Shown here: positions 1-53,435 of the stretch, in pieces
How positions within the stretch are numbered: the stretch's first letter is position 1
Layout: every line of letters starts with the position of its first letter
Origin: Coriobacteriia bacterium
Lineage (GTDB): Bacteria > Actinomycetota > Coriobacteriia > Coriobacteriales > UBA8131
Length of the DNA: 53,435 nt
Direction of reading: 5' to 3'
Assembly: GCA_009784425.1 (NCBI GenBank)
Contig: WRBR01000004.1
Location: forward strand, 1-53,435
Notes under the pieces: generated by a model
Seen by the model: only the letters and a program-made list of their open reading frames with translations
Database searches by the model: none
Told to the model about the DNA's origin: nothing
Translations under genes and position numbers: made by a program

Positions 1-177
1 TTGCACACGCAACAAAACTGGCCCCCTGTCCTCATAAAACCCACCCTTTTGAAGGAAAACATATAGACAACCGCAAATTCTGCACAAAAATCCAGCTTTC
101 TTTGCCCACACTGTGTCAAGTGCCGAATATGGTGCAAGTATCCTCTTCATGCAACAGGGCGAGCAGGTTTTGGCCTG

Positions 178-256
178 CCCCGCTTCCTTGGGTTTTCCAT
201 AGGCTGGCCCCAGCTAGCCTAAGCCTGTGGAAAACCCGCCCTTAAAGGAAGCGGGG
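178..256. repeat. Long imperfect inverted repeat
   Basis: The left arm (178-205, CCCCGCTTCCTT then GGGTTTTCC then ATAGGCT) is complementary to the right arm (222-256), apart from one base difference and about 7 extra bases in the right arm. The spacer is about 16 nt. There is no T-tract, so it is more likely a palindromic repeat or an RNA structure of the upstream transcript than a classical terminator. Confidence 0.55.
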
Positions 257-353
257 CGTCCTTAAGGCCAAGGCTGTGGAAAAACCGGTCAAGCCCAACA
301 TGACCCTGTCACACTTTATACTTCCCCCTGTCAGGTTCCGACCCATGAACTGC

Positions 354-359
354 TAAAAT
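354..359 (+). promoter_or_regulatory. Putative -10 box (TAAAAT) for a leaderless ribF mRNA
   Basis: TAAAAT ends 6 nt before the ribF ATG, so transcription would start at or next to the A of the start codon. No Shine-Dalgarno sequence precedes the ATG. An in-frame TAA at 354-356 excludes an upstream start. No good -35 box is visible. Confidence 0.4.
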
Positions 360-365
360 TCCAGC

Positions 366-1361
366 ATGGAAATTAAGCCTTATACTCAAGATGCCTGCGT
401 ATGCGCAATCGGTGTGTTTGACGGTGTGCATCTTGGTCACCAAGCCCTGCTGAACGCTGCTATTGCCGATGCCAGTGAGCGAGGTGCGCAGCCGCTCGCG
501 GTGACCTTTGACCGTGACCCCGATGAGCTCTTCTGCCCGGACAAGGTCCACAAGCTGCTCACTAATCAGGAGCGTCTTGAACAACTGAAGCAAGTAATTC
601 CTGACGTACTCGTTTTGCCCTTTACCAGGGAACTAGCAAGCCTGGAGTGGCAGAAATTCCTGGAAATGCTCCTGGCCCTGCTGCCAAGCCTCAAGGCAAT
701 CCACGTGGGCGAGAACTTCCACTGTGGTGCTCGAGCTGCCGGCGGCATCAATGAGATCTTCAGCTGGGGCGCAGAGCAGGGCATAGAGGTGAGGCCCCAG
801 CCGCTGTTTGTGTTTGAGGGTGCCACGGTGAGCGCAACGCGCATCCGCACGCTTTTGGCTGAGGGCGAGGTAAAAAAGGCAGCTGAGCTTCTCACACGCC
901 CCTTCTCGCTGACCGGCAAGGTGGTAACCGGCGCTGGCAGGGGGCACAGCCTGGGCTTTGCAACAGCCAACGTAGAGGTAGACGGCTCCTCAGCCATGAT
1001 GGGCCCGTATGTGTACGCCGCCTATGCCCTGCAGGGCGGAGAGCGCTCTGAAGAGAACAACGGCGAGCACTCCGGCGAGCACTCCAGCGAGCACTCCGGC
1101 AAGCACTCCGGCGAGCACTCCGGCAAGCGCTACAAAGCCGCCGTCTCAATAGGCAATCCTCCCACCTATTCACCAGAGACCCAAGAGTTCAACCCCTTTT
1201 TATTAGAGGCGCATCTGATAGATTTTGAAGGCAGCATTTACTGCAGCGAGCTCAGGCTGGAATTTGTTGAAAAACTTCGCCCTATGCAACGCTTTGTGAG
1301 CACCGATGAACTAATATCTACCGTAAAGAAAAACATCAGTTGGGTAAGGAACAACTTGTAG
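366..1361 (+). CDS. ribF: Bifunctional riboflavin kinase / FAD synthetase
   Basis: Converts riboflavin to FMN and then FAD in the cytoplasm, so it supplies flavins for the redox enzymes of this window. The N-terminal nucleotidyltransferase domain carries GVFDGVHLGH (residues 16-25) and the SATRIR motif near residue 155. The C-terminal flavokinase domain starts around residue 175 and has GRGHSLGFATANV and a GNPPT variant of the usual GxxPT motif. The total of 331 aa is near the family norm but includes about 25 extra residues: a Glu/Lys-His-Ser-Gly repeat (residues 234-253) between two kinase strands, probably a surface loop. The ATG is the first start after an in-frame stop and lacks a ribosome binding site, which fits leaderless translation. 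Confidence 0.93.
   Translation: MEIKPYTQDACVCAIGVFDGVHLGHQALLNAAIADASERGAQPLAVTFDRDPDELFCPDKVHKLLTNQERLEQLKQVIPDVLVLPFTRELASLEWQKFLEMLLALLPSLKAIHVGENFHCGARAAGGINEIFSWGAEQGIEVRPQPLFVFEGATVSATRIRTLLAEGEVKKAAELLTRPFSLTGKVVTGAGRGHSLGFATANVEVDGSSAMMGPYVYAAYALQGGERSEENNGEHSGEHSSEHSGKHSGEHSGKRYKAAVSIGNPPTYSPETQEFNPFLLEAHLIDFEGSIYCSELRLEFVEKLRPMQRFVSTDELISTVKKNISWVRNNL
1065..1124 (+). repeat. Five 12-nt tandem repeats inside ribF
   Basis: Five consecutive 12-nt units (GAGCACTCCGGC and one-base variants) encode EHSG, EHSS, EHSG, KHSG and EHSG. The repeat is in frame and likely arose by slippage. Each unit brings one histidine, so metal binding is conceivable but unproven. Confidence 0.9.
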
Positions 1362-1443
1362 TAGTATTGTCACGCTAATTAATGTTATATGTCTATGTTG
1401 GTGGAGAGTTCCGTGTCGATAGTCAAATAAGGAAGGATGTGTC

Positions 1444-3591
1444 ATGTTGGAGAGTTTACCGCTTATTATTGGTTTGGCGGCAGGAATCGTAGCCGTTGTG
1501 TATGCGAGCGCCCTGATTGCTTATCTGGTCAAGATGCCTGCGGGCAACGAGAAGATGCAAAGTATTGCCGGGGCAATCCATGAAGGTGCTATGGCGTTTT
1601 TGAAGCGCCAATACCGCACGGTTGCCATTGTTGCCATTATCATCACCGTAATACTGCTGATTCCCGGCTTTTTTGGCATTATTGGTTTTGGAATCTGGAC
1701 GGCTGTTGGCTTTATTCTCGGCGGCGTAGCATCTGCCGCGGCCGGCTTCATTGGCATGGCCATCTCGGTGCGCGCCAATGTGCGAACGGCTGAGGCCGCC
1801 CAAACAGGGCTGCCCAAGGCGCTCAGAGTTGCCTTTCAGGCAGGAACAGTCACCGGAATGTTTGTCATTGGCCTTGGCATCATCGTAGTTTCTATCATGA
1901 GCTTTTTATACTTGGGAGAAGTTACGCTCTTTGGCCAAACAGCCGGTTATTCTGCGCTGATAGGTCTGGGCTTTGGTGGCTCGCTGATCTCAGTCTTTGC
2001 ACGTCTTGGTGGCGGAATCTTCACTAAGGCTGCAGACGTTGGTGCCGACCTGGTAGGCAAGGTCGAGGCAGGCATACCTGAGGATGACCCCCGCAACCCC
2101 GCCGTTATCGCCGATAACGTAGGTGACAACGTGGGCGACTGCGCCGGCATGGCAGCAGACCTGTTTGAGACCTACGTGGTAACCACCGTTGCCGCTATGC
2201 TGATTGGTATCCTTGCCTTTGGCGAAGCAGCCTTGGGCGTTGCCCTCGGCTTGCCGCTGGCCATTGGTGCTGCTTCTATCGTAGCCTCTGTCATCGGCAC
2301 CGCCTTTGTTAAGATGGGCAAAAACGGCTCCATCATGGGAGCCCTGTACAAGGGTCTTTGGATAGCGGCAATCATTGCTGCCGCCATATTCCTCCCCGTA
2401 TGCTACTGGCTTTTGAATGGCGCTACCGTTATTACGGACTCCATTCTTGCCCCTTCAGACCTCTCATATATTTCGGTTTGGATTTGTGCTGTCATCGGCG
2501 TGCTCTTAACAGCAGGAATGGTGTATGCCACCGACTACTACACGTCATCCGAGAAAAAACCGGTTCACCGTGTTGCCAAGGCATCTGAGACCGGTCATGC
2601 CACCAACATCATCCAAGGCTTAGCAGTAGGCATGGAGGCAACCGCCATTCCCATTATCATGATTATCATTGCTACGCTCGCAAGCTTTTTCTTGGCGGGC
2701 ATCTTTGGCATTGCTATTGCGGCGCTTTCCATGCTGTCAATGGCGGGCATCATTGTGGCGCTTGACTCCTTTGGGCCAGTCACTGATAACGCAGGCGGCA
2801 TCGCCGAGATGAGCGCTCTGCCCGAGAGTGTGCGCGTGAATACCGATGCTCTGGATGCCGTAGGCAACACCACCAAGGCTGTTACCAAGGGTTACGCCAT
2901 TGCCTCTGCGGCGCTGGCTGCCGTGGTGCTGTTCTCTGACTTTATCCATCAGCTTGAGGCGCAAACAGGCGCAGCGTACGCTCTGGACTTTCCCTTGTGG
3001 AGCCCCTATGTGCTCATAGGTCTGTTCATCGGCGGGCTGCTACCCTTCCTCTTTGCCTCGCTTGCCATGACCTCGGTGGGCAAGGCAGCCGGCGGCGTGG
3101 TAGAAGAAGTGCGTCGTCAGTTTAAAGAGATTCCCGGCATCATGGAGGGCACCGGTAAGCCCGACTACGCCAAGTGCGTGGATTTGGTTACCAAGAGCGC
3201 TCTGAGGGAGATGACGCTTCCTGCCATGATTCCCATCGGCGTGCCGATTTTGATCTTGGGCGTTGGCGCCATCTTAAAGGCAGTTGGCTTTGAGGATGCC
3301 TTTATGTTCACCGTATATGTGATGGGCGGTGCCCTGGTGGGAACCATCGTCACCGGCCTGTTCTTGGCTATTTCCATGACCGCCGGCGGCGGCGCATGGG
3401 ATAACGCTAAAAAGCTCATTGAAGAGGGCAAGTTTGGCGGCAAGGGCTCCTTTGCCCACGCGGCCTCGGTAACCGGCGACACCGTCGGCGATCCTTACAA
3501 GGATACCGCCGGCCCCGCTCTCAACCCCATGATTAAGGTCTTTAACATCATGGCATTATTGCTGCTGCCCCTCTTGGTTTTACTTGCGTAA
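1444..3591 (+). CDS. hppA: Membrane-bound proton-translocating pyrophosphatase, K+-independent type
   Basis: Integral membrane enzyme that couples pyrophosphate hydrolysis to cation pumping. The 715 aa and many hydrophobic segments fit the usual 16-helix fold. The catalytic signature [18 protein letters not shown], then [19 protein letters not shown], lies near residues 198-242. A second acidic set ([18 protein letters not shown]) is near the C-terminus. The segment [10 protein letters not shown] (residues 474-483) has Lys478 and Thr481, the pair known to mark K+-independent H+-pumping members; K+-dependent ones have Ala at the first position. An AAGGAAGG ribosome binding site precedes the ATG. 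The gene appears monocistronic, followed by a strong terminator. It would recycle pyrophosphate into proton motive force in an energy-limited anaerobe. Confidence 0.96.
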
Positions 3592-3614
3592 CGTGTTAAT
3601 CTGAGAAGCTCAAC

Positions 3615-3649
3615 AAGGGTGTCAAGGGGATATAAGCCTTGACACCCTT
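3615..3649 (+). terminator. Intrinsic-type terminator after hppA
   Basis: A perfect 13-bp stem (AAGGGTGTCAAGG / CCTTGACACCCTT) with a 9-nt loop lies 23 nt after the hppA stop. The T-tract is weak. Confidence 0.75.
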
Positions 3650-3704
3650 GGCAGTATAAAAAGAGTACAAAAAGAGAGTCCAGTGTGTTTAATTGGAGGT
3701 AATA

Positions 3705-5492
3705 ATGGGAATTCTTGCAGCCTACGCTGTTCCGCATCCGCCCCTGCTTATTCCCGGCGTTGGGGATGACAGCAAGCTATCTGTGCAAAAAACCAAAGAG
3801 GCCTTGGAGGAGGCAGCCCGGCGCGCTGCAGAGCTGGGGCCCGAGACACTGGTGATTATCTCGCCTCATGCGCCCATGTATGCAGACGCCTTTCATATAT
3901 CGCCTGGTGTAGGTGCGAGCGGAGACTTTGGCATGTTTGGGGTGAGCGAAGCTGCGTACACCGCGATGTACGATGAGGAGTTTGTATCGCTGCTTGAGGA
4001 GCTGTCGCTCGAAAAGGGCATTTCCTGCACAACGCAGGGGCAAAAGGATACTTCGCTTGATCACGCAACAATGGTGCCCCTTCACTTTTTTGGCAAGGCT
4101 CTCGGCGATGCCGGCGGGGCTGGCGCTGACTATAAAGTTGTGCGCATTGGGCTCAGCGGCCTTGGCTTTGACAAGCACCTTGCCTTTGGCAAGGCGATTG
4201 CCCAGGCAGCCAATGCCCTGGATCGCAAGGTGGCGGTGGTAGCAAGCGGCGACCTTTCACACAAACTATTGGCAAGCGGTCCCTATGGTTTTACGCCTGA
4301 GGGTCCCGAGCTTGACGAGAAGATATGCGCAGCCCTTACAGAGGGTAGCGCGGAGAGCCTCATGGCGATTAGCCCCAGGCTTGCAGATGCTGGCGCGGAG
4401 TGCGGCCTCAGGTCCTTCATCATGATGAGCGGGGCACTCGACGGCCTTAACTATACTTCTGAGCTGCTCTCTTACGAGGGCCCCCTGGGCGTTGGTTATG
4501 CCGTGGCTTCTTATCAGGAAGGCGCTCTGCAGGAGGCGGCGGCTCCGGTTGCTGAGGCAAAAGAAGAAGCGGCTTTGGGCGTTGTGGCTCTTGCGGCAGT
4601 GGGGGCGGCGGCTGTTGATAAGGCTGCTGTTGATAAGGCAGCTGCTGATGAAGCAGTTACAGAAGAAGCAGTTGCAGATGAAGCAGTTGCTGAAGATTCT
4701 GCTGACGATGAAACGGTTGCTGAAGAAGAGGCAGTCACTAAAGACGAAGCGGTTGAAGACGAAGCGGCTGAAGACGAGGAGCCGTCCGAGGAGCCGTCCG
4801 CAGACGATGAAGCGGTTGCTGAAGACGAGACTGCCAAAGAAGAGGAGGCTGTCGACGATGAGGCAGCAGCAGAAGTGCTGGCCCCCGTGCCCGATGCACT
4901 TCTTGAAGATCTTTACTCCACCCCAACGGAATCCCTCCCCGTGGGCTTGGCGCGCAAGGCCCTGCAAGCCTACTTTGACCTGGGCAACACTCGCCCGGCA
5001 CTCGATACCCCGGAGATTCAGGAATTTCTGGAGCTCTACCAACAAGAACCCGGCCTCAAAGAGGAGTACGAAGATCTGGCAAACAGAAAGGCCGGAGTTT
5101 TTGTCAGCATCCACGAAGGGCAAGAGCTGAGGGGCTGCATTGGCACCATAGCGCCCGCCCGGGAATCTGTCTTGGCCGAGATCATCCAAAATGCGGTGAG
5201 CGCAGCGAGGGAAGATCCGCGGTTTTTACAGGTGCAGGCGTATGAACTCGGCGATCTCACCGTTAAGGTAGACATCTTGGGAGAAGCAGAGCAAGTGCGC
5301 GACCGTCAGGAGCTGGACCCCAAGCGTTACGGGGTCATCGTCAGGCGCGGGCACCGACGCGGCCTGCTTTTACCAGACCTTGAAGGTGTCGATACCCCCA
5401 AAAAGCAGATAGAGATAGCGCTCGCCAAAGCGGGCATCCGCGGCAGAGAATCTTACGCGCTTGAGCGCTTTGAAGTGGTGCGTTATACATGA
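3705..5492 (+). CDS. amrB-amrA: AmmeMemoRadiSam protein B-A fusion (MEMO1-like plus AMMECR1 domain)
   Basis: Two-domain fusion. Residues 1-270 are a MEMO1 domain related to class III extradiol dioxygenases, with HPPLLIPGVGDD, SPHAPMYADAF, DHATMVPLHFF and SGDLSHK supplying the likely metal-site histidines and acids. Residues about 390-595 are an AMMECR1 domain with the hallmark LRGCIG and the REDPRF region. They are joined by a 115-residue, highly acidic Ala/Glu/Asp linker (about 4530-4880) built from degenerate repeats. An in-frame TTG lies at 3693, but ATG 3705 has GGAGGT 5-10 nt upstream and is preferred. The stop overlaps the start of the radical SAM gene by 4 nt, so the three parts of the AmmeMemoRadiSam system form one translationally coupled unit. 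The biochemical function of the system is not established. Confidence 0.92.
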   Translation: MGILAAYAVPHPPLLIPGVGDDSKLSVQKTKEALEEAARRAAELGPETLVIISPHAPMYADAFHISPGVGASGDFGMFGVSEAAYTAMYDEEFVSLLEELSLEKGISCTTQGQKDTSLDHATMVPLHFFGKALGDAGGAGADYKVVRIGLSGLGFDKHLAFGKAIAQAANALDRKVAVVASGDLSHKLLASGPYGFTPEGPELDEKICAALTEGSAESLMAISPRLADAGAECGLRSFIMMSGALDGLNYTSELLSYEGPLGVGYAVASYQEGALQEAAAPVAEAKEEAALGVVALAAVGAAAVDKAAVDKAAADEAVTEEAVADEAVAEDSADDETVAEEEAVTKDEAVEDEAAEDEEPSEEPSADDEAVAEDETAKEEEAVDDEAAAEVLAPVPDALLEDLYSTPTESLPVGLARKALQAYFDLGNTRPALDTPEIQEFLELYQQEPGLKEEYEDLANRKAGVFVSIHEGQELRGCIGTIAPARESVLAEIIQNAVSAAREDPRFLQVQAYELGDLTVKVDILGEAEQVRDRQELDPKRYGVIVRRGHRRGLLLPDLEGVDTPKKQIEIALAKAGIRGRESYALERFEVVRYT

Positions 5493-6538
5493 GTCTTGCA
5501 CAGTGTTCCGTGTGTCCCCATGCGTGCAGTCTTGCACAGGACGAGAGGGGAGTGTGCGGAGCCAGGCGAGCTAAAGACGGCGCGGTCATCCCCCTTAATT
5601 ACGGCCGCTGTACATCGCTCGCGCTTGACCCTATTGAAAAGAAGCCGCTGGCGCGCTTTTATCCGGGAAGCACCATCTACTCATACGGCAGCTTTGGCTG
5701 CAACCTCAGCTGCTCCTTCTGCCAAAACTCAGAGATCTCGCAGGTGGTACAGAGAGACGGGGTTGGTGAGACAGAAGGGGACGGTTCATCTGTCTCGCGT
5801 GTGGTACAGAGGGACGGGGTTGGTGTACCAATTTCTGCGAAATTGGTACACCAACCCCGTCCCTCTGTACCACACCAACCCCGTCCCTCTGTACCACCGA
5901 CAAACCGGCCACCCGGACGCAGGTGGGATACGCGCACCATTCATGAAGGCCACCCGGCTTATACCCCGGTGCCAACCAGGTATCTCTCGCCGGCGGAGTT
6001 GGTGCAGCAGGCCTTAGCACTCAAACCCCAGGGCAACATAGGCGTTGCGCTCACCTACAACGAGCCACTTATCAGCCCGGAATATCTGCTGGATGTTGCC
6101 AAGGAGGTCCAAATCGAGGGCCTCAAGCTCGCCGTGGTGACCAACGGCTATGTTACGCCCCAAACGGCTGAGCAAGTTTTCAAAGCAACCGACGCCGCCA
6201 ACATCGACCTCAAGGCATTCAATCAAGACTTCTACACCTCAGTGGGAGCGCCGGCAGGTCTGGCAACCGTTAAGCAGAGCATCCAGATTGCCCTCGCCCA
6301 GGGTTGCCATGTGGAGATTACCACACTGGTAATCCCCGGCCTCAACGACAGCCCGGATGAAATGGCAGCAGAAGCCGCCTGGATTGCCTCGCTCAGCCCA
6401 GACATACCTTTCCACATAAGCAGGTTTCATCCGTCGTACCACATGATGGATCGCCCGCCCACGCCGGAGGACACCGTGCATACCCTGGCGCGCATTGCCA
6501 GGGAACACCTCAATTTCGTCTATATCGGAAATAGGTAA
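5489..6538 (+). CDS. amrS: AmmeMemoRadiSam system radical SAM enzyme, with in-frame palindromic insertion
   Basis: Radical SAM protein partnered with the preceding MEMO-AMMECR1 fusion (ATGA overlap). The N-terminus has family Cys pairs (CSVCPHAC, GVCGAR), then the cluster motif C71-x3-C75-x2-C78 (GCNLSCSFCQN) that binds the SAM-cleaving [4Fe-4S]. The barrel continues with ALTYNEPLI, AVVTNGYV, NIDLKAF and TTLVIPGLND. Directly after the cluster motif, about 50 residues (86-136) are encoded by a mobile palindromic element (5744-5897), and roughly 20 more unusual residues follow before the normal sequence resumes at YLSPAELV. The frame stays open, so the protein may be functional with a disordered loop, but activity is uncertain. 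Apart from the insert, length and motifs fit the family. Confidence 0.9.
   Translation: MSLAQCSVCPHACSLAQDERGVCGARRAKDGAVIPLNYGRCTSLALDPIEKKPLARFYPGSTIYSYGSFGCNLSCSFCQNSEISQVVQRDGVGETEGDGSSVSRVVQRDGVGVPISAKLVHQPRPSVPHQPRPSVPPTNRPPGRRWDTRTIHEGHPAYTPVPTRYLSPAELVQQALALKPQGNIGVALTYNEPLISPEYLLDVAKEVQIEGLKLAVVTNGYVTPQTAEQVFKATDAANIDLKAFNQDFYTSVGAPAGLATVKQSIQIALAQGCHVEITTLVIPGLNDSPDEMAAEAAWIASLSPDIPFHISRFHPSYHMMDRPPTPEDTVHTLARIAREHLNFVYIGNR
5744..5897. mobile_element. Compound palindromic repeat element, in frame within amrS
   Basis: An inner pair of perfect 34-nt arms (5801-5834 and 5840-5873) has a 5-nt loop. An outer 25-nt arm (5744-5768) matches, with one mismatch, the complement of 5873-5897. 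Between the left arms lies a segment starting AGACAGAAGGGGACGGTTCA that recurs at 48225. The forward translation reads QRDGVGETEGDGSSVSR, identical to the copy at 48.2 kb, so both copies sit in the same reading frame. It carries no transposase and resembles protein-embedded palindromic elements such as those known from Rickettsia (analogy only). Confidence 0.85.
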
Positions 6539-6596
6539 TTTAGGATAGAATAATCAAAAAAAGAAACAGCTTTGTCTCATGGAAAAGGAGATTAAG

Positions 6597-6812
6597 ATGG
6601 CAATTACGTTTGACAGTTTGGTAAAGGACGTTCTTGAGTTCCCGCCGGCAGTAGCAATTTTTGAGGACATGGTCCCCGGCATATCCACCAACCCAATTCT
6701 CAAGATGGTAAGCGGCATGCCGCTTAGCACCGCGGTTAAGCTGCCGCAGTCTGGCTTTACCCCCGAGATGGTAGAAGAGCTCAAAGAGCGCTTTGCTGCT
6801 ATGGAGCAATAG
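6597..6812 (+). CDS. Small conserved-type protein upstream of the activase (71 aa)
   Basis: A 71-aa soluble, probably helical protein (starts MAITFDSLVKDVLEFPP, contains PGISTNPILKMVSGMPLS). The pattern of a helix, a PGxxxNPxLKM segment and a C-terminal helix recalls short modules found at the ends of some hydrolases, but I cannot assign a function. ATG 6597 is chosen because AAGGAG lies 7 nt upstream; the in-frame ATG at 6579 lacks a site. It ends 14 nt before the large activase gene, so the two are probably co-transcribed. Confidence 0.75.
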   Translation: MAITFDSLVKDVLEFPPAVAIFEDMVPGISTNPILKMVSGMPLSTAVKLPQSGFTPEMVEELKERFAAMEQ

Positions 6813-6826
6813 ATTAAAGGAACAGC

Positions 6827-9800
6827 GTGAACAAACCCACCTTGTTGGGTATAGATGTAGGTTCAACAACTGTTAAGTGCGCGGTGTTAGATGCAGAGCA
6901 CCAGATGCTCTACTCTGACTACCAGCGCCACCATACCGACATCCGTGCCACTATAGCCAGTATGCTTTCTGCTGCCGCCGAACAGTTGGGCGAGCAGCAA
7001 TTTCGCGTGGCGGTAACCGGCTCAGGCGGCCTGCTTTTGGCCCAATGGCTGGAGCTGCCCTTTATCCAGGAGGTTATCGCCTCAAAAACAGCTGTGGAGG
7101 CGCTGATTCCCGCCACGGATGTTGCCATTGAGCTTGGTGGCGAGGATGCCAAGATTATCTACTTTGACAAGGGCATAGAGCAGCGCATGAACGGCACCTG
7201 TGCCGGCGGCACCGGGTCGTTCATCGACCAGATGTCCGTGTTGCTCAATACCGATGCCCTGGGTTTGAATGACCTGGCGGCTGACGCCCAGATCATCTAC
7301 CCCATTGCCAGCCGCTGCGGCGTGTTTGCCAAGACTGACGTGCAGCCCCTCTTAAATGAGGGCGCACGCCGTGAGGACATTGCTGCCTCTATCTTCCAAA
7401 GCGTGGTCACGCAGACCATTGGCGGCCTTGCCTGCGGGCGGCCCATCAGAGGCAATGTGGCCTTTCTCGGCGGGCCCCTGGAGTACCTGCCCGAGCTGCA
7501 AAAGCGCTTTGAGATTACCCTCAATCTCACGCCTGAGATGGTGCAAAAACCTGAGAACGCGCATCTCTTTGTTGCCAAGGGCGCGGCGCTGGCCGTTGCC
7601 AAGGAAGCGGACTGCGCTACCTTCAACCTGCAAGAGATCATGGCGCGCCTGAATGCACTGGGCTCAACCCAGGGCTCCGAGGTGCATCGCCTCGACCCGC
7701 TCTTTGCCAACGCAAAAGAGTACCTGGCTTTCAAGCAACGCCACGCCAAGGCCACGGTGCCCAGGCGAGACATCAACAGCTACCGCGGCACGGCCTTCTT
7801 GGGCATTGATGCCGGCTCCACCACCTTCAAGGCGGTGCTCACCAGTATTGATGGCGAGATACTCTCCAGTTACTACACCAGCAACAAGGGCGAGGTGCTC
7901 GACACGGCCAAGTTTGCCCTGCTTGAGATACTGTCTTCCATCCCCGTTGACGAGGTCACCGGCGAGCCGCTCATCACCATTGGCTACACCACGGTGACCG
8001 GTTATGGCGAGGCTTTGCTGCTTGAGGCTCTCAGAGCCGATGCCGGCGAGATTGAAACCATCGCGCACCTCCGCGGCGCGCAGTCCCTGCTGCCCGATGT
8101 GGAATTCATCCTGGACATCGGCGGGCAAGACATGAAGTGCCTGCGCATCCACGACGGCATCATCGACCACATCATGCTCAACGAGGCATGCTCCAGCGGC
8201 TGCGGTTCCTTCATTGAGACTTTTGCCTACAGCATGCAGATGAGCGTGGAGGAGTTTGCCAAGGCGGCGCTTTCGGCCGAGAGCCCCGTAGACCTGGGCA
8301 GCCGCTGCACCGTTTTCATGAATTCCCGCGTTAAGCAGGCGCAAAAAGAGGGCGCAACGATTGGCGATATCTCGGCTGGGCTCTCGTACTCGGTCATCAA
8401 AAACGCGCTCTTCAAGGTTATTCGTGTGCGTGACCCCAAGGACGTAGGCGAGAAGGTCATCGTCCAGGGCGGCACCTTTTTAAATGACTCAATACTGCGC
8501 TCCTTTGAACTGCTGAGCGGCACCCAAGCCGTGCGTCCGGACATCGCCGGACTCATGGGAGCCTACGGCGCCTCTCTGCTTTCAAAAGATGCCTATACTG
8601 CCGCTCATCCCACCTTGTCATCCAATGACTTGACCGGCGAATCTACTGCCTCTGCACCAGAAAGCTCACTTCTCAGCGCCGCTGACATAGAAGCCCTGGA
8701 AGTAAGCCATCGCACCATACGTTGTAACGTATGCTCTAACGCTTGCCTGCTCACCGTGAGCACCTTTGGCCTCGACGAGACCACCGGCAAAAAGCGCCGC
8801 TTTATCACCGGCAACCGCTGTGAGCGAGGCGCCGGCGTTAAGCCCAAGGTAGAAGACCTACCCAATGTCTACGCCTGGAAGTACAAGCGCCTGTTTGAGG
8901 GAACCGAGCAAAACCCCTATATACCGCTTGAGCCCTCTGAGGCCACCAGGCCAACGGTAGGCATGCTCAGGGTGCTCAATACCTATGAGAACTACCCCTT
9001 TTGGTTTACGCTTTTCAAGGAGTTGGGCTTTTCCACGCTACTCTCAGACGAGAGCGACCACAAAACCTATGAAAAAGGCATGGAATCCATGCCTTCGGAG
9101 AGCGTTTGTTATCCGGCCAAGCTGGCACACGGGCACCTCATGGATCTGCTTGAGAAGGCAGAAAAGTCCGCAATGGACATCATCTTTATGCCCTGTATCC
9201 GCCACGAGCGCAAAGAGGATCAAGGCGCACCCAATCACTTCAACTGCCCGGTTGTGGTGAGCTACCCCGAGGTTCTCAAGCTCAACGTTGACGAGTTGGA
9301 GCAAGGCAACGCCGAGCCGGCCTTCCTCAACCCCTTCTTGCCCTACGACAGCAAGGAGCTCTTTCCCAAGCGCTTTAAGAAGGTGCTGGACAAGTGGTGG
9401 GATCGCCACCCCAACGCCAAGGGCGAGGCCCCTTCACTCAAGGAAATCACCGAGGCAACAGACAAAGCCTGGGCAGAGGATGAGGCCTTTAAGAAAGATG
9501 TGCAAAACGAGGGCGAGCGCGTTCTCAAGTGGCTGGATGACACCGGCAGGCACGGCATTGTTTTGGCCGGGCGCCCCTACCACCTTGACCCCGAAATCAA
9601 CCACGCTATCCCTGAGCTGGTAGCCTCTTACGGCCAGGCGGTGCTCACCGAAGACAGCGTGTCACACCTCCTCAAACCCGAGCGCCCACTCAGAATTGTG
9701 GACCAGTGGATGTACCACAGCAGGCTCTACGCAGCAGCCAAGCTGGTAACCACCCGCCCCAACCTCGACCTCATCCAGCTCAACAGCTTTGGCTGCGGCC

Positions 9801-11476
9801 TCGACGCGCTCACCACCGACCAGGTGCAAGAAATCCTCGAGCCAGCCGGCAAGGTCTACACCGTTCTCAAGATCGACGAGATCTCAAACCTCGGCGCCGC
9901 CCGCATCCGCATCCGCAGCCTCCTCGCCGCCATCAGAGACCAGCAGAGCGAGCAAGCAGTCAGCGCCCCTGAGACCACCCACATCTGCACAGGCTCTTGC
10001 GCAACCAAATGTGACTCCGCCCTTATGCCTCCTGATCTGGAGACAAGCGAGCTCAGCTCTTTGGCTTCTGACTCGGGGGGGAGCGACAAGGGAGAGCCCC
10101 AAGCTGGTGAAGACATACTGGAGCGACCCGGGGCCCCGAGACAGAAACAAAGAGCTGAGGGAGCCGGGACGAGTAAGACTCAAGGCCTCTCAACAGCAAT
10201 CGAAAAGCCTCAGTTCACCGAGGAGATGAAGGAGCAAGGCTACACAATCCTGGCTCCGCAAATGGCCCCCATCCACTTTGAGCTGCTGAACGAGCTCTTC
10301 CACTACGGAGGCTACAACCTTAAGCTCCTGCCCAGCGTTGACCAAGGCGCAGTAGAAGCCGGGCTCAAATACACCAACAACGACATCTGCTACCCCTCCA
10401 TCCTTACCACCGGCCAGGTCATGGAAGCCATTACCTCAGGTGAATATGACCTCGACAAGCTCGCGGTTATCATCACCCAGACCGGCGGCGGCTGCAGAGC
10501 CACCAACTACATAGCCCTCCTTCGCAAGGCATTAGCTGATGCCGGAGCACCGCATATCCCGGTCATCGGGCTCAGCTTCCATCGCGGGCTGGGCGAGGTC
10601 AATCCCGGCTTCAACGTTACACTCAAGCTGCTGCGTCGCGCTGTGTACGTGTTTTTCTACGGCGATTTACTCATGCAGTGCCTGTACCGCACCCGCCCGT
10701 ACGAAGCCGTGCCCGGTTCGGCACAAAAACTCTATGACCACTGGATGGACGTCTGCAAACAGCAAATAGGCGGCAAGGTCAACCGTCGCATCTTCGCCAA
10801 AACATGCAAAAAGATGATCCACGAATTCGATACCCTGGAGCTCGTAGGCGACGGCACCAAGCCGCGCGTAGGCGTAGTGGGAGAGATTCTAGTTAAGTTC
10901 CATCCCACCGCCAACAACGGCATCGTTGACATCATCGAGCGCGAAGGCTGCGAGTGCGTAGTGCCGGGACTCACCGAGTTCTTCCTCTTTGGCATCAGCG
11001 GCGGCATTTGGCAGCACCGCGAACTCACCAAACCGCTCAAAAGCGAGATCGGCACGCGCTTCTCTCTGGGAATGCTACGAGTCTGGCGCCGCCCGCTCAT
11101 CAAAGCCCTGAACAAATCCAAACGCTTCCATGCCCCAGCAGGCATCTACGAACTGGCAGACTACGCAAGCGAGATCTTAAGCCTCCTCAACAGCATGGGA
11201 GAAGGCTGGCTCCTCACCGCCGAAATGGTTGAACTCATCAAAGCTGGCACCCCCAACATCGTCTGCACCCAACCCTTTGCCTGCCTGCCCAACCACGTAA
11301 CCGGCAAAGGCGTCATCAAAGAACTCCGCCGCAGACACCCCGAAAGCAACATAGTAGCCGTAGACTACGACCCCGGTGCCAGCGAAGTCAACCAACTCAA
11401 CCGCATCAAACTCATGATCAGCGTAGCCAAAGAAAACTTCAAGAACACAGAGAGCGGCTCCTCGTCCCATCACTGA
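6827..11476 (+). CDS. Giant 2-hydroxyacyl-CoA dehydratase activase-type fusion (two BadF/BcrA ATPase domains, DUF2229, HgdB-like domain)
   Basis: A 1549-aa cytoplasmic protein. Two ASKHA ATPase domains have P-loop-like GIDVGSTTVK (8-17) and GIDAGSTTFK (from 326). Each keeps the two cysteines that bridge a [4Fe-4S] cluster between subunits in activases: C125 (NGTCAGGTGSF) with C164 (SRCGVF), and C455 (NEACSSGCGSF) with C494 (SRCTVF). Both pairs are 39 residues apart, as in HgdC. Residues about 640-690 hold a Cys-rich segment (CNVCSNAC). A DUF2229-type region follows near 705-930. An HgdB-like region with NDICYPS and TGGGCRATNY fills the C-terminal third. A low-complexity linker lies at about 1045-1125. 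The start is GTG with AAAGGA upstream. Known activases drive ATP-dependent electron transfer to a dehydratase or reductase, but no separate partner subunits are encoded nearby, so the acceptor is unknown. Confidence 0.9.
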   Translation: MNKPTLLGIDVGSTTVKCAVLDAEHQMLYSDYQRHHTDIRATIASMLSAAAEQLGEQQFRVAVTGSGGLLLAQWLELPFIQEVIASKTAVEALIPATDVAIELGGEDAKIIYFDKGIEQRMNGTCAGGTGSFIDQMSVLLNTDALGLNDLAADAQIIYPIASRCGVFAKTDVQPLLNEGARREDIAASIFQSVVTQTIGGLACGRPIRGNVAFLGGPLEYLPELQKRFEITLNLTPEMVQKPENAHLFVAKGAALAVAKEADCATFNLQEIMARLNALGSTQGSEVHRLDPLFANAKEYLAFKQRHAKATVPRRDINSYRGTAFLGIDAGSTTFKAVLTSIDGEILSSYYTSNKGEVLDTAKFALLEILSSIPVDEVTGEPLITIGYTTVTGYGEALLLEALRADAGEIETIAHLRGAQSLLPDVEFILDIGGQDMKCLRIHDGIIDHIMLNEACSSGCGSFIETFAYSMQMSVEEFAKAALSAESPVDLGSRCTVFMNSRVKQAQKEGATIGDISAGLSYSVIKNALFKVIRVRDPKDVGEKVIVQGGTFLNDSILRSFELLSGTQAVRPDIAGLMGAYGASLLSKDAYTAAHPTLSSNDLTGESTASAPESSLLSAADIEALEVSHRTIRCNVCSNACLLTVSTFGLDETTGKKRRFITGNRCERGAGVKPKVEDLPNVYAWKYKRLFEGTEQNPYIPLEPSEATRPTVGMLRVLNTYENYPFWFTLFKELGFSTLLSDESDHKTYEKGMESMPSESVCYPAKLAHGHLMDLLEKAEKSAMDIIFMPCIRHERKEDQGAPNHFNCPVVVSYPEVLKLNVDELEQGNAEPAFLNPFLPYDSKELFPKRFKKVLDKWWDRHPNAKGEAPSLKEITEATDKAWAEDEAFKKDVQNEGERVLKWLDDTGRHGIVLAGRPYHLDPEINHAIPELVASYGQAVLTEDSVSHLLKPERPLRIVDQWMYHSRLYAAAKLVTTRPNLDLIQLNSFGCGLDALTTDQVQEILEPAGKVYTVLKIDEISNLGAARIRIRSLLAAIRDQQSEQAVSAPETTHICTGSCATKCDSALMPPDLETSELSSLASDSGGSDKGEPQAGEDILERPGAPRQKQRAEGAGTSKTQGLSTAIEKPQFTEEMKEQGYTILAPQMAPIHFELLNELFHYGGYNLKLLPSVDQGAVEAGLKYTNNDICYPSILTTGQVMEAITSGEYDLDKLAVIITQTGGGCRATNYIALLRKALADAGAPHIPVIGLSFHRGLGEVNPGFNVTLKLLRRAVYVFFYGDLLMQCLYRTRPYEAVPGSAQKLYDHWMDVCKQQIGGKVNRRIFAKTCKKMIHEFDTLELVGDGTKPRVGVVGEILVKFHPTANNGIVDIIEREGCECVVPGLTEFFLFGISGGIWQHRELTKPLKSEIGTRFSLGMLRVWRRPLIKALNKSKRFHAPAGIYELADYASEILSLLNSMGEGWLLTAEMVELIKAGTPNIVCTQPFACLPNHVTGKGVIKELRRRHPESNIVAVDYDPGASEVNQLNRIKLMISVAKENFKNTESGSSSHH

Positions 11477-11591
11477 TTTTGTTCTCGTAGTGCTCGCAGC
11501 TCTTCTGGCGTTCTCATATATCCTCTTGTTGAGGCCTGGGTGCACAAACACGGCTTCAACACGTCAGTTAATTGATAGTGCAGCGCTGCCC

Positions 11592-11620
11592 TTGACATGG
11601 CTAATTTCACTCAGTATATT
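11592..11620 (+). promoter_or_regulatory. Near-consensus sigma70-type promoter of the CRP/FNR regulator
   Basis: TTGACA (11592-11597), a 17-nt spacer and TATATT (11615-11620). It overlaps an in-frame ATG at 11597, which would therefore be upstream of the predicted transcript start near 11627. Confidence 0.6.
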
Positions 11621-11665
11621 ATTCCCCAAACGCTAGGCGTATGCTTGCTGACCCAAGGGACTGTA

Positions 11666-12340
11666 GTGAGAAATTACCCCTATATCATCAGTAACGATAT
11701 CTCCCCCTACTTGATTGAACGCTTTGAGGCTGTTGGAACACAGGTCAAGTACGCAAAGAATGCCCCCATTGTCCTTGAGGGTGAGATTGCCGATAGCTGC
11801 TACTACCTCACCAAAGGAAACGTAATTATCACGCAGCGCACGCTGAAAGACCCAGAAATCCTGTTTATATTCTCCACGGGCGTATTAATGTCATCTGCCC
11901 ATGCCTTGTTCGACGAGATGCTTCCTTATTCAAGCCATGCCTATGAGCCGGTGGAAGCCATCCGAGTCATGAAAGACGATATTTGGCCAATCATTGATGA
12001 AGACAGCGTTATCGCCCGCTTTGCAATTGAAAACATGGCCTGCTTGCTCGTTTCTATGAGAGCAAAACTCTACGAGAAGTGCAATCACAGCGAAACCTGG
12101 CGCATTTGCCGACTCTTTGACAATATGGTGGATGTCTACGGCGTTGAGGTTGGCGGCGAGATTAAAATCAACTTCAAATTCAGCCAGCAATTTGTCAGCG
12201 ATATGTTGAGTATCAGCCGAATCACCGTAGTGCGGAGGCTTAAGAGCCTGAAGGAACAAAACATTTTGGATTTTCGCGGCGGCTACTATTATGTCACCGA
12301 TATAAAGGCGCTCCAGTACATTCTGGTCATGGAAATGTAA
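11666..12340 (+). CDS. CRP/FNR-family transcriptional regulator (CprK/RdhK-like)
   Basis: Protein of 224 aa, near the CprK length, with an N-terminal cyclic-nucleotide-type effector domain (about residues 20-130, including APIVLEGEIADSCYYLTKGN) and a C-terminal winged helix-turn-helix (SQQFVSDMLSISRITVVRRL). Such regulators bind an organohalide in known dehalogenase loci and activate rdhA. It lies directly upstream of rdhA on the same strand. I prefer GTG 11666: AAGGGA lies 5 nt upstream, and the promoter at 11592-11620 covers the alternative ATG at 11597 (which would give 247 aa). The effector is inferred only from context. Confidence 0.85.
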   Translation: MRNYPYIISNDISPYLIERFEAVGTQVKYAKNAPIVLEGEIADSCYYLTKGNVIITQRTLKDPEILFIFSTGVLMSSAHALFDEMLPYSSHAYEPVEAIRVMKDDIWPIIDEDSVIARFAIENMACLLVSMRAKLYEKCNHSETWRICRLFDNMVDVYGVEVGGEIKINFKFSQQFVSDMLSISRITVVRRLKSLKEQNILDFRGGYYYVTDIKALQYILVMEM

Positions 12341-12460
12341 GTAAAATCGTAACATTTTCCAGACTCTGTTATCACTAAAGAAATTCGCAAATAGAGCTTA
12401 AAATTGCTTAAAAATTCCTTATTTTGTATCTCTGGATACTATAACAAACCAAAAAATTTT

Positions 12461-12505
12461 GTTAGAGTAGCAGTGTTCTAACGTTACAACAAGCGGTTTT
12501 ATTTT
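12461..12505 (+). promoter_or_regulatory. Candidate regulator operator and -10 box of the rdhA promoter
   Basis: The inverted repeat GTTAGA-N10-TCTAAC (12461-12482, centre 12471.5) is followed by TATTTT (12500-12505). If that is the -10 box, transcription starts near 12512 and the repeat is centred about 40 nt upstream, where class II CRP/FNR activators bind. No -35 box is present, as expected for an activator-dependent promoter. It differs from the published dehalobox TTAAT-N4-ATTAA. Confidence 0.4.
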
Positions 12506-12557
12506 GGAAAGCTGGCAGTCAAAAACTGTCAAGGTGCTGCATGGTTCTGGTCGCCCA

Positions 12558-12616
12558 ATTGCTTTCTAAGTGCATATCGCTGTAACATCAAAGGGATATG
12601 TCTCAGAGAAAGCAAT
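12558..12616 (+). promoter_or_regulatory. Nested stem-loop in the rdhA leader RNA
   Basis: The outer 10-bp stem ATTGCTTTCT / AGAAAGCAAT (12558-12567 with 12607-12616) encloses the inner 6-bp stem CATATC / GATATG (12573-12578 with 12595-12600). GGGGAAGGAG and ATG follow at once, giving a 15-codon open frame. This is a candidate cis-regulatory RNA; its class is unknown. Confidence 0.4.
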
Positions 12617-12729
12617 AGAGGGGAAGGAGATGTTGCTCAGTGCGTGCTTTTACCCAACTAAATCAAGTGTCTCATAAAAACCAAAGCAACCGGGCAATCA
12701 ATATTTTCGCTTTGCTGGCGATGGGTGTA

Positions 12730-12746
12730 ACAGTGAAGATCACTGT
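12730..12746 (+). promoter_or_regulatory. Short perfect palindrome in the rdhA leader
   Basis: ACAGTGA-AGA-TCACTGT is a 7-bp palindrome with a 3-nt centre. It could be a protein-binding site or a small hairpin. The half-sites resemble CRP-type GTGA/TCAC, but the spacing is 3 rather than 6 nt. Confidence 0.3.
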
Positions 12747-12836
12747 GAAAAGATAAGAAGTAAAAAACACACTAAGGGCCAAGAAGGAGGTGGTTTAAGC
12801 AAGAGCACGACGATTAGAGAAGGAAGGAAGGAAGGG

Positions 12837-12923
12837 ATGCCTTCGCCCCAAGAATCGTTGACAAACGATATTAATAGAAATATGGAAGGAGAGTTGCATG
12901 GAGAAGAAATTTTCAAGGCGTGA
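12837..12923 (+). CDS. Possible 28-aa leader peptide overlapping the rdhA start
   Basis: An ATG directly preceded by a purine tract (repeats of GGAA) opens a 28-codon frame in a different phase, ending at a TGA 26 nt inside rdhA. It begins MPSPQESLTND. Overlap with the rdhA start would allow translational coupling. The spacing of the purine tract to the ATG is short and there is no conservation evidence, so it may be spurious. Confidence 0.25.
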   Translation: MPSPQESLTNDINRNMEGELHGEEIFKA

Positions 12924-14562
12924 TTTTTTCAAGGCATCAGCAATTGGACTTGCTGCAACTGCGGCAGCCTCAACAGCAACAGTTGCAGCAGCAAAGCCAG
13001 CTTACGCAAACACCCCGCCTACAACGGGACCGTTTGTTAAGCATCTCGATAGTCTACCCTATGAAATTGGTCCTGACTACCAACGGCCAAAAAGTTCTAC
13101 CCTGGGTTGGATGAGAATCTTTGATCCCGCGGAAAAACCAATCAAGTTTGTTGTCGAGGATATGCAGTTTGCAGAAGGTAATACAAAGGGTATTCCTGAC
13201 ACCGGCAAGGATCTTCCCAAGATCATGGCCGAAAAACTCGGCATCATGGACAGAAACGCCAACATGAACGAAACAGGTGTTATCTATCTCTTTGCCAAGC
13301 ATCTTACTCAGATGATGCAGGAAAAATCGCACCTGGCGGGCTATCGCCAGCTGGAACTCGCCATGAGTACGGCGGGCTGGTCGGTAGAAAAGGACTACGC
13401 CGGTCTCACCGCATTTGGCGGGTCTCCGGGCGGCACCATTGGCATGCACCCGGTTAACCGTTACACGCTGGAGATGGAAGACGAGCAAGTATTTGTTCAA
13501 GGTATGTTCAACGGCGATAACTACGTTGCAAGGATGAGACAGGCACAGGGGCAAATCTATCAGTTTGAGTCTCCGGACGAAGCTGCCAAGTGCATAAAGA
13601 GAGCGTCTCGCTACTTTGGCGCCTGCCTTGCCGGCGTTGCAGAATATGACGAGCGCTGGACCTACTCAGACTGGGCAACCATCAAGTATGAGGCATTTCC
13701 CCGGATGGACGGAAGAACGGCTTACCAGTTCTTCAACACGCAAAAATTTGCCGAGAACATGGAAGTTGAGGTCTTTGGCCACAGCATCGTCAAACCGGAC
13801 TGGCAAAAATATGCCGGCTTCCAGCCAACCCACGTTCTCATATTTGCCGTGGAAATGGACTACGAAGTACTGGCCACCTCACCTTCGGCCCTCGAAAACG
13901 CTATGGTAGGCAAGGGTTATTCCGACATGGCCGAGGTTGCCTACAAGATAGCCGTTTTGCTGAGAGAGCTGGGTTACAACGCAGCTTCATCGGGCAACGG
14001 AGACGGACTCTCTGTTCCCTATGCAGCAGCAGCCGGCTTGGGTGAGATGGGCAGAAACTCCAACATCGTTACGCAGAGGTATGGTCCTCGTATCCGTTTG
14101 GCTAAGGTTTATACCGACCTCAATATGACCCCCGACAAACCGGTCTCCTTTGGTGTTAAGGAGTTCTGCTCACTTTGCAAGAAGTGCGCAGAGACCTGCC
14201 CCGGTCAGGCAATTTCTTACATCGACAAACCTCGCATGTTAACACCCGAAGAATGCGGCATATCCGAAAATCCCTGGCACGAGACCTGGGGGCTCTATAG
14301 CGAGCGCTGCCTCAGTGGTAAAGCCTATATTGCTGGCTGCACAAACTGTGTTGCTGTATGCTCATGGAACAAGCTCAAGATGTGGAACCATGATGTGGCA
14401 ATCCTTGCCACCAAGATTCCTCTGCTCAAAGACGCTGCGCGCAAGTTTGACGAGTGGTTTGGTTACAACGGCCCCGTCGACAACGCCGAAAGGACCAGTG
14501 GATTTACCACGCAGAGGGCAGAAGACTTCTGGAATAACCCAGAACCCATACAGCCAACATAG
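12898..14562 (+). CDS. rdhA: Reductive dehalogenase catalytic subunit
   Basis: A 554-aa corrinoid- and iron-sulfur-dependent enzyme of organohalide respiration, exported by the Tat system. The N-terminus has SRRDFFK followed by a hydrophobic Ala-rich stretch and a likely cleavage site after AKPAYA. The middle is the reductive dehalogenase domain. Two [4Fe-4S] sites lie near the C-terminus: C424-x2-C427-x2-C430-x3-C434-P (CSLCKKCAETCP), and C471 with C481-x2-C484-x3-C488 (GCTNCVAVCSWN). A DHxxG-type B12 motif was not seen, as usual for respiratory RdhA. The length, Tat signal and adjacent rdhB exclude the related epoxyqueuosine reductase. GGAGAG lies 6 nt before the ATG. The substrate cannot be read from the sequence. 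The long leader and upstream CRP/FNR gene suggest induction by the halogenated substrate. Confidence 0.95.
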   Translation: MEKKFSRRDFFKASAIGLAATAAASTATVAAAKPAYANTPPTTGPFVKHLDSLPYEIGPDYQRPKSSTLGWMRIFDPAEKPIKFVVEDMQFAEGNTKGIPDTGKDLPKIMAEKLGIMDRNANMNETGVIYLFAKHLTQMMQEKSHLAGYRQLELAMSTAGWSVEKDYAGLTAFGGSPGGTIGMHPVNRYTLEMEDEQVFVQGMFNGDNYVARMRQAQGQIYQFESPDEAAKCIKRASRYFGACLAGVAEYDERWTYSDWATIKYEAFPRMDGRTAYQFFNTQKFAENMEVEVFGHSIVKPDWQKYAGFQPTHVLIFAVEMDYEVLATSPSALENAMVGKGYSDMAEVAYKIAVLLRELGYNAASSGNGDGLSVPYAAAAGLGEMGRNSNIVTQRYGPRIRLAKVYTDLNMTPDKPVSFGVKEFCSLCKKCAETCPGQAISYIDKPRMLTPEECGISENPWHETWGLYSERCLSGKAYIAGCTNCVAVCSWNKLKMWNHDVAILATKIPLLKDAARKFDEWFGYNGPVDNAERTSGFTTQRAEDFWNNPEPIQPT

Positions 14563-14576
14563 ATTGGAGGACTAAT

Positions 14577-14915
14577 ATGACAACAATGGGCGGCGCATTA
14601 ATCTTTATGCTCTTTGGAGCAATCTTTATAGCGATTCAGTATTTACTGACCCGGTACTTAATTGCCAAGGGAAAGAATTCTCTCTTGATGCAGTTCATCG
14701 GTTTTCTTGCCAACTTCATGTTTGTGTTCACCTTGATGTGGGTGCAGGCCAGCTTTGCAGAACGTGAGTTTCAGGCGGCTGGCATGAGCGTGGTCTTCTT
14801 TGGCGGCGTTACGGTGATATTTGCAATCCTCTTCTGGAGACTATCCACTCTCAAAGGGGATTACAAGGCTCTTACCTGGCCCTCAAAAAAAGGCGTAGAA
14901 GAAGCAAAGAAGTGA
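14577..14915 (+). CDS. rdhB: Reductive dehalogenase membrane anchor
   Basis: A 112-aa protein with three predicted membrane helices (about residues 5-25, 38-58 and 70-95), matching the size and topology of RdhB anchors that hold exported RdhA on the outer face of the cytoplasmic membrane. The loop between helices 2 and 3 carries acidic residues (FAEREFQ), as in the family. TTGGAGG stands 7 nt before the ATG, and the gene begins 14 nt after rdhA, so the two are co-transcribed. A lysine-rich tail is probably cytoplasmic. The assignment rests mainly on position, size and topology. Confidence 0.88.
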   Translation: MTTMGGALIFMLFGAIFIAIQYLLTRYLIAKGKNSLLMQFIGFLANFMFVFTLMWVQASFAEREFQAAGMSVVFFGGVTVIFAILFWRLSTLKGDYKALTWPSKKGVEEAKK

Positions 14916-14931
14916 TTGAGTGACCAAGCAA

Positions 14932-14971
14932 TGAGCCATCCGTGCCCTCTAAAGGGACCGGATGGCTCATG
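14932..14971 (+). terminator. Strong hairpin between rdhB and rdhC (partial terminator or mRNA stabiliser)
   Basis: A perfect 12-bp stem ATGAGCCATCCG / CGGATGGCTCAT contains an inner CCCT/AGGG pairing. The following bases are C/T-rich but give no real T-tract. Its position suggests it lowers or protects distal expression, letting rdhAB exceed rdhC. Confidence 0.5.
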
Positions 14972-15016
14972 CTCACTTCTCTTAACAACAAGGCACTTTG
15001 ACCATAAGAAGACGAA

Positions 15017-16282
15017 ATGAAAAAGAAGAAAAAAGGTTTCGAGTTCTGGTATCTGCTGGCTCTCGGAGTTACCGGTCTTATAGCGGTTTACTATGGCCTT
15101 TTTGTTGCCAAGCAACCCATTGACTACAAGGCGCTGATTCAAGAAAGCCTGCCCAGTGCTACCTCGGTAGAGAGGGTCATTGGCACTAAGCCCGTTTTTG
15201 AGATACAGACACCCGAGGGGCAATATTTAGCGGTTATCGACTCAGAATATGGCTATGAATCCACCATTGAGGTTTTGACCATTGTTAACCCTCAGGGCAT
15301 TTTGCACGGCATTATCATCACAAAAGAAGCCGAGACCCCTGACTTCTTTGAGAGACTGCATACCAAGAATTTTTTCTCAAGATTTGATGACTTGAGTCTG
15401 CATGAACCCATCTACGTGGGGCTTGCGCCCCGCTATACGGGTTATGTGGGCAACATCAAAACAGACAACTACGTAGATGTAATCTCTGGCTCAACGGTTT
15501 CGTCGCATGCCATAGCCTCGGCAGTTAACAAGGGCGTGCTCTATTTGGCCGAGAGTTATTTTGACACCTCCTGGCATAACCCCTTTGAGGTCATTCGATT
15601 TGATGAAAAGACCCTGGGGATGATCATTTTATACCTCATTGCCTTAGCGGCTATGTGGGTCAAGCCTCTGGCAAGGTTTAAGTTTGTTTTCTTGCTTGCC
15701 AGCATTGTGCTCCTTGGCTTTATGATCAGCCAGTTTATTACTGCAAGCCTGCTCTTTTCGCTGTTGCAACTCGAGATTCCCCGCTACACCAACGTCATCT
15801 GGTATGTCATGGTGTTTGGCTCGCTTGCGTTTATAGTTTTCTTGGGGAGAAATCTGTACTGCTCGTGGCTCTGCCCCTTTGGAGCCCTGCAAGAATGCCT
15901 ACACAAGGTCACCAAATTTAATCCCCCCGGCATCAATCCAAAAGTGACCAAGAAGCTGCGCCTGCTGCCCGCAACGCTGCTCTGGATTGCCATCATCTTG
16001 GGAACCTGGCATGGCAACTATGCCACCTTAAATTATCAACCCTTTGAGGCATTTTTTATCTTGAGTGCCTCTTGGATGATGTGGATTATCATGCCAACAC
16101 TCTTGGTAGTGAGCTTGTTCTACACCCGCTTTTTCTGTACCTATCTCTGCCCGGTTGGGTATGTTTTGAACTTGGTGAATCGTTGGCGTAACAAAGGAGT
16201 GAGAAGATGCAAGAAGTGGATAAAACCACAGATTCTGTGGCAGAAGATAAAAAGCCGCAAAGAAGATCCAGTTACCGATTAA
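15017..16282 (+). CDS. rdhC: RdhC/NosR-like membrane flavoprotein with iron-sulfur-type motifs
   Basis: A 421-aa membrane protein. One N-terminal helix is followed by an extracytoplasmic FMN-binding domain (about residues 45-180) with D-V-I-S-G-S-T-V-S-S. Thr160 of SGST is the expected covalent FMN attachment site. About four to six helices follow. Two cysteine motifs, C282-x3-C286-P (CSWLCPFG) and C374-x3-C378-P (CTYLCPVG), are characteristic of the RdhC/NosR/NapH group. RdhC proteins are thought to pass electrons from menaquinol to RdhA or to serve in maturation. The start is ATG 15017 with only a weak ribosome site (AAGAAGACG). Its 3' end contains the start of a separate small membrane protein gene. 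Confidence 0.88.
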   Translation: MKKKKKGFEFWYLLALGVTGLIAVYYGLFVAKQPIDYKALIQESLPSATSVERVIGTKPVFEIQTPEGQYLAVIDSEYGYESTIEVLTIVNPQGILHGIIITKEAETPDFFERLHTKNFFSRFDDLSLHEPIYVGLAPRYTGYVGNIKTDNYVDVISGSTVSSHAIASAVNKGVLYLAESYFDTSWHNPFEVIRFDEKTLGMIILYLIALAAMWVKPLARFKFVFLLASIVLLGFMISQFITASLLFSLLQLEIPRYTNVIWYVMVFGSLAFIVFLGRNLYCSWLCPFGALQECLHKVTKFNPPGINPKVTKKLRLLPATLLWIAIILGTWHGNYATLNYQPFEAFFILSASWMMWIIMPTLLVVSLFYTRFFCTYLCPVGYVLNLVNRWRNKGVRRCKKWIKPQILWQKIKSRKEDPVTD

Positions 16283-16380
16283 TGGATGTTTTCTTTACCC
16301 TACTGCTGCTTGCTCTGGTTGTAGGGAGCGTATTGGTGATGCTGCAATCGGCGGGAATCTTAAGGTATGATAGGTTTTGA
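16207..16380 (+). CDS. 57-aa single-helix membrane protein overlapping the rdhC 3' end
   Basis: An open frame of 57 codons starts at ATG 16207, in a different phase from rdhC, with AAAGGAG (16193-16199) 7 nt upstream. It overlaps rdhC by 76 nt. The N-terminal half is charged (MQEVDKTTDSVAEDKKPQRR), then one strongly hydrophobic helix (VFFTLLLLALVVGSVLVML) and a short tail. The predicted topology is N-in with a basic segment before the helix. It is followed 38 nt later by the chaperone gene. Good ribosome site, plausible topology and operon position argue for a real gene, perhaps a small RdhB-like or accessory subunit. I know no family name for it. Confidence 0.7.
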   Translation: MQEVDKTTDSVAEDKKPQRRSSYRLMDVFFTLLLLALVVGSVLVMLQSAGILRYDRF

Positions 16381-16418
16381 TTACGAAACCGGAATCTTGA
16401 TGAAGGAATGGTAATAAC

Positions 16419-17381
16419 ATGAAACACTTTAAACTTGGTCCCTACAAAGATTTACAACTCACCAGCTTTGACACTGTGGCGAGTGAGTCAGAGGTAAACG
16501 AGGCAATCGGATACATCTTCAAAAGCATGGAAGAAGCCAAAATTGAAAAAGTGGGTGGGATAGAAGAGGGTGATCAAGTTGTTGTTACGTGGGAAGCCAC
16601 CGACGAGAGAACAGGCATTAACCTGGTCAAAGAAACGGTGAGCGAGTTTTGCGTAGGCGACGAGCAGGAGAGCTTTCCCGAAGCTCTCATCCCAGAGCTC
16701 ATGGGACACAAAGTGGGGGATGTCATTGATTTCTCCAAGACAATAGAACTGGACCCCTTTGATTTTCATTTTCAGGATTACATTGGTCAAACCCTGCTGT
16801 TTAAGCTGGTGGTCAAGGAGGTTTATTTTTCCAAAAGACTGGAACTCACCGATGAACTGGTGGTTCAAATCGACCCAAATCTCAAGACTATTGCAGACCT
16901 TAAACTCCTGCTGGCAGACGAGATTCACCAGAGAAAGGCTGAACAACAGCGCGATGGCAATATCACCATCATGTTTCAGGCGCTGATTGACCAATGTGAA
17001 TTTGAATTTGATGATGAAGTCATTGAACAGGATGCAAAGGAACTGTACTACAATTTTGCCGCTGAGCTCAACGCCGAAGACGACATGCTGGCGATGAATG
17101 AGTACCTCGCTGCCAGGGAGATCAGCGCAGGAACCCTGCTTGCAGAATGCAAGGAAGAAGTGGCCAAGACCATGCTGCGCAATGCCATCCTTGAAGAGGT
17201 CATCTTGGCAGAGAACATCACACTGACCGCCGAAGAAATAGAGCAGACTGAAAAGAAGTTTGCGGATGACCAAGAAAAAGACTGGCTTCCTGAAGAACTG
17301 AATAACGTTGAACTGGTCAAGAGCATGTTCCTCTGCAAAAAAGCTCTGGATTATTTATTGGAAGTGAATTTTACTGACTAA
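16419..17381 (+). CDS. rdhT: Trigger-factor-like chaperone without ribosome-binding domain (PceT/RdhT-like)
   Basis: A 320-aa protein made of an FKBP-type peptidyl-prolyl isomerase domain (about residues 45-135; EEGDQVVVTWEA, MGHKVGDVIDF) and the helical C-terminal chaperone domain of trigger factor (about 140-320). The usual N-terminal ribosome-docking domain is absent; the protein starts at a Leu-Gly-x-Tyr-Lys segment near the domain junction. In Desulfitobacterium-type clusters a related protein, PceT, binds the RdhA precursor and aids folding before Tat export, and the operon position here supports the same role. The ATG follows a GGAATGG sequence at moderate distance. Confidence 0.85.
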   Translation: MKHFKLGPYKDLQLTSFDTVASESEVNEAIGYIFKSMEEAKIEKVGGIEEGDQVVVTWEATDERTGINLVKETVSEFCVGDEQESFPEALIPELMGHKVGDVIDFSKTIELDPFDFHFQDYIGQTLLFKLVVKEVYFSKRLELTDELVVQIDPNLKTIADLKLLLADEIHQRKAEQQRDGNITIMFQALIDQCEFEFDDEVIEQDAKELYYNFAAELNAEDDMLAMNEYLAAREISAGTLLAECKEEVAKTMLRNAILEEVILAENITLTAEEIEQTEKKFADDQEKDWLPEELNNVELVKSMFLCKKALDYLLEVNFTD

Positions 17382-17394
17382 TGACCCGCAAAAG

Positions 17395-18912
17395 ATGCAA
17401 CAACCGGCTATTCCTTTGTTTGAGGCCTGCGAGCTTCTCTTCAGCTATAACAGGGGTCAAAGCCTGGCCTTAGATGGAGTCAATACGCGCATAGAGCAAG
17501 GCTCCTTTGTTGCGATAATCGGCCCCAATGCATCGGGAAAATCAACCTTTGCCTGTCACTGCAACGCTCTTCTCTTTCCCACGGGAGGAGCGTTTTACGT
17601 GTTGGGCCAGGCAAGCACCGCAGAGTCTGAGAATGTTCTTGAGACGCGCCAGCGCGTGGGGCTGGTGTTTCAAAACCCGGACAACCAAACGCTCATGGGC
17701 ATTGTTGAAGAAGACCTGGCCTTTGGTCTTTGCAACCTGGGCTTGCCTGCTTCTGAGATTGAGCAGCGGATAAGCGAGGCGCTTTGTATTGTGGGCATGG
17801 AGGAGTTTAGCACGAGCTCTACCCAGCGCTTATCCGCAGGCCAAAAGCAAAAAGTGGCCCTGGCTGCGGTGTTGGCCATGCGCCCAAGCTGCCTGGTGCT
17901 CGACGAAGCCACGGCCATGATTGACCCGGCAAGCAGACGAGAAATCCTGGATGTTTTGAGCTGTCTCTGCCGAGAGCAGGGCATGACCATTATTTTGATT
18001 ACGCACAATATGTCCGAGGCCCAGCTGGCTGACCATGTTCTTGTACTGGGCCAGGGCCGCGTTGTGTTGGAGGGAAGCCCTGCAGAGGTGTTCTCTCATG
18101 CCAATCTGCTGCTAGAGCTTGGCTTGGAATTGCCAACGCCTGATTGGCTGCAGCATGAGCTTGTTCAAGCGGGTGCCCCTCCGGTCACGGATGCTCCCAC
18201 GCACACAGACCCATCTCGCACTCAGGCAGAGAGCATACTGTGCCTCGAGGATGTCTCGTATGTCTATGACGTGGGCACGCCCTTTGCCACGGAGGCCCTG
18301 CACAAGGTCACGCTAAACATACGGCGCGGTGAGACGCTTGTTTTGATGGGAAAACCCGGCTCGGGCAAGTCAACGCTCCTGCAGTTGCTAAACGGCTTAC
18401 TCAGGCCCACGCAGGGTCGTGTCTTGCTCCACAGCCAGGATATCTGGCAGCAAAGAAGACTCATCCTCGGGGTACGCAATACCGTGGGGTTGGTGTTTCA
18501 GTATCCCGAGCACCAGCTCTTTGAGGCCACCGTGGGCAGTGACATTGCCTTTGGGCCACGCATGATGGGCCTAGAGCCAGATGAGATAGAAGAGCGGGTC
18601 AAGCGGGCGCTGGGTTTTGTTGGGCTTAGCCCAGACCTGGCAGAGCGCTCTCCGCGCAGTTTGTCTACCGGCCAAAAGCGCCTGGTGGCAATAGCCGGAG
18701 TGATGGCTATGGAGCCAGAGGTTCTGGTATTAGACGAGCCCACAGCCGGCCTGGACCCCAGAACCAGGCGCGAGATTCTTGCAAGTCTACAGGCGTACCG
18801 TCAACAACTAAATGGCGCACTGGTGATAGCAACGCATACGTTTGAGTATGTAGCTGCCCTAGCAAAGCGCATCGTTGTTTTGGACGCCGGCAGCGTGGTA
18901 AGAGACGGGTGA
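17395..18912 (+). CDS. ecfA: Energy-coupling factor transporter ATPase, EcfA1-EcfA2 fusion
   Basis: A 505-aa protein with two complete ABC ATPase domains, the fused equivalent of EcfA1 and EcfA2. Domain 1 (about 1-235) has Walker A GPNASGKST, signature LSAGQKQ and Walker B CLVLDEAT. Domain 2 (about 270-505) has GKPGSGKST, LSTGQKR and VLVLDEPT. It drives vitamin or cofactor uptake together with EcfT (next gene, near overlap) and a substrate-binding S component. It begins 13 nt after the rdh chaperone gene with no terminator between, so it could belong to the same transcript, which may hint at cofactor import for RdhA (inference). Confidence 0.92.
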   Translation: MQQPAIPLFEACELLFSYNRGQSLALDGVNTRIEQGSFVAIIGPNASGKSTFACHCNALLFPTGGAFYVLGQASTAESENVLETRQRVGLVFQNPDNQTLMGIVEEDLAFGLCNLGLPASEIEQRISEALCIVGMEEFSTSSTQRLSAGQKQKVALAAVLAMRPSCLVLDEATAMIDPASRREILDVLSCLCREQGMTIILITHNMSEAQLADHVLVLGQGRVVLEGSPAEVFSHANLLLELGLELPTPDWLQHELVQAGAPPVTDAPTHTDPSRTQAESILCLEDVSYVYDVGTPFATEALHKVTLNIRRGETLVLMGKPGSGKSTLLQLLNGLLRPTQGRVLLHSQDIWQQRRLILGVRNTVGLVFQYPEHQLFEATVGSDIAFGPRMMGLEPDEIEERVKRALGFVGLSPDLAERSPRSLSTGQKRLVAIAGVMAMEPEVLVLDEPTAGLDPRTRREILASLQAYRQQLNGALVIATHTFEYVAALAKRIVVLDAGSVVRDG

Positions 18913-18917
18913 CGGGC

Positions 18918-19745
18918 ATGCTCAAAGACATCACCATTGGGCAATACCTGCCGGGCAACACGGTCATTCATCGCCTTGATGCGCGCACCAAGATACTGGC
19001 GGTAGTTTTGTTTTTGGTGGCCTTGCTCTGCACGCAAAGCCTCGCTTCATACCTTGCCGTGGGTCTTTGGGTTCTCGTTTCGCTGGTCTTGGCAAGAATC
19101 ACGCCCAGTCTTGTCTGGCGCGGCCTCAGCCTGCTGCTTGGCATCATCTGCATGATGGCGCTCTTTGGGGTTTTGCTGATTCCGGGTACTCCTTGGGTGC
19201 AGATGGGCTCCTTTTCCATCTCATACGAGGGTCTTGCCTTTGGCGCGGTTGCAGCCGCTCGCTTTATTCTGCTAATCCTCGGTAGCTCCCTGCTCACCTA
19301 TACCACCTCGCCGCTGCGTCTGCTGAGCGGCATCGCCTTTTTTCTCAGGCCCTTTGAACGCCTGGGACTGCCGGCAAATGAGCTCGCGCTGACCATGACC
19401 ATTGCAATCGGCTTTTTGCCGGTTATGTTTGAAGAAGCCAACAGGATTGCAAAGGCCCAGGCAGCGCGGGGGGCAGACTTTAGCAGGGGAGGCCTTATTG
19501 CACGTGCAAGAGCCTTGGTGCCCCTCTTTGCTCCGTTGGTCATCAACGCCTTTAACCGGGCTGATGAATTGAGTGTTGTGATGGAGTCGCGCTGTTATAG
19601 CGGCACGCTGCAGCGCACCGAGTGGCGCACACCCAAGATGAAGCCGGCTGATTATATTGCACTGGCTTTGACCTTGCTGCTTGTATTTGGTGTCATTGCA
19701 CTCAGGGTCCTCGGAGCCCTGGGGATACCCGGGATGTTTTGGTAG
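18918..19745 (+). CDS. ecfT: Energy-coupling factor transmembrane protein EcfT
   Basis: A membrane protein of about 275 aa starting MLKDITIGQYLPGNTVIHRL, the typical EcfT beginning, with several helices and a basic cytoplasmic coupling region (AQAARGADFSRGG; its Ala-Arg-Gly motif contacts the ATPases). ATG 18918 gives the canonical N-terminus; a GTG at 18909 overlaps the ecfA stop and would add three residues. It lies directly after the fused ATPase gene and before a small membrane protein likely to act as the S component. Confidence 0.92.
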   Translation: MLKDITIGQYLPGNTVIHRLDARTKILAVVLFLVALLCTQSLASYLAVGLWVLVSLVLARITPSLVWRGLSLLLGIICMMALFGVLLIPGTPWVQMGSFSISYEGLAFGAVAAARFILLILGSSLLTYTTSPLRLLSGIAFFLRPFERLGLPANELALTMTIAIGFLPVMFEEANRIAKAQAARGADFSRGGLIARARALVPLFAPLVINAFNRADELSVVMESRCYSGTLQRTEWRTPKMKPADYIALALTLLLVFGVIALRVLGALGIPGMFW

Positions 19746-19754
19746 GAGTAAACG

Positions 19755-20285
19755 GTGGCAAACCCGCAGACCTCAAAAACAACACGCTCGCTGATGACGG
19801 TGGCCATGCTGGTGTGTCTGGCTCTGGTACTCAGTGTTATAGAGAGCTTTATACCGCTGTCGTTTGCCATCCCGGGGGTCAAGTTGGGGCTGGCAAACCT
19901 GGTGGTACTCTGCGGCATCTATGTGCTGCCGTTTCGTCAGGCGCTCTGCCTGGCCCTGCTCAAATGCCTCATGACCGCCTGGATCTTTGGTGCTTTTTCT
20001 GCCTTTCTGTTCAGCGTGGTAGGCACGATGCTGAGCTTTTTTGTCATGTGGCTTTTGGTGAGGGTCAAAGTTGAGACCGTTGTGGTGAGCTGTGTAGGAG
20101 CCGTCTGTCATAATGTGGGTCAGATTGCCGTGGCGGCGCTCATTGTGGGCAGCGCCAAGGTGTTTTACTACCTGCCGGTGTTGATTGTAGTGGGAGCGGC
20201 GGCGGGCCTGATTATCGGTCTGTGCGTTAAGGCCGTTTTGCCCTACATTCTGCACCTGAAGGAAAACTCAAAGGATACCAGCTGA
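19755..20285 (+). CDS. Gx transporter family membrane protein (candidate ECF S component)
   Basis: A 176-aa protein with about five to six helices. It resembles the Gx transporter / heptaprenyl-diphosphate-synthase component I family: after a short polar start come LVCLALVLSVIESFIP and GVKLGLANLVVL. The family has an S-component-like fold, and here it sits 9 nt after ecfT, so it is a plausible substrate-binding unit for the ECF module. The substrate is unknown. The start is GTG 19755 with TAGGAG upstream. Its stop overlaps the NusG_II-ApbE start, a gene order also common near Rnf and flavin genes. Confidence 0.8.
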   Translation: MANPQTSKTTRSLMTVAMLVCLALVLSVIESFIPLSFAIPGVKLGLANLVVLCGIYVLPFRQALCLALLKCLMTAWIFGAFSAFLFSVVGTMLSFFVMWLLVRVKVETVVVSCVGAVCHNVGQIAVAALIVGSAKVFYYLPVLIVVGAAAGLIIGLCVKAVLPYILHLKENSKDTS

Positions 20286-21658
20286 TGCGTCTGAGTCTCT
20301 CCAAAATAGTCGCCATCGTTTTGGCTACCCTTGTTTTGGGGGCGTGCATTGCCCTCTTGGTCATGCGGTTTTTGAGCACGCCTGCGCTAGCGCAAAAAGT
20401 CGTCATTGAGCAAGACGGCGTGGTGGTGTACGAGGCGATGCTTAAAAACGAGGACGGCGCGCCCGTCCATACTGAGGAGCTTCTGCTCCACTTTACCGGC
20501 AGTCTGGGCGAGTACACGGTTGCTCTGCATAACGGTATGGTGCGCATGGTGTCCTCACTGTGCCCCGATCAACTCTGTGTTCATCAAGGCTTAACAGACG
20601 ATCCAAACACCCCCATCGTCTGCCTGCCTCAGCGCATCATCATCTCTGTGGAAGACGTCTTTGACGAAGGCGAGGAGGGCTCGGAGCTTGTCAGTTACAC
20701 CCAGCATCGCTTTTTGTTTGACACCATCGTGGGGATTACCGTCTTTGCCGGCAGCGCAGACGAGGCCGGGCTTGCGATTGCCGCCGCCTTTGAGGAGTTT
20801 GAAGCAGTGGAGCGCATGGCAACACGCTATGGCAGTGATGCTGGCGCGCCCAGTGACATCCAGCGCATCAATGACGCTGCCGGAGTGGCTCCGCAGGTGG
20901 TTGACCAGGCCATCATCATCATGCTCGAGCGAGCCCTCAGCTTGAGTGAGCTGGGAGAGGGATCCTTTAATCCTGCGATAGGCCCCATCGTTGACCTCTG
21001 GGCAATCGGCAATTCCGAGAAGGAGCGAGTGCCTTCTTCAGCAGAGATAAAACCACTGCTGCCCCTGGTTGACATGACAAAGATTGAGATTAACGCCCAA
21101 GAAAACACAGTGTTTTTAACCGAGGCGGGCATGTCGCTTGACCTGGGCAGCGTTGCCAAGGGTTACGCAACCGACCGAGCGGCCGAGGCCCTGCGCGCAA
21201 ACGGCATTGAACACGCCCTTATCTCAGCCGGCGGCAATATCTACGCCCTGGGAGGCAGGCCCGATGGCAGCCCCTGGCGCGTGGGTATCCAAGACCCGCG
21301 CCACGAAGGCGAGATACTGGCAGTAACAGAGATCTTTGAGGGATCTGTGGTCACCTCAGGCGATGATCAGCGATACTTTGTTATCAACGATACGCGCTAC
21401 CATCATATCTTTGATCCTAACACCGGGATGCCGGCACAGGGTGTATGGCAGGCAACCGTCGTTTCTGACTGCTCAATGGATGCCGACATCCTGTCAACCA
21501 TCTGCTTTATCCTGGGGCCAGAAAAGAGCGAGAGGCTTTTTAAGCAGCTGGGGCTTTCAGGCGTTATCGTTGACGCAGACGCCCAAGTCTTTCTGTTCAT
21601 CAACGACAAAACGGTCATACTGCCAGAACTCAAAGAAGGCTACCACTTTACACACTGA
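20285..21658 (+). CDS. apbE: NusG domain II - ApbE fusion (FAD:protein FMN transferase)
   Basis: A 457-aa exported, membrane-anchored protein. An N-terminal helix (about 8-28) is followed by a NusG_II domain (about 35-125) with Cys pairs CPDQLC and PIVCLP, then an ApbE domain (about 135-457). ApbE motifs include DIQRINDAAG, the Mg/FAD-site signature DLGSVAKGYATD, SAGGNIYALG, VTSGDDQR and HHIFDPNTG. ApbE transfers FMN from FAD to a Thr of an SGAT-like motif on the outer face of the membrane. RdhC in this window (Thr160 in SGST) is an obvious candidate target. The start ATG overlaps the previous stop (TGATG). Confidence 0.9.
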   Translation: MRLSLSKIVAIVLATLVLGACIALLVMRFLSTPALAQKVVIEQDGVVVYEAMLKNEDGAPVHTEELLLHFTGSLGEYTVALHNGMVRMVSSLCPDQLCVHQGLTDDPNTPIVCLPQRIIISVEDVFDEGEEGSELVSYTQHRFLFDTIVGITVFAGSADEAGLAIAAAFEEFEAVERMATRYGSDAGAPSDIQRINDAAGVAPQVVDQAIIIMLERALSLSELGEGSFNPAIGPIVDLWAIGNSEKERVPSSAEIKPLLPLVDMTKIEINAQENTVFLTEAGMSLDLGSVAKGYATDRAAEALRANGIEHALISAGGNIYALGGRPDGSPWRVGIQDPRHEGEILAVTEIFEGSVVTSGDDQRYFVINDTRYHHIFDPNTGMPAQGVWQATVVSDCSMDADILSTICFILGPEKSERLFKQLGLSGVIVDADAQVFLFINDKTVILPELKEGYHFTH

Positions 21659-21773
21659 ACCTATCAACCTGTCAGGCTTAACAAGGTCGAGCCCGGTGAC
21701 ACCTTCATTCCTTCGTGGCATTCTGGCATTTGGTATTTTGCCAAGATTACTGGCATATAGGGGGAAAGTGTGC

Positions 21774-21779
21774 TATAAA
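21774..21779 (+). promoter_or_regulatory. Putative -10 box (TATAAA) of the rimP-nusA operon
   Basis: TATAAA lies 118 nt before rimP in the 239-nt gap after apbE. TGGCAT 17 nt upstream is a poor -35 match. It would place the hairpin at 21849-21875 inside the operon leader. Confidence 0.3.
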
Positions 21780-21848
21780 TAGCGAAGCGTTTTTGTGAGA
21801 AAGCGCCCGTTTTGCCTGTGCAGACGGACAACCCAGTGAAGATTTGAG

Positions 21849-21875
21849 GAAAGTGGGCTGTTTTGACCCGCTTTC
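21849..21875 (+). terminator. Hairpin with short T-tract just upstream of rimP
   Basis: A 9-bp stem GAAAGTGGG / CCCGCTTTC (one G-T pair) with a 9-nt loop is followed by TTT. It may end the apbE transcript or act as an attenuator in the rimP-nusA leader. Confidence 0.5.
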
Positions 21876-21897
21876 TTTGTATTAACGAAAGGTTAGC

Positions 21898-22446
21898 ATG
21901 CGGAGCAAAAAAGAGGTACAACTGTTAGAAGCGCTTGAGGTGGCTGCTGCTGCTCAGGGCTTTGATTTAGTTGACCTTGAGTTTGCTGGCTCCGGCAAAA
22001 GCACGGTGCTTCGTGTGTATATTAACAAGGATGAAGGCCTTACTATCGACGGAATCGCAGGCGCAAACGCGTGGATCTCCGAGGTGGTTGAGCGGCTGGA
22101 TCCCTACAAGGGAAGCTACACGCTTGAGGTTTCTTCTCCGGGCATTGACAGGCCGCTTCGCACCTGGAGGCACTTTGAACGAGCTGTGGGAGAAGAAGCG
22201 GTCATCACGTTGGAAAGCGCCCAAGACTCGCGCTCAAACGCAAGCGGCAGCGAGAAGCCGCACTCAGACGCAGGTAAAGACAAAAAGCCACGTCTCAAAT
22301 ACACCGGACTCATAACCAGTGTTGACCCAGATCAACTGCTTGTCACGCTCGAAGCAGACGGAATTCAACACCAATTGGGATTCAATCAGATAAGAAAAGC
22401 AAAAATCAAAGGGCGTCTCGACTTTGAAAGCAGAAGGGATAGCTGA
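21898..22446 (+). CDS. rimP: Ribosome maturation factor RimP
   Basis: A 182-aa protein needed for 30S subunit maturation. The N-terminal domain has the family features LVDLEFAG and VYINKDEGLTIDG and ends in the highly conserved LEVSSPGIDRPL. The C-terminal SH3-like domain is interrupted by a charged, Ser/Lys-rich stretch of about 25 residues (around 108-130), making the protein longer than usual. AAAGG lies before the ATG. The stop overlaps the nusA start (TGATG), and this order is typical. Confidence 0.94.
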   Translation: MRSKKEVQLLEALEVAAAAQGFDLVDLEFAGSGKSTVLRVYINKDEGLTIDGIAGANAWISEVVERLDPYKGSYTLEVSSPGIDRPLRTWRHFERAVGEEAVITLESAQDSRSNASGSEKPHSDAGKDKKPRLKYTGLITSVDPDQLLVTLEADGIQHQLGFNQIRKAKIKGRLDFESRRDS

Positions 22447-23684
22447 TGTCAGCTGAATTAGTAGCCGCGCTTGATGCGCTGGCCAAGGAAAAGAACATAG
22501 ATGAGATGTACCTGCTGGATCAGCTGGAACAGTCATTGGCCGAGAGCTATCAAAAGGTGCTCAAGCTCAAGTGGGATGCCCGGGTAACCATCGACCGCGG
22601 AAGCGGCGACATCATCGTAGAAGAGCTGGTTGGCCAGGGTGAGCCGGATGAAGAAACCGGCGAGTACGAGGAGTACATCCCCCGGGTGGTCACCCCCGAT
22701 GACGTGAGCCGCATAGCCGCGCAAAACGCCAAGAGTGTCATTCAGGCCATTGTGCGCGATGCCGGCCGCCAGGCTATTTTTGAGGAGTTTGCTGAGCGCA
22801 AAGGCGAGCTGGTCACCGGCACGGTGCTGCAGGTGACGCCTGACTTTACCATCATCAAGATCCGTGACGGCGTTGAGGCCGAGCTCCCTCACTTTGATCG
22901 CAAGCGCAACTCTTACGAGCTGAATGAAAAACCCGAGAACGAGCACTACCGTCATAATCAACGCCTTAAGTCGCTCATCATCGATGTGCGCGACCCCTCA
23001 AAGAAGGACGAAGGCGGCAGGGGAGAAACCACGCGCCCCGCAATCGTTGTTTCACGCACGCACCCCGATCTGATTCGCAGGCTCTTTGAGATAGAGGTGC
23101 CTGAGATCTACGACGGAGTTGTGGAAATCAAAAACGTTGCCCGCGAAGCCGGTGCGCGCTCTAAGATTGCCGTATCAAGCCGTGAGCCCAACCTTGATCC
23201 CGTGGGCGCCTGCGTAGGGCCCAAGGGTAGCCGCGTGCGCATGGTGGTTGAGGAGCTCCGCAACGAACGTGTTGACGTTATCCAATGGGATAGCAACCCA
23301 GAGGTTTTTGTGGCCAAAGCTCTGTCTCCCGCTAAGGTCACCCGCGTTTTGATAGACGAGGATACGCACTACGCCACCATCATTGTGCCCGATGACCAGC
23401 TTTCGCTCGCCATTGGCAAGGAGGGGCAAAACGCCCGCCTGGCTGCCCGTCTCACCGGCTGGCACATTGATATCAAGAGCGCCAGTCTCAAGACTGACTT
23501 GCCGGACTTTGTTACCACACTCTTTGAAGAGGATGAAAAACCCACCACAGAGGACGGGCGCTGCGAATACGTCAATGAAGACGGCGTCAGATGCCGCAAT
23601 CATGCACGCGAGGGCTCAAAGTTCTGCGGTGTGCATGAAAAAGCAGCACAGAACCAGCCGCAAGAGGCATCGGAAGACGCCTGA
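22446..23684 (+). CDS. nusA: Transcription termination/antitermination factor NusA, with extra C-terminal Cys/His motif
   Basis: A 412-aa RNA polymerase-binding factor: N-terminal domain (1-125), S1 domain (about 130-195) and KH domains with [14 protein letters not shown] and [13 protein letters not shown] (about 200-345). After the last KH domain comes an unusual tail (about 365-412) with a compact C-x8-C, H and C-x2-H arrangement ([25 protein letters not shown]), which looks like a small zinc-binding knuckle. The acidic repeats of E. coli NusA are absent, as in other Gram-positive types. Confidence 0.94.
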
Positions 23685-23728
23685 TTAAGCAAGCCGCCTG
23701 ATTAAACTATTGGAGTACTGAGTACCGA

Positions 23729-24022
23729 GTGAAGACAAGCAGCACCAAAAAACCGATGCGCACCTGCGTGGCCTGTGGTAATAACGATGCCAAGATGGGC
23801 CTCGTGCGCTTTGTGCGGAGCAAGGAGGGCGAGGTGTCCTGCGATACCAGCGGGCGTTTGCCCGGCCGCGGCGCCTACCTTTGTGCCGACGAGGCTTGCC
23901 TCACCAAGGCTATGAAGCAGGGAAAACTGAACAAGGCACTGAGGTGCCAATTGAGCATTGAAGACCGCCAACGTCTTGAGGAATCTTTCAGAGACTGTTG
24001 CCAGCTTTCTTTGGCAAAGTGA
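23729..24022 (+). CDS. rnpM: YlxR-family RNA-binding protein (RNase P modulator)
   Basis: A 97-aa protein (DUF448/YlxR) with the signature RTCVACGNNDAKMGLVRFV and GRGAYLC. It lies between nusA and infB, its universal position. Members bind RNA, and one has been shown to modulate RNase P. The start is assigned to GTG 23729; ATG 23756 is a possible shorter start directly at the conserved RTCVACG. It ends 10 nt before infB. Confidence 0.9.
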   Translation: MKTSSTKKPMRTCVACGNNDAKMGLVRFVRSKEGEVSCDTSGRLPGRGAYLCADEACLTKAMKQGKLNKALRCQLSIEDRQRLEESFRDCCQLSLAK

Positions 24023-24032
24023 ACGGAGCAGT

Positions 24033-26960
24033 ATGGCAGGAATCAGAGTACATGAGCTAGCAAAAGAGTTTGGTATGACGAGCAAGGAATTGCTCGTATA
24101 CCTTGAGGAGATGAAGATACCTGCCAAGGGTCACTCCTCAACGCTGGTTGACGCTTTTGTGGACAAGGTCCGCAAGCGACTGGGCCCGGAGATTGCTGAG
24201 AAGCAGGCAAAAGCCGAGGAAGAAAAAAAGGCACAAGCAGCTGAGAGAGCAGCCGCCGAGCGCGCACGCCGCGAAGAAGAGAAGGCAGCCCGCGCAAAAG
24301 CCGCGGAAAAGGAACGCGCCCAGCGCGAAGCCGAGCGGGCGCTGCAAAGAGGCTTAACGCTTGAAGAATCCCTTGCCGAGGATGCTGCCGCCAAGAAGCC
24401 GACAAAAGTTGCGGTGTCGCCAGAAGCAGCAGCCAAAGAAGCAGCCGAGCTGCTCGGCCTCACCGATGAAACCGAAGAAGCCGACGAGTTAGTTGTGATA
24501 ACTGAAGAGCTCATAGGCGACGAGCCGGTGCCTCCCAAGAAAGGCGCTGCAGCAAAAGCCGCTGCGCAGAAGAAGGCGCCAACCTTCAGCGGACTTCTCT
24601 CGCAGATAGAGGCAGAGAAAAGCCGCATTGAAGCTGAGAAAGAACGCCTGGCAGCAGAAAGAGCCGCGGCTAAAGAAACCAAGGCAGTCAAGTCAGTTAA
24701 GACTACCAAGGCAGCCAAGGCAGAAGAAGCCGCCCTCGCACTTGATGAAATGCCAACGGAGGGCTTGCTTGCGCTTGAAGGCGATGACCAGACCACCGAG
24801 CCACAAATTGCTAAAACAGATAGCAGTACTGAGGGCGAGGCAGAAGCCAAGACTCGCGGAGGCCGCAAAGGCAAGGGCCGCAAAGGCCACGCCACTGATG
24901 AGCAGAGCTTTGACGAGGGTGCCGGGCGCCATCGCAAGGGCAAAGAGGGCAGAAAGCAGCACGGCCTGCAAATGACCGACATCTATGATGACGGCGATGC
25001 CCCTGAAGACGATCGCTACCGCAAAATGGCCGTTGCCGCAGAGATGCTGCAACGCGAGAAGGTCTTGGCGGAGGCTCGCGCTGCCGTTAAGGCTGCCGGC
25101 GACGAGGGCGGCGGCCGCCGCAAGAAGCGCAAAGAAAAGCGCGAGGCCGAGGCCAAAGAGCGCGCCGAGGCCGTAGCCATAGAGCGCGGGCTCGACCCCG
25201 AGCTGGTGCTGGACTCCTCAGTAACGGAGGTTCCCACCGGCGCAACCGTACAGGAATTCTCCGACATTGTAGACGTGCCCTCGGGCGACGTAGTCAAGCG
25301 CCTCTTCTTACTGGGCAGCCCGCTCACCGTCACTCAAACCATGAGCGATGAGCTCATCGAGCTCATAGCCGATGACCTGGAGCGCAAGATACGCATAGTC
25401 TCTCCTGAAGAGGAATATGCTGTGCAGATAGTTGACGCTCCCGAGAGCCTTGTGCCGAGACCCCCGGTAGTCACGGTTATGGGGCACGTTGACCACGGCA
25501 AAACTTCACTACTCGATGCCATCCGCGAGACCGAGGTCATCACCACCGAGGCCGGTGGAATCACCCAGCACATTGGTGCTTCGGTGGCGCATATCAACAA
25601 CCAACAAATCACCTTCATCGATACGCCGGGCCACGAGGCCTTCACGGCCATGCGTGCCCGCGGCGCAAAAGTCACCGACGTAGTGGTTTTGGTAGTGGCC
25701 GCAGACGACGGGGTCATGCCCCAGACCGTTGAGGCCATCAACCACGCAGAGGCAGCGGGTGTGCCGATAGTGGTTGCCATTAACAAGATAGACAAGCCGG
25801 GTGCTACACCCGATAGAGCCCGCCAAGAGCTTTCCGAGCACGGCATAGTGCCCGAGGAGTGGGGCGGACAAAACATGTTTGTAGAGGTGAGCGCCAAAAA
25901 GCGCATCAACATTGATGACCTGCTTGAGGCCATCATCTTGCAGGCTGACGTACTGGAGCTCAAGGCAAACCCTGACACCTTGGCCTCGGGCATTGTCATT
26001 GAGGCTAAGCTCGACAAAGGCCGCGGCCCGGTGGCCACGGTGCTGGTGCAGCGTGGCACCCTGCACGTGGGAGAAACCATCGTCATGGGAACCAGCTACG
26101 GCCGCGTCCGCGCACTCATCAACCCGCTTGGCGAAAACGTCACCGAGGCCAAGCCCTCGGATCCGGTTGAGCTGCTCGGTCTTGATTCCGTGCCGGCCGC
26201 CGGCGATGACTTCAGGGTCTTTGCCGAGGAGCGCGATGCCCGCAACCTGGTCAAAGACCGCTCACTCAGGCAGCGCATGGCCGAACATCAGAGCAAGTCT
26301 CGCGTTACCCTGGAGAACTTCTTCAGCCGCATTGAGCAAAACGAGCTCTCCGACCTCAACCTCATCGTCAAGGCTGACGTGCAGGGCTCCATCGAGGCCT
26401 TGGGCGACGCCCTCGAAAAGATGGACCAAAGCGAGGTACGCATCAATATCATCCACTCAGCGGTGGGTGGTGTCACCGAGACCGACGTGACCCTTGCCGC
26501 TGCCTCCAATGCCATTATCATTGGCTTTAACGTGCGTCCCACGGTCAAGGCCAAGCAGATGGCAGACCGCGAAGAGGTTGAGATCAAGACCTACAAGATC
26601 ATCTACCAGGCAATTGAAGACATCAATGCCGCGCGCGTTGGCCTACTGGCTCCTGAGATAATTGAGCAGGACACCGGCATGGCCGAGGTGCGCGAGACCT
26701 TCAAGGTGCCCAAGCTCGGCACCATTGCCGGCTGTATGGTGGAGGAGGGCGAGATAGGCCGCGATGACGAGATCAGGGTCATTCGCAACGGCCTGGTTGT
26801 CCATGAGGGCAGAATTGCCTCCCTCAAGCGTTTCAAAGAAGACGTCAAAAGCGTCAAGGCTGGCTACGAATGCGGCATAGGTATTGATGGATACCAAGAC
26901 GTCAAAGTAGGCGACGTGCTGGAGACCTTCAGAAAGAAAGAGATAATAAGAGAGGCCTGA
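24033..26960 (+). CDS. infB: Translation initiation factor IF-2
   Basis: A 975-aa GTPase that delivers initiator tRNA. The N-terminal IF2_N helix ([20 protein letters not shown]) is followed by about 350 residues of charged, Ala/Glu/Lys-rich low complexity, and a second IF2_N segment ([19 protein letters not shown]). The G domain has G1 [11 protein letters not shown]3 DTPGHEAF and G4 NKID, followed by domains II-IV. ATG 24033 (ACGGAGCAGT upstream) is chosen because translation from ATG 23958 would overlap rnpM by 65 nt and add 25 non-family residues. Confidence 0.96.
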
Positions 26961-26965
26961 TAAGC

Positions 26966-27310
26966 ATGGGGGCAAAGCAGTCAGCAGCAAGCAGAAGGGT
27001 CAACGAATCAGCCAGGGCTGCCCTCGCTGATTTGTTGCTGAGCGAGTTTTCTGACCCCAGGCTCGAGCTCATCACCGTGACAGATGTGCGGGTATCAAAG
27101 GATAGAAGCATGGCCACGGTTTTAGTAAGCAGCTCGCCGGGACAATACGAAGACACCCTGGCAGGCCTTGAAAGCGCCAAGGGGCGCCTCCGGACCCTGC
27201 TCGGCAAAGAATTGGGATGGCGAGTTACGCCAGAACTACGTTTTGTCATCGACATTGGCGTAGACCACGCCCAAGAAATCGATGCCTTTCTCAAAGGAGG
27301 CAGCTCATGA
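26966..27310 (+). CDS. rbfA: 30S ribosome-binding factor A
   Basis: A 114-aa cold-shock and 16S rRNA maturation factor. Family features include RRVNESARAALADLL, DPRLELITVTDVRVSKD, the Ala-Thr-Val-Leu-Val strand and a C-terminal TPELRFVIDIGVDHAQEID. It starts 5 nt after infB. Its last codons overlap the next gene's start by 4 nt (ATGA). Confidence 0.93.
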   Translation: MGAKQSAASRRVNESARAALADLLLSEFSDPRLELITVTDVRVSKDRSMATVLVSSSPGQYEDTLAGLESAKGRLRTLLGKELGWRVTPELRFVIDIGVDHAQEIDAFLKGGSS

Positions 27311-28362
27311 GTGTTCAGTTGAAATATACCGCTCTTGGGGAGCCTGACGATCCCGGGTCAGGCAGCAGCGCCGTTGTTGAATACGAGTCCCTGCAGGTAG
27401 ACGAGGTTTTGGCTCTGCTTGAAGCTTCTCAGGTGGTTGCCATTGCCGGGCACATCAACCCTGATGGCGATGCCGTGGGCTCCGCCTTAGCACTCCGTGA
27501 TTTACTCAGAGCTATGGGCAAAGAGGTGGACATTTTGCTGGGGCAGGATAATCCTCCGCCGGAGCTCTATGACTTTTTACCTGATTACGAGTTTACTCTT
27601 GCGAGCGAGTACATCAAGACTCCTGACCTTTTCATTGTGGTTGATTCCGCCACCATCAAGCGCCTGGGCACATCCGAGAGGCTCCTTGAGGAGGCAGAGA
27701 ATACGCTGGCCATTGACCATCACACCAGTTTTCAGGGCTTTACCCGCTACTATTATGGCAACGACGTGGCACCTGCCACTGCCTCGCTCATCTGGCAACT
27801 CATCAGGGCCAGCCGGATTGAGCCCACCCCCAACATGGCAACCTACTGCTACGTGGGCATCATGACCGACACCGGCCGCTTTGCCTTCAGAAGCACCGAC
27901 CGCTCGGCCTTTGTAGATGCTATGGAGATGGTTGACCTGGGAGTTAACCCCTCCGAGATGAGCCAGTTTGTCTATGAAAACAAATCTATGGCGGCAATGC
28001 GCCTTGAGGCCTTGATTATCAACAGGATACAGTTTGCCTGTGAGGGCACCGTTGTCTACTCCTTTATCTTGCATGATGACCTGAGCACGCTTGGCCTCAA
28101 GCGCGATGACACCGAGCAGCTCCCCACCATTTTGCGCTCCATAAAAGGCGTGGAGATTGCCATGCTATTCCGCGATGAGTTGGAAGAAGGCGTGCGCGTT
28201 AACCTCCGCTCCCGGAGCTCATTTAACGTGGGCGATTTTGCCTCTGTGCACGGCGGCGGTGGACATCGTGGCGCTGCCGGCCTTACGCTCGACCTGCCGC
28301 TGGCCGACGCTATCTCCTACACGCTCCACCACATAGTAGAAGACTTCTCCCACTGCCAATGA
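27307..28362 (+). CDS. nrnA: DHH-family nanoRNase / pAp phosphatase
   Basis: A 351-aa bifunctional oligoribonuclease and 3'-phosphoadenosine-5'-phosphate phosphatase of the NrnA type. The N-terminal DHH domain has GHINPDGDAVGSA, VVDSA and IDHHTS, all Mn-binding motifs. The C-terminal DHHA1 domain has GGGHRGAAG. ATG 27307 is preferred because AGGAGG lies 6 nt upstream; an upstream in-frame ATG at 27217 overlaps rbfA deeply. The gene is embedded in the standard rbfA-nrnA-truB order. Confidence 0.92.
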   Translation: MSVQLKYTALGEPDDPGSGSSAVVEYESLQVDEVLALLEASQVVAIAGHINPDGDAVGSALALRDLLRAMGKEVDILLGQDNPPPELYDFLPDYEFTLASEYIKTPDLFIVVDSATIKRLGTSERLLEEAENTLAIDHHTSFQGFTRYYYGNDVAPATASLIWQLIRASRIEPTPNMATYCYVGIMTDTGRFAFRSTDRSAFVDAMEMVDLGVNPSEMSQFVYENKSMAAMRLEALIINRIQFACEGTVVYSFILHDDLSTLGLKRDDTEQLPTILRSIKGVEIAMLFRDELEEGVRVNLRSRSSFNVGDFASVHGGGGHRGAAGLTLDLPLADAISYTLHHIVEDFSHCQ

Positions 28363-29282
28363 CAAAGAGAGGCACTCCCACCGGACTAGCTGGCATTCTC
28401 GCTCTTGACAAGCCAGAAGGCATAACCTCACACGATGTGGTTGATGTTGTCAGGCGAGTGACGGGCGAGCGACGCGTGGGCCATGCCGGCACGCTGGATC
28501 CTCTGGCAACCGGCCTCTTGCTGGTGTGCGTGGGGCCTGCGACGCGGCTTAGCGAATACCTCATGGCCGGGAATAAAGCCTACGAAGCCCGCATTTGCTT
28601 TGGCAAAGAAACCACCACCGATGACAGAGAAGGGGAGACTCTGCGCATGGCAGAGTTGCCGCGCGAGCTTGAGGACACAGCGTTTATCACCCAGCTTTTG
28701 CAGTGGATGCCGGGTTCGATGAATCAGCTGCCTCCTGCGTACTCTGCAATCAAGAAAGATGGAGTGGTTGCCTACAAGGCTGCCCGAGAAGGCAAACAGC
28801 TTGAGTTAGAGCCGCGGCGTGTTGAGCTCTTTGAAGCCGAGCTCCTGGCAATAGGAGCCGATTATTGGGATCTGCGACTGGTGGTCTCAAAGGGCTTCTA
28901 CGTGCGCTCCTTTGCCCGCGATCTGGGCAGAGCGCTTGACTCTGCCGCTCACCTCGGCGCACTCCGACGCACTGCCTCCGGCAATACTCGTATCGAACAA
29001 GCCAGCGTTATGCAAATGTCCAGCCTGCCTTTCATCGACCCCGTGGCCGCGCTGGGCTTTCCGTCTGTAGAAGTAAGCGCAGCCGAGGCTCATGGCGTAA
29101 CCAACGGTAAGCCCTTAACGCTAAGACAAGAGAACCGTCCCCCTGTTTCAGCCAGGGGTCTCATCAGCATCGTGCACAAAGATCACTTTCTCGCAATCTA
29201 CGAAACGGTAAGCAAAAGCAGCCTCGCGCAACCTAAAGTCATCCTCCCCGGCGGCATTCTCCGTCCCTCTCTCTCACACTAA
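28359..29282 (+). CDS. truB: tRNA pseudouridine(55) synthase
   Basis: A 307-aa enzyme that isomerises U55 in tRNA. It has GILALDKPEGITSHDVV, the catalytic aspartate in HAGTLDPLATG, and YEARICFG. ATGA overlap with nrnA. The C-terminal part contains RQENRPPVS, encoded by a short sequence (29123-29153) resembling half of the palindromic elements at 5.7 and 48.2 kb. The stop codon overlaps by 2 nt the stop of the convergent P-type ATPase gene, so no terminator separates them. Confidence 0.94.
   Translation: MTKRGTPTGLAGILALDKPEGITSHDVVDVVRRVTGERRVGHAGTLDPLATGLLLVCVGPATRLSEYLMAGNKAYEARICFGKETTTDDREGETLRMAELPRELEDTAFITQLLQWMPGSMNQLPPAYSAIKKDGVVAYKAAREGKQLELEPRRVELFEAELLAIGADYWDLRLVVSKGFYVRSFARDLGRALDSAAHLGALRRTASGNTRIEQASVMQMSSLPFIDPVAALGFPSVEVSAAEAHGVTNGKPLTLRQENRPPVSARGLISIVHKDHFLAIYETVSKSSLAQPKVILPGGILRPSLSH
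29123..29153. mobile_element. Probable remnant of the palindromic element inside truB
   Basis: The AGACAAGAGAACCGTCCCC stretch and the following CTGTTTCAGCC match the right-arm sequence of the 48.2-kb element with a few differences and one or two missing bases. It is read in the same frame (RQxNRP). About 30 nt survive; a chance match is possible but unlikely. Confidence 0.5.
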
Positions 29283-31960
29283 GCTTCTGAGTTTGGGGTG
29301 TGCTTTACCAGGCGGTCTTTGTATTCAGCTGCTTCGCTTTGGTTGCTTACGAACTTGCTGATTTCGGCAACGATGGTGGGGATAAGCACCAGACCAATGA
29401 CGATGAGCCAATGGTTAAGGCCCAAAGGCACCACTCCAAAGAAGCTGGCGAGTGGTGGCACTACAACCAGCAGGGCAAAGAGGGCCACCATAGAAAAGGC
29501 TCCGAGGGCAAGCAAAGGGTTGTCCCTGATATTACTCCTGAAGATTGACCGCCCACTGCGCGCAGTAAAGATGTGCAAGATGGCAGACCAGCCAATCAGC
29601 AGAAAAGCCATAGTTTGACCCGTGGCGTATGAAGGCAAGCACACATCACTCACCACCACAAATGCCCCAACGTAAAAACCAATCAGCGCTATCGACACAA
29701 AGGTAAAGGACTGCCGCGCCATCTTGAACAGCAGACCTTTGAATACGCTTTCGCCCCGGCGCACCGGGTTGTTCTGCATAATGCCGGGCTCGGGCTTTTC
29801 GCGGGCGATGAAGAGGCCGGGCACCCCCACGCCAATCACGTTGATCAGCAGTATCATTATCGGCGTTAAGGGCAGGTGCCAACCCAGCAGCAGCGCAATC
29901 AGCATCAAGGTGACCTCAGAAAAATTACAGGAGAGCAAAAAGTAAATCGTCTTGCGCACGTTGGCGTAGACCCCGCGCCCTCGGTGGATGGCAGCAACAA
30001 TAGTGGAGAAGTTGTCGTCAATCAGCACCATGTCAGCCGCGCTTTTGGACACTTCGGTGCCGGTGATTCCCATAGCAACGCCCACGTCTGCCGCCTTTAA
30101 GGCCGGGGCATCGTTGACGCCGTCGCCCGTCATGGCTACCACCTCGTTATGCTCTTGCCACGCCTCCACAATGCGAATCTTGTCCTCGGGCGAAACTCGG
30201 GCATATACGCAGTACTGCGCAACGTTTTCTATCAGCTCCTCGTCGCTCATCTCAGAAAGATCCAGGCCGGTTATCACCTTGCCGCCATCGGAGAGCAGGC
30301 CAATCTGGCGGGCAATGGCCTCGGCGGTTGTGGCATGGTCCCCGGTAATCATCACGGTGCGGATGCCGGCATTCTTGGCAATATTAATGGCCTCGGTGGC
30401 CTCCGGGCGCGGCGGATCGATGATGCCGATAATGCCCTCAAAGAAGAGGTTCTTCTCCAGCTCTTCTAGCTTGTCGCTTTCTGGCAGCGCATCTACCCGC
30501 TTGCTGCCGAGTGCAATCATTCTGAGAGCGTCTTGGGCAAAGTGGTTGTGCATATCCTCGCGCGCTCTGAGCTCTTCAGGCGTTGCTACAGCAAAGGGCA
30601 CCCGGTCAAAGGCTCCCTTGGTTAAAACAAGGTAGCCGCCCTCGGGGCATTGGTGTACGGTGGTCATCATCTTTCGGTCAGACGAAAAGGTCACTTCCGC
30701 CACTCGGGGGTAGCGCTGTTCAAGCTCAAACTTTTTGCCTCCCTTAGCAGTAAAGAGCCGGAGAATTGCCGCCTCGGTGGGATCCCCAATAATCTGCAGC
30801 TCACCGTCCTCGTCTAGCTCTGCCACGGCGTTGCTTGCCAGGGTGAACTTGTCCAGCAGCTCCATCTGAGTGGCAGAAAACTCACAACTGTCTTTGAACG
30901 GCTCGGCTCCACTTTGCCACAGGCGCTGTATGGCCATGCGGTTTTGGGTAAGCGTGCCGGTTTTATCGGAGCAAATAACGGAGGTGCTACCGAGCGTCTC
31001 TACGGCAACCAGTTTACGTATCAGCGCATTCTTCTTGACCATCTCGGTGACGCCCCGGGTCAAGATTAAGGTCACAATCAGCGACAGGGTCTCAGGCACC
31101 GCGGCAACCGCCAGGGCAACGGCTACAAACAGCATCTCCCAAACGTCTGCCCCTTGCATAAGCTCAATAAAGAATATGGCAAGCGCCGCAGTAATGGCAA
31201 TGAAGCTGATGACCTTGCCCACGCCGTCAAGGCGGGCTTGCAGGGGAGTCCTGAGCTTTTGGGCATCATTGAGATAGCCGGCGATATGCCCCATCTGCGT
31301 GTTCATGCCGGTTGCCACCACCAAGGCCTTGGCGCGCCCCGCTGTTACCAAGCAGCCCGAGAATATCATGTTGAGCTGGTCAGCCACCGCCACCTTGCCG
31401 GTGAGTACCACGTTGGAATCCTTCTCAACCGGCATACTCTCGCCGGTGAGTATTGATTCATCAGACATAAAATCGGTGCTCTCAAGCAAGTGGGCATCGG
31501 CAGAGATTTTATCACCAGCGCTGAGTAAAATGATGTCACCCGGCACCAGCTCAGCCGAATCAACCTCTTGTTGCCTGCCGTCCCTCAGCACCAGGCTGAG
31601 TGGGCTGCTCATGCTCTTGAGCGCATGCAAGGCGCGCTCGGCGCCGCGCTCCTGCGTCACCGCCAAAGTCATGTTGAGTATGACAATGCCGATGATGACA
31701 AAGAACTCCGTGAGCCCCTTGCCACCCTCTTGCGTTGCCATAAAGAGCGAAATTGCCGCCGCTGCAATCAGTATGATCGTGGGGGCATCGCGCAGATTGT
31801 GCAGGATCTTCTTGAAGACCCCCTCGCTTTTTTGCTCATCAAACTGGTTTTTGCCGTAGTGCTGCTGCTTTGCGGCAATAGAATCTGAGTCAAGGCCTGT
31901 CTCGCTGTTTGACTCGAGCTGCTCAAGCAGAGATTCCCTGTCAATTTCGTGCCAACCCAT
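29279..31960 (-). CDS. P-type cation-transporting ATPase (type II, Ca2+-ATPase-like) with altered TM6
   Basis: An 893-aa P-type ATPase: N-terminal cation-ATPase domain, actuator motif TGES, phosphorylation motif CSDKTGTLTQN, hinge MTGDGVNDAPALKAADVG, and 10 expected helices. TM4 has VPETLSLIVT (Ca2+ pumps: PEGLP), keeping the ion-binding Glu. TM6 reads LINVIGVGVPGL where Ca2+ pumps have N-x-x-T-D-G, so the key Asp is missing and ion selectivity is uncertain. ATG 31960 (starts MGWHEIDRESLLEQL) is preferred over 31990 because it matches the family start and has GGAG upstream. It is convergent with truB, with overlapping stop codons. Confidence 0.92.
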   Translation of the reverse strand: MGWHEIDRESLLEQLESNSETGLDSDSIAAKQQHYGKNQFDEQKSEGVFKKILHNLRDAPTIILIAAAAISLFMATQEGGKGLTEFFVIIGIVILNMTLAVTQERGAERALHALKSMSSPLSLVLRDGRQQEVDSAELVPGDIILLSAGDKISADAHLLESTDFMSDESILTGESMPVEKDSNVVLTGKVAVADQLNMIFSGCLVTAGRAKALVVATGMNTQMGHIAGYLNDAQKLRTPLQARLDGVGKVISFIAITAALAIFFIELMQGADVWEMLFVAVALAVAAVPETLSLIVTLILTRGVTEMVKKNALIRKLVAVETLGSTSVICSDKTGTLTQNRMAIQRLWQSGAEPFKDSCEFSATQMELLDKFTLASNAVAELDEDGELQIIGDPTEAAILRLFTAKGGKKFELEQRYPRVAEVTFSSDRKMMTTVHQCPEGGYLVLTKGAFDRVPFAVATPEELRAREDMHNHFAQDALRMIALGSKRVDALPESDKLEELEKNLFFEGIIGIIDPPRPEATEAINIAKNAGIRTVMITGDHATTAEAIARQIGLLSDGGKVITGLDLSEMSDEELIENVAQYCVYARVSPEDKIRIVEAWQEHNEVVAMTGDGVNDAPALKAADVGVAMGITGTEVSKSAADMVLIDDNFSTIVAAIHRGRGVYANVRKTIYFLLSCNFSEVTLMLIALLLGWHLPLTPIMILLINVIGVGVPGLFIAREKPEPGIMQNNPVRRGESVFKGLLFKMARQSFTFVSIALIGFYVGAFVVVSDVCLPSYATGQTMAFLLIGWSAILHIFTARSGRSIFRSNIRDNPLLALGAFSMVALFALLVVVPPLASFFGVVPLGLNHWLIVIGLVLIPTIVAEISKFVSNQSEAAEYKDRLVKHTPNSEA

Positions 31961-32051
31961 AGGACACCATCTCCGTAAAAAACCACCCATTGGCCACTCT
32001 TGTTCTAGGAAAACTGTAGCACATCCGGACCCAGGGTCACTCAGGTATTGG

Positions 32052-32057
32052 TATACT
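32052..32057 (+). promoter_or_regulatory. Putative -10 box (TATACT) upstream of the DUF1015 gene
   Basis: TATACT lies 38 nt before GTG 32096. It excludes the in-frame TTG at 32048 as start. No clear -35 box is visible. Confidence 0.4.
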
Positions 32058-32095
32058 CATGGGAGAATATCACGAAGAGAGAAGAAGAGAAAACC

Positions 32096-33340
32096 GTGGC
32101 AACAATAGTTCCCTTTATCAGTTGGCGGCCCCCTGCAGAGATTGCAGAACAGGTGGCTGCCGCTCCCTATGACACCTTATCGCGCGCTGAGGCAGTTCAG
32201 GAGATAACGCGCGAGCCCCTGAGCTTTTTGCGTATTGACCGGCCTGCAGCGCTTGTTGATCCGGCAATCGACGAGTACGAAGCGCAGGTTTACGCGCGCG
32301 CCCGTGCAGAGCTTGATGCCTGGTACGAGCAGGGCATCATGGTGCCCGATAACGAAGCGCTTGAACCGGTGTACTTTGTCTATCGCCTCACGCAACAAAA
32401 CCACAGCCAAACCGGCCTGGTTGCCTGCGCCAGCGTGGCCGACTACAAAAGTGGCGTCATCAAGCGCCACGAGAACACCCGGGCAAAAAAGGAATGTGAC
32501 AGAGTTGAGCACATAAAAGTCTTGGAGGCGCACACGGGACCCGTTCTGCTCACCTATCCCAGCGTGCAAGAAATTGATGAGCTGCTTGAGCAAACAACAG
32601 CAGAGACAAAGCCTCTCTACGATTTTGTTGCCCCTGACGGCGTGCGCCATGAGTACTGGCGCCTTGACGATAAAGAGGTCATGGAGCAGATCCAGCACTG
32701 CTTTGAGCGCATCCCCGCACTCTATATAGCCGACGGCCATCATCGCGCCGCCGCTGCCATACGAGTTGCTGATTGGTATGCAGAGGAGCAGCTTGAAGGG
32801 CAGCAAGCAGCCCAGCAATTCTTGGTTGCCGTGTTTGGGAGCGATGAGCTGCAGGTACTTGACTACAACCGCGTCATCTCTGACTTAGCTGGGCAAAGCC
32901 CGCAGCAAGTACTCAACGCCATCGCAGAAGTCATGGACGTTGAGCTTAAAGGTGCCGAGCCCTATCGCCCCGCAAAGCGCGGTGAGCTGGCTCTCTATCT
33001 GGAGGGTCTCTGGTATAAACTCACGGTGCGAGAAACCACTCGCCCCCAAGACGCCGTTGACGGCCTAGATGTAGCACTGCTTCACAGCGCCATCCTCGCG
33101 CCTATCCTGCACGTAGAGGATCCGCGCTCCGATCCGCGCATCACCTACATTGGAGGAGCCCGCGGCCTCGCCGAGCTTGCCGAGCGCGCAGACCAAACAC
33201 ATGGTGCCGCCTTTGCGCTCTATCCTTGCTCACTCGCGGAACTGTTTGCCGTAGCAGACGAAGACCGCCTCATGCCCCCCAAATCCACCTGGTTTGAACC
33301 CAAGCCTAAATCCGGTCTGGCTATTCATAGAATGTACTGA
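32096..33340 (+). CDS. DUF1015 family protein
   Basis: A 414-aa cytoplasmic protein of the DUF1015 family, whose function is unknown. Family marks are FISWRPPAEIAEQVAAAPYD at the N-terminus and IADGHHRAAAA in the middle. Members are often found near serine or amino-acid metabolism genes, but here the gene stands alone between two minus-strand units. The start is GTG 32096, preceded by a purine-rich AGAAGAGAAAACC and by the -10 box at 32052; a TTG at 32048 would lengthen the protein by 16 atypical residues. Confidence 0.85.
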   Translation: MATIVPFISWRPPAEIAEQVAAAPYDTLSRAEAVQEITREPLSFLRIDRPAALVDPAIDEYEAQVYARARAELDAWYEQGIMVPDNEALEPVYFVYRLTQQNHSQTGLVACASVADYKSGVIKRHENTRAKKECDRVEHIKVLEAHTGPVLLTYPSVQEIDELLEQTTAETKPLYDFVAPDGVRHEYWRLDDKEVMEQIQHCFERIPALYIADGHHRAAAAIRVADWYAEEQLEGQQAAQQFLVAVFGSDELQVLDYNRVISDLAGQSPQQVLNAIAEVMDVELKGAEPYRPAKRGELALYLEGLWYKLTVRETTRPQDAVDGLDVALLHSAILAPILHVEDPRSDPRITYIGGARGLAELAERADQTHGAAFALYPCSLAELFAVADEDRLMPPKSTWFEPKPKSGLAIHRMY

Positions 33341-33394
33341 GGGCGTAAGGTGGCGTGAAGAGCCAAGAGAACGGCTCAGTGTCACACTTTCAGT

Positions 33395-33504
33395 AGTTCC
33401 TGCCGCGTTTGCACGCAAAAAGACGATTATTGCGCAGATTTAGTCCAAAATGGCTCTGAATTGGCCTCAAAACCGTCTTTTTGCGTGCAAACGCGGCAGG
33501 AACT
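33395..33504. mobile_element. MITE-like perfect 31-bp inverted repeat with 48-nt centre
   Basis: The arms 33395-33425 (AGTTCCTGCCGCGTTTGCAC...) and 33474-33504 are exact reverse complements over 31 nt. They sit between the convergent DUF1015 and map genes. There is no transposase and no visible target duplication. It could form a long cruciform or RNA hairpin and act as a bidirectional terminator, but length and perfection suggest a non-autonomous repetitive element. Confidence 0.7.
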
Positions 33505-33577
33505 TGGAGTTTTGCGCCACGGCTCTCGGGCACAGCCTGCTGTTGACAGGAGGACTCAGCGGTTATGAGCACTCAGC

Positions 33578-34330
33578 TTATTCTGCAGTCAGGATTTCTG
33601 GCCCGTCAACGGTCAAAGCCACCGTGTGCTCAAAGTGGGCTGAGAGCGAGTCGTCGGCGGTGTATACAATCCAGCCGTCCAGGTATGGTCCCCTTGTGCG
33701 ATAACCGCCCACGTTAATCATGGGCTCAATGGCAAACACCATGCCGGCCTTAAGCTTGAGACCGGTTTTTTTGCGGCCAAAGTTGGGCACTACGGGGTCT
33801 TCGTGCATCGCCTTGCCTATGCCGTGGCCCACGTACTCGCGCACCACACTAAAACCAGCAGCCTCTGCAATCCCTTGAATCGCATGGCCAATGTCGCCCA
33901 GATGGCCACCTACCTGTGCCGCATCAATGCCTGCCCACATAGACTGCTCGGTCACCTCAAGCAAACGCGCAGCCTCGGGGGCAATTTCACCCACGGCATA
34001 GGTGGCAGCGTTATCCCCATACCAACCGTCAAAAATTGCACCGGTGTCAATGGAGATGATGTCGCCTTCTTGCAAGATGACCTCGGCACTGGGAATGCCA
34101 TGAACTATCTGATTATTAATCGAGGCGCAAATTGAACCCGTAAAACCCCCGTAGCCCTTGAAAGCCGGCCGAGCGCCCTCCAGGCGAATCAGGTTCTCGG
34201 CAAAACGGTCAAGCTCCAAGGTGGAGATGCCCGGGCGCACCAGCTCGCCGGTTTTGCGCAGCACCTTGGCGCTGATACGGCCGGCGGTGCGCATGGCCTC
34301 TATCTTCTCGGGTGTTTTAATGGGGATCAT
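33578..34330 (-). CDS. map: Methionine aminopeptidase, type I
   Basis: A 250-aa metalloprotease that removes initiator methionine. It begins MIPIKTPEKIEAMRTAGRIS. The metal ligands are in DTGAIFDGWYGDNAAT (two Asp), GHGIGKAMHEDP (His), IEPMI (Glu) and the C-terminal SAHFEHT (Glu). It lies 26 nt downstream of yerC on the minus strand. A TTG at 34351 would add 7 residues; ATG 34330 fits the family, although neither has a clear ribosome site. Confidence 0.93.
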   Translation of the reverse strand: MIPIKTPEKIEAMRTAGRISAKVLRKTGELVRPGISTLELDRFAENLIRLEGARPAFKGYGGFTGSICASINNQIVHGIPSAEVILQEGDIISIDTGAIFDGWYGDNAATYAVGEIAPEAARLLEVTEQSMWAGIDAAQVGGHLGDIGHAIQGIAEAAGFSVVREYVGHGIGKAMHEDPVVPNFGRKKTGLKLKAGMVFAIEPMINVGGYRTRGPYLDGWIVYTADDSLSAHFEHTVALTVDGPEILTAE

Positions 34331-34356
34331 AAAAGGCAGGCCCAATACCAAAGAAC

Positions 34357-34656
34357 CTAGGAGTCAAGACCCAGCACGCGCGCGTACCCGGCAGCCCCAT
34401 GATAGAGAGACTTAGAAACGCGAGCGATGGTGGTGGCAGAGGCTCCGGTTTTTTCGGTGATGGTGGTGTAGGGCTCTCCAATGCTTAACAGGCGAGCTAC
34501 CTCCAGGCGTTGAGACATCTCTTCCACCTCACGAATGGTGCACATGTCTGCTAAAAGCGCGGCAATATCCAAAGGGTCGTCAAGCTCTGCAAGCGCAGCA
34601 TAGAGTCTCTCCAGCTCAAGCTGAGTAGCCGGCCTCACGCTTTTAGATCCGGGCAT
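34357..34656 (-). CDS. yerC: YerC/YecD family TrpR-related protein
   Basis: A 99-aa helical DNA-binding protein of the TrpR superfamily. The helix-turn-helix includes REVEEMSQRLEVARLLSIG and the recognition helix TGASATTIARVSKSL, then LYHGAAGYARVL, the hallmark ending of this family. ATG 34656 has AAGGGCG upstream, inside the 3' end of cimA, and follows the cimA stop by 2 nt. Regulatory targets are unknown. Its place within an amino-acid gene operon suggests, but does not prove, control of that pathway. Confidence 0.88.
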   Translation of the reverse strand: MPGSKSVRPATQLELERLYAALAELDDPLDIAALLADMCTIREVEEMSQRLEVARLLSIGEPYTTITEKTGASATTIARVSKSLYHGAAGYARVLGLDS

Positions 34657-34658
34657 GC

Positions 34659-36245
34659 TCAATCGCCCTTCATCAGTCCATACACGATGGCGTCCACCAG
34701 GGCATCCCAAGATGCCTCGATGATATTCTCGTTAACCCCCACCGTGCCCCAGCGCTGGCTGCCACTTGAGGTTTCGATGAAAACGCGCGTTGTGGCGCTG
34801 GTGCCCACCGAGCCATCGATAACGCGGACCTTAAAGTCCTGCAGTTTAAGCTTGTCAATCTGCGGATAAAAGCGGGTGATAGCCACGCGCAGCGCCTTAT
34901 CGAGGGCGCTCACTGGGCCGTTGCCCTCAGCCGTAGCAATGAAACGTTCATTGCCTACCAGTATCTTAATGGTTGCCTCAGTGGTCTTGCCTCCGTCAGG
35001 GCGCCGCTCAGTGATAACGCGAAAAGACTCAAGAGAAAAGTAGAGCGGCTTTGTGCCCAACTCTCTGTGAATCAGCAAAGCGAGAGAGGCATCGGCGGCT
35101 TCGTAGGAATAACCCTTGGCCTCACGCTCCTTGATACGATTAAGAATGGCTGTTTGCTTATCGTCGGTTAAGTCAGGCACCGATATGCCCAGCTCTTGAG
35201 CCTTGACCCTCAAAGCAGCCCTGCCGGCAAGCTCACTCATCACAACATGCGAGAAATTGCCCACCTTGGCTGGGTCGATATGCTGGTACGCATCAGTCAT
35301 GCGCGTCTCGGCGCTCACGTGCATGCCGCCCTTGTGGGTAAAGGCGTTCTCGCCTACATACGGGGCAAATGGATCCTGGGCCATATTCATGGTGTCGGCC
35401 ACAAAACGGGAGAGTGAGGTAAGCTGCGTCAATTGCGCGGGACCTACGGTCTCATAACCCAGCTTAAGCTCTAAATTTGCTATTATCGTTAGCAAATTAG
35501 CATTCCCTACGCGCTCACCGCAGCCATTAATTGTGCCCTGCACCATAGAGACACCGCACATCACCGCCAGAAGAGAATTGGCAACGGCACAACCGCTGTC
35601 GTCATGGGCATGGATACCAAAGGACACATTCTCGTCCAAAGTGCGCAAGGCAAAGATAGTCTCTTGGATGATGGCGCTTATCTGGTGAGGTAGCATCCCG
35701 CCGTTGGTGTCAGCCAATACGATGTACTCGGCACCGGCCTCAAGAGCTGCAACGAGAACCTCATAGGCATACTGGGTATTCTCAAGATAGCCGTCAAAGA
35801 AATGCTCGGCATCAAAGAAGACCCTTTTGCCCGCTTGAACCAGATACTTGATTGACTCAAATATCATGCGCAGGTTCTCTTCGCCTGACATCCTGAGAGC
35901 CTGCTCCACTTGGCGCTCCGAAGCCTTGGCAACCAAGGTAATCACCGGCACCGCACAGTTGGCCAGCATTTTGAGGGCGGGGTCTTCGTCAGGCTTGAGA
36001 CCTTTTCGTGCCGGCAGGCCAAAGGCAACCAGTTGCGCGTTCTTCAATACAAGCTTGCCCCTTGCGAAGGCAGAATAAAAGGCGGTGTCCTTGGGATTAG
36101 AGCCCAAGAAGCCGCCTTCTATATAGTCAACTCCAAATTCGTCCAGCCGCTTTGCGATGCGTATCTTGTCCTCAATGCTCAGGCTGATGCCTTCGCGCTG
36201 AGCGCCGTCACGTAAGGTGGTGTCGTAAGTGATGACCTTTGTCAT
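34659..36245 (-). CDS. cimA: Citramalate synthase (2-isopropylmalate synthase family)
   Basis: A 528-aa enzyme that condenses pyruvate and acetyl-CoA to citramalate, the first step of the threonine-independent isoleucine route. The HMGL-like barrel starts with TYDTTLRDGAQREGISL and contains GIHAHDDSGCAVAN and VQGTINGCGERVGNANL. A C-terminal LeuA-type regulatory dimer domain (about 395-528) carries the feedback site in the family. ATG 36245 is chosen at the conserved start; 41 upstream codons lie inside ilvE. It is adjacent to ilvE, which completes the same pathway. Homocitrate or isopropylmalate synthase is less likely because the length and motif set fit the CimA type. Confidence 0.9.
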   Translation of the reverse strand: MTKVITYDTTLRDGAQREGISLSIEDKIRIAKRLDEFGVDYIEGGFLGSNPKDTAFYSAFARGKLVLKNAQLVAFGLPARKGLKPDEDPALKMLANCAVPVITLVAKASERQVEQALRMSGEENLRMIFESIKYLVQAGKRVFFDAEHFFDGYLENTQYAYEVLVAALEAGAEYIVLADTNGGMLPHQISAIIQETIFALRTLDENVSFGIHAHDDSGCAVANSLLAVMCGVSMVQGTINGCGERVGNANLLTIIANLELKLGYETVGPAQLTQLTSLSRFVADTMNMAQDPFAPYVGENAFTHKGGMHVSAETRMTDAYQHIDPAKVGNFSHVVMSELAGRAALRVKAQELGISVPDLTDDKQTAILNRIKEREAKGYSYEAADASLALLIHRELGTKPLYFSLESFRVITERRPDGGKTTEATIKILVGNERFIATAEGNGPVSALDKALRVAITRFYPQIDKLKLQDFKVRVIDGSVGTSATTRVFIETSSGSQRWGTVGVNENIIEASWDALVDAIVYGLMKGD

Positions 36246-36246
36246 A

Positions 36247-37167
36247 TCACACCCTATAGAGCCATGACTCAAACTCAGGCACTCTGCCGGCCACCACATC
36301 AAAGAAGGCAGTTTGGAGCTTCTCGGTGATGGGGCCTCGCTTGCCGCTTCCGATGGTGCGATAATCAATGCGGGCTATGGGGGTTACCTCAGCGGCGGTG
36401 CCGGTGAAGAACACCTCGTCAGCGCCGTACAAATCGGTTCTGACTAAAGAGGCCTCGCTCACCTCGTAACCAAAGTGGCGAGCCAGCTGCATCACGGAGT
36501 CACGGGTTATGCCCTCGAGGATGCCATCCGATACCGGCGGCGTTTTGAGAGCGCCGTTTCTCACCACAAAAATATTCTCGCCGCTGCCCTCGGCAACCGT
36601 GCCGTTTTCATTGAGCAAGATAGCCTCACCGTAACCATGATCGAGCGCCTCAATGTGCGCCAAGCCGCTGTTGAGGTACGAGGCAGACGACTTCACCACG
36701 CCCGGCGTGGAGTTTGCCGTACGCTGGCGCCACGAAGAGATGCCGGCGTGCATTCCTTGCTCCAGCGCCTCTTCGCCCAGATAGGCATTCCAAGGCCAAA
36801 CAGCTATGGCCACATCAATGGGGGCCGGACGAGGATTCACGCCCATAGAGCCATACCCACGATAGGCTAAGGGCCGCACGTAGCAGCTCTCCAGCTCGTT
36901 TGCACGGATGAGCTCCGCGGTGGCGTCAGACAGCTCGCGGGCGCTATAAGGCAAGTCCATCATGATAAAAGAGGCCGAGCGTACAAGCCGCTCCATATGC
37001 TCAACGAGCCTGAACACAGCCGAGCCCGTATCTGTTTTATAACAACGAATACCCTCAAAAACCGCCGTGCCGTAATGCAGGGCATGCGTGAGAATGTGCG
37101 TGGTGGCTTGCTCCCAGGGAATCAACTCACCGTTTCTCCAGATGTATTTGCTTGTCACAAGCGCCAT
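36247..37167 (-). CDS. ilvE: Branched-chain amino acid aminotransferase
   Basis: A 306-aa PLP enzyme for the last step of valine, leucine and isoleucine synthesis. It has ALHYGTAVFEGIRCY, the probable PLP-lysine region VVKSSASYLNS, and the class IV signature NENGTVAEGSGENIFVV. AAGGAGAT lies 5 nt before the ATG. First gene of the probable ilvE-cimA-yerC-map operon; its stop nearly overlaps the cimA start. Confidence 0.95.
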   Translation of the reverse strand: MALVTSKYIWRNGELIPWEQATTHILTHALHYGTAVFEGIRCYKTDTGSAVFRLVEHMERLVRSASFIMMDLPYSARELSDATAELIRANELESCYVRPLAYRGYGSMGVNPRPAPIDVAIAVWPWNAYLGEEALEQGMHAGISSWRQRTANSTPGVVKSSASYLNSGLAHIEALDHGYGEAILLNENGTVAEGSGENIFVVRNGALKTPPVSDGILEGITRDSVMQLARHFGYEVSEASLVRTDLYGADEVFFTGTAAEVTPIARIDYRTIGSGKRGPITEKLQTAFFDVVAGRVPEFESWLYRV

Positions 37168-37201
37168 GATATCTCCTTCAAGATGGTCTCAATAACGTAA
37201 T

Positions 37202-37207
37202 AGTATA
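37202..37207 (-). promoter_or_regulatory. Putative -10 box (TATACT) of the ilvE-cimA operon
   Basis: Read on the minus strand, TATACT lies 34 nt upstream of the ilvE ATG. The -35 region is not recognisable. Confidence 0.35.
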
Positions 37208-37435
37208 AGCTACTCTCGTAATCTTGTGGTGCGACAAAGAAGCCCGGCATCTTTGTCCATCGTAACACTAATCAACAGAACGGTAACACGAATAAGTCCG
37301 TCTGCCTTGCAGCAATTACCGCCTGCCAGTGATGGATTAAAACCTGAGAGTAAATATCAGGCAAACAACGATTATTAATGCCCGTGTGGGTGTGACTAAC
37401 CCACTCAAATTAATATGAGTTAGCGTAATGTGGTT

Positions 37436-37441
37436 TATAAT
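37436..37441 (+). promoter_or_regulatory. Consensus -10 box (TATAAT) of the hydrogenase operon
   Basis: An exact TATAAT 72 nt before the hyaA start, preceded by an A/T-rich stretch with the inverted repeat ACTCA-N8-TGAGT but no TTGACA. This suggests an activated promoter. Confidence 0.45.
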
Positions 37442-37513
37442 GTTACCAAGCAACATGTAAGTCAGGTTTGTTGTCAGCCCAGCATAAGGCTGGGCATTCA
37501 AGGAGGTGTACGT

Positions 37514-38869
37514 ATGACAACGAAGGAGAAACGCAAGGTCAGCATACTTGATGAGCTGCTGGAACAGCGTGGTGTTAAAAGGCGCGACTTCCTCAAGCTC
37601 TGTGCAGGCGTTGCGGCAACGCTCGGACTCTCCCAAGCTGCAATACCAAGGATTGCAGAGGCTTTGGAGGGCAGTGTTATCGGACCAAATACATCCGGTG
37701 CACTCGCTCCCACCATTTGGTTGGAGCTGGCATCCTGCACAGGATGCACGGAGTCACTTGCTCAAGTTGATACTCCCGATATTGCCACCATCGTGCTCGA
37801 ACTCATCTCGCTGAACTATGCAGAGACTTTGAGCGCCGGTGCAGGCTGGTCACTGGAGTTGGCAAAAGAGCAAACCATCGAAGTTGGCGGCTACATACTC
37901 GTCATCGAAGGAGCCCTGATGGAAGGCTGGGATGGCGACGCCCTCCGCATTGCCGACGAAAGGGCCACCGACATTGTTGAGCACGCTGCCTCTCACGCCG
38001 ACGTCATTGTTTGCGTTGGTAGCTGCGCCGTAGACGGTGGCTGGCAGGCTGCTCATCCCAATCCGGGTGGCGCCATTGGCATTCAGCGTTACCTGACCAA
38101 GGCTAAGGCAGAAGGCCGTCTTGACTATGACCTTCCCCCGATAGTCAATGTACCCTGCTGCCCCTCAAACCCCGAGCACGTAGTGGCCGTTTTAGTGGAT
38201 TGGCTCCTTTTGAACAGAGCCCCCGAACTCACCGCTGACAACAAGCCTGCGTTGATGTTTGGGCAGTACCTTCACGACAACTGCCCCCGTCGCGGGCATT
38301 TTGAGAACGGCGAATTTGTGCGCCAGTTTGGTTCTAAGGAAGAGGCAAAAGCATATTGCCTCTATACCGTTGGCTGCAAAGGCCCCGAGACCAAGGCAAA
38401 CTGCCCCATTGTGCGCTGGAACCGCCGCAGTGGCTGGTGTGTTGAGGCGGGCGCTCCTTGTATAGGCTGTGCCACCGCCGACCCGCGTCGTGCTGGCTTT
38501 GACTGGGTCACCATGAACACCCCCTTCTTAAAGCACCTGAGAAACGTTGGCTTTGGAGGCCTGACCTTTAGTCCTGCTATTATCGCCTGGGGAGCTGCCG
38601 GCTTAGTGGTAGCTGCTCTGGTAATTCATGGCTTTGGCATGAAGGCAAGCGGCCGCACCAAGGGCGGCGCTCCCTATGAGCTTGAGCGTAAATGGGATAA
38701 GGATCATCCTGACAAGGCTCTGTGTACTTCCGAGGCAGCCAAAAAGTGCGCCGAAGCACAAGGATTGGACTGTTCGGATGCAGATGCAAACGCAGACGCA
38801 GATGCAGATGCAGATGCCGATGCAGATGCCTGCGCAATCGATACCAATGAAGAAGGAGGTGGCAAATAA
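37514..38869 (+). CDS. hyaA: [NiFe] uptake hydrogenase small subunit (Tat-exported, membrane-anchored)
   Basis: A 451-aa electron-transfer subunit of a group 1-type membrane-bound hydrogenase. The Tat signal KRRDFLKLCAG precedes the cluster motifs: proximal CTGCTE, VGSCAVDGG and PCCPSNPE, then medial/distal ligands from HDNCPRRGHF, GCKGPETKANC, SGWC and CIGCATADPRRAGFD. A single C-terminal helix (about 360-385) anchors it beside the cytochrome b. The last 30 residues are an odd Asp-Ala repeat (422-439). Chosen ATG 37514 has AGGAGGTG upstream; the longer frame from 37430 lies before the ribosome site. The start of the large subunit overlaps the stop by one base. Confidence 0.94.
   Translation: MTTKEKRKVSILDELLEQRGVKRRDFLKLCAGVAATLGLSQAAIPRIAEALEGSVIGPNTSGALAPTIWLELASCTGCTESLAQVDTPDIATIVLELISLNYAETLSAGAGWSLELAKEQTIEVGGYILVIEGALMEGWDGDALRIADERATDIVEHAASHADVIVCVGSCAVDGGWQAAHPNPGGAIGIQRYLTKAKAEGRLDYDLPPIVNVPCCPSNPEHVVAVLVDWLLLNRAPELTADNKPALMFGQYLHDNCPRRGHFENGEFVRQFGSKEEAKAYCLYTVGCKGPETKANCPIVRWNRRSGWCVEAGAPCIGCATADPRRAGFDWVTMNTPFLKHLRNVGFGGLTFSPAIIAWGAAGLVVAALVIHGFGMKASGRTKGGAPYELERKWDKDHPDKALCTSEAAKKCAEAQGLDCSDADANADADADADADADACAIDTNEEGGGK
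38777..38830 (+). repeat. Hexanucleotide (GATGCA) repeat encoding an Asp-Ala tail
   Basis: Nine GAY-GCN hexamer units, one changed to AAC-GCA, encode alternating Asp and Ala at the C-terminus of hyaA. A slippage-prone microsatellite whose length probably varies between strains. Confidence 0.9.
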
Positions 38870-40677
38870 TGGCGAACGAAACCACAATCAACGGACAACC
38901 TGGTGACAACCAGAATACTGGAGCTGTAACAGGCGGAGATGTCGAGCCGGTAGTCCCCATCAGTGCAGAGCTTGAAGAAGAAGAAGTAGAGACTGGTCCT
39001 ACCAGAATCGTGAGTGGGCAGGCGGTAATCGACCCCGTCAGCCGTATCGAAGGCCACCTGCGCATTGACATGGAAGTCAAAGACGGCGTGGTTGTTGATG
39101 CCTGGACTTCAGGTACTTTGTTCCGCGGAATGGAAACAATCCTTGAAGGACTTGAGCCCACCGATGCTGCCTATATCACGCAGCGCATCTGCGGTGTTTG
39201 CCCTGTAAGCCATGCCCATGCTGCCAGTATGGCCGCAGAGGCTGCTTCCAACACCCAGATACCCAATGGTGCTCGCATCATCCGCAACATACTGGAGGGC
39301 GCGCAGTTCTTGCACTCACACATCCTCTGGTTCTATAACCTGGCAGCTTTGGATTATGTCAATCCACTCAATGCCCTCGCGGCCGACCCTCGCAAAGCGC
39401 TTGAGATAGCTTTTGATGCAGGCACCAGCATCTCTGACTTTGGTGCCGTGCAAAGAAGACTGAGAACCTTTGCAGAAAACGGCCAGCTTTCCATCTTCAG
39501 TGGCAACTGGTTTGACACTGAGGACAAGGCCTACAATCTGCCCCCCGAGCTTGACCTCATCTGTACCGCTCACTACCTTGAGGCTCTGGAGATGCAAGCA
39601 GTTGCCTCCGAGATCAGCGGTATCGTCGGCGGAAAGATGCCCCACGTCATGAGCTCCATCCCCGGCGGCACCACCTGGGTGCCCACGGAAGAAAAGCTTG
39701 ATGACGTTTTATTCCGCGCCATTCGCCTCCGCGATTGGGTAGGGGCTACCATGATTCCTGACACGCGCGCTATTGCCCCTTACTATCTGGACGTTGCCGG
39801 ATACGGCAAAGGCGTTGGCAGGTTTGGTGCCTGGGGAGTCTTTGACACTGAGAGCTTTGAGCCGGGTGACCGCTATCTGCCTGCCGGCGTTTGGGGCCTG
39901 GGCGACAGCAGCGTTGCCCCGGCAGAAGAGGATGCCATCACCGAGGAGACCGTCCGTGCGTACTACAAAGATAGTGGCGCACCAATCAATCCACGCGAGG
40001 GCATTACCGATCCGGAGTATCCGGCCGGCGGCCGCAACCTGCAGGAGCGCTATACCTGGATCAAGGCTCCACGCTACGAAGGCAAGCCTCTTGAGGTAGG
40101 CGGATTGGCTCGCTTACTGGTTGCTTACAACAGTGGCAATACCTTTGTGAAAACAGAGATTGATGCACTGCTTCGTCATCTCTCTGTTGCAGCCGGTGCA
40201 ACTCTGGGAGTTGAGGCTCTTGCTTCAACACTGGGCCGTACTGCGGCGCGCAACATCGAGACCTACTATGTTGCCACCAAGTTGGTTGACTGGACTATGG
40301 AGCTCATTGAGGCCATAAAAGATGGCAACGCCGCAACCTTTAACAACACCGGAAAGATCTCCGGCGAGGGCACCGGCATGTGGGAGGCTCCCCGTGGAGC
40401 TCTCTACCACCACGAGAAGGTCAGTGGCAATAAGATTGACATGTACCAGATCATCATCCCCTCAACGTGGAATGTAGGCCCGCGCGACGCCCAGGGCGTA
40501 CGCGGCCCTATGGAAGAGGCGCTCGTTGGTGTTCCCGTAGCCGATCTTGAAAAGCCCATCCATGCACTCCGCACGGTGCACAGTTTTGACCCCTGCATCG
40601 CTTGTGCAGTACACATTACCGAACCTGCTACCGGCAAGACCTTTTCTACGGTCACGAGCCCCTGGGGGGTGAAGTAA
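38869..40677 (+). CDS. hyaB: [NiFe] hydrogenase large subunit
   Basis: A 602-aa catalytic subunit that oxidises H2. The Ni-Fe ligands are C108 and C111 in RICGVCPVSHAHA, and C576 and C579 in DPCIACAVH. The chain ends 20 residues after His582, the usual maturation cleavage site, so a 20-residue C-terminal peptide must be removed by a protease (hyaD at 47.06 kb). It lacks its own signal and is expected to be carried out through the membrane with HyaA. An acidic N-terminal extension of about 45 residues precedes the conserved domain. Confidence 0.96.
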   Translation: MANETTINGQPGDNQNTGAVTGGDVEPVVPISAELEEEEVETGPTRIVSGQAVIDPVSRIEGHLRIDMEVKDGVVVDAWTSGTLFRGMETILEGLEPTDAAYITQRICGVCPVSHAHAASMAAEAASNTQIPNGARIIRNILEGAQFLHSHILWFYNLAALDYVNPLNALAADPRKALEIAFDAGTSISDFGAVQRRLRTFAENGQLSIFSGNWFDTEDKAYNLPPELDLICTAHYLEALEMQAVASEISGIVGGKMPHVMSSIPGGTTWVPTEEKLDDVLFRAIRLRDWVGATMIPDTRAIAPYYLDVAGYGKGVGRFGAWGVFDTESFEPGDRYLPAGVWGLGDSSVAPAEEDAITEETVRAYYKDSGAPINPREGITDPEYPAGGRNLQERYTWIKAPRYEGKPLEVGGLARLLVAYNSGNTFVKTEIDALLRHLSVAAGATLGVEALASTLGRTAARNIETYYVATKLVDWTMELIEAIKDGNAATFNNTGKISGEGTGMWEAPRGALYHHEKVSGNKIDMYQIIIPSTWNVGPRDAQGVRGPMEEALVGVPVADLEKPIHALRTVHSFDPCIACAVHITEPATGKTFSTVTSPWGVK

Positions 40678-40678
40678 A

Positions 40679-41374
40679 ATGGCACATCTCGCACATTACA
40701 GACAGGCACATCCTCTTCCCTTTGTGATCTCTCACTGGGTCAACCTGCTCTCGATGCTGTTACTCATCTTTACAGGCTTTTATATCCACTTTCCCTTCTT
40801 TGAGGGCTTCATGGGCATTGCCCGCGGCGTACACCTTTTCTGCGGCTTTGTGATTTTCCTTAACATGGTGCTGCGCGTGGTGTTGGCGTTCATCGTCAAG
40901 TCTGCTGCCTTTGGTGGCACACGTGTGGTTGACAAGGACTACAAGTCCTTCCTGCCGCAGGTAGACAATCGCCATCAATTTGGTGCCTGGATCAAATACT
41001 ACCTCTTTTTAAAGAGGGACCATCCTCTGGGCGGCAAGTTTGGTGTACTGCAAAAGACCACCTATGTTCTGGTTCCCCTCATGATTCTCGTCATGTTCGT
41101 CACAGGCATGGCCCTTTGGGGCGTCACCGCAGACGTGGGTCCCTTTGCTGCACTCAATGACTTGGTAGGCGGCATCATGATAATGCGCATTATCCACTTC
41201 TATCTGATGTGGGCGTTTATTATCTTCACCTTCATCCATGTATACCTTGCCACCATCGAAGGTCTTGGACCAGTCAAGCTCATGTTCTTCCGTCAAGAGA
41301 GCGGCGGCCTGATCTACGACCCCGAGCAACACAACATCGTAGGCGAGGACAAAATGGACGGCGACAAGCACTAG
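40679..41374 (+). CDS. hyaC: Hydrogenase b-type cytochrome subunit
   Basis: A 231-aa di-haem cytochrome b561-type membrane protein that links the hydrogenase to menaquinone. It has four main helices; likely haem ligands are histidines in FVISHWVNL, GVHLFCGF, MRIIHFYLMW and FTFIHVYLA. It starts one base after the hyaB stop. Completes the HyaABC complex, feeding H2-derived electrons to the quinone pool. Confidence 0.92.
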   Translation: MAHLAHYRQAHPLPFVISHWVNLLSMLLLIFTGFYIHFPFFEGFMGIARGVHLFCGFVIFLNMVLRVVLAFIVKSAAFGGTRVVDKDYKSFLPQVDNRHQFGAWIKYYLFLKRDHPLGGKFGVLQKTTYVLVPLMILVMFVTGMALWGVTADVGPFAALNDLVGGIMIMRIIHFYLMWAFIIFTFIHVYLATIEGLGPVKLMFFRQESGGLIYDPEQHNIVGEDKMDGDKH

Positions 41375-41375
41375 A

Positions 41376-41417
41376 GAGTTAAGAGTTAAGAGTTAAGAGT
41401 TAAGAGTTAAGAGTTAA
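41376..41417. repeat. Six perfect 7-nt tandem repeats (GAGTTAA)
   Basis: Six copies of GAGTTAA run directly after the hyaC stop, and a further partial copy lies at 41459. As 7 is not a multiple of 3, the array puts TAA in every frame. Confidence 0.92.
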
Positions 41418-41420
41418 ACC

Positions 41421-41453
41421 CTCTGTCATCCTGAGCTAAGCGAAGGATCCAGT
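41421..41453. repeat. Dispersed repeat ending CGAAGGATCCAGT, copy 1
   Basis: Resembles the widely scattered GTCATCCTGAGC...GAAGGATCC repeat. A degenerate copy lies at 46989-47022 in the same orientation. The last 13 nt are identical in both. Confidence 0.65.
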
Positions 41454-41486
41454 TTAGGAGTTAAGAGCTGTATGAGTCTTTCCTTT

Positions 41487-41518
41487 GAAGGGGCCGGCAC
41501 AAAGTGTCGGTCCCTTTG
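41487..41518. terminator. Terminator between hyaC and the convergent regulator gene
   Basis: GGGGCCGGCAC-AAA-GTGTCGGTCCC forms a stem with G-T pairs, followed by TTTGCTT. It sits between two converging genes and may work both ways. Confidence 0.6.
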
Positions 41519-41520
41519 CT

Positions 41521-41916
41521 TCAGCCAGACAGCACCAAATCTATCAAATCTTGTTTAGAGTGAATATTTAGCTTCTCATACACGTGCTTAACGTGGGTTC
41601 TTGCCGTGTTATGAGAAATGTGCAAGGTGTGTGCTATGTATTTGGCGCTTCGCCCCAGGGCGGTGTATCTGAGTATCTCAGACTCTCGTTGGGTGAGTCG
41701 ATACTGCTGAGTGATTTTCAGGCAGCTCTTATCCAAAAGAGGGGTGCCGGAGATACTTAAATCATCAATTTGTTGTGAATCCAGTAGCTGCATGTATGAG
41801 ATCTCCATATTTAAGAAATCGTTATGTGCATATTCTGGCCATTTTGGGTTTCGCAATATACCAACTTTTGGGCGATATTCCGGCTGATTCAGGCGCAAGC
41901 GGCCAATGTCACCCAA
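41521..41916 (-). CDS. LuxR-type helix-turn-helix protein, possibly truncated
   Basis: The C-terminal 65 residues are a classical LuxR/GerE DNA-binding domain (LTQRESEILRYTALGRSAKYIAHTLHISHNTARTHVKHVYEKL). The N-terminal 65 residues are not recognisable, and there is no sensor or membrane domain, whereas many relatives in anaerobic Actinobacteria are several hundred residues long. The only starts are TTG 41916 or ATG 41808, both without a ribosome site, and an in-frame stop lies shortly upstream. So it may be a remnant of a larger regulator. It lies divergently from the molybdoenzyme operon, which it could control. Confidence 0.55.
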   Translation of the reverse strand: MGDIGRLRLNQPEYRPKVGILRNPKWPEYAHNDFLNMEISYMQLLDSQQIDDLSISGTPLLDKSCLKITQQYRLTQRESEILRYTALGRSAKYIAHTLHISHNTARTHVKHVYEKLNIHSKQDLIDLVLSG

Positions 41917-42005
41917 AGTGAGTGTTTTAGATTTCTCGCGCGGGGACTAAGGTATGTTTTTGGGAATTTTGGGGGCTGTGTTTGAGATGCAGGGAAAGGA
42001 GAAAA

Positions 42006-44543
42006 ATGAAGAAACAAGAAAATATCACCAGGGAGCCAGTCGTCGATGGGGTCGCAGCCAGCGGTACCAGTAATGCCAGCACTGCCAGCACTGCCAGCAA
42101 TGCCAGCAGTGCCAGCAGTGGCAGCAGTGGCAGCGACGCCAGCAATCCGGAGAGCGGGCTCTCAAGGCGCACCTTTGTCAAAGGCGCCTCCGTACTGGGA
42201 GCGCTTGCCGCGCTGGGCGGCGGAGTAGGACTCTTCACCAGGGCAGCCACTACACAAGAGGCACTCGCTGCAGAGGATGACTTTGAAGTGCGCCACGCAT
42301 TCTGCCAGATGTGCGGGCCGGCGCGGGTTCACTGCTCAACGCACTGCTATCTCAAAGAAGGCAGATGGTTACACGTTGAAGGCAATCCCTTGGCAGGAAA
42401 CAACGCAAGCCCCGGCTCAAAGACGCTTTGCGGCAAGGGTCAGTCCGCCATGCAGGTGCTGTATTCACCCAGCAGAATCCTCTACCCCTCAAAGCGCGTG
42501 GGCAATAAAGGCGAAGGCAAATTTGAAAGAATCACCTGGGACGAGGCAATGGACATCATCGTCACCACCCTCAAGGAGCAAAAAGAAAAGTACGGCGCCC
42601 ACTCATACGGCGTTTTATCGCCTCAGTTCTATAGCGTTCTTGGAACCTTGGGGCGTCGCTTTCTCAATGTGCACGGAAGTCCCAATTACCTGCACAGCGG
42701 AATCTGCAATTCACAGCGCTTCTTCTCGCGGCAGGTGACCATTGGAGGCAGCACCCACGATAAGGCAAACGGTACCGACTCAACGCAGCTTGATAAAACA
42801 AAGCTGCTCGTGCTGTGGGGATACAACACAGAGAATTCGGCAATAAACCAGGGCAACCCAAAAACCCGGCTCGACGCTATGGAAAAAGGCCTCAAGGTCA
42901 TAGACGTGCGCCCCATGATGGACGCTATGGCAAGCAAGGCTGATGTCTGGGTTCCCGTGCGCCCCGGCACCGACACCGCCTTGGTCATGTCCATCTTGCA
43001 GGTTATCATCAACGAAGAGCTCTATGACAAAGACTTTGTAGAAAACTGGTGCCTGGGATTTGACAAGCTTGCCGAGCACATGAGGGACTTTACGCCCGAG
43101 TGGGCCTCTCCCATCACCGGGATTCCCGAGGAGCAGATCTACGAGGTGGCTCGCATGATGGGCACCGTTAAGCCTATGGGCATCAACATAGGCAATGGCG
43201 TGGGAGACCAGCATAACGACAGTCACTGGGGAGTGGCCTGCATGTGCCTGATTTCGGCAATAACCGGAAACCTCGGCATTGCCGGCGGAGGCTCTGCCAA
43301 CATGATTATGCCGCCCTCCCTTATTAAAACTAAGCCCATAGACCTGCTCCCTGAGCGTCTGCCCCAAAGTCAGGAAGACGTTGAAAACGGCTGGATGGCC
43401 GGCGTGGGCAACCTGGTTGCGCCGGAAACCCCTCGTTGGTTCCAGCGTGCCGAGACCCAGGAATCCGGGCCCACCTCCGCTTACTTCAAGGGCCTCATGA
43501 GCGTGCTCACCGGGGAACCCTACCCCTTGCGCTTTGTATTTGGGCAATCCTCAAATCCGCTGTCTGCCACTCGGCAGCCCAAGAAGGTTGCAAAGGCCTT
43601 GCAGGGGCTTGACTTCTATCTGGTGATGGACACGCAATGGAATTCGTCGTGCATCTACGCCGATGTCATCCTTCCGGCCTGCACCAACTACGAAACCAGC
43701 CAGCAGTTTGCCGTGAGAAACAAGGCCAATGGCACCTGGATTGGCATGAACCAACAGATTGCCGAGCCCCTGGGTGAGTCACGGTCCGACTGGGATTTCT
43801 ACGTTGACCTCGCCAACCGCATGGGCTACGGCGCCGATTTTTGGCACGGCGATATGGAAGAGTGCCTGCGTGAACAGCTTGAGCCCTCGGGCATCAGCTT
43901 AGAGGAACTCAGGGCTTCAAACGAAGGCATCTTCATCGAGCGCACCGACGGCTCCAAGCCCCAGGAACCGGAGTATCAAAACTATGCCGAGCTATTCAAA
44001 GACCTGCCGGAAGGCAAGGTGCAATGCTTCAACGAATGGATAGGCGGTCAGCTGAACAATCTCGGAACGGGCACTCTGGCGTATCTGCCGGAGTATAAAG
44101 GGCCGGCAGAAAACTTGAGCACAACGCCCGACATAGCCAAGGAATACCCCCTGGTCATTACTGACGTGCATGCCTATCGCCTCTGCAATCACGGCTACTA
44201 CGTGGGCGTTCCCTATCTGCGTGAGTATCAGCCTTATCCCTGGGTAAAAATCAACCCGGCCACTGCCAAGTCCTACGGCATTGGCGATGGCGACTGGATG
44301 AGGATAGTCTCGCCTCACGGGCAGATTCAAATGACCGCCAAGTATTTTGAAGGCATTGCGCCTAATGTCTTGATGACCAGGAGAGGCTGGTGGGAAAGCT
44401 GCGAAGAGCTTGGCCTGCCCGGTTACACCGGCTTTGACGACGGCTCAGAAGTCAACGTGCTCTACGACTCCAATCCCGAGAACTTTGACTTATTCAATTC
44501 TGCCATGTCCAAGCAAACACTCGTCAAGATTTCAAAGCTGTAA
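42006..44543 (+). CDS. Molybdopterin (bis-MGD) oxidoreductase catalytic subunit, Tat-exported
   Basis: An 845-aa member of the DMSO reductase superfamily. After an unusual Ser/Ala/Asn-rich extension (residues 20-50) comes a Tat signal (SRRTFVKGASVLGALAALG). The Fe4S4-type region (CQMCGPARVHCSTHC, then TLCGKG) is followed by the molybdopterin domains (NIGNGVGDQHNDSHWG, the FGQSSNPLSATRQP region) and a C-terminal dinucleotide-binding domain. The Mo-ligand region near HSGICNSQRFFSR offers a Ser or Cys; I cannot decide which. ATG 42006 follows GGAAAGGAG; the frame open from 41982 lacks a site. With the next genes it forms a DmsABC/TorD-like set. The substrate is unknown; catechol dehydroxylases, polysulfide/thiosulfate and DMSO/TMAO reductases are all in this family. 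Confidence 0.9.
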   Translation: MKKQENITREPVVDGVAASGTSNASTASTASNASSASSGSSGSDASNPESGLSRRTFVKGASVLGALAALGGGVGLFTRAATTQEALAAEDDFEVRHAFCQMCGPARVHCSTHCYLKEGRWLHVEGNPLAGNNASPGSKTLCGKGQSAMQVLYSPSRILYPSKRVGNKGEGKFERITWDEAMDIIVTTLKEQKEKYGAHSYGVLSPQFYSVLGTLGRRFLNVHGSPNYLHSGICNSQRFFSRQVTIGGSTHDKANGTDSTQLDKTKLLVLWGYNTENSAINQGNPKTRLDAMEKGLKVIDVRPMMDAMASKADVWVPVRPGTDTALVMSILQVIINEELYDKDFVENWCLGFDKLAEHMRDFTPEWASPITGIPEEQIYEVARMMGTVKPMGINIGNGVGDQHNDSHWGVACMCLISAITGNLGIAGGGSANMIMPPSLIKTKPIDLLPERLPQSQEDVENGWMAGVGNLVAPETPRWFQRAETQESGPTSAYFKGLMSVLTGEPYPLRFVFGQSSNPLSATRQPKKVAKALQGLDFYLVMDTQWNSSCIYADVILPACTNYETSQQFAVRNKANGTWIGMNQQIAEPLGESRSDWDFYVDLANRMGYGADFWHGDMEECLREQLEPSGISLEELRASNEGIFIERTDGSKPQEPEYQNYAELFKDLPEGKVQCFNEWIGGQLNNLGTGTLAYLPEYKGPAENLSTTPDIAKEYPLVITDVHAYRLCNHGYYVGVPYLREYQPYPWVKINPATAKSYGIGDGDWMRIVSPHGQIQMTAKYFEGIAPNVLMTRRGWWESCEELGLPGYTGFDDGSEVNVLYDSNPENFDLFNSAMSKQTLVKISKL
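42072..42143 (+). repeat. Eight 9-nt tandem repeats in the molybdoenzyme N-terminus
   Basis: Eight 9-nt units (AATGCCAGC and variants) encode Asn/Thr/Ser/Asp-Ala/Gly-Ser triplets at residues 23-46, upstream of the Tat twin arginines. In frame and likely length-variable. Confidence 0.85.
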
Positions 44544-44555
44544 GGGATGATGAAA

Positions 44556-45083
44556 ATGAGCAACCAACAATACGGTTTTTACACAGACACCAGCAGATGC
44601 ATCACCTGCATGGCCTGCGCCATTGCCTGCAAGCAATGGAATGGAATCAAGGCGGGCACCGTTGCGCGCCGAAAGGTGCATACCATTGACACCGGCACGT
44701 TCCCCAATGTAACGCGAACCTTCATCTCAATGAACTGCATGCACTGTAGCCAACCAGCCTGCGCACTTGTCTGCCCGGCAGGAGCCATCAGTAAGCGCGA
44801 AGAAGACGGCATTGTGGTGGTAGACAAGGACAGGTGCATCGGCTGCAAGTATTGCTTTTTTGCCTGCCCCTTTGGAATTCCACAGTACAACGAAGACGGC
44901 ATGGACAAATGCGACTGCTGCCTAGGCAACGGCGTGCCGTCGGGCGGCACTCCTCATTGCATTACCGCGTGTCCCACCGGCGCGCTCAAATACGGAACCA
45001 CCAGCGAGCTGTCAGAGTTGGTGGCAGAGAAGACCGTGCGCTTCATTGGCGTAGAGTCACTGCCATCATCGGTTGTTACCTGA
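44556..45083 (+). CDS. DmsB-like 4Fe-4S ferredoxin subunit
   Basis: A 175-aa electron-transfer subunit with cysteine motifs for four [4Fe-4S] clusters: CITCMACAIAC, CMHCSQPACALVCP, CIGCKYCFFACP, and a set around CDCC and CITACP. It shuttles electrons between the NrfD-type membrane subunit and the molybdoenzyme. ATG 44556 is preferred, 9 nt after AAGGG; ATGs at 44547 and 44550 are too close to it. It has no signal peptide and is exported with the Tat-bearing catalytic subunit if assembled as in DmsAB. Confidence 0.92.
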   Translation: MSNQQYGFYTDTSRCITCMACAIACKQWNGIKAGTVARRKVHTIDTGTFPNVTRTFISMNCMHCSQPACALVCPAGAISKREEDGIVVVDKDRCIGCKYCFFACPFGIPQYNEDGMDKCDCCLGNGVPSGGTPHCITACPTGALKYGTTSELSELVAEKTVRFIGVESLPSSVVT

Positions 45084-45095
45084 GACAGCCCTGTG

Positions 45096-45152
45096 CCGAC
45101 AGCTCTCTCTGCCCTTCTTCCTAACTTTTCCATAGCCAGAGAGAGCTGTCGG
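45096..45152. terminator. Perfect 16-bp hairpin between the ferredoxin and membrane subunit genes
   Basis: CCGACAGCTCTCTCTG and its exact complement are separated by 25 nt. No T-tract follows. Lying inside an operon, it is more likely an mRNA stability or partial termination element. Confidence 0.5.
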
Positions 45153-45163
45153 GGTGAGATGTA

Positions 45164-45299
45164 AAAGGGGTAGCCCCTTGATTGAATGTATGAAAAAGGC
45201 AAACCCATAATCGTAGATTTACTAAGGGAAATCCTTAATCGTAGATTTGAAAGGGGCAAACCCGTGATTGCAGATTTGAAAGGGGCAATCCCATGATCG
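45164..45299 (+). repeat. Degenerate 29-nt tandem repeat that duplicates a ribosome binding site and start codon
   Basis: About 4.5 units of consensus AAAGGGGCAAACCCxTGAT followed by CGTAGATTTGA. The start-like codons fall at 45178 (TTG), 45207 (ATA), 45235 (TTA), 45264 (GTG) and 45293 (ATG), spaced 29, 28, 29 and 29 nt. Only the last, ATG 45293, opens the membrane subunit gene. Confidence 0.75.
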
Positions 45300-46258
45300 T
45301 ATTACAGACTACGTGGAACTGGCTTATCGTCGTCTATCTTTTTCTCGGCGGCTTATCCGCTGGAGCCTACTGTACCGCCGCCATCCTTCACCTGTTTGCA
45401 AAAGGGCGCTTTGCTGCCACCATCAAGATTGGTGCCTGGGCTGCAACCATCACGCTGGCGGTAGGCTTGCTGGCGCTTATCGCAGACCTGGAAAACCCCT
45501 TGCGCGCCTTTCTCCTGTGGCAAAGCTTTTCTAACCTCTCTTCGTGGATGGCAATTGGCGCGTGGCTGATCTGCGTGGCCTTTATCGTCTTTTTGCTCAC
45601 CTCGCTTCTTTTGACAGAGTGGAGCGCAAGGCTCCTTGGCAGCGTGCGCTTTTTGGAGCGCAGCCGCGCTGCGGCACTCAAGGTGCTCTCGGTGTTAGGG
45701 ATAGCGCTCGCCCTGGGAGTGGCTCTCTATACCGGCATCCTCCTGCAAGCCGCACCCGGCATTCCGCTTTGGGGCAGCTGGCTTTTGCCGGTGCTGTTCA
45801 CCTTCTCGGCGCTGGATACCGGCGTTGCCGCCGTGCTGATAATCCTGCTCCTCTTTGACAAGGACAGCAGAAGAGGGCAGCTGGGCGTGTCACTTGAACG
45901 GGTCACCATCGTGCTTATCCTGCTGGAAGGCGCTGCCCTGGCTGCTTTTTTCCTTACCCTGCTGCAGGGCGGGCGGAGCGAGGTGCTCGCCGCCTCGATA
46001 ATCCTGGAAGGACAGCTCTCTTGGGCATTTTGGCTGCTGCTTGTGTGCGTGGGGCTTGCAATCCCCCTGCTTATTGCCGTTATCCAACAGTTCATGAAGG
46101 GAAGGCACAACCGGGTGCTGCCACTCTCCGGCGCCTTTGCCCTCCTGATAGGCGGATTTACACTACGGTACGTCATCGTAGCTGCCGGCATCCACGCAGC
46201 GCTGACCCACCCGGTAGCAGAGCAAGCCATGCACGGTTTCTACTTCTTTGTGACTTAG
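45293..46258 (+). CDS. NrfD/DmsC-like membrane anchor subunit
   Basis: A 321-aa integral membrane protein with eight to nine helices, of the DmsC/NrfD type (early GGLSAGAYCTAAILHLF; late LRYVIVAAGIHAAL). It would oxidise menaquinol and pass electrons to the ferredoxin subunit. ATG 45293 has AAAGGGG 7 nt upstream, supplied by the last unit of the tandem repeat. It follows the molybdoenzyme and ferredoxin genes in the usual A-B-C order. Confidence 0.87.
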   Translation: MIVLQTTWNWLIVVYLFLGGLSAGAYCTAAILHLFAKGRFAATIKIGAWAATITLAVGLLALIADLENPLRAFLLWQSFSNLSSWMAIGAWLICVAFIVFLLTSLLLTEWSARLLGSVRFLERSRAAALKVLSVLGIALALGVALYTGILLQAAPGIPLWGSWLLPVLFTFSALDTGVAAVLIILLLFDKDSRRGQLGVSLERVTIVLILLEGAALAAFFLTLLQGGRSEVLAASIILEGQLSWAFWLLLVCVGLAIPLLIAVIQQFMKGRHNRVLPLSGAFALLIGGFTLRYVIVAAGIHAALTHPVAEQAMHGFYFFVT

Positions 46259-46316
46259 GATGGATGAACTTCGGTGATAAGCGGTGTTATTCTGCCCCAG
46301 AAATATGGAGGACAAG

Positions 46317-46988
46317 ATGGATGTCATCAATAAAATCGTTGACTTTGAACTGGCAAGCAGGCATGCCACCAAAGCCGAACACCGAAGGCTCATGTACGGA
46401 GTACTCTCCCGTCTCTACTATTATGAGATGACCGCTGAGCTGCTCGACGAGATGCGTCTGGACTCCTGTTCTCTCGAACAGCACTTTGAGGATTTTCAGC
46501 AGGAATTGCTTGCAGCAAACACTGAGACCCTGCGCCGCGAGCTGGCAGCCGACTTTGCCGCGCTGTTCTTAGGCTTGAGCGCTCACCCGGTTTCTCCGTA
46601 TGAATCCGTATACACCAGCGACGAAAAGCTCCTCATGCAAAAAGCCTATAGCAGAGTGCTGGCCGTTTACCGCGCAGAAGGCCTCCAACCCTCAGAGCTC
46701 AACAAAGTGGGCATCTTGCCCAGTGATCATATTTCATACGAGTGCGAATTCATGGCAGCCCTTTGCCAGGACTGCGCTACTTTCTTTGAGAAGGGCAACG
46801 TCTCGCAGGGAATGCAAAGCCTGAAAAAGCAGAGCAGCTTTCTTGAAGAGCATATCCTCCAATGGGTCCCACAAATGTGCGACGACGTGTCCAATCGAGC
46901 AAGAACCAGCTTCTACCGCGGAGCTTCCTCCCTCACCAAAGCCTTCCTCAAAGAAGAAGAGAAATACCTCAGAGCAGCACTGATGTAA
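46317..46988 (+). CDS. TorD/DmsD-family molybdoenzyme chaperone
   Basis: A 223-aa cytoplasmic helical protein of the TorD superfamily, which binds the Tat signal of its molybdoenzyme until the cofactor is inserted. It contains RLMYGVLSRLYYYEMTAELLDE, FAALFLGLSAHPVSPYESVY and the family element PSDHISYECEFMAALC. GGAGG lies 5 nt before ATG 46317. It ends the molybdoenzyme gene set. Confidence 0.88.
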   Translation: MDVINKIVDFELASRHATKAEHRRLMYGVLSRLYYYEMTAELLDEMRLDSCSLEQHFEDFQQELLAANTETLRRELAADFAALFLGLSAHPVSPYESVYTSDEKLLMQKAYSRVLAVYRAEGLQPSELNKVGILPSDHISYECEFMAALCQDCATFFEKGNVSQGMQSLKKQSSFLEEHILQWVPQMCDDVSNRARTSFYRGASSLTKAFLKEEEKYLRAALM

Positions 46989-47022
46989 GAGAGCGTAGCG
47001 AATCGAAGCCGAAGGATCCAGT
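46989..47022. repeat. Dispersed repeat ending CGAAGGATCCAGT, copy 2
   Basis: A degenerate second copy of the repeat at 41421-41453, starting directly after the TorD stop. The final 13 nt (47010-47022) are identical to 41441-41453, same orientation. Confidence 0.6.
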
Positions 47023-47058
47023 CAAAGACTAAGGGCTCCAATCCGCTAAACTTATCCC

Positions 47059-47535
47059 ATGACAACCCAGATACTGATACTCTGCATCGGCAACATCCTC
47101 ATGCTGGACGAGGGGGTAGGACCGCGCATTGCCCAAGAGCTCAACGAGCATCATGAGTTCCCTCCCAATGTACAGGTCCTCGACCGCGGTTGCATGGGCA
47201 TGTCCCTCATCGCCGATTTCAAAAGCGCAGACAAAGTACTGGTAGTAGACGCGGTGGACAATACCGGCTACGAGCCGGGAACCATTGTGACCTTCAGGCC
47301 TGAAGACATTGCCCCCTACCAAGCCTTCCACGGCGCACACGACACAAAACTCATCGATGTGTTACAGGCACTTGCGCTTCTAGGATATGAACCGGAGGTA
47401 GACTGCCTGGGTGTTCAAGTTGAGAACATGCACCCGGAAAACCTCTGCATAGGACTAACACCCTCAGTAGAAGCCGCCGTGCCGACAATGGTGCAATCCT
47501 GCCTGGACTACATCAAAGTAATGGGAGCGCCATAA
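47059..47535 (+). CDS. hyaD: [NiFe] hydrogenase maturation protease
   Basis: A 158-aa endopeptidase of the HyaD/HybD/HycI type that trims the C-terminal peptide of the large subunit after nickel insertion. GNILMLDEGVG, DRGCMGMSL, VVDAVDN and HGAHDTKLID provide the Ni-sensing Glu, Asp and His. The target is presumably HyaB at 38.9 kb, whose predicted 20-residue tail needs removal. The molybdoenzyme genes separate it from hyaABC. The nth start overlaps its stop by one base. Confidence 0.92.
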   Translation: MTTQILILCIGNILMLDEGVGPRIAQELNEHHEFPPNVQVLDRGCMGMSLIADFKSADKVLVVDAVDNTGYEPGTIVTFRPEDIAPYQAFHGAHDTKLIDVLQALALLGYEPEVDCLGVQVENMHPENLCIGLTPSVEAAVPTMVQSCLDYIKVMGAP

Positions 47536-48194
47536 TGCCCCGAGAGTCGCTTGCATCCAAACGCAGCCGCGCCACTGAGCTACTCAATGGCCTAGCCTCG
47601 ATATATCCAGGTGAACAGAAGGGTCTGCTGCAACACAGCAACCCCTTCACGCTACTCATCGCCGTGATACTCAGCGCCCAAACCACAGATGCCGCCGTTG
47701 ACAAGGTAACCCCTGAGCTCTTCAAAAGATGGCCCAGCCCTGAGACCTATGCCTCAGCTGATCCCAGCGAGGTGGCCACGGTCATCCGCTCCATTGGATT
47801 CTATAACGCAAAGTCACGAAACACCGTACTCTGCGCCCAGAGGATCCTCACTGACTTTGGCGGCGAGGTGCCGAGCACGATGGAGGAGCTCACGAGCCTC
47901 CCCGGAGTAGGCCGCAAAACAGCCAACATAGTCTTGAACTGTGCATTCGGGAGAGCTGAAGGCATTGCCGTGGACACCCACGTTTTCCGGATTGTTCATC
48001 GTTGGAAGCTGTCTTCTGCAGACGAGCCGTCAAAGGTTGAGCAAGACCTACTCAAAGTGATTGCGCCTGAGCGCTGGAGCATGGTCAACCACAGCCTGGT
48101 GCTGTTTGGCCGAGAGTACTGCATGGCACGCCGACCGAGTTGTGCCACGTGCCCCCTCAACAACCTCTGCCCAAGTGCGATAATACAACCATGA
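47535..48194 (+). CDS. nth: Endonuclease III
   Basis: A 219-aa DNA glycosylase/AP lyase for oxidised pyrimidines. The helix-hairpin-helix LPGVGRKTANIVL is followed by the catalytic Asp in VDTHVFR; the lysine in the SAQTTDAAVDKVTP region precedes them. The C-terminal C-x6-C-x2-C-x5-C motif (CMARRPSCATCPLNNLC) binds a [4Fe-4S] cluster. The stop overlaps the next ATG (ATGA). Confidence 0.95.
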   Translation: MPRESLASKRSRATELLNGLASIYPGEQKGLLQHSNPFTLLIAVILSAQTTDAAVDKVTPELFKRWPSPETYASADPSEVATVIRSIGFYNAKSRNTVLCAQRILTDFGGEVPSTMEELTSLPGVGRKTANIVLNCAFGRAEGIAVDTHVFRIVHRWKLSSADEPSKVEQDLLKVIAPERWSMVNHSLVLFGREYCMARRPSCATCPLNNLCPSAIIQP

Positions 48195-48748
48195 ATGATG
48201 TGGAACAGAGGGACGGGGTTGGTGAGACAGAAGGGGACGGTTCATCTGTCTCGCGTACCCCAGCGAGACAGATGAACCGTCCCCTTCTGTCTCACCAACC
48301 CCGTCCCTCTGTTCCAGACCCGGAATCTTCTCCCCAGGCTTCTGCCCCAGAGCCAGAAGAAATCGACTTCAGCGGTCTACCCAAGTACAACCTCGGTGCC
48401 CTCTTCATGCCAGCAGTCTGGGGGCCGGCGCATGGGCAGTGGATCAGCATCCTCTTCTACCCCCTCTGGCTCTTTGCCGACACCAGCATCACCAACGCGG
48501 TGCTCTTCGGCGGCTTCACCTACATCCTGGCTGCCTCAGTAATCATAGGAACCGCCGCACTCACCATCTTCTACGCCCGCACCGTAGGCTACAAAGCATA
48601 CGCACGCGTTGCCCACAAAGTCACCAAGGAGCAGTACCTCAAAAGCCAACGCAAATGGACAGTGATAAGCATACTCATCGCCATCGTCTTCGCTGCGTTT
48701 GCCACTTGGTACAACCTCACCATCCGCCTCCCGCAAGGCCTGAGCTGA
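48191..48748 (+). CDS. Small membrane protein whose N-terminus is encoded by a palindromic element
   Basis: A 185-aa protein of unknown function. Residues 4-42 are encoded by the 54-bp inverted repeat at 48201-48316 and are hydrophilic. A Pro/Glu-rich spacer is followed by YNLGALFMPAVWGPAHGQWI and three hydrophobic segments (about residues 76-96, 98-122 and 155-175). The native N-terminus before the insertion may have been very short. Its start overlaps the nth stop by 4 nt, which would couple the two genes. I do not recognise the family, although the opening of the membrane region resembles other small inner-membrane proteins that start with a conserved N-x-G-A-x-x-x-P-x-x-W-G pattern. Confidence 0.7.
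   Translation: MNDVEQRDGVGETEGDGSSVSRTPARQMNRPLLSHQPRPSVPDPESSPQASAPEPEEIDFSGLPKYNLGALFMPAVWGPAHGQWISILFYPLWLFADTSITNAVLFGGFTYILAASVIIGTAALTIFYARTVGYKAYARVAHKVTKEQYLKSQRKWTVISILIAIVFAAFATWYNLTIRLPQGLS
48201..48316. mobile_element. Perfect 54-bp palindromic element (8-nt loop) in a coding sequence
   Basis: The arms 48201-48254 and 48263-48316 are exact reverse complements. They contain the same modules as the 5.7-kb copy (GGGACGGGGTTGGTG, then AGACAGAAGGGGACGGTTCA) and are read in the same frame (QRDGVGETEGDGSSVSR, then RQMNRPLLSHQPRPSVP). Confidence 0.9.
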
Positions 48749-48884
48749 GGGAGCGTGTTGCGACCCGCCAGAACCGCCCCCTCGGGTCTTGGTGCAGCTT
48801 GATCGCAAAGAACATCTTTACAAGCACCTAAAATATGGTATTGTTGCCATAGCAAATCAAAGAGCCTTTTACTTGCGTTTCATT

Positions 48885-48909
48885 CTGCCTTAAATTGGGC
48901 CAAAGGCAG
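48885..48909. terminator. Weak hairpin upstream of the surface protein gene
   Basis: CTGCCTT-N11-AAGGCAG lies in the 232-nt gap between the membrane protein and the surface protein. It is followed by GAAAAATGGGG, with no T-tract. No promoter was assigned with confidence. Confidence 0.3.
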
Positions 48910-48980
48910 GAAAAATGGGGGAGTCTGGCTCCAACAAAACGGGGGAACAAAAGTAAGAAGCACCAGGGGAAGGAAAGCGC

Positions 48981-51191
48981 ATGAAATCAATAGAAAAGCG
49001 GGTAATCAGCGTACTTTTGGCGTTCATTTTAGCATTTGGGCTTCTCGGCAACATGACGGTATTTGCCTTTGGGGAAGAAGGAACTGAGGAAGCGCCAGTC
49101 ATACTCAACGAAGAGCCGGAGTCTATTGACCTTGACTCCGACCTAACAGATGAAGCAATTGTCAAAGCACTAGAGGCAGACGAGTCATTCTTTTATCTTG
49201 ATGAAGAGTTAGACATCGCAACCTTGGCAGCGGGCAGCAACTTGCCGGTAGAGCCCCTAATCGCTCCGCCGTCTTGCTTAATCGTATCAACTAATACCGG
49301 CTATCTGACGCTCGAAGCCGCGCTGGCAGCAGTAGCACCCGGCGATACTATTAAACTACTTCAAGACATTCAAGAATCAATCACAATAATTGTTGACGAT
49401 AAGCTGACCATCGACATGGGCGGTTTTAACCTCAGTCTGAATTACATAGAAGTAACCAGTAGCGGTAATCTTACCATCCAAAACGGTGGAACTCTATCCT
49501 TAGGAGTCTCTCAGCTTTTTGTTTCGATTAATGTAACTGGTGGCAAACTAACCATTCAAGCAAACATCCAAACAGGGTTACTGGCATCCACCGTAGTGCT
49601 TGCTAATTCCGGATCAGAAGTGAACCTCACTGGAACAATTAACTGTGAGCAAAGTGGCGTTGTATCTTCAGACTCTGGAACCAAGGTCACGGTAAACGGC
49701 AACATCTATATCAACGGTTCCATTGGAAACGCTATAGGCGCAAGAGCTACACATGGCGGCTCACTAACGGTCAACGGCAACATCTATGCCGATGGCTATG
49801 GTCTTACTGGTGCCGCTAGTGAAAACGGTGGTCAAGTAACCATCAACGGGGTAATACTATCAACTTCTTACATCAAATTTTTGGACTCAACGCTTGGCTC
49901 AACTTCTACAACAATCTCCCAGCATGAGCCAACCTCTACCAAGCCGGGCTATCGCGAATATACTGACGGCAACAACAACTTCGTCTGGGTAGCCGGAACA
50001 GCAGAATTCATTTGCGAAATCGGCTCAACGCAGTATAAAACGCTTAGCGACGCACTGGCTGCAGCGGTTGACGGTAACACTATCAAGTTCCTTTGTGATA
50101 TCACCGAAGCTACTTGGATTGGTGTGGGCAGAAGTGCACTTGGTCACACCTTGGATGAGCTAATCATAGATATGAATGGCTTTGATTTGGATATTGGTGA
50201 CAATCTTATTACTGTATCCAGTGGAGGTGAGCTCACCATCCTAAACGGTGGCACAATAACAAATAATAGAAGGGTTGTGCCAGGAGGCACTCTTGGGCTA
50301 GTGCGTGTTAATGGTGGCAAGCTTACAGCACAAGCCAATATTGCAGGAACGTCAGCGCCGTCACCTGGAATTTATGCAGATGGCGGAGCAGAGGTGAACT
50401 TCGCAGGAAACATAAATGCTTTATCCGGTATGACAGTCACAGACTCAGGATCTCAAGTCACCTTTACGGGCAACATAAATGTCAGCGATAGTGCGTATTT
50501 TGGTGCCCTTGGCCTCTCAGCTACATCTGGAGGCTCTATCACAGCCAACGGCAGTATTGTTGCTAGTGGCACTAATGCCATCGGCGCTTATGCTGGATAT
50601 GGCGGCAAGATAATTGTTAACGGAACAATCTCGGCACCCAACTACATCAGTTTTTATAGCCCCGCGCTTGGCTCAACCAGCAAGACAGCCGCTGAGCACG
50701 AGCCTACCTCATCCAAGCTAGGTTACCTTGAGTACACCGACGATAGTGAAAACTTCGTCTGGGTCTTAGATCCCAACGCGCCAGTCACGTACTCTGTTAC
50801 CAAGCACTTTGATGACTTTACGGGGAGTGGCACCTCTAAGGCAATAGTGGATGCAGACCATACCAAGTTCCAGCATCTGCTTTATCAGGGAGCGCAAGTA
50901 AATCCCAGCAACTACACCATTACTCAAGGCAGCACGGTCATCACCTTATCTGAGGTACACCTCAAAACTCTCGCTGCAGGAACCCATACCTTCACAGCAG
51001 TATTCAGCGACGGCACAAGCGAGGCTATCCAGCTGGTGGTGACATCAAGTGCTGGCACCACAGGCGGAGGCACGGTTCCCCAGACCGCGGATATCTCCCT
51101 GCTGCCACTCCTGTTTTGCGCACTAACAGCCTTCATAGGAGCAGCCAGCGTTTTCGCAGCCAGGAAGCTCAAGCGCAAAGAAACCTTTTAG
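48981..51191 (+). CDS. Large secreted surface protein with duplicated beta-helix-like domain
   Basis: A 736-aa protein with a signal peptide (MKSIEKRVISVLLAFILAFG, ending near residue 31). An acidic segment (35-90) precedes two homologous blocks (about 105-330 and 350-590) of short strand repeats such as VTVNGNIYINGS and LTIDMGGFNLSL, typical of right-handed beta-helix surface proteins. Each block starts with a TLxxALAAV-x3-DTIKLL-like segment and closes with LGSTS...HEPTS...YTD...FVWV. A small all-beta domain (about 610-690) follows. The C-terminus has VPQTAD, a hydrophobic helix and a Lys/Arg tail, resembling a degenerate sortase signal. AGGGGAAGGAAAG precedes the ATG. No enzymatic motif seen; a role in adhesion is only a guess. 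Confidence 0.82.
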   Translation: MKSIEKRVISVLLAFILAFGLLGNMTVFAFGEEGTEEAPVILNEEPESIDLDSDLTDEAIVKALEADESFFYLDEELDIATLAAGSNLPVEPLIAPPSCLIVSTNTGYLTLEAALAAVAPGDTIKLLQDIQESITIIVDDKLTIDMGGFNLSLNYIEVTSSGNLTIQNGGTLSLGVSQLFVSINVTGGKLTIQANIQTGLLASTVVLANSGSEVNLTGTINCEQSGVVSSDSGTKVTVNGNIYINGSIGNAIGARATHGGSLTVNGNIYADGYGLTGAASENGGQVTINGVILSTSYIKFLDSTLGSTSTTISQHEPTSTKPGYREYTDGNNNFVWVAGTAEFICEIGSTQYKTLSDALAAAVDGNTIKFLCDITEATWIGVGRSALGHTLDELIIDMNGFDLDIGDNLITVSSGGELTILNGGTITNNRRVVPGGTLGLVRVNGGKLTAQANIAGTSAPSPGIYADGGAEVNFAGNINALSGMTVTDSGSQVTFTGNINVSDSAYFGALGLSATSGGSITANGSIVASGTNAIGAYAGYGGKIIVNGTISAPNYISFYSPALGSTSKTAAEHEPTSSKLGYLEYTDDSENFVWVLDPNAPVTYSVTKHFDDFTGSGTSKAIVDADHTKFQHLLYQGAQVNPSNYTITQGSTVITLSEVHLKTLAAGTHTFTAVFSDGTSEAIQLVVTSSAGTTGGGTVPQTADISLLPLLFCALTAFIGAASVFAARKLKRKETF

Positions 51192-51197
51192 CGTTTA

Positions 51198-51229
51198 GCA
51201 GGCAGAGTGGGCAGCCCCATTCTGCCTGC
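51198..51229. terminator. Bidirectional terminator between convergent genes
   Basis: A 14-bp stem GCAGGCAGAGTGGG with its complement (one G-T pair) and a short loop, followed by CTTT. It separates the plus-strand surface protein gene from the minus-strand AlkD-like gene. Confidence 0.7.
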
Positions 51230-51235
51230 CTTTAC

Positions 51236-52330
51236 CTAAGCCTCTAACTCAAAATCCAGTGTTCCTTGCTCAACCCCGTTGACAATCAGGGTGATTGAGT
51301 GGGAGCCGGGATGATGCTTTCTTACGCTTACATCCTTGAAGGAGTGTTTTCTCGTATACCGCTTAGTTTCGTTTTCTTTGATTGAGCCTTCCGATAGTTG
51401 AAAGATCTTCCTGCTTCTTTTGCCGGTGGCTTTAACGTAGTCAACGCCGTATTCAAGGCGCACCTTGGTTGCCTTGTTGGATGAAAGCTCAAAGCTAAAG
51501 GTGTTGTCTTCGCCAATTGCAATTGTTGGTGCCCCAATAGCAAGGCTCTGCACACTTACCGCCGTGGCGTCGCCGTAGCCAAAGATTGTCAACACCTCGC
51601 GATTGCCCTTTTTAAGCAGCGTTCTGCACCCGTGTTTGACCACCCAGTCTAGATCCTTATTCTGGCCGTGCCACTCCTTGGCAAGCTGAGTCACCAGCTC
51701 CGGGTGTGTCTTGGAGATATCGTTGAGGTTATTAGCCACGCTTCTGCGTACCCAAGGCGAGGGATCATCCTTCAGTTGCTCCAATATAGGTAGGATAGGC
51801 GAGGGGTCTTTCTTGAAGCTGGGCAGTGACTGCGTCCAAGGCAGCTGAGGCCGGCAGCCTTCGCTCGCAAGACGCCGCACATCTTCGTTCTCATGCTTGG
51901 ACCAGGCGTACATCTGGGCCATCATGCGCTCTTCGTCGATAATAATGTAAGGCCTAACGGCTGACTCTGACGAGGCGTAAACGGTGTACCTCGCGAGGGC
52001 ATCCATCGTTATATCCCAGTGCTCGGGGTCTTGCCCGTACAGCTCAACAAAAAGCGGAAAGAACCAGCCGGATCCATCCAGCCAGGTGCCATAGTTCATG
52101 ACAATCTTGTCTATGACGCCAAGAGCCTCAGGATAATCAGCCGGCAGGAATTCTCGGAGTTTTTCAGCAATCCTCAGGAAACGATTCAACAGCTCCAGGC
52201 TCTCCCAGGTGCTGTCGAGGACTGCCTCCAAAAAGTCATCAGCCGCAAAGGGGTCATGGACCCGCTTGATATCCTCGGCAAGACCTTCGAGAAACGCGCG
52301 ATTGTAATAATTCTTCAGCGGCTCCGGCAT
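51236..52330 (-). CDS. DNA alkylation repair (AlkD-like HEAT-repeat) protein
   Basis: A 364-aa protein of the AlkC/AlkD type. A helical N-terminal region contains HEAT-like repeats, including VYASSESAVRPYIIIDEERM, SKHENEDVRRLASEGCRPQL, DDPSPWVRRSVANNLNDIS and the downstream WVVKHGCRTLLKKGNRE. A C-terminal beta-rich domain (about 270-364) has ITLIVNG near the end. Members excise bulky or positively charged alkylated bases. ATG 52330 has GGGAGGG 5 nt upstream; the frame open from 52363 would add 11 residues. It is monocistronic and divergent from mfd. Confidence 0.85.
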   Translation of the reverse strand: MPEPLKNYYNRAFLEGLAEDIKRVHDPFAADDFLEAVLDSTWESLELLNRFLRIAEKLREFLPADYPEALGVIDKIVMNYGTWLDGSGWFFPLFVELYGQDPEHWDITMDALARYTVYASSESAVRPYIIIDEERMMAQMYAWSKHENEDVRRLASEGCRPQLPWTQSLPSFKKDPSPILPILEQLKDDPSPWVRRSVANNLNDISKTHPELVTQLAKEWHGQNKDLDWVVKHGCRTLLKKGNREVLTIFGYGDATAVSVQSLAIGAPTIAIGEDNTFSFELSSNKATKVRLEYGVDYVKATGKRSRKIFQLSEGSIKENETKRYTRKHSFKDVSVRKHHPGSHSITLIVNGVEQGTLDFELEA

Positions 52331-52389
52331 GCGATCCCTTCCCTCCCACAAAAACTTCATCATAGAAAACCAAAAACAGGCCAGTGGCG

Positions 52390-52395
52390 TACAAT
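52390..52395 (+). promoter_or_regulatory. Putative -10 box (TACAAT) for a leaderless mfd mRNA
   Basis: TACAAT ends 6 nt before the mfd ATG, the same geometry as at ribF. No ribosome binding site is present. Confidence 0.4.
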
Positions 52396-52401
52396 AGTGG
52401 T

Positions 52402-53435
52402 ATGCAGCAAATACTATTAGACAGTATATCTAAACAACTCCTTGGCTCCAGGGCGCTGGAGGAATTTACCGAGCGCCTGGAGGAGGGCAGGGACACCAAC
52501 CTTGCGGTGCCGCTTTCTGCGCGGGTGCTCATCACGGCCGCCACCTATGTGCATGTGCCAAGGCCGATGCTGGTATGCCTTGCGGGAGAGGCCGCAGCCG
52601 CGCGCTTTGCGCAGGGTCTGGCCGAGTGGCTGGGCTCTGACGTGGTGCTGCCCCTGCCCATGCGAAGCGATGTGCCCTGGGTGGCAACCGAGCCCGACGC
52701 AATACAGGTGGGGGAGCGGGTCAAGGCACTCTGCGCTCTGCAAAGGGGCGAGCCCAAGATTGTGGTTGCCAGCGCGCGCGCCTTGCTGCGCCTGCTGCCG
52801 GCGCCCGGCGAGCAAGATTACGAGCCGCTGGTAATCAAAGCCGAAGAAGCGCTGCCAATACCCTACTCCGAGCTGCCAGCCCTGCTCATTCAGTTGGGTT
52901 ACCGCCGCGAGGAGCAGGCACTGGAGCCTGCAAGCTTTGCTCTCCGGGGCGACACCCTGGACATCTTTGCCCCAACCGACGCAACACCGGTGCGCCTTGA
53001 GCTCTTTGGCGATGAGGTGGAGCACATTCGCTCAGTGCTCGTCACCAGTGGGCAAACAATAACCGACCTACGCAGTATTGCCCTCTACCCGGCGCGTGAG
53101 TTTTCGGTGACGCCAGCGGCAATCGAGCGCCTCGAGCGCGCCGCAGAAACCGCCAAGAGCCTGGGCAGCCTTCCGCCCAATGTAGCGCACCATATAGAGC
53201 TGCTCAAAACCGATGTGCCCTTTTATGGCGTGGAGCGCTACCTGCCTTATTGTTACCACAAGCTCGGCACCGTTTTGGAGTACATGAGTCGTAAAACGCT
53301 TTTGATTCTGCAAGAGCCGCGGGCGCTCTTTGATGACGCCGCCGCCTATTTTGACGAGCTCAAGGAGAGGTCTCACGAGCAAGGCAGCAGCACAGACGGC
53401 CTCTACTTGCCTCCTGCTCAGCTTGACTTTGGCAA
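52402..53435 (+). CDS. mfd: Transcription-repair coupling factor Mfd, N-terminal part (cut by window end)
   Basis: An open frame from ATG 52402 to the window edge (344 complete codons). It matches the UvrB-homology N-terminus of Mfd: LVCLAGEAAAARFAQGLAEW, a Pro-rich PLPMRSDVPW, then the strongly conserved LIQLGYRREEQALEPASFALRGDTLDIFAP, VRLELFGDEVEHIRSV and IALYPAREF. The Mfd versus UvrB choice rests on these segments and the absence of a Walker A motif in this part. The ATPase and translocase domains lie outside the window. Mfd removes stalled RNA polymerase and recruits UvrA to lesions. Confidence 0.92.
   Translation, partial: MQQILLDSISKQLLGSRALEEFTERLEEGRDTNLAVPLSARVLITAATYVHVPRPMLVCLAGEAAAARFAQGLAEWLGSDVVLPLPMRSDVPWVATEPDAIQVGERVKALCALQRGEPKIVVASARALLRLLPAPGEQDYEPLVIKAEEALPIPYSELPALLIQLGYRREEQALEPASFALRGDTLDIFAPTDATPVRLELFGDEVEHIRSVLVTSGQTITDLRSIALYPAREFSVTPAAIERLERAAETAKSLGSLPPNVAHHIELLKTDVPFYGVERYLPYCYHKLGTVLEYMSRKTLLILQEPRALFDDAAAYFDELKERSHEQGSSTDGLYLPPAQLDFG

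Follow-up and report, generated by a model that had tools for sequence, protein, structure and literature searches.

The gene for the radical SAM enzyme AmrS of a Coriobacteriia bacterium (assembly GCA_009784425.1) carries, shortly after the CxxxCxxC cluster motif, a palindromic segment that leaves the reading frame open. The locus raises two questions: where such a segment comes from, and whether an enzyme that carries it so close to the active site still folds and works. The analysis rests on one metagenome-assembled genome, 86% complete, and the window referred to below is the whole stretch of contig WRBR01000004.1 that was analyzed (positions 1 to 53,435). The assignment of AmrS is supported by matches to the TIGR04337 profile (E 2e-78, 263.7 bits against a cut-off of 220) and to Radical_SAM (PF04055). 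The 599-aa ORF directly upstream of amrS (3693-5492) is a fusion of AmrB/Memo-like (LigB) with AmrA (AMMECR1), joined by a long, acidic, repetitive and Ala/Glu-rich linker. The features of the locus are as follows:

5489..6538, plus strand: amrS, AmmeMemoRadiSam-system radical SAM enzyme, 349 aa, ORF uninterrupted through the insert
5699..5722, plus strand: codons of the CxxxCxxC cluster motif (C71, C75 and C78; codons checked), invariant across 27 aligned orthologues
5743..5898, no strand assigned: the entire palindromic insert, 156 nt or 52 codons, part of the AmrS reading frame
5744..5768, plus strand: outer left unit GTGGTACAGAGAGACGGGGTTGGTG, with one private change
5768..5796, plus strand: lone hairpin of a second unit type (type B, GAGACAGAAGGGGACGGTTCATCTGTCTC) nested in the left side, a stem-loop on folding that is also present in the second copy in the window
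5799..5835, plus strand: left arm of the perfect inner palindrome, containing the inner unit 5803-5823
5839..5875, minus strand: right arm of the perfect inner palindrome, containing the inner unit 5851-5871
5875..5895, minus strand: outer right unit, from the unit scan

The insert begins at residue 86, seven residues past Cys78, and runs to about residue 137. The roughly 50 additional in-frame residues that the initial annotation placed near the motif are borne out by these 52 codons and the open frame. The perfect inverted repeat it described is also real but longer than the 34 bp given: the inner arms (5799-5835 and 5839-5875) measure 37 nt, are 100% complementary and enclose a 3-nt loop. 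Around them lie the nested 25-bp repeat, found as described (5744-5768 with 5849-5873, 25 nt, 96% complementary), and two further outer pairs, 5801-5826 with 5872-5897 (26 nt, 100%) and 5743-5784 with 5857-5898 (42 nt, 83%). The block is built as a core flanked on either side by two outward 24-nt units, and the type-B hairpin is embedded on the left. When the same 451 nt were base-shuffled 200 times, perfect inverted repeats reached at most 11 nt, and the folding of the 79-nt core, as DNA, lies at z = -16 relative to shuffles.

The unit of the AmrS insert (type A) is a small hairpin with ends TGG..CCA, a 7-bp stem (TGGTACA/TGTACCA) and a loop of about 15 nt that contains CGTC (GAGGGACGGGGTTRG, with variants GAGGGACGGGGTTGG or ...TTAG). 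Solitary, tandem and doublet units are all present; the prevailing arrangement is a head-to-head pair of units around a perfect palindrome, often with extra units added symmetrically (++--, ++++----). The simple +- array accounts for 28 of 94 elements and ++-- for 14 of 94. Two sibling types are built in the same way as type A and have its GGGACGG core: type B (GAGACAGAAGGGGACGGTTCATCTGTCTC) and type C (TGACAAGGGGACGGGGCGTTTGTCA).

A 251-nt region at this locus matches 115 places in its own genome, and 489 copies of the 21-mer unit are present in the 2.0-Mb sequence (252 forward, 237 reverse; up to 3 mismatches), compared with none for a reversed-sequence control. The initial annotation had read the segment as a mobile element, which required other copies in the genome, and these exist by the hundreds. 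A similar 21-mer pattern gives 456 matches here (238 and 218 on the two strands) versus 3-11 in four genomes of the same genus, and nearly all relatives outside those four have no match; the few matches in the genus indicate that the unit family expanded in this lineage. The exact unit is absent from 84,980 named genomes that were scanned (a set from which the genome's own record may be left out), and thus none of those named organisms carries it. Individual elements were examined in 934 kb of stretches, including the window, which cover 345 of the 489 units and comprise 123 elements. One of them is the second family copy in the window:

48202..48315, no strand assigned: inverted type-B hairpins enclosed by type-A units

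This copy lies just after an Nth-like gene and has no stop in the frame in which the next ORF begins (MNDVEQRDGVGE...). Elsewhere, two intergenic copies (L077:12332-12405 and L070:12633-12708) are centered in much longer perfect palindromes, extended by 82 and 29 bp, which suggests insertion into, or growth of, existing palindromes. Many contigs of the genome end inside elements (C16, C24, C44, C56, C62, C77, C82, C90, C106 and C111), and the repeat family probably explains much of the fragmentation of the assembly. Contig ends of this kind are expected if an assembler stalls at a repeat, and the AmrS insert could on that account be taken for an assembly artefact. Such an origin is extremely improbable, as 19 genes have both flanks of an element in the same protein family and frame, an outcome that chance joins would not give.

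Two unrelated sites, one in DnaX and one at the end of an ABC transporter, have identical extended flanking arms of 7 bp (GCTGCTT/AAGCAGC), as would be expected of a unit that had moved together with its arms. No target-site signature is definable in the flanks, because the relatives differ too much in sequence for empty sites to be placed to the base, and in genes the palindrome runs 1-8 bp past the outer units.

The AmrS segment is probably a copy of a dispersed, non-autonomous REPIN-type palindrome that is spread by a RAYT (REP-associated Y1 tyrosine transposase), translated, and tolerated in a disordered loop; its movement and translation and the activity of its host enzyme are what we infer here. 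In the proposed mechanism, the RAYT would recognize the hairpins in single-stranded DNA and copy the element elsewhere. Most copies would settle between genes, and those that land in genes would survive only when open in the frame of the host. The surviving copies would then be translated as a polar, disordered peptide (VQRDGVGVP...GTPTPSLCT), to be accommodated in loops and linkers that tolerate a change in length, which in AmrS would be the hypervariable loop after the cluster motif.

The link to a RAYT is drawn from hairpins of the type-A class that flank RAYT genes here and in relatives, by analogy with known REPIN systems (PMC3116915). The only RAYT recognized in the assembly (PF01797, contig C48) is flanked by the sibling type C (TGACAAGGGGACGGGGCGTTTGTCA), unlike the type A of AmrS, with one unit before the gene and its inverse after it at the contig end. 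In the sister genome G004, one RAYT is flanked by type C and a second by a GGGACA...TGTCCC stem variant of type A, and related GGGACGG hairpins flank the RAYTs of G010, G006, G034 and G041. No RAYT flanked by the exact type-A unit (GGTACAGAGGGACGGGGTTGG) was found in this 86%-complete assembly. The missing cognate enzyme could point instead to a classical MITE moved by a DDE transposase, and in-frame fusions are known for MITEs too (PMC10969869, PMC2229807). This alternative is unlikely, for the units belong to the hairpin class that flanks RAYT genes, they occur solitary, in tandem and as doublets, and the long simple terminal inverted repeats of the IS type are not seen.

Of the 123 sampled elements, drawn from stretches of which the later ones were partly chosen by protein-level search, 19 lie inside genes confirmed by homology, and all 19 are in frame; about one fifth of the sampled copies with enough flanking sequence are intragenic. 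The first sample yielded 14 such copies among elements with enough flank (host assigned by NCBIfam or alignment), located in AmrS, PcrA, DnaX, a FAD oxidoreductase, a TIGR03279 radical SAM protein, fumarate hydratase alpha, GlyQS, RimM, PriA, a PepT-like peptidase, TatD, MtaB, an ABC ATPase and Mfd. The FAD oxidoreductase is the weakest of these assignments, as its best match ends near the insert. Five hosts were added later: GlgX-MalQ, ValS, CysS, a CopA-type ATPase, in which the insert sits just past the DKTGT motif, and RsgA. The initial annotation regarded a protein-tolerated palindromic mobile element so close to an active site as rare; the in-frame insertion stands, and such insertions are not unusual in this genome, where at least 19 genes carry one. 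No frame-broken host gene was found, the same-strand, different-frame cases lying between separate genes according to their ORFs. Two further candidates (L107:1911-2055 and L340:1645-1720) are long open frames without a family match and were dropped as host genes.

Several hosts have features of their own. GlyQ and GlyS form a single fused ORF (L088:1181-4261), and the palindrome sits in the linker between the alpha and beta parts. Besides its type-A element, PcrA (L070:1098-3557) carries another in-frame insert, close to the C-terminus (GETKGDGSCVLVLSQDNTRTHEPSPSVSP), which resembles a type-B palindrome. Genes of replication and repair make up four of the first 14 hosts (PriA, PcrA, DnaX and Mfd, in the stretches L088, L070, L071 and L108), a raw count that echoes the bias reported for intragenic REPs (PMC3733652). 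In the sister genome G004, one ABC transporter gene has two in-frame type-C palindromes (L243:10055-10724). In G034, a genome with six RAYTs, the stretches sampled show no palindrome inside long ORFs.

Statistical marks of translation distinguish the intragenic copies. Inside genes, all 26 intervals between successive units of the same orientation are multiples of three, versus 27 of 67 intergenic intervals (p=1.4e-8), and the length of the element (measured TGG..CCA) is divisible by three in 13/19 intragenic versus 24/71 intergenic copies (p=0.009). The loop variant GTTAG creates a stop in one frame per strand, which GTTGG lacks, and in the first sample the GTTGG subtype accounts for 45 of 47 scored units inside genes versus 54 of 136 outside (p=1e-12); GTTAG copies are also present in the later, selected intragenic set. 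Two of the three unit frames are open about equally often, yet 13 of the first 14 intragenic copies use the single frame VQRDGVGVP (p=2.8e-5). The later five copies are in this same frame and were left out of the test (n=14), because they were found with the peptide of that frame. Translational bypassing at hairpins occurs in other systems, and the mRNA-sense strand of the AmrS insert can form a 37-bp hairpin (folded as DNA); the peptide might accordingly never appear in the protein, the element being excised from the RNA or the hairpin skipped by the ribosome. Codon-multiple spacing, use of one frame and depletion of GTTAG speak for translation rather than removal or bypass; skipping would need neither a stop-free insert nor spacing in multiples of three, and this alternative is considered very improbable.

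The insert of AmrS falls in a loop that varies in length throughout the order. Among the AmrS orthologues of the order, the loop after the cluster motif is hypervariable (13-67 aa) and mostly without a palindrome; the segment itself is absent from most orthologues, as was also required if it had been acquired. Two other species have different palindromes in the same loop, one with a perfect 50-bp arm and core ACAGGGGGACGG (L011, from genome G026 of another genus) and one with a 23-bp arm (L013, from G004 of the same genus), each with a few further partial copies in its own genome. Of 80 named loci examined, mostly Firmicutes, the motif was found in 77, none of which has a palindrome of 10 bp or more in the loop. 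Named AmrS matches include Eggerthellaceae and Coriobacteriaceae at 34-52% best-segment identity. Comparable sites are seen in other hosts: the insert is absent from MtaB orthologues, and in RimM orthologues the linker that holds it here has a different sequence, both sites being of variable length.

All residues that are invariant in 27 AmrS orthologues are kept in this AmrS. Built with the same orthologues, an AF2 model reaches pLDDT >90 almost everywhere except at residues 95-155, where it is <50, and the nearest solved folds are the pyruvate formate-lyase activating enzymes. By this model the insert would be a disordered loop attached to a well-formed radical SAM barrel. Given its position in the hypervariable loop after the cluster motif, AmrS probably keeps its fold, in line with the model, and its function. 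A decaying, inactive gene, in which the insert has ruined the enzyme and the ORF is open by luck, is by comparison improbable: the invariant residues are intact, the fold is confident outside the insert, the loop holds palindromes in two other species, and the same insert is present in essential genes. What speaks for decay is the distance of seven residues from the third cluster cysteine, together with cases in which an intragenic insertion cut activity, such as an RPE (Rickettsia palindromic element) in guanylate kinase that altered substrate affinity (PMC2229807). The concern of the initial annotation about nearness to the active site is thus correct as to distance and less alarming as to consequence, in view of the variable loop, the other palindromes and the confident model.

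RPEs were reportedly described by Ogata (2000, 2002). They are dispersed, in-frame palindromes of Rickettsia (reviewed in PMC10969869 and PMC2229807), and one RPE-bearing protein, Gmk, is demonstrated to be translated and active (PMC2229807). The element of AmrS similarly codes for a peptide in frame in many unrelated conserved genes, 19 in this genome. By contrast, its host lies outside the Rickettsiales, its 24-nt hairpin unit is repeated symmetrically, and RAYTs are flanked by the same unit class. We file it as working like an RPE while forming a separate family, set apart by architecture and lineage rather than by alignment to RPE sequences.

With REPINs and RAYTs (PMC3116915, PMC2817692) the type-A element shares the inverted pair of short hairpins, the hairpin-forming spacer, and the high dispersed copy number (489 units against none in the control). 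The genome also has a RAYT between inverted units, though these are of the sibling type C, and the sister G004 has one between units of a stem variant of type A. It differs in the share of intragenic copies, in the absence of an exact-unit RAYT from the assembly, and in its ends, which are TGG..CCA rather than the terminal GTAG of the GTAG REP superfamily. REPs of the CGTC superfamily have a terminal tag, 8-9-bp stems and 4-5-nt loops (PMC3733652), whereas the CCGTCCC/GGGACGG core of type A lies within its loop of about 15 nt, on a 7-bp stem. Intragenic REPs of Opitutus, Thauera, R. conorii and others, CGTC-tagged ones among them, form dimers or clusters in ORFs that code for 20-82 residues (PMC3733652), and many of their hosts, like PcrA, DnaX, PriA and Mfd here, function in replication and repair. 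The Correia/NEMIS elements of Neisseria, with 107-bp and 155-bp forms, are stop-free in genes and stop-bearing between them (PMC2229807), which resembles the division between GTTGG and GTTAG, although their sequence and structure are unrelated to type A. The coding palindromes of nematomorph mitochondria are likewise long, perfect and translated in functional proteins (PMC6649704); both arms there code for conserved residues, however, and no insertion is involved.

On its sequence and architecture, we file the type-A family as a putative REPIN-type variant that falls outside the GTAG and CGTC definitions and would act like RPEs. Selfish DNA inside essential proteins was reportedly first described as a peculiarity of Rickettsia. 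Here an element of REPIN type, linked to RAYT hairpins, appears to do likewise and to a similar extent in a lineage unrelated to Rickettsia, with statistical marks of translation, and one enzyme loop, that of AmrS, is struck by three different palindromes in three species. The system offers a testable case of a mobile element adding linker sequence to proteins. A broader proposal, which we put forward tentatively and consider rather less likely than its opposite, is that in this bacterial family the turnover of REPINs keeps supplying proteins with new linkers: a stop-free subtype of 24 nt, or 8 codons, would have gained the ability to live in genes, read in one favored frame and repeatedly hitting the same tolerant loops. 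If so, the long lineage-specific loops in orthologues of AmrS, RimM and MtaB would be decayed insertions.

Follow-up and report, generated by a model that had tools for sequence, protein, structure and literature searches.

A GGGAC-loop palindrome found in frame within genes of a Coriobacteriia bacterium is probably a REP/REPIN-like element moved by a Y1 transposase

Most descriptions of coding palindromes come from Rickettsiales and from scattered REP-rich bacteria. Several species are known to carry in-frame REPs (PMC3733652), and for the Rickettsia coding palindromes one host enzyme has been shown to be active (PMC2229807). Di Nocera 2013 described the TIRtrons, in which a Y1 transposase, the TIRYT, is flanked by inverted repeats sharing GGGGWSAS (PMC3733652). 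Quentin 2018 found no REP-like sequence near the genes of TnpA-Y1 subclass 2.1 and tentatively equated this subclass with the TIRYTs (PMC6006769).

The 53,435-nucleotide stretch of Coriobacteriia DNA analyzed here, referred to as the window, carries two copies of a palindromic element (Table 1). Inverted-repeat computation (repeat I1) confirmed the perfect 54-nt arms and 8-nt loop given for positions 48201-48316 in a preliminary description of this DNA, the arms being 100% complementary. The reading frame is open through the element, which places it in frame inside a gene as had been proposed, and the peptide QRDGVGETEGDGSSVSR is present both here and in the copy within ORF 5489-6538. The two copies share 96% identity across 57 nt. 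Each arm is a composite of an outer unit A and a complete inner hairpin B, two units that have the loop core GGGACGG in common, and the unit A stem TGGAACA on the 48201 side pairs with TGTTCCA at 48310-48316. These nested hairpins, like the linked transposase discussed below, were absent from the preliminary description. A search for the 48.2-kb copy in plasmids, phages and Rfam gave no match.

Table 1. Coordinates of the two palindrome copies in the window, their component units and the surrounding genes
Feature	Position	Strand	Remarks
Radical SAM protein, host of the 5.7-kb copy	5489..6538	+	Pfam Radical_SAM; resembles the AmmeMemoRadiSam-system family
First copy, made up of A, B and additional A units	5745..5898	+	In frame; the host-protein linker at this site varies in length
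nth (endonuclease III), upstream neighbor	47535..48194	+	Pfam HhH-GPD, EndIII_4Fe-2S
Conserved membrane protein, 185 aa, host of the 48.2-kb element	48191..48748	+	Orthologues in ~20 relatives
Palindrome left arm	48201..48254	+	Perfect inverted repeat of 48263-48316
Outer unit A, TGGAACAGAGGGACGGGGTTGGTG	48201..48224	+	24 nt = 8 codons, read from sequence
Inner unit B hairpin, GAGACAGA-AGGGGACGGTTCA-TCTGTCTC	48224..48252	+	Sequence and hairpin tally
8-nt loop GTACCCCA	48255..48262	.	Between the arms
Palindrome right arm	48263..48316	-	B' 48265-48293 and A' 48293-48316

The 48.2-kb element occupies codons 4-42 of the membrane-protein gene, with the left arm (codons 4-22) at the extreme N-terminus. 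The ~20 orthologues align only from about residue 44-60 onward and have variable N-termini. Because the left arm is extreme N-terminal and an in-frame ATG lies at 48272 inside the right arm, the certain coding need is limited to the right arm. This position, together with a predicted RNA hairpin of -121 kcal/mol and the fact that N-terminal REPs are sometimes misannotated as coding (PMC3733652), would suit an untranslated RNA or DNA hairpin leader, serving as a REP regulator or mRNA stabilizer, with the gene starting inside or after the palindrome. We regard such a leader as unlikely. With a standard start, at least most of the right arm must be coding, as no ATG, GTG or TTG separates the palindrome from the conserved domain, and a leader fails to explain the mid-gene copies in CysS, GlyQS, PriA and PcrA described below. 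The longest ORF, 48140-48748, begins with TTG; the ATG at 48191 is more likely to be the start of the gene, as it overlaps the nth stop (ATGA) and the N-terminal MNDV that it gives corresponds to MNEI in the orthologue from G004, a sister genome that also keeps the order of nth and the membrane-protein gene (L118).

In the radical SAM protein, the 5.7-kb insert sits after the CxxxCxxC motif (FCQNSEIS), at a site where orthologues hold 0 to ~60 residues. The radical SAM gene of the sister genome G001 (L107 / L202) carries a different in-frame insert of ~40 aa, located elsewhere and lacking the GGGAC core.

The host draft genome (G000) comprises 2.0 Mb in 146 contigs and is 86% complete. Allowing at most one mismatch, the unit A core GGGACGGGGTTGGTG gave 514 matches in the draft against one for a reversed-pattern control, and the unit B core GGGACGGTTCNNNTGTC gave 50 against none, numbers far from chance. 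Stretches totaling 1.13 Mb (56% of the assembly) were sampled for block analysis and contained 110 A blocks with 302 cores, which extrapolates to ~195 blocks in the whole assembly. The commonest form in this sample, found in 80 of the 110 blocks, is a forward-then-inverted palindrome. Inner arms are 98% identical within an element, 57 of 67 being perfect, against 84% between elements, which indicates that arms are linked or homogenized as a rule. The perfect arms of the 48.2-kb copy, previously taken to imply recent insertion or gene conversion, are thus not peculiar to it and lose that meaning. At the level of single cores, a stem of 5 bp or longer is formed at 76 of 179 GGGAC[AG]G sites compared to 6-11% for scrambled cores, and the hairpins of this GGGAC-loop type have stems of 6-11 bp and loops of ~11-16 nt. 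With its arms linked in this way, the element behaves like a REPIN, a unit of two hairpins. For the A family of this genome, covariation of the stems was considered and discarded: the outer long arms match, but mispairing is common in the local hairpin (TGGAACA with TGTACCA).

Four other genomes of the genus gave 4-34 matches each, mostly to the variant GGGACGGGGCTGGTG, and elsewhere in the family and order core counts stayed at the control level. Several contigs of the 146-contig draft end in these repeats, as an assembly or binning artefact might produce; however, the in-gene copies have unique flanks on both sides and frames open throughout, and with variants present in the four related genomes an artefact is extremely improbable. 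Within the window, a lone B-type core, GGGACGGTTCTCTTGTC, lies on the minus strand at 29125-29141 near a gene boundary. A separate inverted repeat at 33395-33504, between convergent genes, has 49-nt arms (84% complementary) and a 12-nt spacer; its sequence is unrelated to the GGGAC family, and it is perhaps a two-way terminator or another repeat.

In order to call copies as lying inside genes, codon statistics on both flanks or comparison with orthologues were used, and 90 blocks had enough flank for this assessment. Sixteen of them (about a sixth) are in frame within genes and most blocks are intergenic. The hosts are CysS, GlyQS, RimM, PriA, Mfd, TatD, DnaX, PcrA/UvrD, AroE-AroK, fumarase, RsgA, an M20 peptidase, an alpha-amylase/GH77 fusion, a thioredoxin-reductase-like protein and both window genes. 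Called genes make up 87% of the sequence (first 795 kb) and are therefore strongly under-used as sites, which means that most in-gene insertions must be lost. Pfam placement showed that the inserts often lie between domains or in loops: between the catalytic and DALR domains of CysS, at the alpha/beta junction of GlyQS, at the end of the N-terminal domain of RimM and between both helicase halves of PriA. Alignments to solved PcrA and PriA structures gap at the insert, relatives vary in linker length at the insert positions, and PriA of a sister genome (L252) presents a clean empty site. Some genes hold two inserts, the second being N-terminal in PriA (L147:14236-14311) and near the C-terminus in PcrA/UvrD (L154:about 3245-3395). 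CysS and GlyQS were each found once in the genome and are essential, so these proteins are very probably made with the inserted peptide. We infer that the in-gene inserts are translated.

Replication and repair genes recur as hosts (PriA, Mfd, DnaX and PcrA), and such genes have also been reported as recurrent hosts in other REP-rich species. An RNase H-QueD fusion (L262) carries a B-type palindrome in its linker; the fusion is present in relatives and predates the insert. The palindrome was also considered as the creator of the RNase H-QueD and GlyQ-GlyS fusions and rejected, since relatives have both fusions too. Sister genomes contain few copies and no convincing in-gene ones, which leaves a single genome as the basis for the coding habit.

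Use of the same phase, first noted for the two window copies, proved to be general, the first core being read as VxQRDGVG, or as a near variant of it such as VEQGDGVS, in 15 of the 16 in-gene copies. All three phases are open in nine of the copies, of which eight use the VxQRDGVG phase (~0.001 under equal phases). The phase bias rests on these nine fully open cases, and as neither window copy is among them they provide an independent test of the same-phase idea. False in-gene calls at L141, L156 and L211 (a 17-aa frame) were dropped; with L211 included, the count is 8 of 10 (P = 0.0034). Blocks with internal stops lie mostly at gene edges and show mixed phases. Block length modulo 3 was examined as a sign of frame selection and proved too weak (10/15 in genes versus 14/35 elsewhere), and the sister species, in which no genuine in-gene copies were found, gave no second test of the bias.

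The preliminary description had suggested that the element was selected, or designed, to contain an open frame. However, the majority of copies are intergenic, and these often lack an open frame in one, two or even every phase, so that no reading frame is being preserved in the element as such. A filter on the insertions that host genes tolerate, the simplest reading, is enough to explain the phase. In the favored phase, VxQRDGVG and its right-arm partners are hydrophilic and Trp-free; the other phases give WYRGTGLV or GTEGRGWC. It had also been held that copies found almost only in intergenic DNA, with random phase when in genes, would make the two window cases coincidental; the copies are indeed mostly intergenic, but their phase within genes is clearly non-random.

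Repeated use of one phase, and the presence of some inserts where domains or fused proteins meet (several cases, namely AroE-AroK, GlyQ-GlyS and RNase H-QueD), could also be read as domestication of the inserts as beneficial linkers under positive selection. We consider this very unlikely, given that relatives have the same fusions with other linkers of similar length in place of the element, that insert length and copy number differ from gene to gene, and that sister species manage without the inserts. A possible though doubtful alternative is that the phase bias reflects an insertion preference of the transposase, for a target or codon context, and not tolerance of the peptide. The palindrome runs at least 5 bp into locus-specific flanks in 17 of 54 elements, against 2.3% in a shuffled control, and extensions such as gggact|agtccc in aroE-aroK and gctgcttt|aaagcagc in dnaX hint at a hairpin-like target. 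However, some of these extensions are merely neighboring repeat units, and the in-gene sites share no visible target sequence and cluster at linkers of differing composition. Palindromes that run on into locus-specific flanks were also seen at L069:18210-18279, L153:8869-8945 and L214:1836-1910; such continuation looks as if the element had landed in a hairpin tip or the flank had been copied by fold-back.

The G000 genome contains only one Y1_Tnp gene. Its 258-aa product scores above the PF01797 cut-off and has intact HUH (NHVHL) and YIHxNP motifs, and residues H60, H62 and Y120 are invariant in the Y1_Tnp alignment A1. tgacaaGGGGACGGGGCGTttgtca lies upstream of the gene, and downstream the start of an inverted copy is followed by the contig end. 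The orthologue in G004 (86% identical) has this same GGGGACGG-loop hairpin, in identical inverted copies, on both sides. The transposase-flanking hairpin occurs in 15 exact copies in the G000 sample, one beside the transposase and 14 dispersed. This hairpin, TGACAA-GGGGACGGGGCGT-TTGTCA, differs in its stem from the abundant A family. Family-A-type cores lie on both sides of a second RAYT in G004, those downstream at a distance of 12 bp, and judging from these neighbors the lineage of this RAYT is the best candidate mover of the A family. No second RAYT was found in the 86% complete G000 assembly, perhaps due to that incompleteness.

A wider survey covered 80 RAYT homologues from named genomes, mostly Bacillota with a few Coriobacteriia. 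Hairpins with GGGGAC/GGGACNG loops were present within 250 bp of 44 of the 80, against 36 of 805 in the control, and 59 of 67 RAYT-adjacent hairpins are in an inverted flanking arrangement. Stems vary between genomes while the loop stays GGGGACGGTTCT or similar. A search of the C-terminal extension gave weak sub-threshold HTH matches in several homologues and none in the G000 protein. Scores of 46 and 54 bits against the NCBIfam REP-associated tyrosine transposase model NF047646 (cut-off 80) suggest that the transposase is related to that family but outside its core. By length, motifs and repeats, the transposases fit the little-studied TIRYT / TnpA-Y1 subclass 2.1, which is said to correspond largely to RAYT group 1 of Bertels 2017. 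Neither a target-site duplication nor a new transposition event was seen.

Taken together, the palindrome is probably a miniature mobile element of REP/REPIN-like nature and of a GGGAC-loop type, some insertions of which are tolerated in genes. It would be built from short hairpins, joined head to head, in which the GGGGAC[GA]G loop core is constant and the stem varies by family or genome. Its most likely mover is a RAYT-like HUH/Y1 transposase of the TIRYT / subclass 2.1 kind that acts in trans on the single-stranded hairpin. At 48.2 kb it would have landed in the N-terminal coding region of the small membrane protein, and at 5.7 kb in the variable linker of the radical SAM protein. Few stop codons and an A unit of 24 nt (8 codons) may allow some insertions to keep a gene readable, and these would be retained in proteins that can accommodate a flexible insert. 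The favored phase would pass such a filter because it yields hydrophilic, Trp-free peptides (VxQRDGVG ... TPTPSL or HQPRPSVP) and not WYRGTGLV or GTEGRGWC. The broader proposal, that constant-loop, free-stem GGGGAC[GA]G hairpins are a general substrate of TIRYT / subclass 2.1 transposases in Bacillota and Coriobacteriia, and in this lineage form protein-coding palindromes, is one that we favor only slightly.

The likeness to Rickettsia palindromic elements drawn in the preliminary description is apt as to the type of insertion, given the 16 in-frame copies in genes. Both are palindromes of ~100-150 bp lying in frame in conserved genes and apparently leaving the protein working. However, the present element belongs to another phylum and is linked to a Y1 transposase, and according to the preliminary description its sequence is unrelated to theirs. 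The CGTC REPs, including Rickettsia RPE-4/RPE-6, resemble it in that CCGTCCC is read on the reverse strand and in-gene copies are known (PMC3733652). Here, however, CGTC lies in a loop of ~11-16 nt and is not an unpaired end tag on a hairpin with an 8-9 bp stem and a 4-5 nt loop, and a transposase is linked whereas none has been reported for the CGTC REPs (PMC3733652). With the GTAG REPIN/BIME elements of E. coli and Pseudomonas the element shares two inverted hairpins, a linked Y1 transposase, many copies and a mainly intergenic location; it differs in having the loop as its conserved part and no GTAG or GTGG at the foot, the RAYT-flanking feet being GAGG, CAGG, GGGT and others.

The TIRYT system is similar in its Y1 transposase of ~250 aa and inverted flanking repeats, which are also dispersed and found in dimers and clusters. 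The consensus GGGGWSAS is fully matched by GGGGACAG and by GGGGACGG at 7 of 8 positions. The reported TIR families are moderately abundant, whereas the repeats here number in the hundreds, are hairpins whose loop is constant and whose stem varies, and also lie in frame inside genes. Relative to the open-licence literature, a loop-tagged hairpin as the partner of TIRYT / subclass 2.1 transposases appears to be new, as does large-scale, phase-biased in-gene use in this lineage. The comparison suggests that one of the largest Y1 subclasses, reported to be without REP-like partners, would have loop-marked ones; a tag in the loop and not at the foot would explain why GTAG-based searches missed them. 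If this is true, RPE-like coding repeats gain a transposase, and as the coding-palindrome habit comes here with both a candidate transposase and a recognizable tag, the question of how such repeats enter genes becomes testable.
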